Source: Flavobacterium endophyticum
GTDB taxonomy: Bacteria > Bacteroidota > Bacteroidia > Flavobacteriales > Flavobacteriaceae
Length of the DNA stretch: 64,000 nucleotides
Direction of reading: 5' to 3'
Assembly (NCBI RefSeq): GCF_003634455.1
Contig: NZ_RBLC01000001.1
Span: 2,002,417 to 2,066,416 of the forward strand
The first letter of the stretch is position 1; every line of letters starts with the position of its first letter. The notes beneath the pieces are model-generated. The model was not told the origin of the DNA. It saw only the letters and a list, made by a program, of their open reading frames with translations, and searched no databases. Of the stretch, positions 1 through 64,000 are shown piece after piece. The position numbers were made by a program, and so were the translations under genes.

Positions 1-375
1 GAAAGCAGTAAATTCGGAAACCGCTATAACGACATAACGAACGTTAGTTATGAAGATGCTAAGAAATTCAGCATCGGTGGTTATTTCATCCCAGATTATG
101 ATTCTTTTACCAGCTATTGGAAAAGAGTTACTTATAGAGCAGGTCTTCGATATGAAAATACAGGATTGGTCGTAGGCGATACTTCGATCAAAGATTACGG
201 AATGACAATGGGACTTGGGCTGCCAGTTGGCGGATCAATCTCAAACCTTAATGTTGGCTTTGAATACGGCAGAAGAGGAACAACTCATGCAGGTCTTATT
301 AAAGAAACATATGCCAACATATTTGTAAGCTTATCTCTGAATGATAGATGGTTTGTAAAAAGAAAGTATGAATAA
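1..375 (+). CDS. outer-membrane beta-barrel protein, C-terminal part only
   Basis: The open frame enters at the window edge and stops at 373-375, so only about the last 124 residues are visible. They alternate polar and hydrophobic residues in short stretches separated by turns, are rich in Gly, Tyr and Asn, and end near a run resembling a last barrel strand (ANIFVSLSLNDRWFVK). This is the look of a Bacteroidota outer-membrane barrel, possibly of the FadL/OmpP1 type, but the N-terminus that would decide this is missing. The next gene starts 8 bp before this one ends, so the two are probably co-transcribed. Product class is inferred; substrate unknown. Confidence 0.6.
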   Translation, partial: ESSKFGNRYNDITNVSYEDAKKFSIGGYFIPDYDSFTSYWKRVTYRAGLRYENTGLVVGDTSIKDYGMTMGLGLPVGGSISNLNVGFEYGRRGTTHAGLIKETYANIFVSLSLNDRWFVKRKYE

Positions 376-1759
376 AAAAATCTCAAGCAGTAATAGGTCT
401 GTTGCTTTTGTTTTTGCACTACTGGGTTTCAGTTTTGTAGCAATAGCACAGAATTCAGAATGCAAAAACAAGATTGTTGCATTTGAAGAATTTGTTCAGT
501 CAAACAGTTATGACCAGACACTATACAGCCGCTGGAAGGAGTTAAAGCAGCAATGCCCAACCGAAAGCGAATCGGTTTATCTGATAGGAGAAAAGATTCT
601 TAACCAGAAAATCGATCAGGCAAATACTGCTGAAGAGAAAAATCCGATGATTTCGGAACTTATGAGTGTTTATGATGAACACGACAAGGCTTTTCCAAAC
701 AATAAAAAAGGAAATAGAATCAGTAAAGCCCTTCTGCTTTACGATAATAAGACGGGAAGTTCAAAAGAGATTTTCGCCTTTTTGGATAAAGCTTTCAAGA
801 TGGATAATTCTGAATTTACCAATCCAAACGTACTAAATATCTATTCTGAATTGCTTGTTTCGCAATACCAGAAAAAAGAAACAGAACTTACTTTAGAGCA
901 GGTTTTGGAGAAATTAGACGAGATATCAGAAAAGGCACAATCCGAATTGAAAAAATCAAGTTTGGTAAAAGAGAATCTGTCGTTAAAAGCACAGACGGAA
1001 AAATTGACGTCTCAAGAACAAGGCAACTTGCAGAATGCCAAAGTAAGCGCCAATGAATTGACTCTGGTTATGGAAAACTTGAGTGCAAGAACTGATAAGC
1101 TAGCAAATTGTGAAATCCTTGTGTCTTTTTATCAAAAGAATTTCGACAAAAATGCTGAAAATGCTTTGTGGCTCGAAAGAGTTTCCGATAGACTGGATGC
1201 TAAAAAATGCAAGTCGGATTTCTACATTAAGGTTTCTGAAAAACTATACGCGTTGAGCCCGTCGGCTAAAGCAGCTTACAACATGGGAATTATTTCCAGA
1301 AACGCAAAAAATAAGCCTCAGACCATCGAATATTTTACTAAATCGGCACAATTGCAGACCGACATTAATAAAAAAGCGGAGTTGTACTATCTGGTAGCAA
1401 CGACGTATGGTTATGGCGATAAAGTAAAAGCAAGAGAATTTGCCAAAAAAGCTTTAGAAGTAAAACCTGCATTCGGGAAATCGTATATTTTTATTTCTCA
1501 GTTATATGCCAATAGCATGAAAGACTGCGTTGGCGATAATGCATTCGAAAGCAAAGCGCTTTATTGGCTTGCTGCCGAAACAGCTAAAAAAGCAGGGACA
1601 GTAGAGCCGATCTTGAAAAAATCTGCCGACGATCTTGCTGCAAACTACACTAAAAAAGCACCGTCAAAAGAGGAAATTTCCCAAGCAAAAAGAAAATCTG
1701 GAGAACAGATATCCTTTAAATGCTGGATTGGCGAAACAGTGAGCATCCCAAAATTATAA
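368..1759 (+). CDS. secreted TPR-repeat protein
   Basis: A 463-residue protein with an N-terminal signal peptide (about residues 1-27, hydrophobic core then A-I-A-Q), so probably periplasmic or outer-membrane attached. The middle and C-terminal parts are helical with TPR-like pairs; the clearest lie at about residues 295-385, where SPSAKAAYNMGIISRNAKN is followed by KAREFAKKALEVKPAFGKSY. TPRs bind partner proteins, so a scaffold role is likely, partner unknown. It overlaps the barrel gene upstream by 8 bp and is 1 bp from lptC downstream, placing it in an envelope-biogenesis operon. I recognise the family from flavobacterial genomes but know no assigned function. Confidence 0.75.
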   Translation: MNKKISSSNRSVAFVFALLGFSFVAIAQNSECKNKIVAFEEFVQSNSYDQTLYSRWKELKQQCPTESESVYLIGEKILNQKIDQANTAEEKNPMISELMSVYDEHDKAFPNNKKGNRISKALLLYDNKTGSSKEIFAFLDKAFKMDNSEFTNPNVLNIYSELLVSQYQKKETELTLEQVLEKLDEISEKAQSELKKSSLVKENLSLKAQTEKLTSQEQGNLQNAKVSANELTLVMENLSARTDKLANCEILVSFYQKNFDKNAENALWLERVSDRLDAKKCKSDFYIKVSEKLYALSPSAKAAYNMGIISRNAKNKPQTIEYFTKSAQLQTDINKKAELYYLVATTYGYGDKVKAREFAKKALEVKPAFGKSYIFISQLYANSMKDCVGDNAFESKALYWLAAETAKKAGTVEPILKKSADDLAANYTKKAPSKEEISQAKRKSGEQISFKCWIGETVSIPKL

Positions 1760-1760
1760 T

Positions 1761-2318
1761 ATGATTTCTACGAAAAAGATATTGCTCAATGCTATTTTTA
1801 TTGCAGTTTTTGGGATCCTGTTTTCATGCGAAAGCAATTTCAAGGATGTCCAGAAAATCAATGTTTCCACTTTTGCACCTATAGGAGAAGCAGATACCGT
1901 AAACCTGAAATATACAGATTCTGGAAAAATAAAAGCTATTTTGGTGAGCCCTAAAATGCTTGATTTCTCCAATGCCTCTTTTCCGTATACAGAATTTCCT
2001 AAAGGAATTGACGTCACGCTTTACGACAACAATCAAAAAAAGAGCTTTGTATCTTCTGATTATGCCATTACTTATAAAGGCACTGATATTATCGATCTGC
2101 AAGGAAATGTAAAAATTACTTCCGAAGACGGCAAAATACTCGAAACCACCCAGCTCTATTATGATCAGAAAAGGGAGTGGTTTTTTACAGAAAAAAAATG
2201 CAAGCTTACTTTAGGTCCTGGAAATGAATTTTATACCAAAGGATTCGATGCCAGCCGTGATTTTAAAGATATAAATGGGCAGGTCTTCTTTGGAGAAGGA
2301 CAAGCAGATGAATTCTAA
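1761..2318 (+). CDS. lptC: LPS export lipoprotein LptC
   Basis: LptC is the bitopic or lipid-anchored component that receives lipopolysaccharide from the LptBFG transporter and passes it to the periplasmic bridge. This 185-residue protein opens with a signal ending in a lipobox (LFSC, Cys23), so it is probably lipid-anchored rather than held by a transmembrane helix as in E. coli. The rest is beta-rich with typical LptC wording: conversion of 'YDNNQKKSFVSSDYAI' to 'GNVKITSEDGKILET', then a run ending in FFTEKKCKLTLG. Length fits the family. It directly follows the TPR gene. lptA and lptBFG are not in view. Confidence 0.85.
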   Translation: MISTKKILLNAIFIAVFGILFSCESNFKDVQKINVSTFAPIGEADTVNLKYTDSGKIKAILVSPKMLDFSNASFPYTEFPKGIDVTLYDNNQKKSFVSSDYAITYKGTDIIDLQGNVKITSEDGKILETTQLYYDQKREWFFTEKKCKLTLGPGNEFYTKGFDASRDFKDINGQVFFGEGQADEF

Positions 2319-2336
2319 ATTTCAAATTACATTATA

Positions 2337-2537
2337 ATGGTATATCTTAAATACATACAGTATTTTTATCTAGTGGCTGCTGTTCTTTTCGCAGTAGACG
2401 GCTTTATGCAGTTAAATTCTACAGAAAGAAGTCCTTGGCTTAGTTTTTTCTTTGCCGCAATCGCGCTTTTTATGTTTTTCTTTCGCAGAAGATTTGCAAA
2501 GAAATATGAAGACCAAAATAAAAACAGGCAACAGTAG
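2337..2537 (+). CDS. small two-helix membrane protein, function unknown
   Basis: A 66-residue protein with two predicted membrane helices (about residues 7-23 and 34-50) and a basic tail containing RRRFAKK. The basic tail suggests both ends face the cytoplasm. It starts 18 bp after lptC on the same strand, so it is likely the last gene of that operon. No motif identifies its role. It is too hydrophobic and too well placed to be a chance frame. Confidence 0.6.
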   Translation: MVYLKYIQYFYLVAAVLFAVDGFMQLNSTERSPWLSFFFAAIALFMFFFRRRFAKKYEDQNKNRQQ

Positions 2538-2685
2538 TTTCCTTATTTTCTAGGCTTTTTGCGAATCTTCCGCATCACATTCAAAAAAAACTTCATCTTT
2601 ATCAGAAAATATAGGTTTACTCCTTTTATTATTAAATAGATAATTGTATTTTCGCCCTCTGAATTTAAAAATTAACAATAAAAAA

Positions 2686-4779
2686 ATGGCAGTTTTATCA
2701 AAAATTAGACAACGATCATTGCTTCTTATATTTGTTATTGGTTTTTGCTTATTAGCATTTGTTGTAGGCGACCTTATCAATAGCGGTGGTTTCAAGCAAA
2801 CTTCAAAATACGTTGGAAGTATCAACGGAGAAGATATTTCATTTGAAGATTTTAGAAGTAAAGTCGATGCAGTTGAAAAAGGCGGTCAAGGAATCACGGC
2901 TTCTCAAGCAGCAAACAACGTTTGGGAACAAGAAGTTTCTATAGCTTTGCTTACAGAACAATTTGAGAAATTAGGAATCAGAGTAGGTGAGAACCAAATC
3001 CTTGATATTCTTAAACAAAGCCAAGATATTGGTCAGAATCCTCAATTCCAAAATGCTGCTGGCCAATTTGATTATCAAAAATTCAAAGAATTTTTCCAAG
3101 CCAATCCAGAACTAGCTCCTCAATTACAGCAAAGAGAAACGCAAGCGGCTCTTTCTGCAAAATACCAAATCTACAGCACAATGCTAAGAGCTGGTTTGGT
3201 AGCTACTGAGGCTGAAGGAAAATTGCAATATGAAATGGAATCTGACAAAGTTACTTTTGACTATGTTGCTTTTCCTTTTTCAAACATAAAAGATAGTGAG
3301 GTTCCAGTTTCTGATGACGAGATTGTAGCGTACATGAGAAAAAACGAGAAGAAATTCAAAGCTGACGAAACACGCGAATTGCAATTTGTCGTAATTGAAG
3401 ACAAGCCTTCTAAAGAAGATGAAGAAGAAGTAAAGAAAAATATTACTGAGTTATTATCTCCTAGAGTAGTCTTCAATGAAGCAACTGGAAAAAACGATAC
3501 AGTTAAAGGTTTCAGAGAAGTAACGAACAACCAAGAGTTTGTGGATGCAAATTCTGATGTTAAGTTTGACTCTACTTATGTAACTAAGAAAAATCTTCCA
3601 GCTCAATATGCAGAGCAACTATACAACTTGCAGACAGGCGAGGTTTTCGGACCTTATATCTTTAACGGATATTATGCTATAAGCAAGTCATTAGGTAAAA
3701 AAGCTGGAGCAAGCGCAAAAGCAAGCCATATCTTGATTAGCTATGCTGGAAGCAAAGCTCCAAATCCTGCTATTACAAGAACTAAAGAAGAAGCTAAAGC
3801 GAAAGCTGACGATCTTTTCAAACAAGTTCAAGCAAATCCAGCTGTTTTAGAATCTTTAGTTGCTGGAAACTCTGATGATCCAGGGTCTGCTCAAACTAGA
3901 GGAGAATATGATATGACTCCTGGGCAAATGGTAAAACCTTTCAACGATTTCGTATTCAACAGCCCTATTGGAAAAGTGGGTCTTGTTGAAACAGAATTCG
4001 GTTACCACATTATTAAAGTAATCGATAAGCAAGATGCTATTCGTTTGGCAACTATTGCGCAAAGAATAGAGCCATCTGAAACAACTAGCGATGATATCTT
4101 CAGAAAAGCAACTAAGTTTGAAATGGAGGCTTCTGAAAAAGATTTCGCTACTGTAGCGAAATCTCTTGGATTGACTGTAATGCCATCAGCAAACGTAAAA
4201 GCACTTGACGAAAACTTTGGAAGCTTTACAAACCAAAGACAAGTAGTACGATGGGCTTACGAGAAAAAAACTTCTGAAGGTGATGTGAAAAGATTCAATG
4301 TTCCAAACGGAAACTTGATCGTAAAACTTAAAAAAGTCAATAAAGAAGGATTGATGCCAATCTCTGATGCAAAACCAATGGTTGAGCCAATCTTGAAAAA
4401 TGAGAAAAAGACTGAAAAGATAAAAGCAATCATGAAAGGCGCTACGTTAGAAGAAGCTGCTAAAGCTGCTAAAGTTGCTGTAGCTTCTGCAACAGACCTT
4501 ACTTTGCAAAGTCCAAACCTTATGGGATTCGGATCTGAGCCAAGAGTTGTAGGTACTGCATTCGCAACGGCTCCTAACAAAGTATCTGAATTGATCGAAG
4601 GTAGATCTGGAGTTTTCAAATTGAAAACTAAAAGTGTTGCAAAAGCACCAGCTATTAAAAACTTCGATACTTACACAGCAAGACTTAAAGCACAAAGCGC
4701 TGCTGCAGCTGGAAGAATCGTTCCTGCTTTAAAAGAGAAAGCAGATATCGAAGACAACAGACTTGATTTCGGATTCTAA
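2686..4779 (+). CDS. ppiD: PpiD/SurA-like periplasmic peptidyl-prolyl isomerase
   Basis: PpiD-type proteins are membrane-anchored chaperones that help outer-membrane and secreted proteins fold. I place the start at ATG 2686 (MAVLSKIRQRSLLL), giving 697 residues; the in-frame TTG at 2644 would add a non-conserved tail. One N-terminal membrane helix (about 11-31) precedes a SurA-N-like domain with 'GSINGEDISFEDFRSKVDAV'. A parvulin domain follows at about 345-450, marked by AKASHILISYAG and 'EFGYHIIKVID', and the C-terminal half is helical and lysine-rich. A weak promoter-like word (TATTTTCG, 2647-2654) lies just upstream. Family assignment is firm; PpiD rather than SurA rests on the membrane anchor. 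Confidence 0.88.
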   Translation: MAVLSKIRQRSLLLIFVIGFCLLAFVVGDLINSGGFKQTSKYVGSINGEDISFEDFRSKVDAVEKGGQGITASQAANNVWEQEVSIALLTEQFEKLGIRVGENQILDILKQSQDIGQNPQFQNAAGQFDYQKFKEFFQANPELAPQLQQRETQAALSAKYQIYSTMLRAGLVATEAEGKLQYEMESDKVTFDYVAFPFSNIKDSEVPVSDDEIVAYMRKNEKKFKADETRELQFVVIEDKPSKEDEEEVKKNITELLSPRVVFNEATGKNDTVKGFREVTNNQEFVDANSDVKFDSTYVTKKNLPAQYAEQLYNLQTGEVFGPYIFNGYYAISKSLGKKAGASAKASHILISYAGSKAPNPAITRTKEEAKAKADDLFKQVQANPAVLESLVAGNSDDPGSAQTRGEYDMTPGQMVKPFNDFVFNSPIGKVGLVETEFGYHIIKVIDKQDAIRLATIAQRIEPSETTSDDIFRKATKFEMEASEKDFATVAKSLGLTVMPSANVKALDENFGSFTNQRQVVRWAYEKKTSEGDVKRFNVPNGNLIVKLKKVNKEGLMPISDAKPMVEPILKNEKKTEKIKAIMKGATLEEAAKAAKVAVASATDLTLQSPNLMGFGSEPRVVGTAFATAPNKVSELIEGRSGVFKLKTKSVAKAPAIKNFDTYTARLKAQSAAAAGRIVPALKEKADIEDNRLDFGF

Positions 4780-4800
4780 GAATCAAATATAATAGAAATA

Positions 4801-4836
4801 AAAAATCCCGACTATCTAGTCGGGATTTTTTATTTT
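4801..4836. terminator. bidirectional hairpin terminator between ppiD and the GHMP kinase
   Basis: A perfect inverted repeat (AAAAATCCCGACTA and TAGTCGGGATTTTT) with a 2-nt centre, flanked by A and T runs so that it can act on both strands. It serves the ppiD transcript on plus and the convergent kinase operon on minus, and its 3' edge touches the kinase stop codon at 4830-4832. Confidence 0.85.
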
Positions 4837-5744
4837 AAGATCATTTCATCAAAGGTAAGAAGAGTCGGAAATCCTTTTTCTTTGAAATAAGCCGCGGGAT
4901 TTTCTTTCGAAATGGCCATGACAAAATCGCCTCCCCATGCTCCGAGGCTTTTTACGACGCCTTTGAAATCGCTAAAATAAGCTTCTTGTATGGTTTGCAT
5001 TTCCAAAACATCGCTCATGATCATTTCATGTTTTTCGATTTGGTAGGCGAAAGCTTTTAGGTTATCGGCGACTAAAACAGCTTCAGTAATCTTGTCGATT
5101 TTTTTGACGACTTCCGATATGTTATTCTGCTTGCTATAATACGACGCGATTGCGGCCTTGCTGCTCTGTTTTTTATTTAGATATACAAAATAGAGGTTGC
5201 TGGTAAATTCAGGATTAAAAGATACCTTATGGATTATAGGCTTGCCATTTTCTAGTTGATACAAGATAGGGACATCTTTTTGGGCGCATGCAATATCATA
5301 GCCACTTCCTCCAAAACTCGTGCGTAACAGTTCAAAAGCATCAATGTTGAGCCATTGTGCTATATTGTTTATTAAAGTCGAAGAGGTGCCGAGGCCCCAA
5401 AATTTAGGAAAAGTCAGTTCGGTTGTAATATTATAGCCTTCGGATTCTTCAATAAATTTAGGGTTTAGAAGATAGGCTTCATGCAAGATTTCGACTAATG
5501 TATTTTTGATCTTGTCTGAAAGAAATGTTTCTTTTTTTATAATACTTTCAAAAGGGATAGAATCTTCAAACCAGATGCTTCCATCCTTGTCAAAGCTTTT
5601 CCATTCAATCTGCTTCTTATTGCCGCTTTCAATAATAAGATTTTGCCCGAACTTTGTCGGCAATGCCAATGCCTTTGCGCCATCTAAAACGACATATTCG
5701 CCTGTGATAAGGAGCTTTCCGTTGCTGTAAAATGTCTTTTTCAA
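4830..5744 (-). CDS. GYDIA-family GHMP kinase, probably mevalonate pathway
   Basis: GHMP kinases phosphorylate small alcohols such as mevalonate or phosphomevalonate. This 304-residue protein has the N-terminal substrate motif (GEYVVLDGAKALALPT, 15-30), the ATP-binding glycine loop GLGTSSTL (117-124), and the GYDIA motif (148-152) that names its Bacteroidota subfamily. It starts 4 bp after the HMG-CoA reductase gene ends, so the two form an operon, which ties it to isoprenoid synthesis. Whether it acts on mevalonate or phosphomevalonate cannot be read from the sequence. Confidence 0.88.
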   Translation of the reverse strand: MKKTFYSNGKLLITGEYVVLDGAKALALPTKFGQNLIIESGNKKQIEWKSFDKDGSIWFEDSIPFESIIKKETFLSDKIKNTLVEILHEAYLLNPKFIEESEGYNITTELTFPKFWGLGTSSTLINNIAQWLNIDAFELLRTSFGGSGYDIACAQKDVPILYQLENGKPIIHKVSFNPEFTSNLYFVYLNKKQSSKAAIASYYSKQNNISEVVKKIDKITEAVLVADNLKAFAYQIEKHEMIMSDVLEMQTIQEAYFSDFKGVVKSLGAWGGDFVMAISKENPAAYFKEKGFPTLLTFDEMILK

Positions 5745-5748
5745 GTAA

Positions 5749-7074
5749 TCAAGATTTAACTTTTCTCAAATCGCTAAAATATTCTACGACCGCAGCATGA
5801 GAAACTGGATTATGCTGGAAATAATCTACGATTAAGACTCTTTCTTCATCTGTTGCTTCAAGTTGGTTGATGATATTCCCCAAGTGCATTTTCATATGGC
5901 CTTCTTGTATCCCTGTTGTCGTCAAAGAGCGCAATGCGGCAAAGTTCTGCGCCAGGCCGGCAACAGCTACGATCTGCATTAATTCTTGAGCAGAAGGCTT
6001 CTCAAGCATCTCTAAAGCGAGCTTAACCAAAGGATGCAATGATGTCAAGCCGCCAACTGTTCCTAAAGCCAATGGAATTTCCATCCAGAAATGAAACATT
6101 CCATTTTCGATTTTAGCATGCGAAAGACTTTGGTAGCGTCCAGATTTAGAAGCATAGGCATGAATTCCAGCTTCTACAGCACGAAAATCATTTCCGGTCG
6201 CCAAAACAACAGCATCAATTCCGTTCATGATTCCCTTGTTATGGGTTACCGCTCTGTAGGGCTCGACTTCTGCAATTTGGACCGCCCTGACAAATTTTTC
6301 AGCAAAGTTTTGCGGGTCGATGTTTTTATTTTCGTTTAATTCCTCCACCTTACAAGAAACTTCAGCTCTGACGATGCAATTAGGAACATAATTCGACAAA
6401 ATGCTCATCACGACTTGAATATTTTTTTCTTCTGAAGAAAATAATTCGAAGGATTGGGCTTCTTTCTGTAATGTTTTTGCAAACTGTTCCAAGCAAGAAT
6501 TTATAAAATTCGCACCCATGGAATCTTTTGTCTCAAAAGAGGCATGAAGTTGAAAATAATTCGGAAGCAAATCGGTTTTGTCTTTTAGAATAATGTCTAA
6601 AATTCCTCCACCTCGCTTTTGCATATTTTTGGTGATGCTTTCTGTTTCTTCAAAAAACTTGTTTTTCTTTTCTTCAAAGAATCGTTCTAGTTTTGAAGTT
6701 TCTCCTGTATAGATAAAATGGACTTGGCCGATTTTTTCAGTATTCAAGACTGTTGCTTTGAAGCCGCCTCTTTCAGACCAAAACTTTGCTGCTTTTGCCG
6801 CTGCTGCAACTACCGAACTTTCTTCGATAGCCATCGGAACCGTGTAGAATTTTCCGTTGATTAAAAAGTTGGGAGCAATTCCTAACGGAAGGTAAAAGTT
6901 AGTTATGGTATTTTCGATAAAATCATCGTGCAGTTTTTGGAGCTTGGCATCAGAATTCCAATAATTCTTTAAGATAGCAATGGCTTCATCTGGATTCGAA
7001 AAATATTCTTTAGCAATCCAGCTTATTTTTTCTTCTTTGGATAATTTTGAAAATCCCGAAATGGCTTTATTCAT
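5749..7074 (-). CDS. mvaA: hydroxymethylglutaryl-CoA reductase, class II
   Basis: HMG-CoA reductase interconverts HMG-CoA and mevalonate using NAD(P)H. This 441-residue protein has the class II marks: the Glu motif ESSVVAAAAKAAKF (Glu85), DSMGANFIN (184-192), THNKGIMNG (Lys280), ATGNDFRAVEAG (Asp296) and the C-terminal EGHMKMHLGN (catalytic His393). These match the known Glu, Lys, Asp and His set of the Pseudomonas mevalonii enzyme. That enzyme is degradative, but in flavobacteria, which make isoprenoids through mevalonate, this class works in the biosynthetic direction. It is the first gene of the pair with the GHMP kinase and has a good promoter word upstream. Confidence 0.95.
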   Translation of the reverse strand: MNKAISGFSKLSKEEKISWIAKEYFSNPDEAIAILKNYWNSDAKLQKLHDDFIENTITNFYLPLGIAPNFLINGKFYTVPMAIEESSVVAAAAKAAKFWSERGGFKATVLNTEKIGQVHFIYTGETSKLERFFEEKKNKFFEETESITKNMQKRGGGILDIILKDKTDLLPNYFQLHASFETKDSMGANFINSCLEQFAKTLQKEAQSFELFSSEEKNIQVVMSILSNYVPNCIVRAEVSCKVEELNENKNIDPQNFAEKFVRAVQIAEVEPYRAVTHNKGIMNGIDAVVLATGNDFRAVEAGIHAYASKSGRYQSLSHAKIENGMFHFWMEIPLALGTVGGLTSLHPLVKLALEMLEKPSAQELMQIVAVAGLAQNFAALRSLTTTGIQEGHMKMHLGNIINQLEATDEERVLIVDYFQHNPVSHAAVVEYFSDLRKVKS

Positions 7075-7105
7075 TATCTATCAATTATGTCTTACAATAG
7101 TCCTG

Positions 7106-7113
7106 CAAAGATA
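7106..7113 (-). promoter_or_regulatory. -7 box of the mvaA operon
   Basis: The minus strand reads TATCTTTG, an exact match to the Bacteroidota -7 consensus TAnnTTTG, about 32 nt before the mvaA start codon. No clear TTG -33 element is seen at the usual spacing. Confidence 0.5.
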
Positions 7114-7171
7114 CGGTTTCAGGCTATTCTTTTTACGAATTTAAAAAGCGTTTTTATTTGTAATTTTTCGA

Positions 7172-8125
7172 CTATTCTTCAATGAAAGTGATCTTTTTTG
7201 CCATCTTTTTCTGCCAGCCGTACGGCAAGATAGAATGATTGTTTTCAACCATCAAGTTCATTTGCGAAACGATTTTGTCTTGAAGGTTTTTAGGCAGGTT
7301 GTAAAACTCAGCATCAACATTGAAATTCCGTTGGTCGTCTAGTATTCCATTTTGGATTCTGAGTCCGATCTTTTTTCCTTTGTAATAGAGCAGTATTTTT
7401 ATTCTTCCATCATCATAGCCATTATATCCGTTTGTGCCATAAATAACTATGGGTTCGATGATTCCGTCGTTGTCAAAATCTTCTACATAAATATATTTTG
7501 TCCAAAACCATATGCTCTCCTCTTCTGGTTGCTTAAAATCATTAGTCTCAAATGTTTTGGTCCAAGTATCATTTTCAACCTTAAAATTAAAAGCCTTGAT
7601 CGAATTGTTGAAGTAATTCCCATCTTTTGGCTCTTTAAATTTTTCTTCTGTCAAGACCAGATAGTAGTTTCCAGTTTTATCTTGATAATCGTAAACTTTC
7701 CAGATAGAGAAATTGATTCCCAGTTCTTTTTTCTTTTTAGCTGTAAATAGCTCTTTGATTTTTTCTTCGGAAAGAGTCTTGTATTTGCTGTTTTGCTCGT
7801 TTGCGACATATTGAGAAATCTCGCTGATCTTTTGCGCAAGCAGACTGATATTCTTCTGTTCGATGTCAGAAAATTCAATAGCATCGTTGTTGTTTAGCGG
7901 TTTATACCAAGATTTGTTTTTGAAATATGCGGCATATTCAGGATTAGAAAAAACATAACCTTTACGAGCATAAATCTCATTTTTTAAAAGCTTTAAGGCA
8001 TAAATGTCTAAGTTTTCAATGGTATTCTCGCTGATTATTTCTGAAGAACATTTAGAACAATCTTTAAGATTTTGCGCGGTAACTGAAACAGAGGCAACTA
8101 GTAAGCACAGCAGATAATTTTTCAT
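7172..8125 (-). CDS. secreted YARHG-domain protein, function unknown
   Basis: A 317-residue protein with a short signal peptide (about 1-17, ending SVTAQ). The YARHG domain, a small extracellular domain of unknown role named after its conserved motif, covers about residues 36-100; here the motif reads YARKG (52-56) and is followed by the usual 'F.NPEY..YF....WYKP' pattern. The C-terminal 200 residues look like a mixed alpha/beta periplasmic domain, with an acidic stretch YVEDFDNDGIIEPIVIYG similar to the Asp-rich repeats seen in FG-GAP-type calcium sites. It stands alone, with its own promoter word upstream. Confidence 0.75.
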   Translation of the reverse strand: MKNYLLCLLVASVSVTAQNLKDCSKCSSEIISENTIENLDIYALKLLKNEIYARKGYVFSNPEYAAYFKNKSWYKPLNNNDAIEFSDIEQKNISLLAQKISEISQYVANEQNSKYKTLSEEKIKELFTAKKKKELGINFSIWKVYDYQDKTGNYYLVLTEEKFKEPKDGNYFNNSIKAFNFKVENDTWTKTFETNDFKQPEEESIWFWTKYIYVEDFDNDGIIEPIVIYGTNGYNGYDDGRIKILLYYKGKKIGLRIQNGILDDQRNFNVDAEFYNLPKNLQDKIVSQMNLMVENNHSILPYGWQKKMAKKITFIEE

Positions 8126-8142
8126 TTTGGGTTGGGTTTACT

Positions 8143-8150
8143 CAAATATA
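8143..8150 (-). promoter_or_regulatory. -7 box of the YARHG-protein gene
   Basis: The minus strand reads TATATTTG, matching TAnnTTTG, 18 nt before the start codon at 8125. The -33 element is not evident. Confidence 0.45.
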
Positions 8151-8335
8151 AACTAAAATAATAATAAGAAAAGGCATTTGTTTCGATTGAAAGGAAATTT
8201 CTTTCTTCATTCAAAATAAGGAGCATTTCAAATATAAATGCAAATTGAAATTCCGGAAATTGCATTTAACACAAAAAATCAAGGTTTATTGCAAATTTTT
8301 CACTAAAATTGACAGTTTTTTTACCTTAACAAAAT

Positions 8336-10507
8336 ATGATGAATTCACGAAAGATTACCGCATTGCTATTATTCTTGTGCATGTCGGTTTTTGGCCAGCA
8401 GAAATTAACTCTTGAGGAAATCTGGGGAGGAGCATTTAGGGCCGAAGGAATGGAAGAATTACAATCCTTAAAAAACACCAATCAATATACTGTTTTAAAT
8501 TTTGATCGACCGTCAAGAAGCATGCAGATTGACTTGTACGACTATGCAACTTTGAAGAAAGTCTCGACCTTAATTGATACGAAAAATCATAAAGATCTTC
8601 CGATGATTGACAGTTATACTTTCAATTCAAAAGAAAATATGATTTTGATTGCTTGCGAATCGGACCAGATTTTCCGCCATTCTTTTGTGGCCGACTATTA
8701 TTTGTATGATATCCAAACCAAGCAATTGACAAAATTGTTTGATTTTAAGATTCAGGAGCCTACTTTTTCTCCAGACGGAACCCAGATTGCGTATGCAAAA
8801 GACAATAATTTGTTTGTCTATAATCTTCAATCTAAGACTTCAAAACAGATTACGACTGATGGAAAGAAAAACGCAGTCATCAATGGTATTACGGACTGGG
8901 TTTATGAAGAAGAATTCTCTTTCGTAAAAGCATTTGACTGGAATGCCTCAAGCGACAAAATAGCTTTTATCCGATTTGATGAAACTGAAGTGCCTGAGTT
9001 TTCAATGGATCTTTTTAATCAGGGTCTTTATCCAGTGCAGCAGGTTTTCAAATATCCGAAAGCAGGAGAAAAGAACGCGCTGGTTTCGTTGCATATTTAT
9101 GATGTTAAGGCCAATGCTGCAAAACAAATCAACTTAGGAAGTTATACTGATTTTTACATTCCAAGAATAAAATGGACGAATGAAGCGAATGTCTTGAGTG
9201 CTCAAGTCATCAACAGGCACCAGAATAATTTAGACCTGCTTTTTGTGGATGGAACATCAGGTGTAGCAAATGTTATCTTGAATGAAAAAGACAAAGCGTA
9301 TGTTGATATCACCGACAATCTTACGTTTCTAAAAGATAACAGTTTTATCTGGACAAGCGAGAAAGACGGTTTCAACCATATTTACCACTACGACAAAACT
9401 GGAAAGCTGAAAAATCAAATCACAAAAGGAAACTGGGAAGTCACTGCTTATTATGGTTTGGATGAAAAAACAGCAACTATTTTCTACCAATCAGTCGAAA
9501 ACGGTTCCATCAACAGAGATGTATATTCTATAAAAGTAAGCGGAAAAGACAAGAAAAGACTTTCTTCTGCAACCGGAACCAATTCGGCAACCTTCAGCCC
9601 AAACTTTCAGTTCTATATTAATACATTCTCTAATGCCACGACTCCGGCGCAATATTCTTTGAATGATGCAAAAACAGGCAAAGAAGTACAATCTATCAAA
9701 AAGAACGAGGCCTTACAATCAAAGTTGAAAGCCTACGATTTGCCTTCAAAAGAATTTTTTGAACTTACTACAGAAAAAGGACATAAGCTGAATGCTTGGA
9801 TGATCAAGCCGAAGAATTTTGATGCCTCTAAAAAATATCCAGTTTTGATGTTCCAATATTCAGGTCCAGGTTCACAAGAAGTGGCAAATAATTGGATCGA
9901 TACGAACGACTTGTGGTATATGATGCTTTCGCAGCAAGGTTATATCGTAGCTTGCGTTGACGGAAGAGGTACAGGTTTCAAAGGTGCTGATTTTAAAAAA
10001 GTAACTTATAAAGAATTAGGAAAATTCGAAGTTGAAGACCAAATTGATGCTGCAAAAGTACTCGGAAAATACAATTATGTTGACAACAGCAGAATTGGAA
10101 TCTGGGGATGGAGTTATGGCGGTTTTATGTCTTCCAACTGTATCTTAAAAGGGAACGACGTTTTCAAAATGGCTATCGCCGTTGCGCCGGTAACAAACTG
10201 GAGATTCTATGATTCAGTTTATACAGAAAGATACATGCAGACGCCACAAGAAAATGCTTCTGGATATGACCAAAACTCACCGATCAATCATGTCAGCAAG
10301 CTAAAAGGGAAATACCTTTTAATTCACGGAAGTGCCGATGACAACGTACATGTGCAAAACACAATGCTGATGATCGAAGCTTTAGTACAAGCCAACAAAC
10401 AATTTGATTGGGCGATCTACCCTGACAAAAACCACGGAATCTATGGTGGAAAAACCAGATTGCAGCTATATACAAAAATGACAAACTTTATTAAAGAGAA
10501 CCTATAA
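8336..10507 (+). CDS. DPP IV-type S9 peptidase
   Basis: Dipeptidyl peptidase IV removes Xaa-Pro or Xaa-Ala dipeptides from peptide N-termini, usually in the periplasm or at the surface in Bacteroidota. The 723-residue protein has a signal peptide (about 1-20, ending VFGQ), a beta-propeller domain (about 40-460) with the DPP IV double-Glu motif DWVYEEEFSF, and an alpha/beta hydrolase domain with GWSYGG (Ser593), HGSADDN (Asp668) and DKNHG (His700), which form the catalytic triad. ATG at 8336 or 8339 is possible. The first peptide transporter gene begins on the very next base after its stop, so hydrolysis and uptake are probably linked. Confidence 0.92.
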   Translation: MMNSRKITALLLFLCMSVFGQQKLTLEEIWGGAFRAEGMEELQSLKNTNQYTVLNFDRPSRSMQIDLYDYATLKKVSTLIDTKNHKDLPMIDSYTFNSKENMILIACESDQIFRHSFVADYYLYDIQTKQLTKLFDFKIQEPTFSPDGTQIAYAKDNNLFVYNLQSKTSKQITTDGKKNAVINGITDWVYEEEFSFVKAFDWNASSDKIAFIRFDETEVPEFSMDLFNQGLYPVQQVFKYPKAGEKNALVSLHIYDVKANAAKQINLGSYTDFYIPRIKWTNEANVLSAQVINRHQNNLDLLFVDGTSGVANVILNEKDKAYVDITDNLTFLKDNSFIWTSEKDGFNHIYHYDKTGKLKNQITKGNWEVTAYYGLDEKTATIFYQSVENGSINRDVYSIKVSGKDKKRLSSATGTNSATFSPNFQFYINTFSNATTPAQYSLNDAKTGKEVQSIKKNEALQSKLKAYDLPSKEFFELTTEKGHKLNAWMIKPKNFDASKKYPVLMFQYSGPGSQEVANNWIDTNDLWYMMLSQQGYIVACVDGRGTGFKGADFKKVTYKELGKFEVEDQIDAAKVLGKYNYVDNSRIGIWGWSYGGFMSSNCILKGNDVFKMAIAVAPVTNWRFYDSVYTERYMQTPQENASGYDQNSPINHVSKLKGKYLLIHGSADDNVHVQNTMLMIEALVQANKQFDWAIYPDKNHGIYGGKTRLQLYTKMTNFIKENL

Positions 10508-12019
10508 ATGGAAATGACCGACCCGAATACCCCCGCAGTCCAAGTACCAACAATTGAAGATATCCAAAACTTTGAAGGAAAATATCCAAGACAGTTATGG
10601 TATCTGTTTTTAGTAGAAATGTGGGAACGTTTCTGTTTTTATGGAATGCGAGGCGTCTTGACTTTTTTTATGGTCGACCAGCTTTTATTAAAAGATGATG
10701 CTGCCAACTTGCAATACGGAGCGATTCAAGCATTTGTTTATGCCTTTACTTTTATCGGTGGTATTTTTGCCGACAAAATATTAGGATTTAGAAAATCGCT
10801 TTTCTTTGGCGGAATCGTAATGATCTTAGGGAATTTGCTGATAGCATTTTCTCCTCAAACTATGTTTTATTATGGAATAGCCTTTTCTATAATCGGTACC
10901 GGTTTCTTTAAGCCGAATATTTCCTCGATGGTTGGAGAGTTGTACCATGAAAAAGACCCAAGAAGAGATGCAGGTTATGGAATGTTTTATGCCGGAATCA
11001 ATATCGGTGGACTTTTTGGTGGAGCATTGTGTATTTATTTAGGAAAATACCATTCATGGACATTGTGCTTCCTTTCAGCGGCAATCGTAATGGCTTTAGG
11101 GCTGATCACTTTCCTTGTTACAAAAAAACACTTAGGTCCGATTGGAGATTCTCCACTCTTGAACTTATCCGTAAGCAAAAGAAAATTCAGGGAAATTGCG
11201 GTATATGTATGCTCATTGCTTAGCATCCCCTTTATTTTTATAATGGTAAAAAATACAGACTATACAGATTATTTCATGTATACGATTGGCGCAATTGCGG
11301 TATTGTATTTTACATATGAACTGTTTAACCTGAAAAATGCCAGCCTACAGAAAAAATTATTTGCAGCATTCCTGTTTATTTTCTTTTACTTCTTATTTAA
11401 TGCAATTTATGAGCAAAGCGGAGGATCACTGTCTCTTTTTGCAAAAGATAACTTGAGCCACAGTTTATTGTTTTTCAACATTGACCCTAATATTGTAAAC
11501 AACAGTTCTAACACTTTATTCGTAATTATTTTAAGCCCAATTATTGGTCTTTTATGGCTTTGGCTGGCGAAGAAGAAAATCGAGCCGAATACGATTATAA
11601 AATTTGGAATTGGTTTCTTGTTCCTTTCAGCATCATTCTACCTTTTCTATTACACAAGATTTTTCGCGAATTCTGAAGGTATAACTTCTTTGAATTTGTT
11701 CACTTTTGCCTATTTAATCACTACAATCGGAGAGCTTTGTCTTGGTCCGATTGGAATGTCAATCATTACTAAACTATCGCCAAAAAGACTTTTCGGAATG
11801 ATGATGGGATTGTGGTTCTTGGCAAGTGCTTTCGGCCAATTAGCTGCAGGAAAATTAGGTGCGGCAATGTCGAAATCAAATACAGGCGATGATTTGGTGT
11901 CAAAATTACAATCATACACAGATGGATATTATACTTTAGCAATATATTCTCTAATTGCAGGAGTGTTCCTAATCGTAGCAACTCCATTGATTAAAAAATT
12001 GATGCAAGAAGTCAAATAA
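10508..12019 (+). CDS. POT-family proton-coupled peptide transporter (copy 1)
   Basis: POT transporters import di- and tripeptides with protons. This 503-residue copy has the family marks: EMWERF with the ExxER proton motif (TM1), GTGFFKPNIS (TM4 Lys), YEQSGGSL with Glu302 (TM7), and GELCLGPIGMS (TM10 Glu). Its TM7-TM8 loop is short, the ordinary bacterial form. It abuts the DPP IV gene with no gap and is 24 bp from the second POT gene. This is the most standard member of the triplet. Substrate range is not readable from sequence. Confidence 0.92.
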   Translation: MEMTDPNTPAVQVPTIEDIQNFEGKYPRQLWYLFLVEMWERFCFYGMRGVLTFFMVDQLLLKDDAANLQYGAIQAFVYAFTFIGGIFADKILGFRKSLFFGGIVMILGNLLIAFSPQTMFYYGIAFSIIGTGFFKPNISSMVGELYHEKDPRRDAGYGMFYAGINIGGLFGGALCIYLGKYHSWTLCFLSAAIVMALGLITFLVTKKHLGPIGDSPLLNLSVSKRKFREIAVYVCSLLSIPFIFIMVKNTDYTDYFMYTIGAIAVLYFTYELFNLKNASLQKKLFAAFLFIFFYFLFNAIYEQSGGSLSLFAKDNLSHSLLFFNIDPNIVNNSSNTLFVIILSPIIGLLWLWLAKKKIEPNTIIKFGIGFLFLSASFYLFYYTRFFANSEGITSLNLFTFAYLITTIGELCLGPIGMSIITKLSPKRLFGMMMGLWFLASAFGQLAAGKLGAAMSKSNTGDDLVSKLQSYTDGYYTLAIYSLIAGVFLIVATPLIKKLMQEVK

Positions 12020-12043
12020 CAAAATAGAATAAATAAATTTAGA

Positions 12044-14188
12044 ATGTCAGAAATCTCATCCAATAACGATTTTTTCAAATCAAAAGTTTTAGGCCATCCA
12101 TCAGGATTATTCGTTTTGTTTTTTACTGAAATGTGGGAACGATTCTCTTTCTACGGAATGAGAGTCTTGTTGATTAATTTTTTGACCATGGCCGCTATCG
12201 GAACCAATCCGGGCTGGGAATGGTCTTCAGAAAATGCCGGAGCTTTATTCGGAACCTATGCCGGACTTTTATACCTGACCCCAATTGCGGGTGGTATCAT
12301 TGCCGATAAATTCACAGGCTATCGCTGGGCAGTTGTTATCGGGGCAATAATCATGACTTTAGGTCATGCTTCTATGGCGCTTGAAACCGAATTTTCACTT
12401 TATTTTGGACTAGTTTTGCTGGTTATCGGTACGGGTTTCTTTAAGCCGAATATGACTTCTATTATCTCTGAAATGTACAAAGACCTGCCTGAGAAAAAAG
12501 ACGGCGCGTATACTATCTTTTACATGGGAGTGAACGCAGGAGCTTTCTTCGGAATGATGCTGTGCGGTTATCTTGCCGAAAAAGTTGGCTGGAGCTGGGG
12601 CTTTGGATTAGCTGGAATTTTTATGCTTTTGGGCTCTTTGCAATTCTGGTTGGCAAAACCTTTGTTCGGAACTATTGGAGATGTTCCTAAAAAATCTAAA
12701 CTTGTTGAAGCGATTTCGCCAGACGGACAGATTGACATTACAAAACCACAGGCTGAAGTTAAGCCAGAAGACAAAAGAAATCCTTTTACGATGCTGGATA
12801 AGGTGTTGATAGTAATCACTTCCATAATCGGATTGTTGTATTTGATTGATGATCCTGCTTCTAAAATTGCAAACATTCATCTTCTGCCTCAGGAATTTTT
12901 AATTTCAAAAGATATTTTGCCAGGCTCTTTAGTCATAACAATAATCGGATTGGTCTTATTCTTGTTCTTGGTAATTTCTAGAATTGCGCGTTATACAAGA
13001 ATAGTCCGTGACAGAATGATTGCGGTTATTATCTTTGCTTTCTTCACCGTTTTCTTTTGGCTGTCGTTTGAGCAAGGAGCAACTTCATTAGTACTTTTTG
13101 CAAGAGATTTTACAGACCGAACTTTGATGGGGAACCAAGCGATTATTTTTAATATCGTAAATACGCTTCTGACCATAATTCCATTGATTCTGATTTCTTG
13201 GGTATTGTTCCTGCTGTTCAAGCAGACTTATAAAAGAATATCAACTTCAAATATTATTCTAGCCATAAGTTTTCTAGGCGTTTGGGGAATTGTCATCTGG
13301 ATGTTGAATAACGATTACAATTCAAAAGCGTACGAACTGAAATATCAAGCGATTAAGACCGCTCAAATTGATGAAAAGACCAAAAAGCAAAATGTCGATG
13401 AAAACGGAGACTTGGTTTTTGATTTTAATCCAGTAACAGAAACTACGGTATTAAAGCCGACAGACGAAGTTGTTGACAAGACTGTTACGATTTCGAGCAA
13501 AGAACTGCTGAAAGTGAATGACAAAGTAGCACTTCATAATGAAATCGGGAATTTTGTTTACCTGACAAAAGATTTAGAAGCGAAGATCAGAAACGATTAT
13601 AAAAAAGCAACCAAAGATTCTCAGATTATAAAGGCCGAAATAACCCAGCTTAAAGAAAATCAAGTGGAAGTCACGACTTCTTGGTTCAGTATCCTAAATT
13701 CATTCTTTATTATTGCTTTTGCTTCCATGTTTTCTAAATGGTGGGACAGCAAATACAATCCTAGTGCAGCAGTTAAATACGGCCTAGGACTGATTATTAT
13801 GGGCTTAGGATTTGCCATATTGGCGTACGGAGCAAAAGTTATTCCTTCTGGCGCTGAAGCTGGAGCAGTAAGAGTTAGCATGATTTGGCTTATATTCGCA
13901 TATATATTCCATACACTAGGAGAATTATGCCTATCGCCAGTTGGTTTGTCATATGTCAGCAAATTGGTGCCTGGAAGAATGATTGCATTTATGTTCGGGA
14001 TGTGGTATCTTGCGATTGCAATCGGAAATAAATTGGCAGGTTCGCTAGGCGGAATGATTGAAGGCATTACTAAAGAATACGATATGAGTACATTCTTCCT
14101 GATTTTTACGATAGTCCCTATTGTAGCCGGATTGATTGTTACAGCATTAAATCCCGTATTGAAGAAATTAATGCACGGAGTACGATAA
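12044..14188 (+). CDS. POT-family peptide transporter with large periplasmic insertion (copy 2)
   Basis: The 714-residue protein keeps the POT motifs: EMWERFSFYGMR, GTGFFKPNMTS, SFEQGATSL with Glu343, and GELCLSPVGLS. It is about 200 residues longer than copy 1. The extra sequence lies mainly between TM7 and TM8: two added hydrophobic helices (about 360-420), then a charged soluble segment (about 420-545), before the family sequence resumes at TSWFSILNSFF. By the usual POT topology this segment would be periplasmic. A smaller hydrophilic insertion sits at about 212-246, between the two halves. It lies 22 bp before copy 3. Confidence 0.92.
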   Translation: MSEISSNNDFFKSKVLGHPSGLFVLFFTEMWERFSFYGMRVLLINFLTMAAIGTNPGWEWSSENAGALFGTYAGLLYLTPIAGGIIADKFTGYRWAVVIGAIIMTLGHASMALETEFSLYFGLVLLVIGTGFFKPNMTSIISEMYKDLPEKKDGAYTIFYMGVNAGAFFGMMLCGYLAEKVGWSWGFGLAGIFMLLGSLQFWLAKPLFGTIGDVPKKSKLVEAISPDGQIDITKPQAEVKPEDKRNPFTMLDKVLIVITSIIGLLYLIDDPASKIANIHLLPQEFLISKDILPGSLVITIIGLVLFLFLVISRIARYTRIVRDRMIAVIIFAFFTVFFWLSFEQGATSLVLFARDFTDRTLMGNQAIIFNIVNTLLTIIPLILISWVLFLLFKQTYKRISTSNIILAISFLGVWGIVIWMLNNDYNSKAYELKYQAIKTAQIDEKTKKQNVDENGDLVFDFNPVTETTVLKPTDEVVDKTVTISSKELLKVNDKVALHNEIGNFVYLTKDLEAKIRNDYKKATKDSQIIKAEITQLKENQVEVTTSWFSILNSFFIIAFASMFSKWWDSKYNPSAAVKYGLGLIIMGLGFAILAYGAKVIPSGAEAGAVRVSMIWLIFAYIFHTLGELCLSPVGLSYVSKLVPGRMIAFMFGMWYLAIAIGNKLAGSLGGMIEGITKEYDMSTFFLIFTIVPIVAGLIVTALNPVLKKLMHGVR

Positions 14189-14210
14189 TAACTAAACTAA
14201 ACTATAATAA

Positions 14211-15926
14211 ATGGAAACAACAGTAAAGCAATCACACCCGAAAGGCCTTTGGTATCTATTCGGAACAGAAATGTGGGAAAGATTTGGATATTATTTGATG
14301 TTAGGGATATTCTCCCTTTACATGCTTGACGGATGGAATAATGGTGGTATGGGCTTTGACCCTGCTAAAAAATCCGATATCTACGGGACGTATCTAGGTC
14401 TTGTGTATCTGACTCCTTTTATCGGAGGATTGCTTGCTGATAGAGTTTTAGGCTATAGAAGATCGATCGTCATGGGAGGCTTGATGATGGCAGCAGGTTA
14501 TTTCTTGCTTTCTATTCATAGCGAGATGACTTTCTATATAGCATTATTCTGTATTATCTTAGGAAACGGATTCTTTAAGCCGAATATCTCAACGCTGGTT
14601 GGAAATTTATACAGCAGCGATGAAATGAAAGATAAAAAAGATGCAGGTTATAATATCTTTTACATGGGAATCAACGTAGGAGCTTTTATCTGTAATTTCG
14701 TTGCCGCATACATGAGAATCAACTACGGATGGGGGCACGCGTTTGCTGCTGCTGGAGTCGGAATGTTGATTGGTGTAGTTGTATTCTTGATCGGAACAAA
14801 ACACATAAAACATGTAGATGTTATTAAACCAGTCGAAAAAGGGGATATGTCAACTGGAAAAATTCTTGGTTTGACAGTTCTTCCAATGTTTATTTTCGGA
14901 ATAATCGGGTATTTGATTCCTGGAAATTTCTTAGGTTCTGATACTAACGATGCCTTTATTATTGGATGTTTGCCAGTTATCGGGTTCTTCATTTACTTGG
15001 CATTTAAAGCTGAGGCGAAAGAAAGTCGAGCGATTAAAGCACTTTTGGCTGTGTTTACTTGTGTGATTTTGTTCTTTGCAATTTTTCACCAAAATGGAGA
15101 CGCACTAACCGTTTGGGCAGAAGATCATACAGACAGAAGCATGCCGACTGCAGTTTCTAATGTAGCCGATGAATTAGGAATGGCACAAGTTGTTGTAAAC
15201 AATGATATCGTTTCGGCTGACCAAGCTACATTTGATAAAACAATTGCCGAAATGAGAGCTAAAGAAGAAGCAATGCCAGCTGTTTCTAAAGAAGAATTAA
15301 AAGCAAAAGCAGATTATTCAAGCGAAATCGGACAGCTAGAAAAATCAAGAAAATATTTTGCAACCTTGCCTGGAGATCAAGTTCCGGCCAAAGGAACAAA
15401 CTTAAAATTGTATTCAACAGAATTGTACCAATCTATTAACCCATTCTGGGTAGTAGTCTTGACGCCATTGGTGGTAGGTGTATTTGGTTTTATGAGAAGA
15501 AGAAAAAAAGAACCTAGCACGCCAACAAAAATCTTTATCGGTTTGGTAATTACAGCTCTTTCGGCTTTAGTAATGGTAGGTGCTGTTTTTGCAACAAACG
15601 ATATGACTTTAAAAGCAAGTTCTTGGTGGCTGATTGCTTCGTATGGTGTAATTACCATTGGAGAATTATGCCTTTCTCCAATGGGACTGTCACTTGTTTC
15701 AAAACTTTCTCCTCCAAGGATAACCGCTTTGATGATGGGTGGTTTCTTTTTGGCGATTTCTGTCGGAAATAAACTTTCAGGAATGCTATCATCACTTTGG
15801 GAAAAAATACCTCAAAAAGAAAACTTCTTTTTCCTTAACTTCGGTTTAGTTTTAGCTGCGGCAATAGTATTGCTGTTGATGTTAAAATGGTTAAATCGAG
15901 TAATGAAAGAGAATAATGTAGCCTAA
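14211..15926 (+). CDS. POT-family peptide transporter with periplasmic insertion and altered TM7 (copy 3)
   Basis: The 571-residue protein has EMWERFGYYLM, GNGFFKPNIS and GELCLSPMGLS, so proton motif, TM4 Lys and TM10 Glu are kept. In TM7 the family Glu is replaced: the segment reads FHQNGDAL with His293, where copies 1 and 2 have Glu. Between TM7 and TM8 there is a soluble insertion of about 100 residues (about 300-400), Ala- and Glu-rich and probably helical, unrelated by eye to the insertion in copy 2. The next gene, a secreted thioredoxin-like protein, follows after 41 bp. Different substrate or coupling from copy 1 is possible but not shown. Confidence 0.92.
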   Translation: METTVKQSHPKGLWYLFGTEMWERFGYYLMLGIFSLYMLDGWNNGGMGFDPAKKSDIYGTYLGLVYLTPFIGGLLADRVLGYRRSIVMGGLMMAAGYFLLSIHSEMTFYIALFCIILGNGFFKPNISTLVGNLYSSDEMKDKKDAGYNIFYMGINVGAFICNFVAAYMRINYGWGHAFAAAGVGMLIGVVVFLIGTKHIKHVDVIKPVEKGDMSTGKILGLTVLPMFIFGIIGYLIPGNFLGSDTNDAFIIGCLPVIGFFIYLAFKAEAKESRAIKALLAVFTCVILFFAIFHQNGDALTVWAEDHTDRSMPTAVSNVADELGMAQVVVNNDIVSADQATFDKTIAEMRAKEEAMPAVSKEELKAKADYSSEIGQLEKSRKYFATLPGDQVPAKGTNLKLYSTELYQSINPFWVVVLTPLVVGVFGFMRRRKKEPSTPTKIFIGLVITALSALVMVGAVFATNDMTLKASSWWLIASYGVITIGELCLSPMGLSLVSKLSPPRITALMMGGFFLAISVGNKLSGMLSSLWEKIPQKENFFFLNFGLVLAAAIVLLLMLKWLNRVMKENNVA

Positions 15927-15967
15927 ACGGCATTATTTTTGAAACCAATATTCAAAACTATAAAAAA

Positions 15968-16429
15968 ATGAAAAAACTACTTTTAGTACTATTTTTAGCT
16001 GTAGGCTCAATAGCTGCAGTTCAAGCTCAGGAAGTAAAATGGCTTACATTAGATCAAGCCCTTGCTGCGCAAAAGAAAAAGCCGAAACCAATTTTTATGG
16101 ACGTGTACACGGATTGGTGTGGACCATGTAAGATGTTAGACAAGAATACTTTTCAGTCTAAAGAAGTAGCAGAATACATCAATGCTAATTATTATGCTGT
16201 GAAATTTAATGCTGAAGGCGATTCTGAAGTGACCTACAAAGGGAAAAAATATACAAATCCAAAATACGATGCGGCACGTAAAGGCCGTAATGCGGTACAT
16301 GATTTTACAATGTTCCTGAAAGTGCAAGGATATCCGTCAATGTATATTTTTGATAGCAAAGGAGAGGTAAAAAGCCCAATTGTAGGCTATCATACTCCTG
16401 AGCAGTTAATGCCCCTAATCAAAGTTTAA
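15968..16429 (+). CDS. secreted thioredoxin-like protein
   Basis: A 153-residue protein with a signal peptide (about 1-20, ending AVQAQ) and a thioredoxin fold carrying WCGPC (Cys51, Cys54), so it should be a periplasmic thiol oxidoreductase. The cis-Pro region reads VQGYPSMYIFDSKGE near residues 118-132. Size and wording resemble the DUF255/thioredoxin_7 type common in Bacteroidota. It is the last gene of the DPP IV-POT block. A role in keeping disulfides or heme and cysteine-containing peptides in shape is guesswork; only the redox motif is solid. Confidence 0.85.
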   Translation: MKKLLLVLFLAVGSIAAVQAQEVKWLTLDQALAAQKKKPKPIFMDVYTDWCGPCKMLDKNTFQSKEVAEYINANYYAVKFNAEGDSEVTYKGKKYTNPKYDAARKGRNAVHDFTMFLKVQGYPSMYIFDSKGEVKSPIVGYHTPEQLMPLIKV

Positions 16430-16432
16430 ATT

Positions 16433-18463
16433 CTATTTAGATAAGCTATAAAATCCCTTTTCAACAGTTGAGTGAAAAGGGATTTTTTCTTTTTCACAAG
16501 TTGCTTTCCATCTCTGTGTATCCGTTCTGTAGTTTGAAGCATCTGCCACAATCATTTTGGGTCTGGATTCCTGAAGGACTCTTTCAAGGTTTATTTTAGG
16601 CGATTGTGTCATGATTACGATATCAGGATGTAGGCCTTTTGGAAAAACACCAAGACTGTCAACAATTAAAATCCTGTTTTTATTAAAATAGGCTAGATTT
16701 TGTATTCTTTCTGTTTTGCTGATATGACTGAAATTCCCAACTAGATAAGGTCTGATAATAAAATTTAGATTCGCTTCGGATAAATTGTTGTTCGTATAAA
16801 CAACAATATTCTCTCCATTTCTTTCTACAAGAATTGTATTTCTTTTTGAATTAAATACAATTAATTCTTCTTGACTTTGGTTGAAGTACTTATTTCCAAA
16901 ATAAGCCAGCTGTAATAAAATTAGACTACTCAGAGCAAAAGATAATCTCTGAAAATTAGGTTGTTTTACCCAAAGCACAAAGGCCAATATAAGCACATAA
17001 CAAGCCACTAACATTTGCCAGCTAAAAGAAATATCTTGGAATATAAAAGATTCAAAGGAAGCTACCCAATTGATGATTTTGTTTAGTAGCGAGATGCTCC
17101 ATTCTAAACTCTTAGCAAGAAAAGTCGGAACAATATCAAAAAAGGCCCATACTAGTACAAAAACGCCCAAGGCCAGAATAAAGCCGAGCAACGGAAGCAC
17201 CAATAAATTCGTTATGAAGAACAATCCCGGGAATTGATGAAAATAGTATGTGCTTAATGGAAAAGTTCCGATCTGCGCTGCGAATGAAACCGTCAGGATG
17301 TCCCAGAAATATTTCAAAATCCAAGTTTTAGGTAGCCACACAGAAGAGAACAAAGGTTGCATCCATACGATAAAAAATAAGGCACAATAGCTAAGCTGGA
17401 AGCCAATGTCGAAAATAAAGGAAGGCTCAAAGAGCAAAATAAACAGCATCGACACAATTAGTGTATGGAAGATGTTTGTTTTTCTACGAGCATATTTTCC
17501 GACAGCGACAAAACTGAACATTACTACGGAACGCGTAACAGAAGGAGAAAACCCAGCGATTATCGCGAAAGCCCACAAAAAGGATAGAAGTATTGCAATT
17601 TTTATAAAATTACCCCATCTGGTTTTTGGCAATCCGCCCAAAAGAAATCCGATGAAAATCATGATGCAGCCTACATGGAGTCCGGAAACGGATAAAATGT
17701 GCACAGCACCTGCAAGTTGATAATCTTTCAGCAATTCAGGAGAAATGTCTTGCTGCTGTCCTAAGATCAAGGCTATGACAACATTGAGTTCTTCATTTTT
17801 AAAACCTGAACTTTTAAGATTTTTGATGATAGTGTTTCGAAATTCAGAGGCGTAATACCAAATGTTTTTATCAATCTTTTGGCTTACCTTGATCTCTGAA
17901 ACATTCGCATATAGCTGACCATAAATTGATTTGTTGGCTAGATATTTCCTATAATCAAATTGGTTGGGATTGCTTGGCGCTCGGGGTTCCGATATCGTGC
18001 CGTATACATAAAGTCTGGAACCAATAGTAAAATCTTGTTTTAGCCCTTCTTTACTTATGCTCAACAAGATTTTTCCTTTGGCATTAGAAGTATCTATAGA
18101 ACAAACCTTAGCAATATAACGTTCATTAGAAGCATTGCTTCTTAATTTCTCATGAAGGGCAACTTCTACATGATGGTCATCCTGGTCAATTTTGTGACTA
18201 TAATGGTTTTTGAAAAATCGTTCGTTGTGAATAGCTTGCGTTGAGACGCCAATGCTGAAAAATACCAGATAAGCCGCTATTCCAAAATAGATTTTTTGCA
18301 AGAAATCTTTCTTGGAGAAATAATAGGCTATTCCAAAAATAATCAAGGAGGTGCTACAAAATAGTAAAGAAAATTTTGGGCTTGGTTCAGTGTAAAATGC
18401 GGCGAGTACTCCTAGAATAAACCAAATGGCGATTCTAGCTAACGGGAATTTCAGTATTTTCAT
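16433..18463 (-). CDS. comEC: ComEC/Rec2-type DNA uptake channel protein
   Basis: ComEC forms the inner-membrane channel for single-stranded DNA in natural transformation. I prefer ATG 18463 (MKILKFPLARI, 676 residues) over 18490. There are N-terminal membrane helices, a DUF4131-like beta domain (about 95-200), then the competence domain with VHILSVSGLHVG (near 255), the conserved ComEC signature, and many helices. The C-terminal part (about 545-676) resembles a metallo-beta-lactamase-like fold but has no HxHxDH metal motif, so nuclease activity there is unlikely. The gene starts 36 bp after the NlpC/P60 gene stop on the same strand. Confidence 0.88.
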   Translation of the reverse strand: MKILKFPLARIAIWFILGVLAAFYTEPSPKFSLLFCSTSLIIFGIAYYFSKKDFLQKIYFGIAAYLVFFSIGVSTQAIHNERFFKNHYSHKIDQDDHHVEVALHEKLRSNASNERYIAKVCSIDTSNAKGKILLSISKEGLKQDFTIGSRLYVYGTISEPRAPSNPNQFDYRKYLANKSIYGQLYANVSEIKVSQKIDKNIWYYASEFRNTIIKNLKSSGFKNEELNVVIALILGQQQDISPELLKDYQLAGAVHILSVSGLHVGCIMIFIGFLLGGLPKTRWGNFIKIAILLSFLWAFAIIAGFSPSVTRSVVMFSFVAVGKYARRKTNIFHTLIVSMLFILLFEPSFIFDIGFQLSYCALFFIVWMQPLFSSVWLPKTWILKYFWDILTVSFAAQIGTFPLSTYYFHQFPGLFFITNLLVLPLLGFILALGVFVLVWAFFDIVPTFLAKSLEWSISLLNKIINWVASFESFIFQDISFSWQMLVACYVLILAFVLWVKQPNFQRLSFALSSLILLQLAYFGNKYFNQSQEELIVFNSKRNTILVERNGENIVVYTNNNLSEANLNFIIRPYLVGNFSHISKTERIQNLAYFNKNRILIVDSLGVFPKGLHPDIVIMTQSPKINLERVLQESRPKMIVADASNYRTDTQRWKATCEKEKIPFHSTVEKGFYSLSK
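16451..16489 (+). terminator. terminator of the peptide operon, inside the comEC 3' end
   Basis: AAATCCCTTTTC pairs with GAAAAGGGATTT across an 11-nt loop and runs into a T-rich tract on plus. It ends the thioredoxin-gene transcript but lies wholly within the last codons of convergent comEC (stop at 16433). Confidence 0.8.
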
Positions 18464-18499
18464 AAAAACGAAAATACGAAAAATTAACAAAAAATGTAG

Positions 18500-19165
18500 T
18501 TATTGTTGGATAATTCTGTTAACCTGAGCAAATGTTCTTTTGTAGTACGGCTCATTTGTTGAAGAAACAACAACGCCTTTGCTGGTAGAAGAATGGATGA
18601 ACTTTATCTCATCGCCTATTTTTTCAATGACAACTCCAACATGATTGATTACTCTTCTTCCATTAGTTCGAAAGAAAATTAGATCACCCTTTTTGATGTC
18701 GTTGGTATCAACTTTTTCGCCAACCATAGCCATGTCATGTGAGCTTCTAGGTAGTTTTATGTCAAAAAGATTAAAAACGGCAGTAACCATTCCTGAACAA
18801 TCCATTCCTGCAGTTGTAGTACCGCCTCCGCGATATCTCACGCCTAGGAAATTCATGGCATTGTTAATTAATTGTAAGGAGATATAACTTTCAGTAGGTG
18901 TCGAAACAACAAGATCCGGATCTTCTTGTTCAACAATTACAGATTTTTTATTTTTAAGAGGTTTTGTGTTTTTTGAAACTTTTGCCTTTTCGGCAACTAC
19001 CGGTGCTGGTTTTTCGGCAACGATAGTGTTTTTCTTTTCTGCAGGCTTTTCGTAAACTCCTTTTTTAAGAGCTTCCTTTTTAGTGGTAATAATTTGTGAG
19101 TGGCCTAATGTCGATACTAATAAAAGCAGCGGTAAGAACAGAAATAAGATTTTTTTTGCAGACAT
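18500..19165 (-). CDS. NlpC/P60 cell-wall endopeptidase
   Basis: C40 peptidases cut peptidoglycan stem peptides. This 221-residue protein has a signal peptide (about 1-23), a Lys/Pro/Val-rich linker (about 28-85), and a C-terminal NlpC/P60 domain with the triad DCSGMV (Cys123), NHVGVVI (His175) and FIHSST (His191), plus GDLIFFRT. The linker suggests it reaches through or along the wall. It lies upstream of comEC on the same strand. No promoter match is obvious in the 293-bp spacer upstream, which also holds no gene that I can see. Confidence 0.9.
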   Translation of the reverse strand: MSAKKILFLFLPLLLLVSTLGHSQIITTKKEALKKGVYEKPAEKKNTIVAEKPAPVVAEKAKVSKNTKPLKNKKSVIVEQEDPDLVVSTPTESYISLQLINNAMNFLGVRYRGGGTTTAGMDCSGMVTAVFNLFDIKLPRSSHDMAMVGEKVDTNDIKKGDLIFFRTNGRRVINHVGVVIEKIGDEIKFIHSSTSKGVVVSSTNEPYYKRTFAQVNRIIQQ

Positions 19166-19458
19166 ATTTTATTTTTTATTTTTCAGCAAAAACAAAGACT
19201 TAGGGGCGTATTTGCTTTAGATTTATTAATAAAATTCCGTAGAATTACTTGTTTTTCAAATGCTATAGTTTTAAATATAAACGAACAGATGACATGATTA
19301 TTATATAACAGATTCCAAATATAATGTAAATTCTCTTAAATGGACAAAAATCTTATCAAGAAATTGTTAGTAACTATTTTATTAAAAGAATTTTTGACTT
19401 GAAATTAAGTTTCAATTGGTTGATTTTTAGCTTATTATTTTCGTGTGTTAAGTAAGTG

Positions 19459-20574
19459 TTATTTTTTAAGCTTATCAACAATCAATTGAGCTGTTTTCTC
19501 GCTGGCTCCAATGCCTCCCAGCTTTTTTTCTAAAATTTCATAGTCTTGGAGAAGCTTCTCTCTTTGGCTGGTTTCTAAGATTTTATGCAATTCCTTTTTA
19601 ATCCTTTTTGGATTGCAGTCGTTCTGAATTAATTCGGTAACAACTTCTTTGTCCATTATCAAATTGACCAGCGATATGTATTTTAATGTGATGATTCGTT
19701 TGGCTATCTGGTAAGAAATCCAATTTCCTTTATAACAAACTACTTCAGGAACTTTAAACAAAGCTGTTTCTAAAGTAGCAGTTCCAGAAGTCACAAGAGC
19801 TGCAGAAGAAATGCTTAGCAGATCGTAAGTCCTGTTCGAAATAAAATGTACATTTTTGTTCTTTAAAAATTGCTCATAAAAAGAATATTCTTGGCTTGGA
19901 GCACCCGCAATTACAAACTGATACGCTGGAAAATCTTTAGCTACAGCAAGCATTTCCGATAGCATTTTAGCAATTTCTTGTTTTCGGCTGCCCGGCAAAA
20001 GTGCAATTATTGGTTTTTCATCTAGGCTAAACTCTTTTCTGAATGATTCTTCATCCACATGTTTTCTGTTGTGGATGGCATCAATCAAGGGATGGCCGAC
20101 AAATGCTACAGGGAAATTATGTTTCTTCTCGTAAAAATCTTTTTCAAAAGGAAGAATGACATACATGAAATCAACATCTCGCTTGATCGCTTTGATACGA
20201 TTTTCTTTCCAGGCCCAAATTTGAGGAGAGATATAATAGTGAGTCGGGATTCCGATTTCTTTTGCCCATTTGGCAATTCGCATATTGAATCCCGGGTAAT
20301 CAATAAAAATGATAGCGTCTGGCTTAAATTCGGAAATGTCGGCTTTGCAACGTTTTATGTTGTTCAGAATCGTTTTTAGATTCATGACAACTTCTGCAAA
20401 TCCCATAAAGGCTAGGTCGCGGTAGTGTTTTACTAAGGTTCCGCCCGCTTGCTGCATGAGATCGCCTCCCCAAAAACGAATTTCAGCTTGTGGGTCTTTT
20501 TTAAAAATGGCTTTCATCAAATTAGAACCGTGAAGGTCGCCTGATGCTTCTCCTGCAATAATGTAGTATTTCAT
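19459..20574 (-). CDS. lpxB: lipid-A-disaccharide synthase
   Basis: LpxB joins UDP-diacylglucosamine to lipid X to form the lipid A disaccharide, on the inner-membrane surface. The 371-residue protein matches along its length: MKYYIIAGEASGDLHGSNL at the N-terminus, 'FIDYPGFNMRIAKWAKEIG' and HYYISPQIWAWKENRIK near 105-130, LLPGSRKQEI near 195, and TSGTATLETAL near 263, all standard GT19 landmarks. It follows surE by 28 bp on the same strand, so the two probably share a transcript. Confidence 0.96.
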   Translation of the reverse strand: MKYYIIAGEASGDLHGSNLMKAIFKKDPQAEIRFWGGDLMQQAGGTLVKHYRDLAFMGFAEVVMNLKTILNNIKRCKADISEFKPDAIIFIDYPGFNMRIAKWAKEIGIPTHYYISPQIWAWKENRIKAIKRDVDFMYVILPFEKDFYEKKHNFPVAFVGHPLIDAIHNRKHVDEESFRKEFSLDEKPIIALLPGSRKQEIAKMLSEMLAVAKDFPAYQFVIAGAPSQEYSFYEQFLKNKNVHFISNRTYDLLSISSAALVTSGTATLETALFKVPEVVCYKGNWISYQIAKRIITLKYISLVNLIMDKEVVTELIQNDCNPKRIKKELHKILETSQREKLLQDYEILEKKLGGIGASEKTAQLIVDKLKK

Positions 20575-20602
20575 ATCTTGAACAATTTAAAACTGAACTG
20601 AA

Positions 20603-21385
20603 TCAATTTTTGTCGTTTAATTTCCATGTGTTTAATGTCTGTATGGCATGGTGGGCTGTCAGGTCAAATTGTACAGGTACTAAAGAAATATAGCCGTGTT
20701 TTAAAGCCCATTCGTCGGTGTCTTCACCATTGTCTTGATTGATGAATTTTCCAGTCAGCCAGTAGTAATCACGCCCCATCGGAGAAGTTCTTTTGTCAAA
20801 TTTTTCTGCCCACATCGCTTTTGCTTGCCTGCAGACTTTTATTCCTTTTATTTCTTTTTCCTGCAATTTTGGGAAATTTACATTTAGGATGACACCTTCT
20901 GGAAGACCGTTTTCTAAAACTTCTAAGGCAATCTTCTTGATGAACTTTTTGGTAGGCTCGAAATCAGCATTCCAGTCATAATTAAGTAGTGAAAAACCAA
21001 TAGCAGGGATTCCTTCAATTCCAGCTTCAACAGCGGCGCTCATGGTTCCAGAATAAATTACGTTGATAGAAGAATTAGAGCCGTGGTTTATGCCCGAAAC
21101 GCAAAGGTCTGGCTTTCTTTTCAAGACCTCATTCACGGCAAATTTTACGCAGTCTACCGGAGTTCCGGAACACGAATATTCGATATCGACATCATTTCCG
21201 ACAGTTATTTTGTTGAGATATAAAGTATTGTTGATGGTGATGGCATGGCCTGTAGCGGATTGCGGGCTATCAGGAGCAACCACAACCACTTCGCCAATTT
21301 CTTTCATTACGCTGATCAAGGTACGGATTCCTGGAGCAGAAATTCCATCGTCGTTGGTAACTAAAATTAAAGGTTTCTTTCCCAT
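20603..21385 (-). CDS. surE: 5'/3'-nucleotidase SurE
   Basis: SurE is a metal-dependent nucleoside monophosphate phosphatase linked to stationary-phase survival. The 260-residue protein has the metal site NDDG (Asp12, Asp13), GTPVDCVKFA, and SGINHGSNSSINVIYSGTM, all conserved in the family. It is the first gene of a likely surE-lpxB unit. Length is normal for SurE. I found no exact TAnnTTTG match in its upstream spacer. Confidence 0.96.
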   Translation of the reverse strand: MGKKPLILVTNDDGISAPGIRTLISVMKEIGEVVVVAPDSPQSATGHAITINNTLYLNKITVGNDVDIEYSCSGTPVDCVKFAVNEVLKRKPDLCVSGINHGSNSSINVIYSGTMSAAVEAGIEGIPAIGFSLLNYDWNADFEPTKKFIKKIALEVLENGLPEGVILNVNFPKLQEKEIKGIKVCRQAKAMWAEKFDKRTSPMGRDYYWLTGKFINQDNGEDTDEWALKHGYISLVPVQFDLTAHHAIQTLNTWKLNDKN

Positions 21386-21524
21386 TTTAAAGTTTTTGCC
21401 TGATTGTTTATCTTGAAAATAAAGACTTTATTGTTTTTTATGATGTAAAATTCGGACATGAAAATGACCTTCGCCGATTACAAAAATAACCTTTTTTAAA
21501 GTTTCTCAATGTTACAAAATTATA

Positions 21525-21532
21525 TAACTTTG
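21525..21532 (+). promoter_or_regulatory. -7 box upstream of the tail-specific protease
   Basis: TAACTTTG, an exact TAnnTTTG match, in the spacer divergent to surE, giving a leader of roughly 120 nt if translation starts at 21659. No TTG at the expected -33 spacing. Confidence 0.45.
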
Positions 21533-21658
21533 AAACTTGTAGAAATAGCCCTTCTGCAATGATTTAGACTTTTGACCCATCCAAATCATCTTTAACAAAA
21601 AATTATGCGGTTTAAAAAATCGTGGCATAATTTTTTCAGTAATTTAGAACAAAATTTG

Positions 21659-23899
21659 ATGAATGCTATAATGGAGTTTATGAAAAGAAATTATAAGATA
21701 TTATTGGTTGTAGTTGCACTTTCTGCAGCCTTATGGAGTTTCGTTCCAAGAGAAGTAAAAAATGACCCTGAAAAAGACAAGCTGCTTCTGGAGCTTTTGA
21801 CATTTGTTATTGAGCGCGGTCATTATGATCCGGCAAAAATTGATGATACTTTTTCAAAAGGAGTTTACAAAGATTATTTGGAAGCAATTGATCCTTCAAA
21901 AAGATTTTTCCTTCAGTCGGATATTGACGAGTTCTCAAAATATGAGACAAAACTTGACGACCAGATTTTAGGCCGAGATTTGTCGTTTTTTGACTTGACG
22001 TATAATCGTCTGCTTCAAAGAATCGACGAAAGCAAAAAATATTATAAAGATATTTTATCAAAACCTTTTGATTATAAAAAGGATGAGACTTTCAATACCG
22101 ATTACGAAGAACATTCTTATGCAAAGAATTCTAGTGAGTTGAGAGAAAGATGGTACAAGCAAATCAAGCTTTCTACCTTGTCTTCTCTTACGAATAAGCT
22201 AGAAATTCAAGAAGGTAAAAAAGCTTCTGACACTGACGAATTTTCAGATTTGACAGAAAAAGAAAAAGCGGATAAAGAGAAAAAACAAAAAGAAGAGAAG
22301 AAGGAAATCGAGAAAAAACCTTTTGATGTTCTCGAAAAAGAAACCAGAGAAAGCCAGCTGAAATCATTAGATGAATATTTCGGATTTATCAAAGACTTGG
22401 ATAGAGACGATTGGTTTTCGGTTTATATCAATTCGATTGCTACACGATTTGACCCACATACTTCCTATTTCGCCCCAGACGACAAAGAGCGTTTTGACGT
22501 TAGCATGAGCGGAAAATTAGAAGGTATTGGAGCGCGTCTTCAAAAGAAAAATGATTTTACCGAAATTACAGAATTGATTTCTGGCGGTCCGGCTTGGAGA
22601 GGAAAACAATTAGAGCCTGGAGACGTAGTCTTGAAAGTGGGACAAGGTGACAAAGAGCCTGTAGATGTGGTAGGAATGAGAATTGATGATGTCGTTAAAA
22701 AAATCAAAGGACCAAAAGGAACTGAAGTTAGGCTTACGATAAAGAAAACAGACGGAACGATCAAAGTGATTTCTATCATTAGAGATGAAGTTGAGATTGA
22801 AGAAACGTATGCAAAATCAAGCGTTGTAGAAAAAGACGGAAAGAAATACGGAATTATCTATCTGCCAAAATTCTATATCGATTTTGAAAACGAAGATAGC
22901 CGCGATGCAGGAAAAGATATCGCCCTTGAAGTCGAAAGACTAAAACAAGCTGGAGTACAAGGAATTGTGATGGATGTCCGCGATAATGGTGGAGGTTCTT
23001 TAAAAACAGTTGTTGATATTGCAGGATTGTTTATCGATCAAGGACCGATTGTGCAAATCAAATCTGCAGGCAAGAAAAAAGAAATCCTATACGATAAAGA
23101 TCCTAAAATTCAATGGGATGGTCCATTGGTAGTGATGGTAAATAGTTTCTCGGCTTCGGCTTCAGAAATATTAGCAGCAGCAATCCAAGATTACAAAAGA
23201 GGTGTAATCATAGGAAGCACGCAGACTTACGGTAAAGGAACGGTACAGAATGTTATCGATTTGAATCAGTTTGTACGCAGCAATTCTATGGGCGACTTAG
23301 GAGCTTTAAAAACTACGACGCAAAAATTCTATAGAATCAACGGAGGTTCAACCCAATTGAATGGTGTTTCAAGTGATGTTGCTTTGCCAGACCGTTATTC
23401 ATATATCAAAATGGGCGAACGCGATATTGACAATGCGATGCCTTGGGATAAAATCGATGCGGCTGACTATAAAGTTTGGAACAAACAAAGCAATTTTGAT
23501 CTAGCTGTAGAAAACAGTAAGAGAAGAATGGAACAAAGCGACCAATTCAAGTTGATTGAAGAAAACGCAAGATGGATCAAAGAAAGACAAGAAGAGAAAA
23601 ATTTCAGTTTAAATATTGATAAATTCAAGCAAGAACAAGCCTCTCTTGAAGAAAAAGCTAAAAAATACAAAGCCATCACAGATTATAAAAACAGCTTGAA
23701 ATTCACTTCATTGCCTTACGAAAATGAAATGATCAAGAATGATAATCTGCTAAAGGAAAAAAGAGATCGTTGGCACGAAAGCCTTTCCAAAGATGTTTAT
23801 GTAGAAGAAGCGTTAAATGTTCTTGACGACTTGCAACCGAAAACAGCGATTAAAGGAACTGTAAATGTTAAAAAGAAAGATAAATTAGTGAAGTCGTAA
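21659..23899 (+). CDS. prc: carboxy-terminal processing (tail-specific) protease
   Basis: Prc-type proteases (S41) cut periplasmic proteins from the C-terminus. ATG at 21659 (MNAIMEFMKRNYK, about 746 residues) is preferred to 21605 because it places the signal anchor (KILLVVVALSAALWSF) near the N-terminus. A long N-terminal helical domain with DPSKRFFLQSDID precedes a PDZ domain (about 235-325), then the protease core with the serine in NSFSASASE and the lysine in TQTYGKGTVQN. The C-terminal part is charged and helical, as in E. coli Prc. The permease gene starts 19 bp after. Confidence 0.92.
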   Translation: MNAIMEFMKRNYKILLVVVALSAALWSFVPREVKNDPEKDKLLLELLTFVIERGHYDPAKIDDTFSKGVYKDYLEAIDPSKRFFLQSDIDEFSKYETKLDDQILGRDLSFFDLTYNRLLQRIDESKKYYKDILSKPFDYKKDETFNTDYEEHSYAKNSSELRERWYKQIKLSTLSSLTNKLEIQEGKKASDTDEFSDLTEKEKADKEKKQKEEKKEIEKKPFDVLEKETRESQLKSLDEYFGFIKDLDRDDWFSVYINSIATRFDPHTSYFAPDDKERFDVSMSGKLEGIGARLQKKNDFTEITELISGGPAWRGKQLEPGDVVLKVGQGDKEPVDVVGMRIDDVVKKIKGPKGTEVRLTIKKTDGTIKVISIIRDEVEIEETYAKSSVVEKDGKKYGIIYLPKFYIDFENEDSRDAGKDIALEVERLKQAGVQGIVMDVRDNGGGSLKTVVDIAGLFIDQGPIVQIKSAGKKKEILYDKDPKIQWDGPLVVMVNSFSASASEILAAAIQDYKRGVIIGSTQTYGKGTVQNVIDLNQFVRSNSMGDLGALKTTTQKFYRINGGSTQLNGVSSDVALPDRYSYIKMGERDIDNAMPWDKIDAADYKVWNKQSNFDLAVENSKRRMEQSDQFKLIEENARWIKERQEEKNFSLNIDKFKQEQASLEEKAKKYKAITDYKNSLKFTSLPYENEMIKNDNLLKEKRDRWHESLSKDVYVEEALNVLDDLQPKTAIKGTVNVKKKDKLVKS

Positions 23900-23918
23900 T
23901 TGGCTCAAGGATATTTTA

Positions 23919-25025
23919 ATGAGTAGATCCACACAATCATTATCAAGAATAGCGCTCCAGAAGTTCAAAAAGAATTTCTGGGGCGTTTTCAGTTTTGGAT
24001 TTATTCTACTGCTGATGCTCTTTTCGATATTTGCTTATGTCTTGGCGCCAGATAATTCCGAAAATGCGAATTGGGGTGACCTGACAATTCGCTCAAAAAA
24101 ACCTGGCTTTGAAGTCAAGATGCTTTCCATTCCCCTAAAAGAAAAGATACAGTCTGGTTTTTGGGATTATTTTTTCGGACACGAACAAAAATTTTCAAAA
24201 GAACCAATTTCTAGCTTTATCATAGAAAAGGATAAGATTGTTTATACGCTCTATAGCGACGATCCAAAAGTTATCATACAAAAAGAAACAACTCTGAAAG
24301 ATTTCCCAGGATATACTAATCTAGAAGACGTCTCAAAGGAATATATAAAAACTCAAAAATTTTATTTAGGAACCGACAAAGCCGGAAGGGATTACCTAAG
24401 CCGAATGCTTGTAGGATCAAGAGTTTCAATTTCTATTGGATTCGTAGCCGTATTCATCTCACTTGTTGTCGGCCTATTTTTTGGCGCCATTGGCGGTTAT
24501 TATGGAGGAAAAGTAGACGCGTTTGTCATGTGGTTGGTCAATATTATATGGTCAATTCCCACATTGTTGCTTGTTATAGCAATCACTTTAAGTCTTGGGA
24601 AAGGCTTCTGGCAGGTTTTTGTCGCCGTTGGCCTTACGATGTGGGTAGAAGTAGCCAGGGTTGTGAGAGGCCAAATTATTTCTGTAAAAGAAATGCAATA
24701 TGTTACTGCAGCAAAAGCATTAGGTTATAATAATTTGAGAATAATAGTACATCATATTCTTCCAAATATCATGGCGCCAGTCATTGTTATTTCTGCGGCT
24801 AATTTTGCTTCGGCGATCCTAGTAGAAAGTGGACTCAGCTTTTTAGGACTTGGCGCACAACCTCCTGTTCCAAGCTGGGGAGGAATGATAAAAGATTATT
24901 ATGGCGATATCATTTTAGACAAGCCTTATTTAGCCATGGTTCCAGGAACCGCTATAATGTTACTTACATTAGCTTTTATGATGATGGGAAATGCACTTCG
25001 AGATGCGCTGGATGTTAAGAATTGA
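23919..25025 (+). CDS. OppC/DppC-type ABC transporter permease
   Basis: This is the second inner-membrane subunit of peptide-type ABC importers. The 368-residue protein has an N-terminal helix (about 18-43), the motif LGTDKAGRDYLSRMLVGSR before the core, several more helices, and the EAA loop AAKALGYNNLRIIVHHILP (near 262-280) that contacts the ATPase. Between helix 1 and the core is a soluble segment of about 90 residues, longer than in E. coli OppC but familiar in Bacteroidota. No partner permease, ATPase or binding protein lies nearby; they must be elsewhere. Confidence 0.88.
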   Translation: MSRSTQSLSRIALQKFKKNFWGVFSFGFILLLMLFSIFAYVLAPDNSENANWGDLTIRSKKPGFEVKMLSIPLKEKIQSGFWDYFFGHEQKFSKEPISSFIIEKDKIVYTLYSDDPKVIIQKETTLKDFPGYTNLEDVSKEYIKTQKFYLGTDKAGRDYLSRMLVGSRVSISIGFVAVFISLVVGLFFGAIGGYYGGKVDAFVMWLVNIIWSIPTLLLVIAITLSLGKGFWQVFVAVGLTMWVEVARVVRGQIISVKEMQYVTAAKALGYNNLRIIVHHILPNIMAPVIVISAANFASAILVESGLSFLGLGAQPPVPSWGGMIKDYYGDIILDKPYLAMVPGTAIMLLTLAFMMMGNALRDALDVKN

Positions 25026-25115
25026 TTACCATGTCTGCATTTTAACGTTTTTTTAATGTTATTTGGGTCTAGTGAAAAAAAATAATATATTTTTACTACA
25101 CCTAAACTTAACAAT

Positions 25116-27755
25116 ATGAACCTGAAAAATAGTTGCCTTCCCCTAAAGGCTAGATTTTTTCGACTCCTGCTTTTTCTTTTTTTCTTTTTTTCTTATAATT
25201 CTATTAATGCCCAATGTGCCGGAGAAGATGCTTCTATAACGATTTGCAATATTCCAGATACGTCCACTCAAAGCATTAATCTTTTTAATCTTCTTGGCGG
25301 TACTCCTACAGCAGGTGGTACTTGGACTGATATTCAGCAATCAGGAGGGCTAAATACTTCGACAGGAATTCTTAACGTTTGGGGCGTTAATGAAAGTGAC
25401 ACCTATGTTTTTATATATACTGTAAACGACGCTTCTTGCGCTGATAATGTCGCTACAGTTACAGTGACTATCGGAGGCTATGCGGGAGTTGACAATCCAA
25501 ATGCTTCTGCTTGTGATGATAACAGCAGCGTAAACTTATTTCAATTCTTAGGAAATTTTCCCAATCCGCAATTAAATGGCTTTTGGACCGATAACAGCGG
25601 AAGCGGTGCCTTAAGAAATCATCTTCTAGATGCAACGGTTTCCGGATTAGGAACTTTTTCTTTTACCTATACGATGCCAGCTATCGGATCTTGCCCTGCC
25701 GTTTCAGCAACGGTTGATGTAACGGTACATCCAGCTCCAGAGCCCGGTGAAACATCAGATTTGATTCTGTGTGATTCTGATGATATGTCTCCTTATACCA
25801 ATCTCAATCTGCTAGACTATATTTTCGGACAAGATCCAGGTGGGAAATGGTCTGAATCAGGAACATCTGAATTATCAGGCCCGCAAGATACTTTTATCAA
25901 TGTCCAAAATATCTATAATACCTTTGGCCCGGGAGAATACGGATTTACTTATACAGTTCAGCCTTCACATCCGGTCTGCAATCCTAAATCTTCAACGGTA
26001 AGAATAATCATAGAAGAGCAGCTAGATTTTACAGGCTCGACATTAGTAGTTGCATCAGATATTTGCGAAGATGAGATAGGAAGAGCAACTTTTGTGGCAA
26101 CGCTAACTCAAGGGGCTGAAGACATACCTGACGGGAGTTACAATCTGCAGTACCAAATTACCGGTCCGATTCCTTCAGGAAATACGATATTGGTACGATT
26201 TATTGATGGTGTTGTGACATTTCCAATACCAGCTATCTCCTTTCCGCTTGTAGGCGCCTATACTGTCAGTATCGTAAATATCCATGAAACTACAGGTTAT
26301 AATGCCTGTGACCATATCATAGGGGACATTTCAGATATTTTGAATGTATATCCATTGCCTAAAATTAATGCAGGCACTTTGACGATAGACAATGCCTGCG
26401 AAGATTCCGATGTTGAAGTACAGCTTTCTGGGAATACAAACTTAGCAGATGGAACTTATCGCATTACATATAACCTAAACGGAAGCAATTCGGCTACAGC
26501 ACAGCAAGTCATCATGACCGTCGTTGGAGGAATAGGCACTTTTATTATTCCGTCTAACCTGCTTACAGTCCAAGGCAACACTACAATTATCATAACTCAT
26601 ATTATAAATCTTCAGACGCTTTGTGAAAATACAGCTTCTTTATCTCAAGGGTTTTTGATATTGCCAAAACCAGACGTTGCAAATGTCAGAGTTGTCATTA
26701 ATGATGTTTGCGAAAATCAGCCTGTCATTGCTACTCTTTCTGGATTTGTAAACCTGTCCAGCGTCCAAATAACCTATTCTTTAAGCGGAGCCAATACGGC
26801 TACAGCAACTGCGGTATTTTCAGTGGTAAGCGGAACTGGAAGCTTTACCATACCAAGTAACTTGCTTTTGAATACGGGAACGACAACTTTTACAGTTTCT
26901 GAAATAATCAACACCGAAACCACATGTGGCGTTTCAAATCTGTCTATTACCGACAGCTTTGTCATCTACAAGCTTCCAGAAATTCCAACTACGAGCAATA
27001 GGGAATTCTGTATCAGTGAAAATGCTACAGTAGCAAACCTTGTTCCTAACGGACCACAGTATGCTTGGTATGCAGAAAACGGAACATCGCCATTGAGCAG
27101 TACGACTGTTTTGACATCAGGAAATTATTATGTTGCTGTAATTTCTTCTTTTGGATGTGTTTCCCAGAAAGCGCTGGCCGTAGTTACAATAAACGATATT
27201 CCAGCACCAACATTGGATGCGGGAGGAGAAAATTTCTGCGGATTGGATTCACCAGCACCGACTCTTTCTGATTTGGCCGCCAATGTAAACGGCTCAGGAA
27301 CGATACTTTGGTTTGATGCGTTGCAGAACGGCAACCAGCTTCCAAATTCGCAAGCATTACAAGACGGAATGACTTATTATGGATTTGATTCCTCAACAGC
27401 TTCAGGTTGTGTTTCAGAAAATGCCTTGGCTGTCACAGTTTCATTATCAGATTGCGATGGAGAAGAATACGAATTGATGATTCCCGATGGTTTTTCGCCT
27501 AATGGAGACGGAACAAACGACACATTTAATATTCCGAATATCGAATTTTTGTTTCCAAATTTCACCTTAGAAATCTACAACCGCTACGGCAATGTCATGT
27601 ATAAGGGAAATCGAGATACCCCCGATTGGGATGGAAGAAGTAGTCAGTCAGCAATAATTGATGGCGTTGCTCCAAATGGAGTCTATTTCTATATTGTTAA
27701 TTTCAATAAGGATAATAAGCCTCCACAACAAGGACGACTTTATTTAAATCGATAA
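25116..27755 (+). CDS. large repeat-rich T9SS type B cargo protein
   Basis: A signal peptide (about 1-32, with a Leu/Phe-rich core ending NAQ) leads an 879-residue beta-rich protein. It is modular: three units of about 90 residues (33-300) each with 'GG.W' and 'TYTV' landmarks and paired Cys; three units of about 100 residues (about 305-625) with SGxN.A.A and TIPSNLL repeated; two shorter Ig-like units (about 640-785); then the gliding-motility-associated C-terminal domain (about 788-879) with PDGFSPNGDGTNDTFNI and YNRYGNVMYKG, the type B T9SS sorting signal. It should be secreted across the outer membrane and may act as an adhesin. Genes for SprF-like and OmpA partners follow. Confidence 0.9.
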   Translation: MNLKNSCLPLKARFFRLLLFLFFFFSYNSINAQCAGEDASITICNIPDTSTQSINLFNLLGGTPTAGGTWTDIQQSGGLNTSTGILNVWGVNESDTYVFIYTVNDASCADNVATVTVTIGGYAGVDNPNASACDDNSSVNLFQFLGNFPNPQLNGFWTDNSGSGALRNHLLDATVSGLGTFSFTYTMPAIGSCPAVSATVDVTVHPAPEPGETSDLILCDSDDMSPYTNLNLLDYIFGQDPGGKWSESGTSELSGPQDTFINVQNIYNTFGPGEYGFTYTVQPSHPVCNPKSSTVRIIIEEQLDFTGSTLVVASDICEDEIGRATFVATLTQGAEDIPDGSYNLQYQITGPIPSGNTILVRFIDGVVTFPIPAISFPLVGAYTVSIVNIHETTGYNACDHIIGDISDILNVYPLPKINAGTLTIDNACEDSDVEVQLSGNTNLADGTYRITYNLNGSNSATAQQVIMTVVGGIGTFIIPSNLLTVQGNTTIIITHIINLQTLCENTASLSQGFLILPKPDVANVRVVINDVCENQPVIATLSGFVNLSSVQITYSLSGANTATATAVFSVVSGTGSFTIPSNLLLNTGTTTFTVSEIINTETTCGVSNLSITDSFVIYKLPEIPTTSNREFCISENATVANLVPNGPQYAWYAENGTSPLSSTTVLTSGNYYVAVISSFGCVSQKALAVVTINDIPAPTLDAGGENFCGLDSPAPTLSDLAANVNGSGTILWFDALQNGNQLPNSQALQDGMTYYGFDSSTASGCVSENALAVTVSLSDCDGEEYELMIPDGFSPNGDGTNDTFNIPNIEFLFPNFTLEIYNRYGNVMYKGNRDTPDWDGRSSQSAIIDGVAPNGVYFYIVNFNKDNKPPQQGRLYLNR

Positions 27756-27780
27756 TATACTCATCAATAATCTGAACCAG

Positions 27781-28716
27781 ATGAAACAAATACTACTTCT
27801 TATATTTCTTATAAGCTTTTTAAATAAAGTAGCAGCACAGCAAGATCCGCAGTATACTCATTATATGTACAATATGAGCGTGGTGAATCCTGCGTATGCA
27901 ACTGCAACGCCCGAAGTCCTAAATTTAGGAGGACTATACAGAACGCAGTGGGTCGGAGCAGTCGGAGCGCCAAAAACATTTACCTTTTTTGCCCATGCTC
28001 CCGCCAGCAAGAATGTCGAATTGGGTCTTTCCTTTATTTCTGACGATATTGGGGATGGAGCTAAAAAAGAAAACAACATTTTTGGCGATTTTGCTTATGT
28101 CCTGCAGTTGAATGACAAGCACAGACTTTCGCTTGGATTAAAAGGCGGAGTAACTATCTTCGAGACTAATTTTAATGGTTTTGTACTGGAAAGCGGCTCA
28201 AATAGCACAGATCCTGCCTTCGATCAAAATATCAATAGTGTTTTTCCAAACCTAGGCGCGGGAGCTTTTTATTTTACAGATAAATATTATATAGGCTTGT
28301 CTGCACCAAATCTTTTAGCAACCAAACATCTGGAAGAAAAACAGGGAATCAATAGGTTCGGTTCCGAAAATGTTCATGTTTTCTTTACGGGAGGCTATGT
28401 TTTTCAGATAAATCCTGACTTGAAATTAAAGCCGTCATTTATGGCAAAAGGCGTAAAAGGTGCTCCGGGAGTTGTTGATGTTTCAGCGAATGTCTTACTG
28501 TACGACAAATTCGAATTCGGACTTTCCTATCGACTGGATGATGCTGTCAGCGGCTTGTTTAATATCAACGTCACGCCAAGCCTTAGGGTCGGCTATGCTT
28601 ACGATTACACCGTAACCAATTTAGGAGATTTCAATTCAGGAACCCATGAAGTGTTTTTGCTGTTTGATATCAACTTTATGAAAAAAGGCTATGACAAATC
28701 TCCAAGATTCTTCTAA
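27781..28716 (+). CDS. PorP/SprF-family outer-membrane protein
   Basis: SprF-like proteins are barrels that pair with specific type B T9SS cargo proteins and help export or anchor them. The 311-residue protein has a signal peptide (about 1-19) followed at once by the family hallmark QDPQYTHYMYNMSVVNPAYA; the rest is barrel-like. It starts 25 bp after the type B cargo gene and its stop is 1 bp before the likely start of the OmpA gene. The pairing with the upstream cargo is inferred from gene order and from what is known of SprB and SprF in F. johnsoniae. Confidence 0.92.
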   Translation: MKQILLLIFLISFLNKVAAQQDPQYTHYMYNMSVVNPAYATATPEVLNLGGLYRTQWVGAVGAPKTFTFFAHAPASKNVELGLSFISDDIGDGAKKENNIFGDFAYVLQLNDKHRLSLGLKGGVTIFETNFNGFVLESGSNSTDPAFDQNINSVFPNLGAGAFYFTDKYYIGLSAPNLLATKHLEEKQGINRFGSENVHVFFTGGYVFQINPDLKLKPSFMAKGVKGAPGVVDVSANVLLYDKFEFGLSYRLDDAVSGLFNINVTPSLRVGYAYDYTVTNLGDFNSGTHEVFLLFDINFMKKGYDKSPRFF

Positions 28717-28717
28717 A

Positions 28718-30763
28718 ATGCAACGTATGAAAAGACTATTACTTATACTCGCCGTCATTCTCTGCATTCAGAATAGCAATGCACAGTCGCAAGATTTGAA
28801 ACGAGCAAACGCTTATTTCGAAAGAACTTTCTATAGCGAGGCCATTCCGCTATATGAAGATATAATCAAAGACGAGCGCACTTATGATATTGTCAAGAAT
28901 CTGGCAGACTCTTATTATTATACCAACGATCTCAAAAATGCCGAAAGATGGTATCGTTTTCTGCTTAAGAATCATGAAAAAATGATTGACGAAGAGTTTT
29001 ATTTTAGATATGTCCATGCCTTAAAAGCGGTTCGAAATTATGATGAAGCAAACGCCCTTTCAAGAAGCAGGGATGTTGAGGTTGCAGAATTTGATAAGCA
29101 AGTTGCCGTTTTAGAAAATATTGCGGCATTAGGAAATCGATTTGAAATCAAAAACTTGGCAATTAATACACCATATTCTGATTTTGGAGCCATAAAAAGA
29201 GGAACAGACTTAATTTATGCTTCCCCTAAAAAGGACAGCAAAGTCTACAAATGGAATAACGAAAATTATCTGGATTTGTTTAGCATTCCGATTGAGAGTG
29301 TCAAAAAAGGCGATTCCATAGCGATTGATTTTTCCAGTTCAGTAAATACGAAAATGCACGAATCAAATGCTGTTTTTACAAAAGATGGCAAAAAGATGTA
29401 TTTCACCAGAAATAACTTCAACAACGGAAAAAAAGGCAAGGACAAGAAAAAGGTTTCACACCTTCAGATTTTCAGTGCCGATTTTGAAAATGGCGAGTGG
29501 AAAAATATAAAAGCATTGCCTTTCAACAGTGATGATTTTTCTACAGAGCACCCTGCCTTGAGTCCCGATGAGAAGACACTTTATTTTGCTTCTGATATGC
29601 CCGGAAGCTTAGGCTCTTTCGATATTTTTTCTGTAGCTATTAACGAAGCAAGTTTTGGCACGCCGAAAAATCTCGGGCCAAATATAAACACGAAACACAA
29701 AGAACAGTTTCCGTTCGTTGCGAAAGACGGAAAACTTTACTTTTCATCTAACGGTCATTTGGGTTTTGGATCTTTAGATGTATTTGTAGCGGAAAGCAAA
29801 AATGGCGAATTTTCAAAAGCAGTAAATATTGGACTTCCAGTCAATTCTGGGTATGATGATTTTGCCTTTACCATTGACCCCGAAACAAAAGAAGGCTATT
29901 TTTCTTCAAATAGGCTAGAAGGAAAGGGCAATGACGATATTTACCAATTTAATGAAACCAAGCCATTGATAATAGAAGACTGCAAGCAGCTCATTTCCGG
30001 AATTATCACGGATGAAATTACAAAGCTTCCATTGACAGAAGCCTTAGTCATCATGCAGGATTCAAATAAAAAAGAAGTTGAAAGAAGAAGTACTGCTGCA
30101 GACGGAAAATTTGTCTTTGAAGCGGCTTGTGAAACCAGCTATACGATTCTAGCTTCTAAAGAAAAATACACCGATAATTTTAGAAGCCTAAAGCTATTAA
30201 AAGAGAGGAATAAAAATAATGATGCCTCAATGCCTTTAAAATCGTTAGCCGTTATCAAACAAGAACAAGAAGATGCAGTGCAACAGCAGAAAAAAGAGGA
30301 AGAAGCTAAAAAAGTAAAGGAAAAACAAATAGCTGAAACTGAAAAAAAGAAACGAGTTGAAAAGCTTTTAGCAGACGAAAAAGATGTGGTAAGAGACAAA
30401 GACAGATTGCTCATCAAAACAGAGCCTATCTATTTTGATTACGATTTATGGTATATCCGTAAAGAATCAAAACCGATTTTGAATAAGGTAATCGGCCTAA
30501 TGAAAAAATATCCAGACATGGTGGTTGAAATTGGCTCTCATACAGATGTCCGGGGCAATAACAAATACAATCTCGATTTGTCCGATAAAAGAGCGGCGTC
30601 AACCAGAGAATATTTTATTGAACAAGGCATTCCTGCGAGCAGGATATCTTCTCGCGGTTATGGTGAAACCGTACAAATTGTAAAATGTGTACCAGAAGAA
30701 TCGTGCAGTGAAGAACAACATGAGTTGAACCGCCGAAGTGAGTTTGTCATTAAAAATATATAG
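28718..30763 (+). CDS. PorE-like OmpA-family protein (TPR, propeller, CRD, OmpA)
   Basis: I place the start at ATG 28718, 1 bp after the sprF-like stop; an earlier ATG at 28691 lies inside that gene. About 681 residues: a signal peptide, TPR helices (about 20-125), a PD40-type beta-propeller with DEKTLYFASDMPGSLGSFDI and similar blades (about 180-420), a carboxypeptidase-regulatory domain (about 425-500), a Lys/Glu coiled stretch, and a C-terminal OmpA domain with SHTDVRGNNKYNLDLSDKRA that binds peptidoglycan. This order is the one described for the T9SS protein PorE. It likely anchors the SprF-cargo system to the cell wall. Confidence 0.9.
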   Translation: MQRMKRLLLILAVILCIQNSNAQSQDLKRANAYFERTFYSEAIPLYEDIIKDERTYDIVKNLADSYYYTNDLKNAERWYRFLLKNHEKMIDEEFYFRYVHALKAVRNYDEANALSRSRDVEVAEFDKQVAVLENIAALGNRFEIKNLAINTPYSDFGAIKRGTDLIYASPKKDSKVYKWNNENYLDLFSIPIESVKKGDSIAIDFSSSVNTKMHESNAVFTKDGKKMYFTRNNFNNGKKGKDKKKVSHLQIFSADFENGEWKNIKALPFNSDDFSTEHPALSPDEKTLYFASDMPGSLGSFDIFSVAINEASFGTPKNLGPNINTKHKEQFPFVAKDGKLYFSSNGHLGFGSLDVFVAESKNGEFSKAVNIGLPVNSGYDDFAFTIDPETKEGYFSSNRLEGKGNDDIYQFNETKPLIIEDCKQLISGIITDEITKLPLTEALVIMQDSNKKEVERRSTAADGKFVFEAACETSYTILASKEKYTDNFRSLKLLKERNKNNDASMPLKSLAVIKQEQEDAVQQQKKEEEAKKVKEKQIAETEKKKRVEKLLADEKDVVRDKDRLLIKTEPIYFDYDLWYIRKESKPILNKVIGLMKKYPDMVVEIGSHTDVRGNNKYNLDLSDKRAASTREYFIEQGIPASRISSRGYGETVQIVKCVPEESCSEEQHELNRRSEFVIKNI

Positions 30764-30767
30764 CTTA

Positions 30768-30797
30768 AAAAACCGCCAATTGGCGGTTTTTGTTTTT
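30768..30797. terminator. bidirectional terminator after the OmpA gene
   Basis: AAAAACCGCCAA followed directly by its reverse complement TTGGCGGTTTTT, with further T on plus and A on minus. It separates the plus-strand T9SS module from the convergent coiled-coil gene. Confidence 0.88.
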
Positions 30798-31315
30798 TAG
30801 GATCTTACCTTAATTAAGTTGCTTTCCTCGTTTTGAACTTTTAATTCAAGTTCCTGTATTTTGACTTCCTGTTTGCTAATCTTGATATTTTCTTCTTGAA
30901 TTTCAATAGCTGTGAGTTTGCCTTTGGCTTTCTTTTTATTGAGTTTTGCTTTATTCTTTTCTAAGGATTTTTTTTCATCTGCTAGTCTTGATTTTGCTTT
31001 AGAAACACTTTTTTCTGCAGAAAGAATTTTGCTTTGTCTTTTTTCAAATGCTTTCTTCTCACTGTCCATTTCTTTTTGAGCCTTTTCGAGCTTGCGTTGC
31101 TCTTTTTTGAATTCTGCTGCTTTTTTCTCGACATCTTTAAGAGCTTTTTTTTCGGCTTTAGCTTTTTCTTCCAACAATTTCTGTGTTTGGACTGATTGTA
31201 CGGAAGTGATGGATATGGAATCGTTCGCTAGCGTCGAAACTTCTTTGTTTTGTTGTGCGGATACTGCATTAATCCCTACGAAAAAAATTGAGGTTAAAAT
31301 AATTTTGGCTTTCAT
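30797..31315 (-). CDS. secreted lysine-rich coiled-coil protein
   Basis: A 172-residue protein with a signal peptide (about 1-20, ending AVSAQ) followed by an almost unbroken helical, Lys- and Glu-rich stretch (about 40-165) with heptad-like spacing, so a long periplasmic coiled coil is likely. It has no catalytic motif. It stands alone, converging on the OmpA gene. I recognise the type (small secreted coiled-coil proteins of flavobacteria) but no function. Confidence 0.65.
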   Translation of the reverse strand: MKAKIILTSIFFVGINAVSAQQNKEVSTLANDSISITSVQSVQTQKLLEEKAKAEKKALKDVEKKAAEFKKEQRKLEKAQKEMDSEKKAFEKRQSKILSAEKSVSKAKSRLADEKKSLEKNKAKLNKKKAKGKLTAIEIQEENIKISKQEVKIQELELKVQNEESNLIKVRS

Positions 31316-31413
31316 AATTAATTGTAATTTAGTTATGGAATAATTTAATGTTAATAAAAATAATTATAACAAATAGCATTCCATTTTTTAAATTTTATAA
31401 CATTTTATTAAAA

Positions 31414-32250
31414 ATGAGTAAAAAAGCCATACTGTATCTTCTATTATCAATAGGTGTTATAATTACCTATTTCTTCAGTAAGAATGAATCTAAAGAAATA
31501 ATAGAAAAAAAGCCTGCTGATGTTGCTGTTTCTGAAATTAAAAAAGATTCAATTTATGAGGATGTTCAAAATGCTGGTGAAAAATACCTTCCGACATCTA
31601 CAACTCATCAGCTTGTTACTCATGAAAATTATGTCTTATCTTACAATGAAAAATATGAGCAGGCAGAATGGGTTTTTTATGAAGCCAAGGTTTCAGCGAG
31701 CAGAGGTGGTGATTTTAAAAGACCTTATTTTGTTAAAGATCCTAAAGTAAAAACGGGTTCTGCCGATTGGAAAAATTATAGAAAATCAGGTTATGATAAA
31801 GGACATCTCTGTCCGGCAGGCGATATGAAATTTTCCAAACAAGCTTTTGAAGATACTTTTTATACTTCGAATATATCTCCGCAGAAAAAAGATTTCAATG
31901 CAGGTGTATGGAATAGGTTGGAACAAAAGGTACGGTATTGGGCTGACAAATATGACGGTATTTATGTCGTAACGGGCGGTATCTTATCCGATGGACTAAA
32001 AACAATCGGAAATGAAAGTGTAGCCGTGCCCAATTATTTTTATAAAGTATTGTTGGATGTTGATAATGGCCATTACAGAATGATTGGCTTTTTAGTGCCA
32101 CACGAAAACAGCCAGAAGCCGTTATACGAATTTGTAGTTCCCGTTGATGAAATTGAAAAAAAGACAGGCATTGATTTCTTTCCGATTTTGCCGGATTCTG
32201 TAGAAAACAAATTAGAAAAAAGCGGCGACTATAAAGCTTGGAGCTTTTAA
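31414..32250 (+). CDS. DNA/RNA non-specific endonuclease, membrane-anchored
   Basis: Start at ATG 31414 (MSKKAILYLLL) gives 278 residues with an N-terminal signal anchor (about 5-22). The beta-beta-alpha-metal nuclease motif reads YDKGHLCPAGDM, with catalytic His131; the family usually has DRGH, so Arg is replaced by Lys at 129. The metal-binding Asn region NISPQKKDFNAGVWNRLE follows as expected. It probably acts in the periplasm or outside, degrading nucleic acid for nutrition. It converges on rodA with 4 bp between the stops and no visible terminator there. Confidence 0.88.
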   Translation: MSKKAILYLLLSIGVIITYFFSKNESKEIIEKKPADVAVSEIKKDSIYEDVQNAGEKYLPTSTTHQLVTHENYVLSYNEKYEQAEWVFYEAKVSASRGGDFKRPYFVKDPKVKTGSADWKNYRKSGYDKGHLCPAGDMKFSKQAFEDTFYTSNISPQKKDFNAGVWNRLEQKVRYWADKYDGIYVVTGGILSDGLKTIGNESVAVPNYFYKVLLDVDNGHYRMIGFLVPHENSQKPLYEFVVPVDEIEKKTGIDFFPILPDSVENKLEKSGDYKAWSF

Positions 32251-32254
32251 GAGC

Positions 32255-33508
32255 TTACCATTCATTCACTTTGTTGGCATCCATCTTGATAAAGATGAAC
32301 AACAGTATGCTGAAGGCAAAAAGACTCGAGCCTCCATACGAAAAGAAAGGAAGCGGTACCCCGATTGTTGGGAAGAGTCGGATAAGCATTGAGATATTTA
32401 CAATAAAGTGGGCAAATAAGAATGTAGCGACACAATAGCCATAAACTCGGCTGAATTTGGTCTTTTGGTTTTCCGCTAGATAAATAATCCGAAGGAAAAG
32501 CGATATGAATAAGGCAATAACTACAATGGCTCCAACAAAGCCCCATTCTTCACCAACTGTCGTAAAAATGTAATCGGTATGCTGTTCAGGAACGAAGCCT
32601 CCTTTGGTCTGTGTGCCTTCGAGAAAGCCTTTTCCGAACCAACCGCCCGAACCAATCGCAATCATGGACTGATTCAAATTGTATCCTTCGTTTTTTAAAT
32701 CGACATTCTCTCCAAATAATACATTAATCCTATCTTTCTGATGGGCTTCTAGGACATTGTCATAGACAAAGTCTACAGAATACGTAAATCCAGCGATTAG
32801 GACAAAAATCACGGCTGAAGCAATAGGATTTCGATTAATCCTTTTCGATAGCAAAAACTGAATCGAAATAATAGCAAATGCTATAATTAATACGAAATGT
32901 GGTTCAATAAGCAATGCCATAAAAAACAAGAGAATGGCAGAAAAGCCAGTCCATAAATACCAAGAAGGCAATCCTTCGCGATATAGAACAAAAATCAAGG
33001 CCACAAAAATCATTGCAGTTCCTGTATCATGTACTAGAATCAGCAACAATGGGACTCCCATGATTACAAAAGCCTTTAGTTGGTCATTGAAATTCTTTAA
33101 GTTGACTTGAACATCACTCAGATATTTTGCTAAAAGTAGCGCTGTTGAGGTTTTGACGAATTCCGAAGGTTGCAAAGTAAAACCACCAATGCTGTACCAA
33201 TTGGTCTGCCCTTTGATGGTCTTTCCAAACACGAAGAGCCCTAGCAAGGATACCAAGCCGATAATATAAAAGACGAAGGCATACTTTTCATAAATTTTGG
33301 CATCAACCGTAAGCACTACTAAAACCAGTGGAATCGTGAGGCAGATAAAAAGAATCTGTTTTCCGTAAATCTGATCGATGTCAAAAATTGAGGTTTCTTC
33401 AAGAGGCAGAGAAGCAGAATAAATATTCAGCCAACCCATTATTACCAAAATGATAAATAGGAGAATTGTAATCCAGTCGATATTATTTGTTACGCTTTGG
33501 TTTTTCAT
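32255..33508 (-). CDS. rodA: rod-shape glycosyltransferase RodA
   Basis: RodA is the SEDS-family peptidoglycan polymerase of the elongation complex and works with PBP2. The 417-residue protein has about ten membrane helices and family wording: QTNWYSIGGFTLQPSEFVK, KPxLxLxLVHDTGTAMIF-like LLLILVHDTGTAMIF, IAIGSGGWFGKGFLEGTQ, and FVPEQHTDYIFTTVGEEWGF. It starts 4 bp after mrdA ends, the last gene of the mreB-to-rodA operon. Confidence 0.95.
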   Translation of the reverse strand: MKNQSVTNNIDWITILLFIILVIMGWLNIYSASLPLEETSIFDIDQIYGKQILFICLTIPLVLVVLTVDAKIYEKYAFVFYIIGLVSLLGLFVFGKTIKGQTNWYSIGGFTLQPSEFVKTSTALLLAKYLSDVQVNLKNFNDQLKAFVIMGVPLLLILVHDTGTAMIFVALIFVLYREGLPSWYLWTGFSAILLFFMALLIEPHFVLIIAFAIISIQFLLSKRINRNPIASAVIFVLIAGFTYSVDFVYDNVLEAHQKDRINVLFGENVDLKNEGYNLNQSMIAIGSGGWFGKGFLEGTQTKGGFVPEQHTDYIFTTVGEEWGFVGAIVVIALFISLFLRIIYLAENQKTKFSRVYGYCVATFLFAHFIVNISMLIRLFPTIGVPLPFFSYGGSSLFAFSILLFIFIKMDANKVNEW

Positions 33509-33512
33509 AATA

Positions 33513-35369
33513 TCATTGATTTATTTTGAATGGCTGTCCGCTTGTTACTTTCGCGTATTCGCTTTGTAGGCTTCCTTCTAACATTCTTTTTTCCAAATCT
33601 GTTCGGGTAATTTTGCCTCGAAGATATTTCTCGATCATCAAGCTGGCAATTGGTCCAGCCCAACGAGCTCCCCAATATCCATTTTCAATAAAAACGGCAA
33701 TTGCTATTTTTGGATTGTCCTTTGGTGCAAAAGCAACAAAGATGGAGTGATCCTGCAATTGTGTTCGCACGCCATTAATTTTTGTAAAGTTTTCTGCCGT
33801 TCCAGTCTTGCCGCAAATATCGATTCCTTCGACTTTAAGCGAGCGTGCAGTTCCTTCGTTATATACTCCGAAAAGACCTTCAATTACAGGTTTAAAATAC
33901 TGCTTGTCAACTGTAGTAACATGTTTCGTTGTATATTTTTTATCAATTGTATGACTTTTTATTTTTTTGATGATATGAGGCGTATAATAATAACCTTCAT
34001 TTGCAACAGCCGCCATCATATTTGCTAATTGGATTGGCGTTGTCGAAACCTCACCTTGGCCGATTGAATTTGAAATAATAGTTGTGCTTCTCCAGCCACC
34101 ATTCGGATACCATCTTGTATAATACCTTGAATCTGGAATGTGTCCTTTTCTTCCTGCCGGAAGATCGTAGCCCATAAAATTCCCTAATCCGAAACTTTTC
34201 AAGTGATTGCTCCAGGCATCAACTCCGTAGCCAGGCTTCGGATATTTATCAATCGTTCTCTTGAATACGTTGGCAAAATAGGTATTGCAAGAATGCGCAA
34301 TTCCTGTATGAAGATTATTGTCTCCAGAATCGTGGCATTTCATAAAAGCACCGCGACCATACGAAAAACCATGACTGCAATGAAAAGTAGTGTTTTCGTC
34401 GATAACTTCTTCCTGAAGACCAATCAATCCTGTCATGATCTTAAAAGGCGAGCCAGGAGGATATTCAGCCAAAAGCCCTCTGTCAAACAAGGGCATTGCC
34501 AAGGTATCTTTACTTAGTTTGGTATAATTTTTAGAACGGTCTCTTCCTACCAAAATAGCAGGATCATAAGATGGAGCTGATACTAGTGCCAAGATTTCGC
34601 CAGTTTTTGGCTCCAGCGCAACAATACCGCCTCGTTTGTTGATCATCAAGGCTTCGCCATATTTCTGCAGTTCGATATCCAAAGAAAGCGTCACATCTTC
34701 ACCTTGAATGGCAATCGTATCGTAAATGCCTTCTTTGTAAGAACCGATATCCCTGTTAAAACGGTCTTTTTGGATATACTTTACGCCTTTCGTTCCGCGA
34801 AGGAATTCTTCGTATACTTCTTCAACGCCTTGCTTTCCAATCAAATCACCGCTTTTGTAGTAAGGATTTTTCTTGATAATGGCATCGTTTACTTGTGCGA
34901 TATACCCGAAAACATTGGCAGCGGCATTGACCTGATAGTCTCTAAGCGAACGTTTTTGGATATAAAATCCTTGATATTTCCTGATTTTTTCTTGAAAGCC
35001 AGCGTATTCTTTTTTGTTCAATTGAGGTAAGAATACAGAAGGAAGCCTCGGGCTATACACTGTCGCCTTTTCTATTTTGGTTCTATATTCTTCTTCTGTA
35101 ATCTTTAAAAGCTTGCAAAATTCTGGAACATCGATTTCCTTAACGTCTTTTGGAATGACCATAACATCATACGATGGCTGGTTGGCAACCAAAAGCACGC
35201 CATTTCGGTCAAACATATAACCGCGTTCAGGATAATCGTATTTTATCTTGATGGCGTTATTGTCAGACTTTTTGATGAAAGAGTCGTCGATAATTTGAAG
35301 ATAAAAAAGCCTGGCCACAATTAAAATTGCAGACACAATTATTAAAGAGGGAAGAAGAATTTTTCTCAT
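33513..35369 (-). CDS. mrdA: penicillin-binding protein 2
   Basis: PBP2 cross-links peptidoglycan during cell elongation. The 618-residue protein has an N-terminal membrane helix (about 6-26), a pedestal domain with PERGYMFDRNG (47-57), and a transpeptidase domain with the three penicillin-site motifs: SPFK (Ser307), SCN (360-362) and KTG (521-523). It overlaps mreD by 4 bp upstream and is 4 bp from rodA downstream. Length is normal for Bacteroidota PBP2. Confidence 0.96.
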   Translation of the reverse strand: MRKILLPSLIIVSAILIVARLFYLQIIDDSFIKKSDNNAIKIKYDYPERGYMFDRNGVLLVANQPSYDVMVIPKDVKEIDVPEFCKLLKITEEEYRTKIEKATVYSPRLPSVFLPQLNKKEYAGFQEKIRKYQGFYIQKRSLRDYQVNAAANVFGYIAQVNDAIIKKNPYYKSGDLIGKQGVEEVYEEFLRGTKGVKYIQKDRFNRDIGSYKEGIYDTIAIQGEDVTLSLDIELQKYGEALMINKRGGIVALEPKTGEILALVSAPSYDPAILVGRDRSKNYTKLSKDTLAMPLFDRGLLAEYPPGSPFKIMTGLIGLQEEVIDENTTFHCSHGFSYGRGAFMKCHDSGDNNLHTGIAHSCNTYFANVFKRTIDKYPKPGYGVDAWSNHLKSFGLGNFMGYDLPAGRKGHIPDSRYYTRWYPNGGWRSTTIISNSIGQGEVSTTPIQLANMMAAVANEGYYYTPHIIKKIKSHTIDKKYTTKHVTTVDKQYFKPVIEGLFGVYNEGTARSLKVEGIDICGKTGTAENFTKINGVRTQLQDHSIFVAFAPKDNPKIAIAVFIENGYWGARWAGPIASLMIEKYLRGKITRTDLEKRMLEGSLQSEYAKVTSGQPFKINQ

Positions 35370-35875
35370 CTTTTGGTGTTAGGCTTAAATATATAGATAA
35401 TTACGATACAAAGTATGAGGGTGAAAATCGAGCTGAAAAGTGTTCTTAGCAAAATGTTGAATATAAAACTCAACTTGAATATTTCAAGTAAGAACAATAT
35501 GATATGGTGCGTGAATACTGAAATCAAGAGGAATGAAAATCGTTCCGGAGTCAGCTTATCATTGATTTTTACGGTTTGGTATTCATAACTTACTCCAAAA
35601 GAAAATTTGAAAAAAGTTGGCCTTACGTAAGCCAAGATAACACAGGCCGTGGCATGTACGCCTCCAGAATCACAAAACATGTCCATTATAATTCCTAAAA
35701 GAAAGCTGGCTAAAAGCAGTCCGGATCTGTTACCATTTACAGGATAAAGAATGATAAACAAGATGTAAGGATACGGATTTACATAGCCCCAGAAATCGAT
35801 TTCATTAAAAATCAATACCTGTGCGGCAAGCAAAAGTACAAATCGAGCGATATTTAATAATAAGGTGCTATTCAT
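35366..35875 (-). CDS. mreD: rod-shape protein MreD
   Basis: MreD is a small membrane protein of the elongasome. The 169-residue protein has about five hydrophobic helices and little other sequence, with 'NEIDFWGYVNPYPYILFIIL' near the N-terminus, typical of Bacteroidota MreD. It overlaps both neighbours (mreC by 8 bp, mrdA by 4 bp), suggesting translational coupling. Identity rests partly on this position. Confidence 0.9.
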   Translation of the reverse strand: MNSTLLLNIARFVLLLAAQVLIFNEIDFWGYVNPYPYILFIILYPVNGNRSGLLLASFLLGIIMDMFCDSGGVHATACVILAYVRPTFFKFSFGVSYEYQTVKINDKLTPERFSFLLISVFTHHIILFLLEIFKLSFIFNILLRTLFSSIFTLILCIVIIYIFKPNTKR

Positions 35876-36698
35876 TTTCTGCTTCCGTTTTAGCCTCTAA
35901 TTCTTCAATTTCTTTTCGCTCATAGTTTTCAAGGACATATACATGGCCAAGATTGGTCATGTCGTTGAATAATCTTACGTTCAATGTAAAATAGTTCGTT
36001 TCCTTGTCGGTGTAAATTTTGTCGATTACGCCGATATTTATATTTGGTGGAAAGGTCACAGATTCGTTTCCTGTAACAATCGTATCTCCTTTTCGAACAT
36101 TTGCTAATCTAGGTACGTCAATCAACTGAACAAAGCCCGTGCTTTTTCCGTCCCAGCGTAAAGTACCAAAATGGTTGGATTTTTTTATTCGGGCATTGAT
36201 TTCTGATTTGATATTCAGTATGCTGATTACGGTAGCGTAGTTCTTTGAAGTATGCTCAACAATTCCTATAATCCCAAGGCTATTAACAACGCCCATATCG
36301 GGTTTAATACCGGCTTTGCTTCCAGCATCTAATGTCAGGTAATTTTCTTTTACGTTATAGGAATTTTTGGTAACCTTTGCTTGGATGATATTGATTTTTC
36401 CATAACCTTTCAAGCTATCTCTGACTACAATTCCAGTTGAATCTTTTGCATTGAAAAGCATTTTTTTAAGAATAGCATTCTCTTTTGCAAGTTGTTCGTT
36501 CTGGGTTTTTAAATTCAGATATTCTTGAACGTTATGAATTCTTTCATAGACACCGCCACTAATAAAATTGGCAGAGGTCACAGCTTTGCTTCGGTGGTAG
36601 GAGTGGGACTGTATCGTAAGCACTAACGAAATGCCCAAAAGCAGCAAAAACAGCAACTTGTTGCTGTTTTTAAATATAAAATTAAATATTTGCTGCAT
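35868..36698 (-). CDS. mreC: rod-shape protein MreC
   Basis: MreC is a bitopic periplasmic scaffold that links MreB to PBP2. The 276-residue protein has one N-terminal helix (about 13-30), a coiled-coil segment (about 50-80, with LKTQNEQLAKENAILKKML), and the beta-domain with DAGSKAGIKPDMGVVNSLGI and RKGDTIVTGNESVTFPPNI, standard MreC landmarks. It starts 11 bp after mreB and overlaps mreD by 8 bp. Confidence 0.95.
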   Translation of the reverse strand: MQQIFNFIFKNSNKLLFLLLLGISLVLTIQSHSYHRSKAVTSANFISGGVYERIHNVQEYLNLKTQNEQLAKENAILKKMLFNAKDSTGIVVRDSLKGYGKINIIQAKVTKNSYNVKENYLTLDAGSKAGIKPDMGVVNSLGIIGIVEHTSKNYATVISILNIKSEINARIKKSNHFGTLRWDGKSTGFVQLIDVPRLANVRKGDTIVTGNESVTFPPNINIGVIDKIYTDKETNYFTLNVRLFNDMTNLGHVYVLENYERKEIEELEAKTEAENE

Positions 36699-36709
36699 GA
36701 ACTATGCTG

Positions 36710-37738
36710 TTATTTTATTAATATGCTTCTGAATTTTGGTATGTTTTTAAGTGCCATTCCCGTTCCTCGAACTACAGCTCTCAAAGGATCTTCGGCAATA
36801 TAAACCGGCAGGTCAGTTTTTTGTGAAATTCGTTTGTCTAATCCTCTCAACATTGAACCTCCTCCGGCTAAATAAATCCCTGTGTTGTAAATATCGGCTG
36901 CTAATTCTGGAGGGGTTTGAGATAAAGTTTCCATTACAGCATCTTCAATTCTTTGGATGGACTTGTCTAAGGCTTTTGCTATTTCTCTGAAAGAAACCTC
37001 GACTTGTTTTGGTTTTCCGGTCAACAAATCTCGACCTTGAACCGACATGTCGTCTGGCGGACTTTCTAAGTCTTCGATAGCGGCGCCGATTTCGATTTTT
37101 ATTTTTTCAGCAGTACTTTCTCCAACGAAAAGGTTATGCTGTGTTCTCATATAATAAACGATGTCATTCGTGAAAACATCACCTGCAATTTTGACTGATT
37201 TATCGCAGACAATTCCTCCAAGAGCAATAACTGCAATTTCGGTAGTTCCACCACCGATATCTACAATCATGTTTCCTTTTGGTTGCATGATGTCAACTCC
37301 AATACCGATAGCAGCAGCCATTGGTTCATGGATCAAATAGACTTCTTTTCCGTTAACGCGTTCTGCTGATTCTTTTACCGCTCTCATCTCCACTTCTGTA
37401 ATTCCAGACGGAATACAGATGACCATTCTCAAAGCAGGCGTAAACAATCTTTTCTTTAAAGCAGGAATGCTTTTTATAAACATGCTGATCATCTTTTCGG
37501 ATGCGTCAAAATCAGCAATTACCCCATCTTTCAGTGGCCTTATCGTCTTTATGTTTTCATGGGTTTTACCTTGCATCATGCTCGCTTCCTTACCAACAGC
37601 AATGATCTTGCCGGATACTCTGTCGCGAGCTACAATTGATGGACTGTCAATCACAACTTTGTCGTTGTGAATAATCAGGGTGTTAGCGGTACCAAGGTCT
37701 ATCGCAATATCCTCAGTCATGAAATCAAAAAATCCCAT
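36710..37738 (-). CDS. mreB: actin-like rod-shape protein MreB
   Basis: MreB forms membrane-associated filaments that guide cell elongation. The 342-residue protein has the actin-fold phosphate loop DLGTANTLI (17-25), the second phosphate loop MIVDIGGGTTEIAVI, and GIYLAGGGSMLRGLD near the C-terminus. It is the first gene of the operon mreB-mreC-mreD-mrdA-rodA, and a promoter word lies just upstream of it, in the short spacer after purH. Confidence 0.98.
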   Translation of the reverse strand: MGFFDFMTEDIAIDLGTANTLIIHNDKVVIDSPSIVARDRVSGKIIAVGKEASMMQGKTHENIKTIRPLKDGVIADFDASEKMISMFIKSIPALKKRLFTPALRMVICIPSGITEVEMRAVKESAERVNGKEVYLIHEPMAAAIGIGVDIMQPKGNMIVDIGGGTTEIAVIALGGIVCDKSVKIAGDVFTNDIVYYMRTQHNLFVGESTAEKIKIEIGAAIEDLESPPDDMSVQGRDLLTGKPKQVEVSFREIAKALDKSIQRIEDAVMETLSQTPPELAADIYNTGIYLAGGGSMLRGLDKRISQKTDLPVYIAEDPLRAVVRGTGMALKNIPKFRSILIK

Positions 37739-37781
37739 AAGTAGTTTTAGGGTTTAAAAATGTTTATAAAATTTTAACATG

Positions 37782-37789
37782 CAAAGTTA
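37782..37789 (-). promoter_or_regulatory. -7 box of the mre operon
   Basis: Minus strand TAACTTTG, an exact TAnnTTTG match, 43 nt before the mreB start and only 6 nt after the purH stop. This suggests the mre operon has its own promoter even though purH is on the same strand. Confidence 0.5.
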
Positions 37790-37795
37790 CGTAAA

Positions 37796-39322
37796 TTAAT
37801 GTTTGAAATGACGAGTTCCTGTAAATACCATTGCAACTTTATTTTCGTTGCAGTAATTGATACTCAATTCATCTTTTATTGAGCCTCCTGGCTGAATTAC
37901 GGCAGTAATTCCGGCATGATGAGCGATTTCCACACAATCTGGGAATGGGAAAAAAGCATCACTTGCCATTACGGCACCTTTCAAATCAAAATTAAAACTG
38001 TTCGCTTTTTCTATAGCTTGTTTTAAAGCATCTACGCGAGACGTCTGTCCGGTTCCTGATGCGATAAGCTGTCTGTTTTTTGCAAATACAATTGTATTCG
38101 ACTTTGTGTTCTTGCAGATTTTTGATGCAAATAACAAATCTTCAATTTCCTCTGAAGATGGGGGAGTTGTAGTAACGGTCTTTAAGTGTTCTTTATTGTC
38201 CGTCACATTGTTTTTATCTTGAACCAATAATCCATTCAAGCAAGTACGAACTTGTCTTTGAGGTAACTCCACTTCATTTTGTACTAAAATAATCCTGTTT
38301 TTCTTTTCAGAAAGTATTTCGATAGCAGACTCGTCGTAGCTTGGAGCGATTACAACCTCGCAGAAAAGCTGGTTGATTTCTCTTGCCGTGTCTGCATCAA
38401 TTTTTCCGTTAGCAATTAAAACACCTCCAAAAGCAGAAGTCGGGTCACCAGCCAAAGCATCTAGATATGCCTCTCTCATGGTGCTTCTTGTAGCCAGTCC
38501 GCAAGCATTATTGTGCTTTAAGATAGCAAAGGTAGGTTCATTGTTTTTGAATTCTAATATCAAGTTAACTGCTGCATCGACATCTAAAAGATTGTTATAT
38601 GATAATTCTTTTCCGTGAAGTTTTTTGAACATAGCGTCAAAATCTCCAAAGAAGAATCCTTTTTGGTGTGGGTTTTCACCATAACGTAAAACCTGTCCGT
38701 TTGGCACGCTTTCTTTGTAAAAAGTATCGTCGGTATTGAAATAATTAAAAATAGCTGTGTCATAATGAGACGAAACATGGAAGGCTTTGGTTGCAAAAAG
38801 CTTTCGGTCTTCTAATGTCAATTCGCCATTTTGTTTTGTAATCAATTCTAAGAAATCGGCATATTGATCTACAGAAGCCACAATCACCGTGTCTTTGAAA
38901 TTTTTTGCAGCAGCACGGATCAAAGAAATACCGCCAATATCGATTTTTTCGATAATATCAGCTTCTGATGCTCCTGAAGCAACTGTTTTTTCAAACGGAT
39001 ACAAGTCAACAATTACCAAATCAATCTGTGGAATTTCGAATTCTACCATTTGCTGAACATCGCCTTCGTGATCTTGACGGTTTAAGATGCCGCCGAAAAT
39101 TTTTGGATGCAAAGTTTTTACTCTTCCTCCAAGGATTGACGGATAGGAAGTTACGTCTTCAACAGGAACTACAGGAATTCCTAAAGCCTTGATGAAATCT
39201 TCTGTTCCTCCAGTAGAATAAAAAGTTACGTTTTGCTCGTGTAATTTTCTCACGATTGGCTCCAATCCGTCTTTTGAAAAGACTGAAATCAAGGCCGATT
39301 TGATAGTTTTTGAAGTACTCAT
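37796..39322 (-). CDS. purH: bifunctional AICAR transformylase / IMP cyclohydrolase
   Basis: PurH carries out the last two steps of IMP synthesis. The 508-residue protein has the N-terminal cyclohydrolase domain (about 1-200) with SVFSKDGLEPIVRKL, YSTGGTEDFIKALG and GGRVKTLHPKIFGGIL, and the transformylase domain with LRYGENPHQKGFFFG, AILKHNNACGLATR and AHHAGITAVIQPGGS. All are family landmarks. Upstream is an exact promoter word. Downstream, the mre operon continues on the same strand. Confidence 0.98.
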   Translation of the reverse strand: MSTSKTIKSALISVFSKDGLEPIVRKLHEQNVTFYSTGGTEDFIKALGIPVVPVEDVTSYPSILGGRVKTLHPKIFGGILNRQDHEGDVQQMVEFEIPQIDLVIVDLYPFEKTVASGASEADIIEKIDIGGISLIRAAAKNFKDTVIVASVDQYADFLELITKQNGELTLEDRKLFATKAFHVSSHYDTAIFNYFNTDDTFYKESVPNGQVLRYGENPHQKGFFFGDFDAMFKKLHGKELSYNNLLDVDAAVNLILEFKNNEPTFAILKHNNACGLATRSTMREAYLDALAGDPTSAFGGVLIANGKIDADTAREINQLFCEVVIAPSYDESAIEILSEKKNRIILVQNEVELPQRQVRTCLNGLLVQDKNNVTDNKEHLKTVTTTPPSSEEIEDLLFASKICKNTKSNTIVFAKNRQLIASGTGQTSRVDALKQAIEKANSFNFDLKGAVMASDAFFPFPDCVEIAHHAGITAVIQPGGSIKDELSINYCNENKVAMVFTGTRHFKH

Positions 39323-39344
39323 TGTGTAGTTGTGTTTAAAGGTG

Positions 39345-39352
39345 CAAAAGTA
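39345..39352 (-). promoter_or_regulatory. -7 box of purH
   Basis: Minus strand TACTTTTG, matching TAnnTTTG, 22 nt before the purH start codon. A TTG lies 24 nt further upstream, slightly beyond the usual spacing. The rest of the 274-bp purH to permease spacer shows nothing I can name. Confidence 0.5.
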
Positions 39353-39596
39353 GTTATTGTAACTTTAACTGTAAAACAATAAAGCCATGTTTTTTAGGTT
39401 TTTTTCAAGATTTATTTAGAGCGTGAGTTTAGGCATTTTTAGCTGCTGATTTTGCTGTCAAATAAGATTGTAGCAAAATATTTTGCAAGAGATAAGCTTA
39501 GTTTTTTGAAGTTTTCTTCTTTCTAAATAAATCTGGAAGTTTTTTAGGAAATTGTATTAAAATTACTGAATTTTACGGGAACACAAATTCTGCTCT

Positions 39597-40847
39597 ATGG
39601 TTGTTTATTTGCGCTTGCTGCGAGAAAGTTTTGGCTTTGCCTTGAATGCCTTGCGTAATAATAAATTACGTACCATTCTTTCGCTTCTTGGCGTAACCAT
39701 TGGAATTTTCTCCATTATTGCTGTGTTGACAGCCGTTGATTCTTTGGATAGGAAGATTAAGAGCGATATGAGTACGCTTGATAAAAATACAATGTACCTG
39801 AAACGTTTTTCTTTTGGGCCTTCAGAAGTGCCGCGTTGGAAAAGAGAGCAATATCCTGATGTTACTTACGATGAATTCCAATACCTGAAAAATTCAGTAA
39901 ATGGAATGGATAAGTCTACGTATCAGTTATTTACCAAACGCGAGATTATCAAATACGAAACAAAGGTTGTCAGCGATGTCAATGTCGTGCCTGCTACTTA
40001 TGAATTTGTTGAAATACAGCCTCAAAAAATTAAAGAAGGACGTTTTTTTAATGAATCGGAGTCAAATTCAGGAACTACGGTTGTCATTATAGGATATGAA
40101 ATTGCCAACAGTTTGTTTGGAAATACGGATCCGATTGGCAAGAAACTCAGGTTGTACGGACAACGCTTCACGGTTATTGGAGTTTTAGAAAAACAAGGCC
40201 AGGGAATGTTTGGTGAAAGCAATGATACTTCGGCATTTATTCCGGTCAATTTCTTGAGAAATAAGTTTGGAGACCATAATGATTCCATGACGCCAATTAT
40301 CGTCATCAAGCCAGATGCGGGAATTGATATTGATGCATTTAAAGGTGAAATCATTCAGAAATTACGCAACAAGCGAGGCTTGAAAGTTGGGCAGGACGAT
40401 AACTTTTTTATAGACGTTTTATCTGGATTTACAGATTTGATTGACGGAATTGTGGGAACTATGAATATGATAGGTTGGCTTATCAGTGGATTCTCGCTTT
40501 TAGTAGGAGGTTTTGGAGTAGCCAACATTATGTTTGTGTCTGTAAAAGAACGTACTAATTTGATCGGAATCCAAAAATCACTTGGAGCTAAAAATAGATT
40601 TATTTTGTTGCAATTTTTATTTGAAGCAATAATCTTATGCCTTATCGGCGGCTTGATTGGGTTACTTCTGGTATGGGGAATTGCGGCAATTCTAACTAGT
40701 ATACTCGAATTTGAATTTGTTTTAGGTCTTGGGAATATTGTGTTAGGCACGAGCTTAGCCGCTTTTATCGGACTCATATCAGGAATTCTGCCGGCTATTT
40801 CTGCTTCTCGATTGGATCCTGTTGAAGCGATTCGAACAGGAATGTAA
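39597..40847 (+). CDS. MacB/FtsX-type ABC transporter permease
   Basis: The 416-residue protein has a first membrane helix (about 20-45) preceded by NALRNNKLRTILSLLGVTIGI, the usual opening of MacB-type permeases, a large periplasmic MacB_PCD domain (about 50-280), and three C-terminal helices with the FtsX-like motif VKERTNLIGIQKSLGAKNRF and ending SRLDPVEAIRTGM. Such permeases work with a separate ATPase to move lipoproteins or small molecules without transport through the membrane. No ATPase or periplasmic adaptor gene is adjacent, so partners must be elsewhere. Confidence 0.88.
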   Translation: MVVYLRLLRESFGFALNALRNNKLRTILSLLGVTIGIFSIIAVLTAVDSLDRKIKSDMSTLDKNTMYLKRFSFGPSEVPRWKREQYPDVTYDEFQYLKNSVNGMDKSTYQLFTKREIIKYETKVVSDVNVVPATYEFVEIQPQKIKEGRFFNESESNSGTTVVIIGYEIANSLFGNTDPIGKKLRLYGQRFTVIGVLEKQGQGMFGESNDTSAFIPVNFLRNKFGDHNDSMTPIIVIKPDAGIDIDAFKGEIIQKLRNKRGLKVGQDDNFFIDVLSGFTDLIDGIVGTMNMIGWLISGFSLLVGGFGVANIMFVSVKERTNLIGIQKSLGAKNRFILLQFLFEAIILCLIGGLIGLLLVWGIAAILTSILEFEFVLGLGNIVLGTSLAAFIGLISGILPAISASRLDPVEAIRTGM

Positions 40848-40866
40848 GAATGAAATATTTTGATAT

Positions 40867-40898
40867 AAAAAAAATCCCGATAAGCATCGGGATTTTTT
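40867..40898. terminator. bidirectional terminator between the permease gene and accD
   Basis: AATCCCGAT and ATCGGGATT pair around the loop AAGC, with A runs before and T runs after, so it can stop both convergent transcripts. Confidence 0.88.
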
Positions 40899-40903
40899 AT
40901 TTT

Positions 40904-41758
40904 TTATCGGATAGGATTGTTTAAGATCAGATCCAGATATAAATTAATTTTGTTTTTTAATTCTTTCCTTGGAGTGATAAAATCCAAGAATCCATGTTCT
41001 AAGACGAACTCTGCGGTTTGGAAACCTTCTGGTAAGTCTTTCCCAGTAGTGTCTTTAACAACGCGAGGTCCTGCAAATCCAATTAATGCTCCTGGTTCAG
41101 AAATATTCACGTCGCCTAACATAGCGTATGAAGCCGTTGTTCCACCTGTCGTTGGATCGGTACATAAGGAGATATATGGAATTTTAGCTTCAGCCAATTG
41201 TGCTAATTTAGCCGAAGTTTTTGCCAACTGCATTAATGAATAAGCAGCTTCCATCATCCTTGCTCCTCCTGATTTTGAAATCATGACGAAAGGAATGTTA
41301 TTTTTGATAGAATGGTCGATTCCTCTTGCGATTTTTTCTCCAACAACAGCACCCATAGAACCTCCAATGAAGGCAAAATCCATACAGCATACTACCAAAT
41401 CTTTTCCTTTTGATTTTCCTACAGCTGTCCTTACCGCATCTTTTAATTTGGTCTTGTCCATTGCGTCTTTTAATCGATCAGAATATTTTTTAGTATCCAC
41501 GAAGTGAAGCGGATCTTTTGAAGTCATCTTGGCATCCAATTCCTTGAATTCGTTATTGTCGAACAAGATTTCAAAGTATTCCTTACTTCCAATTCTAACG
41601 TGAAAACCATCTTCTGGGCTCACATATAAATTTCTTGCTAGCTCATCTGCATCAACGATTTTTCCTGTCGGAGACTTATACCAAAGTCCTTTTGGAACAT
41701 CTTTTTTGTCTTCTGTAGCGGTTGTGATTCCTTTTTCTGTTCTTTTAAACCAAGCCAT
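40904..41758 (-). CDS. accD: acetyl-CoA carboxylase carboxyltransferase beta subunit, without zinc-finger cysteines
   Basis: AccD with AccA transfers the carboxyl group from biotin to acetyl-CoA, making malonyl-CoA. The 284-residue protein matches AccD from about residue 55 on, with [21 protein letters not shown], '[17 protein letters not shown]' and '[14 protein letters not shown]'. The N-terminal zinc ribbon is present in outline ([10 protein letters not shown], 24-33; [11 protein letters not shown], 44-54) but its four metal Cys are gone: by alignment they correspond to Ser29, Gly32, Ser47 and Asp50. From memory other flavobacterial AccDs look the same, so this seems to be a lineage trait and not decay. 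It follows fbaA by 71 bp on the same strand. Confidence 0.95.
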
Positions 41759-41768
41759 AATATTTTTT

Positions 41769-41830
41769 AATTATGAATTATAAATTATGAATTAGGCGGT
41801 AACGCAATTCGTAATTTGCAATTTTGAATT
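41769..41830. repeat. inverted array of 7-nt AATTNNN repeats
   Basis: Each arm is 25 nt: three consecutive AATTNNN heptads closed by AATT (41769-41793 and 41806-41830), around a 12-nt GC-richer centre. Read as an inverted repeat the arms match at 19 of 25 positions. It fills nearly the whole accD-fbaA spacer and touches the fbaA stop codon. As RNA it would form a long interrupted hairpin, but there is no T-run that would make it a normal terminator. Confidence 0.7.
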
Positions 41831-42897
41831 TATAATGTATTTACGTTGTTCAGGTCTTTGAAAGCCTGCTCTAATCTTGTGTTGAAAGTAACCTCTCCTT
41901 CACGCATCCATTTTCTTGGATCATAGTATTTTTTGTTTGGCGCTTCAGGGCCTTCTGGGTTTCCAATCTGTGTTTTAAGGTAATCGATGTTTTTAACGAT
42001 ATAATCTCTGATTCCTTCTGTGAAAGCAAATTGCAAGTCGGTATCGATATTCATTTTAATGACTCCGTATCCGATTGCTTCTCTGATTTCTTCTAACGTC
42101 GATCCAGAACCTCCGTGGAAAACGAAATCAACAGGATTGTGTCCGGTATTGAATTTGTTTTGTACAAAGTCTTGGGAATTTTTAAGGATTTTCGGCGTAA
42201 GCTTAACGTTTCCTGGCTTGTATACGCCGTGTACGTTTCCGAAAGCCGCAGCAATTGTAAAACGCGGGCTGATTTTTAGAAGTTCTTCATACGCAAAAGC
42301 GACTTCTTCCGGCTGTGTGTATAATTTTGAGCTGTCAACATCAGAATTGTCTACCCCATCTTCTTCTCCGCCTGTAATTCCAAGCTCGATTTCGAGAGTC
42401 ATTCCAATTTTGCTCATTCTTTTTAAGTATTCTTTACAGATCTCGATGTTTTCTTCGATCGGCTCTTCCGATAAATCGATCATGTGCGAGCTGAAAAGAG
42501 ATTTTCCAGTTTCTGCGAAATGTTTTTCAGAAGCATCTAGAAGCCCGTCAATCCAAGGCAATAATTTTTTTGCACAATGGTCAGTATGAAGGATAACAGT
42601 CGCTCCATAGGCTTCTGCTAAAGTATGTATGTGTTTTGCGCCAGCGATAGCTCCTGCAATTGCCGCTTTCTCATTTTCGTTAGACAAACCTTTTCCAGCG
42701 TTATAGATAGCACCACCGTTTGAGAACTGAATGATAACTGGAGCTTTTAATTTTGCCGCCGTTTCTAGAACGCCATTGATTGTGCTTGACCCGGTTACGT
42801 TTACTGCTGGCAATGCAAATCCTTTTTCTTTTGCATAGTTAAAAATCTCTTGAACTTGATCGCCCGTTGCAACGCCTGGTTTTATATTATGAGCCAT
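41830..42897 (-). CDS. fbaA: class II fructose-bisphosphate aldolase
   Basis: The zinc aldolase of glycolysis and gluconeogenesis. The 355-residue protein has LHTDHCAKKLL with Asp106 and zinc His107, LEIELGITGGEEDGVDNS, AAAFGNVHGVYKPGNV, and DFVFHGGSGST, all class II landmarks, and the length of the E. coli-like class IIA enzyme. A promoter word lies 29 nt upstream of the start. Confidence 0.97.
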   Translation of the reverse strand: MAHNIKPGVATGDQVQEIFNYAKEKGFALPAVNVTGSSTINGVLETAAKLKAPVIIQFSNGGAIYNAGKGLSNENEKAAIAGAIAGAKHIHTLAEAYGATVILHTDHCAKKLLPWIDGLLDASEKHFAETGKSLFSSHMIDLSEEPIEENIEICKEYLKRMSKIGMTLEIELGITGGEEDGVDNSDVDSSKLYTQPEEVAFAYEELLKISPRFTIAAAFGNVHGVYKPGNVKLTPKILKNSQDFVQNKFNTGHNPVDFVFHGGSGSTLEEIREAIGYGVIKMNIDTDLQFAFTEGIRDYIVKNIDYLKTQIGNPEGPEAPNKKYYDPRKWMREGEVTFNTRLEQAFKDLNNVNTL

Positions 42898-42925
42898 TGT
42901 GTTTTTTGTTTATAGTTAAAGACTA

Positions 42926-42933
42926 CAAAAATA
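42926..42933 (-). promoter_or_regulatory. -7 box of fbaA
   Basis: Minus strand TATTTTTG, an exact TAnnTTTG match, 28 nt before the fbaA start, in the 49-bp spacer after tamL. Confidence 0.45.
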
Positions 42934-42946
42934 ATAATTTCTGAAA

Positions 42947-45523
42947 TTAGAATGGGTAATTAATTCCAATATTTAATACAGAGTGTCCTAAATTGTAATC
43001 TTTGAACCATCGATCTCCGACTTCTTTAGCAGGATCATAGGTCTTAAAGCCTATGTCCAGACGAATCACGAAGAAGTTAAAATCATATCGGAATCCAAAT
43101 CCAGAACCTACCGCAATATTTTCTAGAGAGCGTATTCCCGTAAAGGTTGATTTAGGGTCTTTGACATTATCTAGGACGTTCCAGATGTTGCCTACATCTC
43201 CAAAAATGGCACCGTTTAATTTGCCCAGCATCTTAAATCGGAGTTCGACGCTGTATAAAAGTTTTAAGTTGGCTTCGTTAAAATCATTGATGCTACCGCT
43301 GCTTCCTGGACCTAATCCGTAGGATTGCCAAGCTCTATTGTCGTTAGAACCACCTGCAAAATAGCTTCGCGAAAAAGGAATGTTATCTGAATTACCATAA
43401 GGTATGGCGATACCCATAAAAGCTCTCATGGCCAAGACTCTGTTACTTGATAAATCCCAATGTTTTATAAAATCGAGTTCTCCTTTAATGTATTGGGAAT
43501 ATTCAATTTCGAGGATAGTTTTGTTACCAAGTGAGTTTTTTGGCTGATTTGCTAGATCCGAAAGCAGTCCCAAAAAGTTACCAGCAGATTCGATTTTCGT
43601 CTTGAAAATCCAAAAATTATTATCTAGAAGATCCGTTTTCGTGTTTTTTGTAAAAGTATAGCTGGAAGCAAAAATCAGGTTGTTTTCTGTCAGCCTTTCT
43701 TTTCTTTCAGAAATACTTTCAATAACTCTTAAATCTTCTGGTGTTGTTGTAATTGTAGGATTAGGGCCGATTACATCTTGGAGGAAGCCATTTGTTCCCG
43801 ACTCAATAATTAAGTTTCCGTTGCTGAAATAGTCAGGGTCAACCTGGCCTGAATAATCATTTGCCAATTGATTTAACCTTCCATACGACGAACGGTATAC
43901 ATTGAAATAATTCGCCTTGTTGATGTTTTTTACATATTGGATATTGAACAAGTCAAAACGTGAAGTCGTATTTCTTTTCGGAGTCCAGGTGTAATACATA
44001 GAGGCGGTCAGATTTTCTTTGTCCAGACCGATATTCTGCTGTTTTGCAAATCCGACACTGAAAATCGTGTTCGGAATCATATTCTTAGCAATGATTTTGT
44101 CGGTATTGAATGGCGAAAAAAAGCGAGGCACATTCAGCTTTATATCAGCACCGTATTCTGATAAATTGAAAAATACGTTATTGGGATTGGCGATTCCCAA
44201 ATCTGTTGAAGAACCAATATTTCCCCTAAGAGAAAGTTCCAAGGTTTCGGCACCGCGGAAAAGATTTCGAAAGGTTCCCGTCATGCTTCCCGAAATACCA
44301 AAATTTTGGATGTTAGAGTGGGTGACATCCGCAGAAGCGCCAAAACTAAATTTCTTTCTCGGAGTCAAGTAGATGTTGGCAATCAAGGATGACTCGTTGA
44401 CGTCTGTAGAATCTTCCACAAACTGGATATTTGGATAGTTGAAAACACGAAGGTTGTTCAAAGATCTTGATGTTGCAGTTCTTCTGAAATCAGCATAATT
44501 GCTTCCTTTGGAAATAAAAATAGCATCAGTCAGCGCTTTTGGACGGTAACGAAGTTTGTCTTTGCTGTAAATGTTGAAATTATTATAGGTAGCGCTATCT
44601 GCTACTTTCACCTTGTTGTTGCTTGAAGGGCTATCGGTAAAGATATTTACTTCGCTTATCTTATAGAGCTTGAAAGGTTTTACAACTGTCGTATCTCCAA
44701 CTCTGACGCTTCTGTCTGTTATCTTTAAATTGACATTCGTCTTATGGTTAGTATCAATCGAATCGCAGATAAAATTAATATTTGTCGGCTGAAAATAATA
44801 GGCCCCGTTATTTCTGAAGTTGGTTGTAATTCGTTCACGTTCTGCCTCAAAATTTACAGATCGGAATTGTTCCCCTGAAATGATTAAAGATTTGTTTTTA
44901 TTTTTTTCATACAAAGAATCCAATGCTGGTGTTGCAATCTGTCTTGATAACGAGTCGATGATATAAGGCTTTCCTGTAATTACGGTATATTGTATCTGTC
45001 CTTTCTTATTAGGAAGCGTATCTATCTTATATGAAGTTTTTACGTTAAAAAATCCATTGTTGAAATAATAGGCACGTAACCTTGCCGTCGATTTTTTTGC
45101 CCTTGCTTCGTCAATGATAACAGGAGGCTCTCCGGTTCTTTTAAGAAAATTATGGATACCCGAGTAGAAAAAAGATTTTCCCAGACGTTCTACCTGCTTT
45201 TTAGAAAGTAATTTAGACAGCCTTTCGTATTTTTTTGGATTGGCCGCCATTTTTGCCTTGAAAGAAGAATCTGGATTTTGCTTTGCAAGATTATATAAAT
45301 TCAATCGCAAATTATATCCCAAAATCGTACTATTGGGCTTTTGATACAGAAGATTGCCGATGGCCTCATCTTTTGTTATCTCATCGTTTACGATGATTTC
45401 ATTCTTTTTTAAAAGCCTTTTTCCTTCTGGAACTCTTTTTACAGTGTTGCAGGCAGTCAATATAATTCCTATTAGAAATAATAGTGATATTTTTGTACTT
45501 ATCTTTTTCAAGTGTCGCGGCAT
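42947..45523 (-). CDS. tamL: TamL-type BamA-superfamily lipoprotein
   Basis: Members of this group are Omp85 proteins that insert or transport outer-membrane proteins; TamL is the Bacteroidota form with a lipid anchor. ATG 45523 gives 858 residues beginning with a lipoprotein signal whose lipobox is LTAC (Cys25). POTRA-like domains follow (about 30-400), with VPEGKRLLKKNEIIVND right after the anchor, and a C-terminal barrel with 'IPYGNSDNIPFSRSYFAGGSNDNRAWQSYGLG', written here in part as SRSYFAGGSNDNRAW, the usual Omp85 motif region. No tamB gene is next to it; the neighbours are trmH (divergent) and fbaA. Confidence 0.88.
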   Translation of the reverse strand: MPRHLKKISTKISLLFLIGIILTACNTVKRVPEGKRLLKKNEIIVNDEITKDEAIGNLLYQKPNSTILGYNLRLNLYNLAKQNPDSSFKAKMAANPKKYERLSKLLSKKQVERLGKSFFYSGIHNFLKRTGEPPVIIDEARAKKSTARLRAYYFNNGFFNVKTSYKIDTLPNKKGQIQYTVITGKPYIIDSLSRQIATPALDSLYEKNKNKSLIISGEQFRSVNFEAERERITTNFRNNGAYYFQPTNINFICDSIDTNHKTNVNLKITDRSVRVGDTTVVKPFKLYKISEVNIFTDSPSSNNKVKVADSATYNNFNIYSKDKLRYRPKALTDAIFISKGSNYADFRRTATSRSLNNLRVFNYPNIQFVEDSTDVNESSLIANIYLTPRKKFSFGASADVTHSNIQNFGISGSMTGTFRNLFRGAETLELSLRGNIGSSTDLGIANPNNVFFNLSEYGADIKLNVPRFFSPFNTDKIIAKNMIPNTIFSVGFAKQQNIGLDKENLTASMYYTWTPKRNTTSRFDLFNIQYVKNINKANYFNVYRSSYGRLNQLANDYSGQVDPDYFSNGNLIIESGTNGFLQDVIGPNPTITTTPEDLRVIESISERKERLTENNLIFASSYTFTKNTKTDLLDNNFWIFKTKIESAGNFLGLLSDLANQPKNSLGNKTILEIEYSQYIKGELDFIKHWDLSSNRVLAMRAFMGIAIPYGNSDNIPFSRSYFAGGSNDNRAWQSYGLGPGSSGSINDFNEANLKLLYSVELRFKMLGKLNGAIFGDVGNIWNVLDNVKDPKSTFTGIRSLENIAVGSGFGFRYDFNFFVIRLDIGFKTYDPAKEVGDRWFKDYNLGHSVLNIGINYPF

Positions 45524-45547
45524 ATTTAATTCAAAAATACATTTTTT

Positions 45548-46273
45548 ATGGTTAGTAAAAACCAAATAAAACTAATAACGAGCTTACAGCAAAAAAAATT
45601 CAGGAAGGAACATAAATTATTTTTTGCCGAAGGGAAAAAAGTGATTCAAGAATTGATCCATTCTAATTTTTCTCTGGAATATTTGTTTTCTACTGCTGCT
45701 GTTTTCCCTGGAATTGACCCTAAAAAGATACTCACTATTTCGGAAACTGAGTTAAAAAAAATAAGCGCGCTGACCACTCCGAATGATTGCCTTGCCGTTT
45801 TCAAGCAACCGGAATCCAAAAGTATAAATCCATCCGGATTGATTGTAGCTTTGGATGACATCCGCGATCCTGGGAATTTAGGGACGATAATACGATTATG
45901 TGATTGGTTTGGCATTACAGAATTGGTTTGTTCGGAAGAGACGGCAGATATTTATAATCCTAAAGTGGTTCAAGCTACCATGGGTTCTATCGCACGAGTA
46001 AATGTGAATTATGTAAACCTTGAAAAATTCATAAACGAAACCCAGCTGCCTGTTTTTGGTACTTTTATGGACGGTGAGAATATTTATAAATCCACACTTC
46101 CAAAAGAAGGAATCATTATCATGGGCAATGAAGCCAACGGAATTTCACCTGAGATTGAGAAAGTAGTTAAAAATAGACTTACGATTCCAAGATTTGGCGA
46201 TTTACAGCAGACAGAAAGCTTGAATGTGGCTACAGCAACCGCAATTATCTTAAGCGAATTTAAAAGAAATTAA
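45548..46273 (+). CDS. TrmH/SpoU-family RNA 2'-O-methyltransferase
   Basis: SpoU-class methyltransferases modify ribose 2'-OH of tRNA or 23S rRNA using SAM. The 241-residue protein has a short N-terminal substrate domain (FAEGKKVIQELI, 26-37) and the three knot motifs: DDIRDPGNLGTIIRLCDWFG, GNEANGIS and LTIPRFGDLQQTESLNVATA. That it acts on rRNA, like RlmB, is likely but not shown. The gene is divergent from tamL, with 24 bp between the starts, and converges on porT with only 3 bp between the stops. Confidence 0.92.
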   Translation: MVSKNQIKLITSLQQKKFRKEHKLFFAEGKKVIQELIHSNFSLEYLFSTAAVFPGIDPKKILTISETELKKISALTTPNDCLAVFKQPESKSINPSGLIVALDDIRDPGNLGTIIRLCDWFGITELVCSEETADIYNPKVVQATMGSIARVNVNYVNLEKFINETQLPVFGTFMDGENIYKSTLPKEGIIIMGNEANGISPEIEKVVKNRLTIPRFGDLQQTESLNVATATAIILSEFKRN

Positions 46274-46276
46274 ACT

Positions 46277-46981
46277 TTATTGGAAAGTAAAATTCACGAA
46301 AACGCCTCTCGTTCTCATCGCTTCGATGTTGCTTGTCCAAGGGCTGTTCGGGTCGTTGTCACGGATTAACTCGTCATTTAGCCCGAAAACGCCTCTAATA
46401 GAAGGAGAAAACTTGAAGTACTCTAAGTATAAGTCCACACCAAATCCTAATTCGTAGTTATTTGTCCATTGCTTCATTCGGAATCGGTTGTTCACGTTAT
46501 CTTCTTTAGATTTCGAATTACTTCCTAAGTTTAGAGAAGTTGAAACACCGCCAACTAAGAAAGGACGGACATTTCCTGTTCGTAAAGCAGAAAATTTTAC
46601 CAGCAAGGGGAAATGGATATACGTTGATTTTACTTGTCTCAAGGCATCGCTTTCATTGGCAAAGCCAGGGAAAAGCAAATCCCTCTGAGTATAATATAGT
46701 CCTGGTTCAAATCGTAGGTCGATATGTTCATGCAGTCTTAAGTTTCCAATAAGCCCTACATTGAAACCGGTAGTTCCTTTTACTTGGATGTCTTTTCCAG
46801 GCTCTTTATAGTCAAATTTGAAATCATAAGCGTTAAATCCAAGGAAATATCCCCAGTGGACGCGCTGCTTATCCCAGTTTTCCAAATTGATGATCGGATC
46901 CTTGCTGAATAGGTTGGTGCCGAACTGCGCTTGGCTATTCAGTGATAGGGATAGAAGAAGAATGGCAAATATTTTTTTCAT
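46277..46981 (-). CDS. porT: T9SS outer-membrane protein PorT
   Basis: PorT is an outer-membrane barrel needed for type IX secretion in Porphyromonas and F. johnsoniae. The 234-residue protein has a signal peptide (about 1-18, ending SQAQ) and an eight-strand-type barrel body: VHWGYFLGFNAYDFKFDY, GFNVGLIGNLRLHEHIDLRF, 'EPGLYYTQRDLLF' and a final strand ending FVNFTFQ. The wording and its place directly after ubiE (2 bp gap) fit the known flavobacterial ubiE-porT pair. This is the second T9SS component in the window. Confidence 0.9.
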   Translation of the reverse strand: MKKIFAILLLSLSLNSQAQFGTNLFSKDPIINLENWDKQRVHWGYFLGFNAYDFKFDYKEPGKDIQVKGTTGFNVGLIGNLRLHEHIDLRFEPGLYYTQRDLLFPGFANESDALRQVKSTYIHFPLLVKFSALRTGNVRPFLVGGVSTSLNLGSNSKSKEDNVNNRFRMKQWTNNYELGFGVDLYLEYFKFSPSIRGVFGLNDELIRDNDPNSPWTSNIEAMRTRGVFVNFTFQ

Positions 46982-46983
46982 AC

Positions 46984-47715
46984 TTATTTCTTAGATGCAG
47001 AATAAATTGTTGCGACTCCAAAAGTTTGTGGCTGATCTGCAACTTCTATAAACCCAATTTTTCTCAAAATATTGTTCAAGGCTTCTCCATAAGGAAAAAC
47101 TGAGGCTGATTCTGATAGATAGCCATAGGCGGCATTGTCTTTAGAGAATAGCTTTCCTATTAATGGGAGAATATTTTTTGTGTAGAAATTATATAACTGC
47201 TTGTAAGGTGATTTTGTCGGATTTGAAGTTTCTAAAATAACAAAAACTCCGTCTGGTTTCAAGACACGCAGGATTTCTGAAAGTCCTTTTTCGAGATGCT
47301 CAAAATTTCGAACTCCGAAAGCAACGGTGATAGCATCGAAGGAATTGTCTTCAAAAGGCATGTTTTCTGAATCTGCCTGAATCATTTCGATTTTGTCAGA
47401 AAGGTTTTTTGCTGCGATTTTTTTTCTCCCTACCTCCAGCATTCCGGCCGAAATATCAAGGCCGATAATTTTTGCAGCATTGGTCTGAGAAAGTAAAATG
47501 GCCAAGTCTCCAGTTCCTGTGGCAATATCTAGAATTGTATCTGGCTTTTTTGTAGCTACGATTTTCAATACTTTTTTACGCCATTTGATATCAATACCAA
47601 AAGAGATGACGCGGTTCAATCCATCATATTTTCCAGAAATCGTGTCGAACATTTGTTCAACCTGTTCTTTTTTTCCTAACGACGAATCTTTATAGGGAGT
47701 GATATTCTCTGACAT
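46984..47715 (-). CDS. ubiE: demethylmenaquinone methyltransferase
   Basis: This enzyme makes menaquinone from demethylmenaquinone with SAM; flavobacteria use menaquinone. ATG 47715 ([12 protein letters not shown]) gives 243 residues; the earlier ATG at 47733 would lie inside the -7 box. SAM motif [16 protein letters not shown], then 'VGRKKIA' and [20 protein letters not shown] are UbiE/MenG landmarks. porT follows with a 2-bp gap, so the two are co-transcribed. Confidence 0.95.
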
Positions 47716-47730
47716 TTTCAATAGTTTGCG

Positions 47731-47760
47731 CAAAGATAAACTATTCTTATGCGATTACAA
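47731..47760 (-). promoter_or_regulatory. promoter of ubiE-porT
   Basis: Minus strand TTG (47758-47760), 19 nt spacer, then TATCTTTG (47731-47738). Both elements and the spacing fit the Flavobacterium promoter consensus. This would start transcription about 10 nt before ATG 47715 and rules out ATG 47733. Confidence 0.65.
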
Positions 47761-47914
47761 AAACATCGTTCGATATGCGTTTAGGGTATTGCAAAATCAA
47801 ATGAACAAAAGGTCACTAAATTAGGTTAGATAAAAATTTACCAGAATTAGGCGATTGTGCCGCATTTATATATTATGCAATTTTACACCATGTTAAACAA
47901 TTAAATTCAATAGC

Positions 47915-48232
47915 ATGTTTTCAAGACTATTAATAGCGGAACTGAAATGGATACTACTGGCACTAGCTATCTCATTTTTTCTTGTGAACAGTATCAACGG
48001 CGGAGTTTTTAGGAATGACGCTGAAATTGGGGTGCCACAAACGTTCTTAGGGTTAAATTTGTTTTTGGAAATTTTAGTTTTTTTCGTTTTTAGTACCTTT
48101 GTGGTATTTGGTATTAAAGGCTTTTTTGAGATGTATTCTCGAAAATTTGCCAATGTCATTATCTTCATCTCTGGAGTTTTGATGGCGGCACTAATATTTA
48201 TTTTAAGTTATCAGATACTGTCTATAGAATAA
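47915..48232 (+). CDS. small three-helix membrane protein, function unknown
   Basis: A 105-residue protein with three hydrophobic helices (about 8-26, 48-68, 80-100) joined by short polar loops; the first loop holds NGGVFRNDAEIGVPQTF. No motif gives a function. It stands alone between the divergent ubiE promoter and a strong terminator, so it is its own transcription unit. Confidence 0.6.
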   Translation: MFSRLLIAELKWILLALAISFFLVNSINGGVFRNDAEIGVPQTFLGLNLFLEILVFFVFSTFVVFGIKGFFEMYSRKFANVIIFISGVLMAALIFILSYQILSIE

Positions 48233-48269
48233 GCTATTATCTAGAGAACCTATTGAAAGTTTAACTAGA

Positions 48270-48300
48270 CATCCTGAAATTTTTTTCAGGATGTTTTTTT
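48270..48300. terminator. terminator after the three-helix protein gene
   Basis: CATCCTGAAA and TTTCAGGATG pair across a T loop, then a seven-T run on plus. It lies just beyond the folA stop and so may also serve that convergent gene weakly. Confidence 0.82.
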
Positions 48301-48302
48301 TG

Positions 48303-48785
48303 CTATTTTCTGGCGTAAGTCTGGTAGCTGAAATCAACTAAATGTTTTTCATCGGTAGGATGATATTCTTCCGAAATCAGTTCCCATTCATTTCTGTCTA
48401 TTTCTGGGAAAAAAGCATCGGCCTCAAAAGATTCGTGGACTCTCGTAAGTTCGATAATATCTGTGAAAGGCATTCCCAAGTTGTAAATCTCGCCGCCTCC
48501 AATGATAAACACATCTTCCTCTTTAGGGCAGGCTTCGATGGCGTTTTCCATACTGTCGACCACAATGCATCCGGCAGGATTGTATCCTTTTTGACGGGTT
48601 ATGATGACATGTGTACGGTTGGGTAATGGTTTCGGGAAGCTTTCAAACGTTTTTCTTCCCATGATGATATAATGTCCTGAAGTAATTTCTTTAAATCTTT
48701 TAAAATCGTCTGGCAAATGCCAAAGTAGGTTGTTGTCTTTGCCTAAAGCATTATTTTCTGCAGCAGCAGCAATTATAGTAATCAT
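48303..48785 (-). CDS. folA: dihydrofolate reductase
   Basis: DHFR reduces dihydrofolate to tetrahydrofolate with NADPH. The 160-residue protein has IIAAAAENNALGKDNNLLWHL (given in part: AENNALGKDNNLLWHLPDD), GHYIIMGRKTFESF, and VFIIGGGEIYNLGMP, all family landmarks, at normal length. It is 14 bp after the 2TM-domain gene and in the same strand block as thyA, whose reaction makes the dihydrofolate that this enzyme recycles. Confidence 0.97.
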   Translation of the reverse strand: MITIIAAAAENNALGKDNNLLWHLPDDFKRFKEITSGHYIIMGRKTFESFPKPLPNRTHVIITRQKGYNPAGCIVVDSMENAIEACPKEEDVFIIGGGEIYNLGMPFTDIIELTRVHESFEADAFFPEIDRNEWELISEEYHPTDEKHLVDFSYQTYARK

Positions 48786-48799
48786 TAGGATTGCGTATT

Positions 48800-49138
48800 T
48801 TAAGATTGGGTATTATTGTCCACTTTAGACTGCAATTGCTGTATTTTTCGTTCTTGTTTGGCGACAAGCTTGTCAATTTGGGCTCTTTCCCAGTTTTTAT
48901 TCATGAAGCTGTCGGTAATAAACACGCGGATAAAGTGAAGAATAAAAATAAATGCCCAAATGAGTATGGCCCATACATCCCAATTCGAGCCAGGATAGAT
49001 ATCAAGGTCTAAAACTCTGTGAATGATGACGAAAAAAATGCTTCCGACAAAAAATAAGACAAAGTGAAAATACAAGCGCTTTTTCTGCTTCATCCTGCCG
49101 CGGGCATATTCGTAGAGTTCATGTTGGTTATTTTCCAT
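48800..49138 (-). CDS. 2TM-domain protein
   Basis: A 112-residue protein with two membrane helices (about 24-41 and 53-75) in the arrangement of the '2TM' domain: an Arg/Lys-rich start YEYARGRMKQKKRLYFHF, a loop with NWDVWAILIWAF, and a charged helical C-terminal tail (about 80-112) that may form a coiled coil. In Bacteroidota these domains often sit with histidine kinases; none is here. It is 14 bp before folA on the same strand, so likely co-transcribed with it. Function unknown. Confidence 0.75.
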   Translation of the reverse strand: MENNQHELYEYARGRMKQKKRLYFHFVLFFVGSIFFVIIHRVLDLDIYPGSNWDVWAILIWAFIFILHFIRVFITDSFMNKNWERAQIDKLVAKQERKIQQLQSKVDNNTQS

Positions 49139-49211
49139 ACAATAGAAATTTGATTTTAAAGATAGGATTTATTTTTAAAATTAAAAAATAGGGTGTGGAA
49201 AGAATGTTTTA

Positions 49212-50150
49212 TTATTCAAAGCTGAGCGCAATCGGAAGGGCGAAGGAAACTCTAGCAAACATTCCTCTAACTTTTCCTGGTTTCCAATCTTTATACGCTT
49301 TTACAACACGAATTCCTTCACGGTCTAATTTTTCGTCTAGACTTTTCACTACCTTTATGTCGGCAACGGAACCGTCTTTTTCAATGACAAAACTTAGCAT
49401 TATCTTGCCTTTAAGCGTACCGTTTATTCTTCCGGGATTATAATTTTTAGAGACAAACTTATAGAAATCTTGTATTCCTTTATAAGGTTGGGGAGTTTCT
49501 ATGATTTTTGTGTACGGATATTTTTTATGGTCTGCGTCGGTAGTTTCGCCCGAAACAAAATTTCCTTCTTCATAAATTTCTACAAATGAAATTTTAGCAT
49601 CTGGGTTACTGCCTTTCCATTCGCCTTCTTTCAGGCCGTTTTTTATTGCGCCGCTAAATTTTGCTCCGTAAGATTCGTCTTCATAAGTTCCATTTCCATC
49701 TTTGACGGTCTGTTTTCCCTTAGCATCATAAAATTGGTTGATTCTTAAATTGCCGACTGATTTTTCGGTTTCAAAATATTCGCCATCCATTTCCAATTTT
49801 CCGTTTTCATGCCAAGTTTTGTGAGGGCCGGTTGGAGTTGATTTATTATAGCTTCCTTCGCTTTTCTTGTTGCCGTTTTCATAATAGGTGGTGAATTTGC
49901 CTATTTTGTTGAAACCAAGACTATCGACAGTTTTTCCTTCGCCGTATAATTTTCCTGAGCGGTAATAATTTTTTACATCGTAGGTTTCGCTCGGGATATT
50001 GTAATTTTTTACGATTTTAAAATATTTATAATCTTCTTTGTCCGTTGAACGCTCCAAAGAATCTAAAAAAATCTTTTTATCGCTTCCGTTTTGGGCCAAT
50101 AGAAAAACAGGCATCATTAAAAATAATGCTGAAAGTAGAGTCGATTTCAT
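49212..50150 (-). CDS. secreted MORN-repeat protein with TonB C-terminal domain
   Basis: ATG 50150 (MKSTLLSALFLM) gives 312 residues with a signal peptide (about 1-20, ending LLAQ); the longer frame from 50234 overlaps thyA. The middle (about 70-210) has YwqK/MORN-type repeats such as YYENGNKKSEGSYNKS and TWHENGKLEMDGEYF. The end (about 225-312) is a TonB C-terminal fold with GKIMLSFVIEKDGSVADIKVV. It has no transmembrane anchor and no Pro-rich linker, so it is not a working TonB in the normal sense. It starts 19 bp after thyA. Role unknown; the TonB fold may bind protein or peptidoglycan. Confidence 0.8.
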   Translation of the reverse strand: MKSTLLSALFLMMPVFLLAQNGSDKKIFLDSLERSTDKEDYKYFKIVKNYNIPSETYDVKNYYRSGKLYGEGKTVDSLGFNKIGKFTTYYENGNKKSEGSYNKSTPTGPHKTWHENGKLEMDGEYFETEKSVGNLRINQFYDAKGKQTVKDGNGTYEDESYGAKFSGAIKNGLKEGEWKGSNPDAKISFVEIYEEGNFVSGETTDADHKKYPYTKIIETPQPYKGIQDFYKFVSKNYNPGRINGTLKGKIMLSFVIEKDGSVADIKVVKSLDEKLDREGIRVVKAYKDWKPGKVRGMFARVSFALPIALSFE

Positions 50151-50169
50151 GAAAAAATAGGAATTAATT

Positions 50170-50994
50170 TTAAACAGCAACTGCGCCTTTGATGTGTGGG
50201 TGCGGTTCATAACCTTCCAAAGTAAAATCTTCAAATTTAAAGTCGAAAATATTTTTGACTTCCGGATTTAGAATCATTTTTGGAAGCGGTTTCGGGTCGC
50301 GGGAAAGCTGTAACTCTAATTGTTCGATATGATTGTTGTAAATGTGCGCATCACCAAAAGTATGGATGAAGTCTCCTGGTTTCAAATCACATACTTGTGC
50401 AATCATCAAGGTCAACAGTGCGTAAGAAGCAATGTTGAACGGAACGCCCAAAAAGATATCAGCGCTTCTTTGGTATAATTGGCAGGATAATTTTCCGTCG
50501 GCTACATAAAATTGGAAAAAAGCATGGCATGGCGGAAGCGCAACTTTTCCGTTGGCTACATTTTCTGCGAAAGATTTTGAAGTATCAGGCAAAACAGAAG
50601 GGTTCCATGCTGAAACTAGCATTCTCCTGCTATTCGGATTTGTTTTTAGTATTTCGATCAACTCAGTAATTTGGTCGATTTCTTCGCTGTTCCAGTTTCG
50701 CCATTGGTGTCCATAAACAGGTCCTAGCTCTCCATCTTCGTTTGCCCAATCATCCCAGATTTTTACTCCGTTTTCTTTTAGGTAAGCAATATTGGTTTCG
50801 CCTTTTAAAAACCACAATAATTCGTGGACAATAGACTTGAGATGTAATTTTTTGGTAGTAACCATAGGAAAGCCTTCGGCCAAATCAAAACGCATCTGAT
50901 AGCCAAAAACACTTTTTGTACCGGTTCCGGTTCTGTCTCCTTTTTGCGTTCCTGTTTCAAGAACGTGTTTTACTAGGTCTAAATATTGTTGCAT
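50170..50994 (-). CDS. thyA: thymidylate synthase
   Basis: ThyA makes dTMP from dUMP, turning methylene-tetrahydrofolate into dihydrofolate. The 274-residue protein has [14 protein letters not shown] (18-31), [11 protein letters not shown], the catalytic Cys156 in [10 protein letters not shown], and the end [10 protein letters not shown] that is nearly universal in the family. It lies upstream of the TonB/MORN gene and, further on, folA, all on one strand. Confidence 0.98.
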
Positions 50995-51042
50995 CTTTTC
51001 TGACTTTAGGCTTGAGTTTTACTGGGTTCTTTGCGAAATTAT

Positions 51043-51669
51043 TTAAGATTCTCTTTTGCTAATTTCGTCTCGAATTTTCGCGGCTTTTTCATAATCTTCA
51101 TTTTGGACGGCTGTTTCTAGCTGTTCATGAAGTTCTGATAAGCTGAATTTGGTGTATGCTTCTCCCGCTTCGTTTGATTCTTCCATTCCAAAGGTTTCGG
51201 GGTTTGAAAGCACATCGTCTAATTCTTGGCTTTGGTTTTCGGTTTCTTGCGGATTCGTTTTCAAGAAAATTCCAGCTTTGTCCAAAATGTTCTTGTAAGT
51301 GAAAATCGGAGCGCTGAAACGCAGTGCCAAAGCTATGGCGTCTGAAGTTCGGGCATCAATGATTTCCTCAATTTTATCTCTTTCACAAATAATACTGGAA
51401 TAAAAAACGCCGTCGACAAGCTTGTGGATGATTACCTGCTTGACGACAATATCAAATCTTTCAGCGAAATTTTTGAATAAGTCATGAGTCAGCGGCCTTG
51501 GCGGTTTTATTTCTTTTTCTAAGGCAATAGCAATTGATTGAGCCTCAAAAGCACCAATAACAATCGGTAGTTTTCGCTCTCCGTCCACTTCATTTAAAAT
51601 CAGCGCATAGGCGCCATTCTGTGTTTGGCTGTATGAAATTCCTTTTATGGTTAGTTTTACTAAACTCAT
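51043..51669 (-). CDS. bifunctional nuclease (DUF151) with UVR domain
   Basis: The 208-residue protein has an N-terminal bifunctional-nuclease domain (about 1-135) with LPIVIGAFEAQSIAIALE and DARTSDAIALALRF, both landmarks, an acidic linker rich in Glu and Gln (about 138-165), and a C-terminal UVR motif (about 170-205, LHEQLETAVQNEDYEKAAKI), which in UvrB contacts UvrC and elsewhere mediates protein contacts. The family has DNase and RNase activity in plants; in bacteria its role is poorly known. It is 48 bp before thyA, on the same strand. Confidence 0.88.
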   Translation of the reverse strand: MSLVKLTIKGISYSQTQNGAYALILNEVDGERKLPIVIGAFEAQSIAIALEKEIKPPRPLTHDLFKNFAERFDIVVKQVIIHKLVDGVFYSSIICERDKIEEIIDARTSDAIALALRFSAPIFTYKNILDKAGIFLKTNPQETENQSQELDDVLSNPETFGMEESNEAGEAYTKFSLSELHEQLETAVQNEDYEKAAKIRDEISKRES

Positions 51670-51739
51670 TATTAAGGTCTATGTTTGTTTTTTGTTGTTT
51701 TCTAAAATGAATGGCTTTTAGTGATTGTAAAAAGCTTTA

Positions 51740-51796
51740 AAAAAATGAAAAAGGGCTATCTAAACTCGGATATTCCTATCTAAATTTAGATAGCCC
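51740..51796 (-). terminator. etfA terminator with alternative pairing
   Basis: On minus, GGGCTATCTAAA (51785-51796) pairs with TTTAGATAGCCC (51753-51764) across a 20-nt loop and runs into a T-rich tract (51740-51752). The loop holds a second copy of the right arm, so the left arm can also form an 18-bp perfect palindrome (51776-51793). Confidence 0.75.
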
Positions 51797-51823
51797 TAAT
51801 ATGGGCACAATTTAAAAAATTAT

Positions 51824-52792
51824 TTACGAATTATTCGCCTTGAATTCTTTTAATTTTTCTGTCAGCTTTGGAACGATTTCAAATGCATCTCCAACAACGC
51901 CATAATCGGCTACTTTAAAGAACGGTGCATCTGGATCTTGATTGATAACAACTTTTACTTTTGAAGAGTTGATCCCCGCGATATGCTGGATAGCACCAGA
52001 AATACCAATAGCAATATAAAGGTTGGTAGCTACGGGTTTTCCTGTTTGCCCAACGTGCTCGCTATGAGGTCTCCATCCTAAATCTGAAACTGGTTTTGAA
52101 CAAGCGGTAGCAGCTCCTAAAACAGTAGCAAGATCTTCCAGCATTCCCCAGTTTTCAGGTCCTTTTAGGCCTCTTCCTCCAGAAACTACAACTTCTGCAT
52201 CGGCAATAGTTACTTTTCCAGTTACTTTTTCAACATTTTCTACTTTTACTCCGAAGTCAGCGTCACCGATAGATGGCGAGAAATCTTCTTTAGTCAAAGA
52301 AGAAGCGCTTTCAAATACACCATATGAGTTTTTAGCCAATCCTAAGACTTTTACTTCTGTGTTGATTTCTGTAATATTGAATGCTTTATTTGAAAATGCA
52401 TTTCTTTTTACTTGGAAAGGAGAAGTGCTCACCGGCAATCCTACTACATTTGAAGCATAACCTGCATTAAGCGAAACGGCAACAAGCGGAGCCAAATATA
52501 GACTGTCTGTTGTTGAAGAAAGCAGGATTACTTTTGTGTTTTCTTTTTGAGCAGCTTGCTTGATCACATCAGCATAAGCTTTAGCCGTAAATTTTGATAA
52601 TTTATCGTCACTTACTTTTAAGACTTTGTCTACTCCGTATTTTGATAGTTCAGAAACATCGCCAGCATTGATTGTAACGGCTGTAACAGTTGTTCCTAAA
52701 GATTCTGCTACTTTTTTACCGTATGAAGCCAATTCGAAAGCAACTTTCTTGAATTTTCCTTCTGCAGATTCTGCGTATATTAATATTGACAT
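51824..52792 (-). CDS. etfA: electron transfer flavoprotein alpha subunit
   Basis: EtfA binds FAD and with EtfB carries electrons from acyl-CoA dehydrogenases to the quinone pool. The 322-residue protein has the C-terminal FAD domain with SGGRGLKGPENWGML, 'ACSKPVSDLGWRPHSEHVGQ', YIAIGISGAIQHIAGI and INQDPDAPFFKVADYG, all standard. It follows etfB on the same strand after a 105-bp spacer that holds a repeat element. Confidence 0.97.
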   Translation of the reverse strand: MSILIYAESAEGKFKKVAFELASYGKKVAESLGTTVTAVTINAGDVSELSKYGVDKVLKVSDDKLSKFTAKAYADVIKQAAQKENTKVILLSSTTDSLYLAPLVAVSLNAGYASNVVGLPVSTSPFQVKRNAFSNKAFNITEINTEVKVLGLAKNSYGVFESASSLTKEDFSPSIGDADFGVKVENVEKVTGKVTIADAEVVVSGGRGLKGPENWGMLEDLATVLGAATACSKPVSDLGWRPHSEHVGQTGKPVATNLYIAIGISGAIQHIAGINSSKVKVVINQDPDAPFFKVADYGVVGDAFEIVPKLTEKLKEFKANNS

Positions 52793-52802
52793 GATACTTT
52801 AT

Positions 52803-52900
52803 GATTTGTGATTTAGGATTTATGAAAGCAAATCTTAAATCGTTATTTTTTAATTTTACTGTTTTTACAACTAAAATTTGAAATCTAAAATCTCAAATTA
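52803..52900. repeat. inverted array of 7-nt GATTTNN repeats
   Basis: Left part: three GATTTNN heptads in phase (52803-52823). Two complementary AAATCNN heptads follow at 52830-52843, so GATTTAGGATTT (52810-52821) and AAATCTTAAATC (52830-52841) pair at 11 of 12 positions with an 8-nt loop. A further run of AAATNNN heptads lies at 52874-52900, reaching the etfB stop. The element takes up nearly all of the spacer. Confidence 0.7.
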
Positions 52901-53644
52901 TATAACTTTTGCTTCGTTATGCAATAGGTTGATAAGCTCGTCTAAGTTGTCTGGGCTGATTAGTTTTACCGCTGATTTTGGAGCTGGTTTTTCAAATTTT
53001 ACCGCTTTCGTGTTAGAATCAGCTGCAACTGGCTCAAGAATAGTCAAGGCTTTTGTCCTTGCTGTCATGATTCCTCTCATGTTTGGAATACGCAAGTCTT
53101 TTTCTTCTACCAAGCCTTTTTGTCCACCAATGATTAATGGCAATGTTGTAGCAACAGTTTCTTTTCCTCCATCGATTTCACGAACTGCTTTTACGTTGTT
53201 TCCGTCAACAGTTAAACTGATGCATGAGTTTACGAAATTTGAGTTTGTCAATCCTGCAATCATTCCTGGAACCATTCCTCCGTTATAATCTAGAGATTCT
53301 TTTCCGGCAATTACCAAATCATAGTTGCCGCTTTTGATTACTTCTGCTAATTGTTTAGCAACAAAGAAACCGTCAGTTGGATTCGCATTCACACGGATAG
53401 CTTCGTTAGCTCCGATTGCTAATGCTTTTCTTAAAGTTGCTTCTGTTTCTGGGCCTCCAACGTTGACTACAGTAACATTAGCGCCTTGTTGCTCTTGGAA
53501 CCAGATCGCTCTTGTCAAGCCGAATTCATCGTTAGGATTGATTACAAATTGTACTCCGTTTGTGTCAAATTCTGAATCGCCATTCGTAAAGTTGATTTTT
53601 GAAGTAGTATCAGGAACGTGACTGATGCAAACTAATATTTTCAT
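52898..53644 (-). CDS. etfB: electron transfer flavoprotein beta subunit
   Basis: EtfB pairs with EtfA and binds AMP. The 248-residue protein has MKILVCISHVPDTTSKINF at the start, FVINPNDEFGLTRAIWF, IAGKESLDYNGGMVPGMIAG and 'REIDGGKETVATTLPLIIGG', all ETF-beta landmarks. It is the first of the two genes in transcription order. No clear TAnnTTTG match is seen upstream. Confidence 0.97.
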   Translation of the reverse strand: MKILVCISHVPDTTSKINFTNGDSEFDTNGVQFVINPNDEFGLTRAIWFQEQQGANVTVVNVGGPETEATLRKALAIGANEAIRVNANPTDGFFVAKQLAEVIKSGNYDLVIAGKESLDYNGGMVPGMIAGLTNSNFVNSCISLTVDGNNVKAVREIDGGKETVATTLPLIIGGQKGLVEEKDLRIPNMRGIMTARTKALTILEPVAADSNTKAVKFEKPAPKSAVKLISPDNLDELINLLHNEAKVI

Positions 53645-53826
53645 TTTATATAAAATTATAGTGTTGATATTTAGGCTCCGAAATTAAACATTATAATTGA
53701 AATAAAAAACTATGCATGCATAATATTTTGATAATTCCTTTAGAACTATTTCGTTTTCGTTGTGGATTTGAGAATATTGTGAGAAAATTGAAAAGTTATA
53801 TCGATAGTAACTGCGTTTAAGTTTGG

Positions 53827-53834
53827 TATCTTTG
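53827..53834 (+). promoter_or_regulatory. -7 box of the MFS transporter gene
   Basis: TATCTTTG, an exact TAnnTTTG match, followed by GCAC and 18 nt before the start codon at 53853. No TTG at the right distance upstream. Confidence 0.5.
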
Positions 53835-53852
53835 CACTTTTAAAAGTTCCCA

Positions 53853-55037
53853 ATGAATACCTCTGCCCTAAAGCCTAATCCTATATATAATGTTCATTTC
53901 GGATTAGTATGCTTAAGCTCCTTGTTGTTTTCTGCAAGTTTTAATATGCTGATTCCGGAATTGCCAGAATATTTGAGCAGTATGGGTGGCGCGGAATACA
54001 AAGGATTGATTATCGCGCTTTTTACATTAACTGCAGGGATTTCTCGTCCGTTCAGCGGAAGGCTGACAGATACTTTGGGAAGGGTTCCGGTAATGGCGGT
54101 GGGTTCAATCGTATGTTTTGTTTGTGGTATTCTTTATCCGGTATTGGGAACTGTTTCAGGATTTTTATTCTTGAGATTGGTTCACGGATTTTCTACGGGT
54201 TTTAAACCCACGGCAACTGCGGCTTATGTTGCCGATATCATTCCGCGAGAGCGCTGGGGCGAAGCTTTGGGCATCCACGGGCTTTGCTTTAGTACGGGGA
54301 TGGCTATCGGCCCAGCCATCGGAAGTACGATCAAATTGCACTTTTCAATGGACATGTTGTTTTACGCGTCTTCTGCCTTTGCACTTTTGTCTATCATTAT
54401 TTTAATGAACATGAAGGAAACCTTGCAACACAAACATCGTTTTAGCCTTCATGTTTTGAAAATTTCACGAAAAGATATCATTGCTAAAGAAGTATTGCCT
54501 GCGGCAGTCGTTACTTTTCTGGCTTATATGGCTTATGGGGTAATCTTGACGCTGATTCCAGATTGGAGTCAGTTTTTGGGGATTGCCAACAAAGGGATGT
54601 TTTTTATGGTTTTCACGATTACGTCGTTGCTGATTCGTTTTGGTGCCGGAAAAGCTTCAGATAAGTACGGACGCCTGAAACCGATGAGTATAGGACTAGG
54701 AATCTTAATTATTTCCTTAATTGTTGTCGCTTTTTCTGATTCTATTGCTGGCCTTCTGACGGGAGCGGCTTTGTATGGAATCGCAACGGGAATTGTTTCG
54801 CCTGCTTTAAATGCATGGACGGTCGATATGAGCTATCCGGAGCATCGAGGTAAGGCTATGGCTACGATGTATATTGCTCTTGAAGCTGGGATTGGCCTTG
54901 GAGCTTTATTTGCAGGCTGGGTATACCAAGATGTAATTGCTAAAATTCCGATGATAATGTATTTGAGTGCCGGAACGACTTTCTTGGCTCTGGCTTATGT
55001 TTGGTTTTTCATTAGAAAAAACAAAGCCACAGTTTAG
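53853..55037 (+). CDS. MFS transporter, substrate unknown
   Basis: The 394-residue protein has about twelve membrane helices. The loop after TM2 carries GRLTDTLGRVPVM (MFS motif A), the matching loop in the second half has GKASDKYGRLKPMS, and TM5 has the Gly/Pro-rich run GLCFSTGMAIGPAIGS. This is the general drug/sugar-efflux type; substrate is not readable. It converges on the PL6-type lyase gene. Whether it moves lyase products is not known, and its own promoter has no copy of the palindrome found at the lyase gene. Confidence 0.85.
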   Translation: MNTSALKPNPIYNVHFGLVCLSSLLFSASFNMLIPELPEYLSSMGGAEYKGLIIALFTLTAGISRPFSGRLTDTLGRVPVMAVGSIVCFVCGILYPVLGTVSGFLFLRLVHGFSTGFKPTATAAYVADIIPRERWGEALGIHGLCFSTGMAIGPAIGSTIKLHFSMDMLFYASSAFALLSIIILMNMKETLQHKHRFSLHVLKISRKDIIAKEVLPAAVVTFLAYMAYGVILTLIPDWSQFLGIANKGMFFMVFTITSLLIRFGAGKASDKYGRLKPMSIGLGILIISLIVVAFSDSIAGLLTGAALYGIATGIVSPALNAWTVDMSYPEHRGKAMATMYIALEAGIGLGALFAGWVYQDVIAKIPMIMYLSAGTTFLALAYVWFFIRKNKATV

Positions 55038-55047
55038 TGTGGCTTTT
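55023..55047. terminator. shared hairpin terminator over the MFS stop codon
   Basis: AAAGCCACA pairs with TGTGGCTTT across a 6-nt loop. The MFS stop codon lies in the loop (55035-55037). T runs follow on both strands, so it can also end the convergent lyase transcript. Confidence 0.78.
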
Positions 55048-55064
55048 GCTTTCGATATTATAAT

Positions 55065-55076
55065 TTGGTTAACCAA
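55065..55076. promoter_or_regulatory. palindrome TTGGTTAACCAA downstream of the lyase gene
   Basis: A perfect 12-bp palindrome, identical to the one at 56928-56939 upstream of the same gene. It lies between the lyase stop codon (55079) and the shared terminator, so within the lyase 3' UTR. Likely a second site for the same regulator. Confidence 0.55.
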
Positions 55077-55078
55077 TA

Positions 55079-56860
55079 TTACTGTTTCATGATTTTATAA
55101 ATTCCTGATTTATTTGCTGTTTTTATTTTGGCAAAGTACAATCCTGCTGGCTGCTTTTCTAAGCTTATTTTAATCGTTCCAGAAATAGGAATATAAGTTT
55201 CTTCAGAAATTAATCGAGAATGTACGTCGTATATCGCTACAGTAGTTTCTTCCTGTGAGTCAAGGCTGATTTCAAAATTTCTTTTTGTTGGATTAGGATA
55301 GATGATTGCTTTCAGGATTTCTTGTTTATTTACTGAAAGCGCTTCTTCGTAAGCATTCGGACCGACGTCATTAATAGTCACAGGAAGATAAGCAACTGCT
55401 GCAGTACTATAATGATCTGCTCCGGCATTGCTTGTCGAAGGTCTTGCCTGGCCGTCGATGTCTTCGTTGATATTTAGCGTTGGGACGGCATTGCCAATAG
55501 TAGGAGACGAGCTGGTAGATTTCCATATTCCTCCGTTAATAGCAAGATTTGGATTTTGGACTACTGCTTGGCTCGTCGTAAAAGCTGGCCCTCCTTCGAT
55601 TAACTGTGCGCTTCCGGTCGGATATAAAATGTTATTGAGCCAAGTTACTTCTCCGAGCTGGTCGTTAAATATTTTAACTAGACTGTTTTGCGAGCCTGTT
55701 ACCAGATTGTTTGCTATGGTTATGTCTTCAAGTTTGATATTATAAGAGCCGTTTGATTTTGCGTAGCCAATCTGAATTCCGTAGGCGTTGTTGACTAGCG
55801 TATTATAAGCGACTGTTATTCGTTCTCCTCTAAAGTGCAAGCTAAAATCGGTGTCGATTCCAGTTCTTGCATCGCCTTGCGTGAGTGCAATCGGTGCGTC
55901 GAAAAGCGTTCCTTGAAGTCCTTCCAAATAGTTATTTTTAATCACATGGTCAGCACCATAAGCTCGAATTCCTCCAGTGTATATTGGTGTTGTTCCAAAC
56001 ATGCCATTAGGTTTGCCTCCGCCAAAAAAATAATTCCCTTCAGCAATATTCCGGTTGCCTTGACGCAAGGTCAATGAACCGTAATTTCTGTTGAATGTAT
56101 TGTGTCGTACAATGTTGTCGCATGATTTGACCGAAACAATTTCAGGATCTCCATCGCATTCCTCAAACAGGTTAAATTCTACGGTAGTAAAACCGCTCGA
56201 ATTACATAATTGGCTGTTTCCGATTCGAATAGCTTCTTTTTCATTTTCAAGTCTAGGACCATTGTTGTAGAAGTAATTGTGGTCAATTCGGTCGTATTGC
56301 GACTGCTGATTCACGGTCTGATCTTGATTATAAGTCCCGTCAATAGTAATGTAATTGCCTGCGGTAGTCTTGTTTTTAAAGATATTGTGATCGATCCTGT
56401 TGTGGTGGCTTAGAAACTGGAAGGTATAATCGTTGTAATAGCCTGCAACGACAAGCCATTTTATAGAATTTGTTGTCGTAAGCTCGAAGACATTCCGTGT
56501 AATTCTAATATTATTTGAGGCTTCAAGCTTGACTAATGTGTTATTGCTTTGGCAATTGAAGATAAATCCTTCCAGTATAATATGGGCTGATTTCTTAAAA
56601 ACAAAATGAGAATCGCCAGTAAAAGTAACGCCACCTACCGTTGCCGCTTTGATAGTAATTGGATTTTCTGCAGTTGCAATTTTGGTAAAGCTGCAGTAAA
56701 AGTCAGTATAAGTTCCGTTTGGAATTATAAATGTAGTTCCTGGCGCAGCGGCATTAACTTGCGTTTGCAGGCTGGTGTCGGTAGTGACATAGGTTTGTGA
56801 ATGTAGAGCGCTGCTCAATAGGAGTGCACAGAGGGTTGTAAAAAAGTATTTGACATGCAT
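55079..56860 (-). CDS. secreted PL6-type polysaccharide lyase (alginate or chondroitin) with T9SS signal
   Basis: PL6 enzymes cut uronate-containing chains, mostly alginate, some dermatan/chondroitin, by beta-elimination. The 593-residue protein has a signal peptide (about 1-22), a right-handed beta-helix (about 25-490), and a type A T9SS C-terminal domain (about 515-593, with IIYPNPTKRNFEISL, GLYFAKIKTANKSG). The family's catalytic pair is visible: Lys245 in IVSVKSCDN and Arg266 in GSLTLRQGNRN, as Lys250 and Arg271 in chondroitinase B. The metal-site region NGPRLENEKEAIRIGNSQ also fits. Alginate is the likelier substrate. No SusC/SusD or other lyase is near, so it is not in a classic utilisation locus. 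Confidence 0.85.
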   Translation of the reverse strand: MHVKYFFTTLCALLLSSALHSQTYVTTDTSLQTQVNAAAPGTTFIIPNGTYTDFYCSFTKIATAENPITIKAATVGGVTFTGDSHFVFKKSAHIILEGFIFNCQSNNTLVKLEASNNIRITRNVFELTTTNSIKWLVVAGYYNDYTFQFLSHHNRIDHNIFKNKTTAGNYITIDGTYNQDQTVNQQSQYDRIDHNYFYNNGPRLENEKEAIRIGNSQLCNSSGFTTVEFNLFEECDGDPEIVSVKSCDNIVRHNTFNRNYGSLTLRQGNRNIAEGNYFFGGGKPNGMFGTTPIYTGGIRAYGADHVIKNNYLEGLQGTLFDAPIALTQGDARTGIDTDFSLHFRGERITVAYNTLVNNAYGIQIGYAKSNGSYNIKLEDITIANNLVTGSQNSLVKIFNDQLGEVTWLNNILYPTGSAQLIEGGPAFTTSQAVVQNPNLAINGGIWKSTSSSPTIGNAVPTLNINEDIDGQARPSTSNAGADHYSTAAVAYLPVTINDVGPNAYEEALSVNKQEILKAIIYPNPTKRNFEISLDSQEETTVAIYDVHSRLISEETYIPISGTIKISLEKQPAGLYFAKIKTANKSGIYKIMKQ

Positions 56861-56900
56861 AGTGGTTGCGGTTTTTGGTTAAAATTTCCGTGTCTTCTTT

Positions 56901-56926
56901 TTATCCAAAAGTTGATTTTTGGATAA
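56901..56926. repeat. perfect inverted repeat in the lyase leader
   Basis: TTATCCAAAA (56901-56910) and TTTTGGATAA (56917-56926), 6-nt spacer. On the lyase transcript this would be a hairpin about 40 nt before the start codon; on DNA it could be a second protein site, beside the palindrome 1 bp away. Confidence 0.75.
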
Positions 56927-56927
56927 A

Positions 56928-56939
56928 TTGGTTAACCAA
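56928..56939. promoter_or_regulatory. operator-like palindrome TTGGTTAACCAA
   Basis: Perfect 12-bp palindrome that overlaps by 3 bp the -7 box of the lyase promoter, the position expected for a repressor site. Its identical twin is at 55065-55076. The regulator is not in the window. Confidence 0.65.
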
Positions 56940-56944
56940 ATATA
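56937..56944 (-). promoter_or_regulatory. -7 box of the lyase gene
   Basis: Minus strand TATATTTG, an exact TAnnTTTG match. Its last three bases are the first three of the palindrome. No good TTG -33 element upstream, which would fit a promoter that needs an activator or is tightly controlled. Confidence 0.55.
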
Positions 56945-57209
56945 GAATTTTTTTATATTGATAATTATTTAGTGTTATTTTTTAACATATTTTATTTTTA
57001 GGGATATTTTATTGTGTATTTATTGTTTTAAGTGTTTTCTTATTGAAGTTATGGTTGTCTAGTTGTTGTGTGTTTAAACTAAGCTAGCAATCACTTCGTT
57101 TCTTCGGGAAGGCTAGGGCTATATCGTTTTCGTTGAAATCTGCCCGTTCAAAAAGAATAATTAAGAACTTATTAATTATAATTTATTCGATTTAGTTGTT
57201 TAAAATAAT

Positions 57210-57217
57210 TATTTTTG
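57210..57217 (+). promoter_or_regulatory. -7 box of pdhB
   Basis: TATTTTTG followed by CC, matching TAnnTTTG, 33 nt before the pdhB start. Confidence 0.5.
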
Positions 57218-57250
57218 CCTTTCAATTTTTAGAAGATAATAAAACATAAT

Positions 57251-58228
57251 ATGAGAACAATCCAATTTAGAGAAGCAATCTGCGAGGCGATGAGCGAAGA
57301 GATGCGTCGTGATGAATCTATATATTTAATGGGTGAAGAAGTAGCCGAGTATAACGGTGCTTACAAAGCCTCAAAAGGAATGTTGGACGAATTTGGACCA
57401 AAAAGAGTAATCGATACTCCAATTGCTGAGCTTGGTTTTGCAGGTATTGCAGTAGGTTCTGCTATGAACGGCAACCGTCCGATTGTAGAATTCATGACCT
57501 TCAACTTTTCATTGGTTGGTATCGATCAGATCATTAACAATGCGGCAAAGATGCGCCAGATGTCTGCAGGACAGTTCCCAATGCCAATGGTTTTTAGAGG
57601 GCCGACGGCTTCTGCAGGACAATTAGGAGCAACGCACTCGCAAGCTTTTGAAAACTGGTTTGCCAATACGCCTGGATTAAAAGTGGTAGTTCCATCTAGC
57701 GTATACGATGCAAAAGGATTGTTGAAATCGGCTATTCGTGACAACGATCCGGTTATCTTCATGGAATCAGAGCAGATGTACGGAGACAAAGGTGAAGTTC
57801 CTGAAGGAGAATATACAATTCCGCTTGGCGTAGCCGATATCAAAAGAGAAGGTACTGATGTGACTATCGTTTCTTTTGGTAAAATCATCAAAGAGGCATA
57901 TGCTGCGGCAGAAGAATTGCAAAAAGAAGGAATCTCTTGTGAAATCGTTGACTTGAGAACAGTTCGTCCGATGGATCATGAGACTATCTTGAAATCTGTG
58001 AAAAAAACCAACAGATTAGTTGTTTTAGAAGAAGCTTGGCCGTTTGCCAGCGTTGCTTCAGAGATCACCTATATCGTTCAAGAAAGAGCTTTTGATTATC
58101 TAGATGCGCCTATCCAAAGAATCACGACAGCTGATACTCCAGCGCCTTACTCACCAACACTTTTAAAAGAGTGGTTGCCAAATGCTGCCGATGTTATCAA
58201 AGCCGTAAAAAAAGTAATGTATAAATAA
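57251..58228 (+). CDS. pdhB: pyruvate dehydrogenase E1 beta subunit
   Basis: PdhB with PdhA forms the thiamine-dependent E1 of pyruvate dehydrogenase. The 325-residue protein has MGEEVAEYNGAYKASKGML, DTPIAELGFAGIAVGSAMNG and RGPTASAGQLGATHSQAFEN, all E1-beta landmarks, and the C-terminal domain ending LPNAADVIKAVKKVMYK. Its partner pdhA and the E2 gene are not in view, so in this genome the complex is encoded at separate places, as is common in flavobacteria. Confidence 0.95.
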   Translation: MRTIQFREAICEAMSEEMRRDESIYLMGEEVAEYNGAYKASKGMLDEFGPKRVIDTPIAELGFAGIAVGSAMNGNRPIVEFMTFNFSLVGIDQIINNAAKMRQMSAGQFPMPMVFRGPTASAGQLGATHSQAFENWFANTPGLKVVVPSSVYDAKGLLKSAIRDNDPVIFMESEQMYGDKGEVPEGEYTIPLGVADIKREGTDVTIVSFGKIIKEAYAAAEELQKEGISCEIVDLRTVRPMDHETILKSVKKTNRLVVLEEAWPFASVASEITYIVQERAFDYLDAPIQRITTADTPAPYSPTLLKEWLPNAADVIKAVKKVMYK

Positions 58229-58230
58229 GT

Positions 58231-58307
58231 TTTTGAGCTCTTTTAGATGTCAGATTTTTCGAATAATCAAAAAATCTAAATATCAAGAAATCAAACACTC
58301 AAATTAA
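58231..58307. repeat. imperfect inverted element with heptad-like words
   Basis: Outer ends TTTTGAG (58231-58237) and CTCAAA (58298-58303) are complementary. Inner ends AGATTTTT (58252-58259) and AAAAATCT (58270-58277) form a perfect 8-bp stem with a 10-nt loop. Between, the right arm shows 7-nt spacing of AAATC/AAT-type words. It lies between pdhB and its terminator. Confidence 0.55.
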
Positions 58308-58316
58308 CTATATTTG

Positions 58317-58353
58317 AAACTTCATCAGAATAATTTTGATGAAGTTTTTTTTT
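58317..58353 (+). terminator. pdhB terminator
   Basis: AAACTTCATCA and TGATGAAGTTT pair across a 9-nt loop, followed by a T run of about nine. It ends 11 bp before the start codon of the next gene. Confidence 0.85.
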
Positions 58354-58363
58354 GCAATAAAAT

Positions 58364-60871
58364 ATGAACAAGAAAACTTTTGTAAGCCTAAGCTTTTTCT
58401 TTTTATTTATAAACTTTCTTGCTGCCCAGACCAAAGTAAGCGGTATCGTTTATGATGAATTCAAGCAGCCACTTCCTTATGCGAATGTCGTTTTTAAAGG
58501 AACTACCGAAGGTATCATTACCAATGAAGAAGGCAAGTTTTATTTAGAATCCAAAACAACCCAGAATGCTATCGTGGTGTCGTTTGTGGGGATGGAGCCA
58601 AAAGAAATTCGTTTGGAAAAGCCGGTTACCTATAATATGGAAGTTAATCTGGGCGCTGGTAAAATGCTGAACGAAGTTGTAATCTATACCGGAAAAACTT
58701 CAAAAAAGAACAATCCTGCGATAGATATCCTACGAAAAATATGGGAACGCAAGAAGAAAAACGGATTGCGCCAGTTCAAGCAATACGAGTACGATAAGTA
58801 TGAAAAAGTTGAATTTGACCTAAACACGATTGATAGCGCCTTGATGAAAAGCAAGCTTTTCAGAGGAATGGAATTTGTTTTTGAACAAGTCGATACTTCT
58901 GACGTGACGGGAAAATCGTATTTGCCGATTTTTATAAACGAAGCGTTAAGCCAAGTATATGGTGATAATACAACGGGAAGGATAAAAGAAGTTGCCAAAG
59001 CGAATAAAAACTCAGGATTCAGCAATAATCAGCAGTTAATTGCTTTTATAAAGGACCTTTATGCTGACTACGATATTTACGATAATTACCTTAAATTTTT
59101 CGACAAAGATTTTGTGAGCCCGCTTTCCAGAACGGGAATCAATGTTTATAATTATGTGCTGCATGATAGTACTTACATCGATAACAAATGGTGCTATAAT
59201 ATCGTGTTTTACCCAAGAAGGAAAAATGAGCTTACCTTCAAAGGAGATTTTTGGGTAAATGATACGACCTTCGCGATTAAAAAAATAAACCTTACGGCAA
59301 GCCGTGGTGCTAATATCAACTGGGTCAAGGAGATTTATATCGAGCAAGAATTCGAAGTACTAAATGATTCTGTCTTTTTGCTGACCAGAGATCATATGAT
59401 GTCTGATTTCGCTTTCTCTAAAAAAGATAAATCCAGAGGTGTCTACGGAAAAAGAACCACGCTCTTCAAGAATCACAAATTCGATATCAAAAAAGACGAC
59501 AAATTCTATAAGCAGGATGTCAACTCCTATGACCCCGAAATTTATGCTAAATCAGACGAATTTTGGAACGAGAATCGCTTTGAAAGCTTAAACAAGGACG
59601 AAAAGGGAGTTTATAAAATGCTGGATACGCTAAAGACGGTCAAGAAGTTTAAGCGACTCTATAATCTCGTCTCCATACTGGGCAGTGGCTATATCGAAAT
59701 GGATAATTTTGACTATGGCCCCATATTTTCGACCTTCGGATATAACGACGTAGAAGGAATCCGAATCAGGACAGGAGGAAGGACTTATTTCGGGCCTAAT
59801 GATCCGTGGCGTATACAAGCCTATACCGCTTATGGATTCGACGACAACCAATTCAAATACGGTATTTCTGGAAAAGTACTTTTGAACAAGAAAAACCGAT
59901 TTATCATATCCGGAGGAAATAGGCGTGATATCGAACAAATAGGAGTCAGCCTTACGACATCGAATGATCTTCTCGGGAGAAGCTTTGCTTCCTCTTCACT
60001 TTTTGCCAGCGGAGATAACAGTAAACTGACCTCGGTCAATTTGACTAACTTTTCGGCAGAAATCGAGCCGTTGAAAAATCTGGTGTTCCAAGCAGGAGTG
60101 TCTTACAGGACTTTAAAATCTGCTTCTCCAAATACATTTAGTCTAGATTATTATAAAGTTTTGCCGACCTTGGAAAATCCGCAAGGAGTTATTGAAAGCG
60201 AGGTAAAACAGTACGAATTTAATGCTTCGATCGATTATATGCCAGGCAGAAGGCCTATCGGTTTTGGAGTAGAACGTACCAATGTCGATTCAAATTATGC
60301 AAGACTCTTCCTTAGCTTCAGCCAAGGAGTCAAAGGACTTTTCGGAAGTGATTTCGATTACGAAAAAGTACAATTCTATTACAGACAGCCTGTTTTGGTA
60401 GGCGGTTTCGGAAGGCTTTTTACCACGTTTGAAGCCGGTAAAATCTTCGGAGCTGTACCTCTTGGTTTGATGGGCGTTGTGCCAGGTAACCAGTCTTTTT
60501 TCATAATCGATAATACCTACAATCTAATGAATTACTACGAATTTATGGCCGACGAATATGTCTCGCTTCATTTTGAGCATAATTTCAACGGAAGATTGTT
60601 TGCCAGAGTTCCTTTCCTTCGCAAGCTAAACTGGAGGGAAATTATCGGTATAAAAGGAGTCTATGGAACAATCTCTGATGAAAATAGAGCCATAAATGCC
60701 CAAACAGCAATTCCTTATACAGCACCCGATGATTTATATTGGGAATACCATGCAGGAGTGGGCAATATATTCAAAGTGTTGCGAATTGATTTTGCTTGGA
60801 GAGGAAGTTACTTGAACCTCCCTGATGCCAATAAATTTGCCGTAAAAGCATCTTTCGGTTTCTATTTTTAA
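58364..60871 (+). CDS. DUF5686 outer-membrane protein with carboxypeptidase-regulatory domain
   Basis: The 835-residue protein has a signal peptide (about 1-22, ending LAAQ), a carboxypeptidase-regulatory (CarboxypepD_reg) domain (about 24-105) with SGIVYDEFKQPLPYANVVFK, then a DUF5686 body that ends in a barrel with a final strand KASFGFYF. Such proteins resemble TonB-dependent receptors without a plug and are common in Bacteroidota; substrate unknown. It starts just after the pdhB terminator, so it needs its own promoter, which I could not pick out. Confidence 0.85.
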   Translation: MNKKTFVSLSFFFLFINFLAAQTKVSGIVYDEFKQPLPYANVVFKGTTEGIITNEEGKFYLESKTTQNAIVVSFVGMEPKEIRLEKPVTYNMEVNLGAGKMLNEVVIYTGKTSKKNNPAIDILRKIWERKKKNGLRQFKQYEYDKYEKVEFDLNTIDSALMKSKLFRGMEFVFEQVDTSDVTGKSYLPIFINEALSQVYGDNTTGRIKEVAKANKNSGFSNNQQLIAFIKDLYADYDIYDNYLKFFDKDFVSPLSRTGINVYNYVLHDSTYIDNKWCYNIVFYPRRKNELTFKGDFWVNDTTFAIKKINLTASRGANINWVKEIYIEQEFEVLNDSVFLLTRDHMMSDFAFSKKDKSRGVYGKRTTLFKNHKFDIKKDDKFYKQDVNSYDPEIYAKSDEFWNENRFESLNKDEKGVYKMLDTLKTVKKFKRLYNLVSILGSGYIEMDNFDYGPIFSTFGYNDVEGIRIRTGGRTYFGPNDPWRIQAYTAYGFDDNQFKYGISGKVLLNKKNRFIISGGNRRDIEQIGVSLTTSNDLLGRSFASSSLFASGDNSKLTSVNLTNFSAEIEPLKNLVFQAGVSYRTLKSASPNTFSLDYYKVLPTLENPQGVIESEVKQYEFNASIDYMPGRRPIGFGVERTNVDSNYARLFLSFSQGVKGLFGSDFDYEKVQFYYRQPVLVGGFGRLFTTFEAGKIFGAVPLGLMGVVPGNQSFFIIDNTYNLMNYYEFMADEYVSLHFEHNFNGRLFARVPFLRKLNWREIIGIKGVYGTISDENRAINAQTAIPYTAPDDLYWEYHAGVGNIFKVLRIDFAWRGSYLNLPDANKFAVKASFGFYF

Positions 60872-60908
60872 GAAATCTTTATTTTTAGATTGTTTGTGCG
60901 AGTTTTTA

Positions 60909-60939
60909 TTGTTTCAATGTTTCTTAATGCTTACTTTTG
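60909..60939 (+). promoter_or_regulatory. promoter of ppa
   Basis: TTG (60909-60911), 20-nt spacer, TACTTTTG (60932-60939). Both elements and spacing fit the Flavobacterium consensus, with a leader of about 30 nt to the start at 60976. Confidence 0.65.
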
Positions 60940-60975
60940 CACCCGCTAAATTAGTATATAGAAACAAATTAGAAT

Positions 60976-61506
60976 ATGAGTGCAGCTAAGCAAAAATCTT
61001 TTGACGTATTGATTGAAATACCAAAAGGAAGCAGAAATAAATACGAATACGATTTCAAACTGAGAAAAATACGTTACGACAGAATGCTTTTCTCTTCTAT
61101 GATGTATCCTGCAGATTACGGATTCATTCCAGAAACTTTAGCATTAGACGGCGATCCGCTAGATGTATTGGTTTTGGTAACCGAGCCTACTTTCCCAGGT
61201 TGCGTGATGGAAGTGAAGCCGATTGGTGTTTTCCACATGGCAGATGAAAAAGGACCAGACGAGAAAATTATCTGTGTTCCGGTTTCTGACCCGATTTGGA
61301 ATAAGTTGAATGATTTGACCGATATGAATCCTCACTTGCTAAAAGAAATCGAGCATTTCTTCCAAGTATATAAAGATTTAGAGCAGAAAAAAGTTGATGT
61401 AGAAGGATGGGGCGATGTAAACGAAGCAAAAGAAATTATCGAGCAATGTGTAGATCGTTTCGAATCTTTAGAAAATAGGCCAGAAGAGTTATTTAGCATT
61501 AGATAA
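60976..61506 (+). CDS. ppa: soluble inorganic pyrophosphatase, family I
   Basis: Hydrolyses PPi to phosphate in the cytoplasm. The 176-residue protein has IEIPKGSRNKYEYD (13-26), YPADYGFIPET, and the metal motif DGDPLDVLVL (Asp58, Asp60, Asp63), the family I signature. Length is that of the bacterial enzyme. It has its own promoter and terminator, and the membrane pyrophosphatase gene follows on the same strand 113 bp later. Confidence 0.97.
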   Translation: MSAAKQKSFDVLIEIPKGSRNKYEYDFKLRKIRYDRMLFSSMMYPADYGFIPETLALDGDPLDVLVLVTEPTFPGCVMEVKPIGVFHMADEKGPDEKIICVPVSDPIWNKLNDLTDMNPHLLKEIEHFFQVYKDLEQKKVDVEGWGDVNEAKEIIEQCVDRFESLENRPEELFSIR

Positions 61507-61527
61507 TCAAAATCCTAAAAAATTATT

Positions 61528-61563
61528 AAAAAAGCAATATTCAATACAGAATATTGCTTTTTT
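61528..61563 (+). terminator. ppa terminator
   Basis: AAAAGCAATATTC and GAATATTGCTTTT pair across the loop AATACA, then extra T. Separates ppa from hppA. Confidence 0.85.
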
Positions 61564-61619
61564 ATTTATGTTGGTTTCGTTACATTTACAACTTATTAAC
61601 CAAAACCAACAAACTTTTT

Positions 61620-64000
61620 ATGGAGTCAATAATGATTTACGTACCGGCAATACTTGCAGTAGTCGGACTTCTTTTTATGGTAATTAAAAGATCTTGGGTT
61701 TTAAAACAAGATCCGGGAGATGGAAAGATGAAAGAAATTTCAGAATACATCTACGAGGGAGCTTTGGCCTTTCTTAAAGCAGAATACAAATTATTAACCT
61801 TATTCGTTATTGGTGCTAGTATCGCATTAGCAGCAATTACATTTTTACCTGGAGCAACCACACACTTATCTATCGTGATTGCTTTTGTCTTCGGAGCCGT
61901 ATTTTCTGCATTGGCAGGAAACATGGGGATGAAGATTGCTACAAAAACAAATGTCAGAACAACTCAAGCAGCGCGCACAAGCCTGCCGCAAGCACTGAAA
62001 GTTTCTTTTGGAGGCGGAACAGTAATGGGTCTTGGCGTTGCGGGTCTTGCCGTTTTAGGACTGACCGCATTTTTTATCTTCTTTTTCCATTTCTTCATGA
62101 ACGGACAGTGGGTTGAAGGACTTTACAATGGAGAAACAAGAACAGCTAACGAATTAATGACTATCCTTTTGGAAACATTGGCAGGATTCTCTCTTGGAGC
62201 CGAATCGATTGCTTTGTTTGCACGTGTGGGTGGCGGAATTTATACAAAAGCAGCCGACGTTGGAGCCGATTTAGTTGGAAAAGTAGAAGCTGGTATTCCA
62301 GAAGATGATCCACGTAATCCTGCTACAATTGCAGATAACGTTGGAGATAACGTTGGAGACGTTGCAGGTATGGGAGCCGATTTGTTCGGTTCGTATGTAG
62401 CAACTGTCTTGGCAGCAATGGTTTTAGGAAATTACGTGATTAAAGATATGGGCGGAAGCATTGCTGATGCTTTCGGAGGAATCGGTCCGATTCTTTTGCC
62501 GATGGCAATTGCTGGTGTAGGAATTATCATCTCAATCATCGGAACTATGCTGGTTAAGATCAGCAATAATGATGCAAAAGAAGCCCAAGTTCAAGGAGCG
62601 CTAAACGTTGGAAACTGGGTTTCTATCGGTTTGACAGCAGTTGCATGTTATGTTTTGGTGACCTGGATGTTGCCTGCAACAATGAAAATGAAATTTTACG
62701 GGGAAGGCTATATGGACATCTCTTCGATGAGAGTTTTTTATGCGACATTGGTCGGATTATTTGTAGGAGCTGTAATTTCTTCTGTTACGGAATACTATAC
62801 CGGATTAGGTAAAAAACCAATCTTGGCAATCGTTCAAAAATCAAGTACTGGAGCTGGAACAAATATCATTGCTGGTTTGGCAACAGGTATGATTTCAACC
62901 TTCCCGACCGTATTGTTGTTCGCTTCTGCAATTTGGGCCTCTTACGCCTTTGCAGGTTTCTATGGAGTGGCATTGGCAGCTTCTGCGATGATGGCGACAA
63001 CAGCAATGCAGTTAGCAATCGATGCTTTTGGTCCAATTTCAGATAATGCCGGAGGTATTGCCGAAATGAGCGAATTGCCAAAAGAAGTGCGTCAGCGTAC
63101 CGATATTTTAGATTCTGTAGGAAATACGACAGCAGCAACCGGAAAAGGTTTTGCTATTGCTTCTGCAGCCTTGACTTCATTGGCCTTGTTTGCAGCTTAT
63201 GTGACTTTCACAGGCATCGATGGAATTAATATTTTTAAAGCTCCTGTATTAGCGATGCTTTTTGTGGGAGGTATGATTCCTGTAGTATTCTCGGCTTTGG
63301 CGATGAATTCTGTCGGGAAGGCAGCTATGGACATGGTATATGAAGTAAGAAGACAGTTCCGTGAAATTCCTGGAATTATGGAAGGTACAGGAAAACCAGA
63401 ATATGCAAAATGCGTAGACATTTCTACAAAAGCAGCTTTGAGAGAAATGATGCTTCCTGGAATATTGACGATTGGATTTCCAATTGCTATCGTTCTTTTA
63501 GGAAAATTAGTCTATCCAGAAAACAATCAGCTGATTGCAGAAATGCTTGGAGGTTATATGGCAGGAGTTACCGTTTCAGGCGTACTTTGGGCTGTTTTCC
63601 AAAACAATGCTGGAGGTGCTTGGGACAATGCTAAAAAATCTTTTGAAGCAGGCGTTATGATCAATGGAGAAATGACATACAAAGGCTCTGATGCCCACAA
63701 AGCAGCTGTAACGGGTGATACGGTCGGAGATCCATTTAAAGATACTTCTGGACCGTCTATGAACATCTTGATTAAATTGACTTGCCTTATCGGTTTGGTA
63801 ATCGCTCCAATTTTAGGAGGACATGATGCAAAAGCAGTAGTTCAAGAAGTAGAAGCGGTTGAAGTTGTTGTTGAAGCGCCAGCGCCTGAAGTAAAACAAT
63901 CGACTAAAGAAATCAGAATAGAATCAGTAAAAAGTGCAGACGGAAAAGTAAAAGCTACGGTTACGACTGTTACAGATTCTGCTGAATCGGTTGAAGTTTT
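61620..64000 (+). CDS. hppA: membrane pyrophosphatase (ion pump), 3' end cut by window
   Basis: Membrane pyrophosphatases couple PPi hydrolysis to H+ or Na+ pumping. The frame opens at ATG 61620 (MESIMIYVPAILAVVG) and runs to the window end without a stop, 793 complete codons. The PPi-binding site reads EDDPRNPATIADNVGDNVGD (about 228-247), followed by a second site near 'DAFGPISDNAGGIAEMS'. The signature GNTTAATGKG (501-510) has Ala where potassium-independent enzymes have Lys, so it should be potassium-dependent. A charged Val/Glu-rich tail follows the last membrane helix (from about 735). Na+ rather than H+ pumping is usual for this group in Bacteroidota but not proved here. Confidence 0.95.
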   Translation, partial: MESIMIYVPAILAVVGLLFMVIKRSWVLKQDPGDGKMKEISEYIYEGALAFLKAEYKLLTLFVIGASIALAAITFLPGATTHLSIVIAFVFGAVFSALAGNMGMKIATKTNVRTTQAARTSLPQALKVSFGGGTVMGLGVAGLAVLGLTAFFIFFFHFFMNGQWVEGLYNGETRTANELMTILLETLAGFSLGAESIALFARVGGGIYTKAADVGADLVGKVEAGIPEDDPRNPATIADNVGDNVGDVAGMGADLFGSYVATVLAAMVLGNYVIKDMGGSIADAFGGIGPILLPMAIAGVGIIISIIGTMLVKISNNDAKEAQVQGALNVGNWVSIGLTAVACYVLVTWMLPATMKMKFYGEGYMDISSMRVFYATLVGLFVGAVISSVTEYYTGLGKKPILAIVQKSSTGAGTNIIAGLATGMISTFPTVLLFASAIWASYAFAGFYGVALAASAMMATTAMQLAIDAFGPISDNAGGIAEMSELPKEVRQRTDILDSVGNTTAATGKGFAIASAALTSLALFAAYVTFTGIDGINIFKAPVLAMLFVGGMIPVVFSALAMNSVGKAAMDMVYEVRRQFREIPGIMEGTGKPEYAKCVDISTKAALREMMLPGILTIGFPIAIVLLGKLVYPENNQLIAEMLGGYMAGVTVSGVLWAVFQNNAGGAWDNAKKSFEAGVMINGEMTYKGSDAHKAAVTGDTVGDPFKDTSGPSMNILIKLTCLIGLVIAPILGGHDAKAVVQEVEAVEVVVEAPAPEVKQSTKEIRIESVKSADGKVKATVTTVTDSAESVEV

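Follow-up and report, generated by a model that had tools for sequence, protein, structure and literature searches.

Which regulator, if any, acts on the palindrome at the promoter of the PL6-type lyase gene is the question raised by this part of the window, i.e., the whole stretch of 64,000 nucleotides analysed here. The lyase of 593 aa, with a Por_Secre_tail (T9SS) domain, is encoded on the minus strand at 55079..56860 according to ORF and Pfam data. Pfam matches were obtained for Chondroitinas_B (PF14592, 6.7e-51) and Por_Secre_tail (1.3e-11), and the best solved relative is the alginate lyase AlyGC (1.8e-39); due to the Chondroitinas_B and AlyGC matches, the name PL6-type given in the sequence-only reading stands. 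R241 of AlyGC is present in the structure comparison with the lyase. The candidate catalytic residues K245 and R266 of the lyase are invariant among 7 orthologues and show a spacing of 21, as do R241 of AlyGC and K220, which we take to be its partner. Judged from sequence, the lyase belongs to the PL6 family with alginate as predicted substrate, a family that also includes chondroitinase B. A terminator-like hairpin followed by GTTTTTT (55023..55046, minus strand) probably marks the end of the lyase transcript; one such hairpin was found in the part scanned, compared to a mean of 2.1 in shuffles, and it is weak evidence by itself.

The perfect 12-bp palindrome TTGGTTAACCAA is located at 56928..56939, without strand assignment, where it covers the point at which transcription of the lyase gene is predicted to begin. 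As the sequence-only reading had claimed, it overlaps the -7 box TATATTTG in the lyase promoter (56937..56944, minus strand, read as 56944-56937) by three bases; positions and letters were confirmed, TTG at 56939-56937 being common to palindrome and minus-strand box. According to the excerpted text of PMC9723704, the flavobacterial sigma-A box TAnnTTTG spans -12 to -5, and therefore the lyase +1 would be expected near 56932, inside the operator, which would cover approximately -7 to +5 of the promoter. The predicted 5' leader, with an extent derived from the -7 box, thus comprises 56861..56932 on the minus strand. The half copy TTGGTTAA described earlier at 56875 is indeed present in this leader at 56875-56882; its role as a functional site was rejected, since it is 53 bp off the full site, compared to the 13-bp spacing of tandem copies in relatives, and it is probably meaningless. 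Directly behind the operator, the leader also contains a perfect 10-bp inverted repeat, TTATCCAAAA/TTTTGGATAA, with a 6-nt loop (56901-56926 of the window), the arms of which are similar to the operator half sites.

Two observations on the surroundings of the lyase gene were discarded. A 15-nt inverted repeat around the lyase, considered as a sign of an invertible cassette or mobile element, is mostly due to the palindrome, and none was found in the relatives examined. The MFS neighbour gene was dismissed as a regulon member as the window scan gave no [TC]TGGNNNNCCA[AG] match in the gap before it. This neighbour was found in 7 of 40 relatives; neither the lyase gene nor pdhB occurs within 1.5 kb of the MFS gene in G004, G020, G006, and G015 (G398 and G399 were left out).

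A single FCD match was found in the genome. It belongs to a GntR/FCD regulator gene (C5:171169-171897) at the head of an alginate cluster on another contig than the lyase, with matches to the GntR HTH domain (PF00392, 1.1e-18) and to the FCD domain (PF07729, 1.3e-23). Thus the claim that control would act in trans agrees with the genome. The region C5:153831-174406 encodes, besides this regulator, a PL6 homologue, a PL17-type lyase, SusC, SusD, a KdgF-like cupin, an MFS protein, an SDR, a PfkB kinase, and a KDPG aldolase, and apparently constitutes a complete alginate route. If the contigs form one chromosome, arithmetic from the contig ends places lyase and cluster at least about 188 kb apart.

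In the genome of 3,745,791 bases, exact copies of TTGGTTAACCAA occur only twice, 1.86 kb apart and flanking the lyase gene. Less stringent patterns are not enriched: with up to 2 mismatches to the palindrome, the window contains 2 sites versus 5.03 in shuffles; with up to 1 mismatch, the genome contains 14 sites versus 32 for the reversed control, and TTGGTNNACCAA gives 7 sites versus 8. Because the palindrome word is not enriched, placement rather than frequency carries weight. The pattern TTGGTYRACCAA occurs at 4 sites in the genome, two at the lyase, one on the gntR promoter (C5:171912), in register with a -7 box as at the lyase, and one ahead of the divergently oriented esterase gene (C5:172446). 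The arrangement of TATAT followed directly by TTGGTYAACCAA at the lyase operator recurs on the gntR promoter, and TATAT followed by TTGGTYAACCAATTTAT is common to both promoters, which read TATATTTGGTCAACCAATTTAT for gntR and TATATTTGGTTAACCAATTTAT for the lyase. The sequence-only reading had named further sites in front of alginate or uronate genes and of one regulator gene as support for a regulon: the other TTGGTYRACCAA sites are indeed situated at the GntR-type regulator gene and its divergent neighbour in the alginate cluster, but no site is located directly before susC or kdgF in this genome. A random distribution over the genome was not borne out, given that the exact copies flank the lyase and the remaining TTGGTYRACCAA sites belong to the gntR locus. 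Among the TTGGTNNACCAA sites, those at C1:264663 and C1:2117423 are located inside ORFs. The TTGGTNNACCAA-type site TTGGTATACCAA at C5:48709-48720 (L258:1510-1521) precedes a 143-aa ORF lacking a Pfam match, stands in promoter register with TACATTTG, as at the lyase, and is possibly a further target.

Lyase orthologues (E <= 1e-60) were detected in 7 of 398 genus genomes, including the window genome. For the other six, a regulator gene is located on the same contig, the two ORFs being separated by about 0.2 to 11 kb, and in all six relatives the lyase gene lies inside the alginate cluster; in the window genome it appears to have been displaced from the cluster. In addition, orthologues from named genomes were considered, namely the best 80 of 110 loci, of which 48 were read and 21 counted as Flavobacteriales on account of their titles; the remaining 32 have no flavobacterial title, and the 27 read loci that were left out include one, L183, with upstream sites. 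Four of the 21 are from genomes also in the genus sample. A site within 200 nt upstream was observed for 16 of the 21 flavobacterial orthologues (among the best 80 of 110 loci), versus 0.018 in mononucleotide shuffles (maximum 1 in 500), 0 of 21 with the reversed pattern, and 0.3 (maximum 2) in within-ORF control windows; conservation upstream of orthologous lyase genes, named earlier as a check on the palindrome, was thus found. In 10 of the 16 site-bearing orthologues, TAnnT is directly followed by TTGG in the register described above. The five orthologues without a site are L151, L152, L155, L156, and L174, of which L151 (F. rhamnosiphilum) is the closest by identity. In case of L151 and L152, the lyase gene directly follows gntR, and L174 has a degenerate array outside the search pattern. 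The PL6 homologues of L018 and L019 are preceded by sites as well, but these were rejected as operators, since by eye they are located inside the upstream coding sequence and represent shared codons.

Relatives of the regulator (E <= 1e-20) gave 31 matches in 21 of 398 genus genomes, and 30 of the 31 loci were examined. At all of the 6 closest regulator genes (79-100% identity, including that of the window genome), TTGGTYAACCAA begins 23-26 nt ahead of the ATG. The pattern [TC]TGGTNNACCA[AG] is situated close upstream at 22 of the 30 loci, two show only the variant TTGGNNNNCCAA, and six have no close upstream site, one of these with TTGGTTAACCAA 390 nt upstream. In the five closest other genomes, TTGGTYRACCAA occurs at 12 sites versus 28 for the reversed control; 10 of the 12 are the pair at the gntR locus, and the other two were left unread. 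A second regulator group (<=60% identity) accompanies tandem copies every 13 bp. The tandem form TTGGNNNNCCAAWTTGGNNNNCCA was detected in 20 of 396 genomes (reversed control 0). The second regulator group is present in 16 genomes, of which 15 are among these 20, the miss being G149 (76% complete); the 5 remaining genomes have one match each. Six cluster regions cover 116,506 bases, 15,277 of them outside ORFs of at least 80 aa. Of the 47 sites in these regions, 40 fall between genes, and 36 of the intergenic ones are located within 250 nt upstream of a start; in relatives, sites precede SusC-like and other cluster genes, as named by eye from the sequence.

Some further variation was noticed at these loci. 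In L115, L116, L118, and L119, tandem operators occur every 13 bp in up to three copies, and in some promoters the first of them overlaps TAnnTTTG. Several relatives contain two or three regulator paralogues in their genomes. A more divergent paralogue in L071 and L076 has LPPER instead of LPSER, and its upstream region contains TTGGCGCACCAA or TTGGAGTGCCAA, perhaps reflecting a changed specificity.

On the basis of the site itself, its -7 register, the match to the gntR promoter, the conservation at orthologues, and the position of the lyase gene, all by sequence, we consider it highly probable that 56928-56939 is an operator of the C5 GntR/FCD regulator and keeps the displaced lyase under the control of the cluster. 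A regulator dimer acting in trans would bind the palindrome and, positioned over approximately -7 to +5, would block RNA polymerase and hence transcription of the lyase gene. An intermediate of alginate breakdown might then release the dimer, as reported for AusR of Zobellia. The earlier proposal of a GntR-type repressor at this site is supported by the genome sites and by the conservation at orthologues, with binding as the predicted step.

That the palindrome arose by chance in AT-rich DNA is extremely improbable: similar patterns are not enriched genome-wide, as such an origin would have it, but the placement of the site and its conservation upstream of orthologues speak against it. Somewhat less remote, though still quite improbable, is the ownership of the site by another regulator, with the gntR promoter carrying it as a fellow target. 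The link between regulator and site is a genomic one, which leaves room for such an owner; against it, the tandem site form and the second regulator group co-occur in the genus sample, the 6 closest regulator genes carry the site in their own promoters, and the motif fits FadR-type sites. As described in the excerpt of PMC4494728, FadR-type regulators bind TKGT/ACMA palindromes in which GT and AC are 2-3 nt apart, the shorter gap being found in part of the groups. The A/T-rich site TTGGT-TA-ACCAA agrees with this FadR-subfamily consensus in its TKGT/ACMA boxes and, as in UxuR, its 2 nt between GT and AC; the taxonomy column in the same excerpt gives 0 for Bacteroidetes, a column taken from a headerless table to refer to the FadR subfamily.

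For the operator of the C5 regulator, the closest known system is AusR of Zobellia galactanivorans, a repressor from the GntR family that controls alginate use (Dudek et al. 2020; excerpts of PMC7874173, PMC8286568, and PMC8073546), which binds promoters via single, double, or triple operator copies (excerpt of PMC7874173). Common to both systems are a GntR-type regulator tied to alginate genes and single or tandem operators on several alginate promoters, the tandem form occurring here only in relatives; as far as the excerpts go, isolated genes besides operons are found in the Zobellia system as well. According to the same partial texts, AusR spares the lyase alyA7, whereas here the isolated lyase carries the site, and an operator copy behind a gene, present here, is absent from these accounts of AusR. 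The likeness is drawn from published descriptions rather than from the AusR sequence, an FCD domain, or operator letters. Our preferred reading is control in trans by an AusR-like repressor that would sit over the lyase transcription start. AusR-type control is already known from Zobellia, and the new aspect would be its place, on a lyase outside the cluster.

For Flavobacterium sp. UMI-01, the excerpt of PMC4306948 describes a cluster of two GntR-like genes, lyases, a KdgF-like gene, a permease, FlRed, a kinase, an aldolase, and SusC/D. Sites and arrays were found here before the genes of this cluster (G025/L172), and the excerpt contains no operator. Within a literature scope that left out most subscription journals and the primary AusR paper, published operator letters for Flavobacterium were not found; in PMC2996990 the motif letters occur in a primer only.

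Overlooked in the sequence-only reading was the second exact operator copy TTGGTTAACCAA at 55065..55076 (without strand assignment), located between the lyase stop codon, from which it is two bases away, and the terminator-like hairpin. Probably, this copy came along when the lyase gene left the cluster, or it represents a secondary binding site, the relic carried along being the leading idea. We give about even chances to the explanation that it once belonged to the promoter of an adjacent cluster gene and was moved, as a relic, together with the lyase gene, and that the upstream copy alone matters today. Behind the lyase gene of G234 and G293 there are indeed operators that belong to the gene after it, the lyase gene is near a regulator gene in 6 of 6 other genus genomes with an orthologue, and on the minus strand TAATATTG, which differs from TAnnTTTG by one base, stands before the 55065 copy in the same register. 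However, just 27 nt separate it from the MFS stop codon, without a visible remnant of another cluster gene, and a relic should decay, yet the palindrome is perfect. We regard it as unlikely that both exact copies form a functional unit in which the regulator occupies both gene ends and represses by DNA looping or a 3' roadblock. Besides these two, the genome has no perfect copy, and the downstream one precedes the terminator-like hairpin and is therefore probably inside the transcription unit, but the two are 1863 bp apart, and the sites behind the lyase gene in G234, G293, and likewise G025 are upstream sites of the next gene. To our knowledge, no looping has been described for FadR-type dimers. 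Sites behind the lyase gene were also observed in the named relatives L154, L165, and L176. A second isolated lyase gene flanked by sites was not encountered; the six genus relatives, in which the gene is part of the cluster, offer no comparable case.

At the gntR locus, a second element attracted attention. Among 396 genomes searched, five of the six closest contain exactly two copies of the sequence ATCGCTTN{1,2}GGGAAGTG, both on one strand, the first in the gntR-esterase gap and the second between gntR and susC; nine other genomes of the 396 contain a single copy. In all five genomes a terminator-like hairpin follows the first copy on the other strand, which in the window genome delimits a candidate sRNA of ~120 nt in the gntR-esterase gap (G000, C5:172195-172316; L046:7196-7317; plus strand), with the pairing partner at C5:171103-171118 in the gntR-susC leader. 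Duplexes with the own leader reach -71.6 to -75.9 kcal/mol, compared to shuffle means of -39 to -44. In case of G087, the own leader (-72.9) exceeds foreign leaders (-54.8 to -58.1). In the other four genomes, foreign partners often score equal or better, e.g., -80.8 for G000 with the leader of G372, and the specificity of the duplex is weakened accordingly. Neither pairing partner was found in G300, and the three loci scanned gave no Rfam match. The predicted sRNA fold shows weak covariation, and the terminator is the strongest argument in its favour. Alternatively, both elements may be sites on the DNA for a single protein, their similarity being maintained by conversion. Bacteroides sRNAs that repress susC mRNAs are known, e.g., FopS in the excerpt of PMC11697453.

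It is tempting to speculate, though we think it rather doubtful, that the uptake of alginate in this group of Flavobacterium is governed by two coupled layers, an AusR-like repressor working on the DNA and an sRNA transcribed in the gntR-esterase gap, whose pairing with the gntR-susC leader would extend over ~26 positions (one bulge). Of these layers, the window lyase would keep the first only and could act as a scout enzyme. Scanned with up to 3 mismatches, the window contains no counterpart of the paired element. For this reason the window lyase, whose gene has an operator at each end, could be produced independently of the transporter, if the two-layer model holds true.

The two-ended operator and the candidate sRNA pose concrete questions for the bench. 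For the genus, the analysis offers a candidate operator of Flavobacterium alginate control, which occurs as a single site with one regulator group and as 13-bp tandem arrays with another. A seemingly orphan enzyme was tied to a regulon from raw sequence, and in the window genome an enzyme gene outside its cluster would thus have retained the switch of the cluster.
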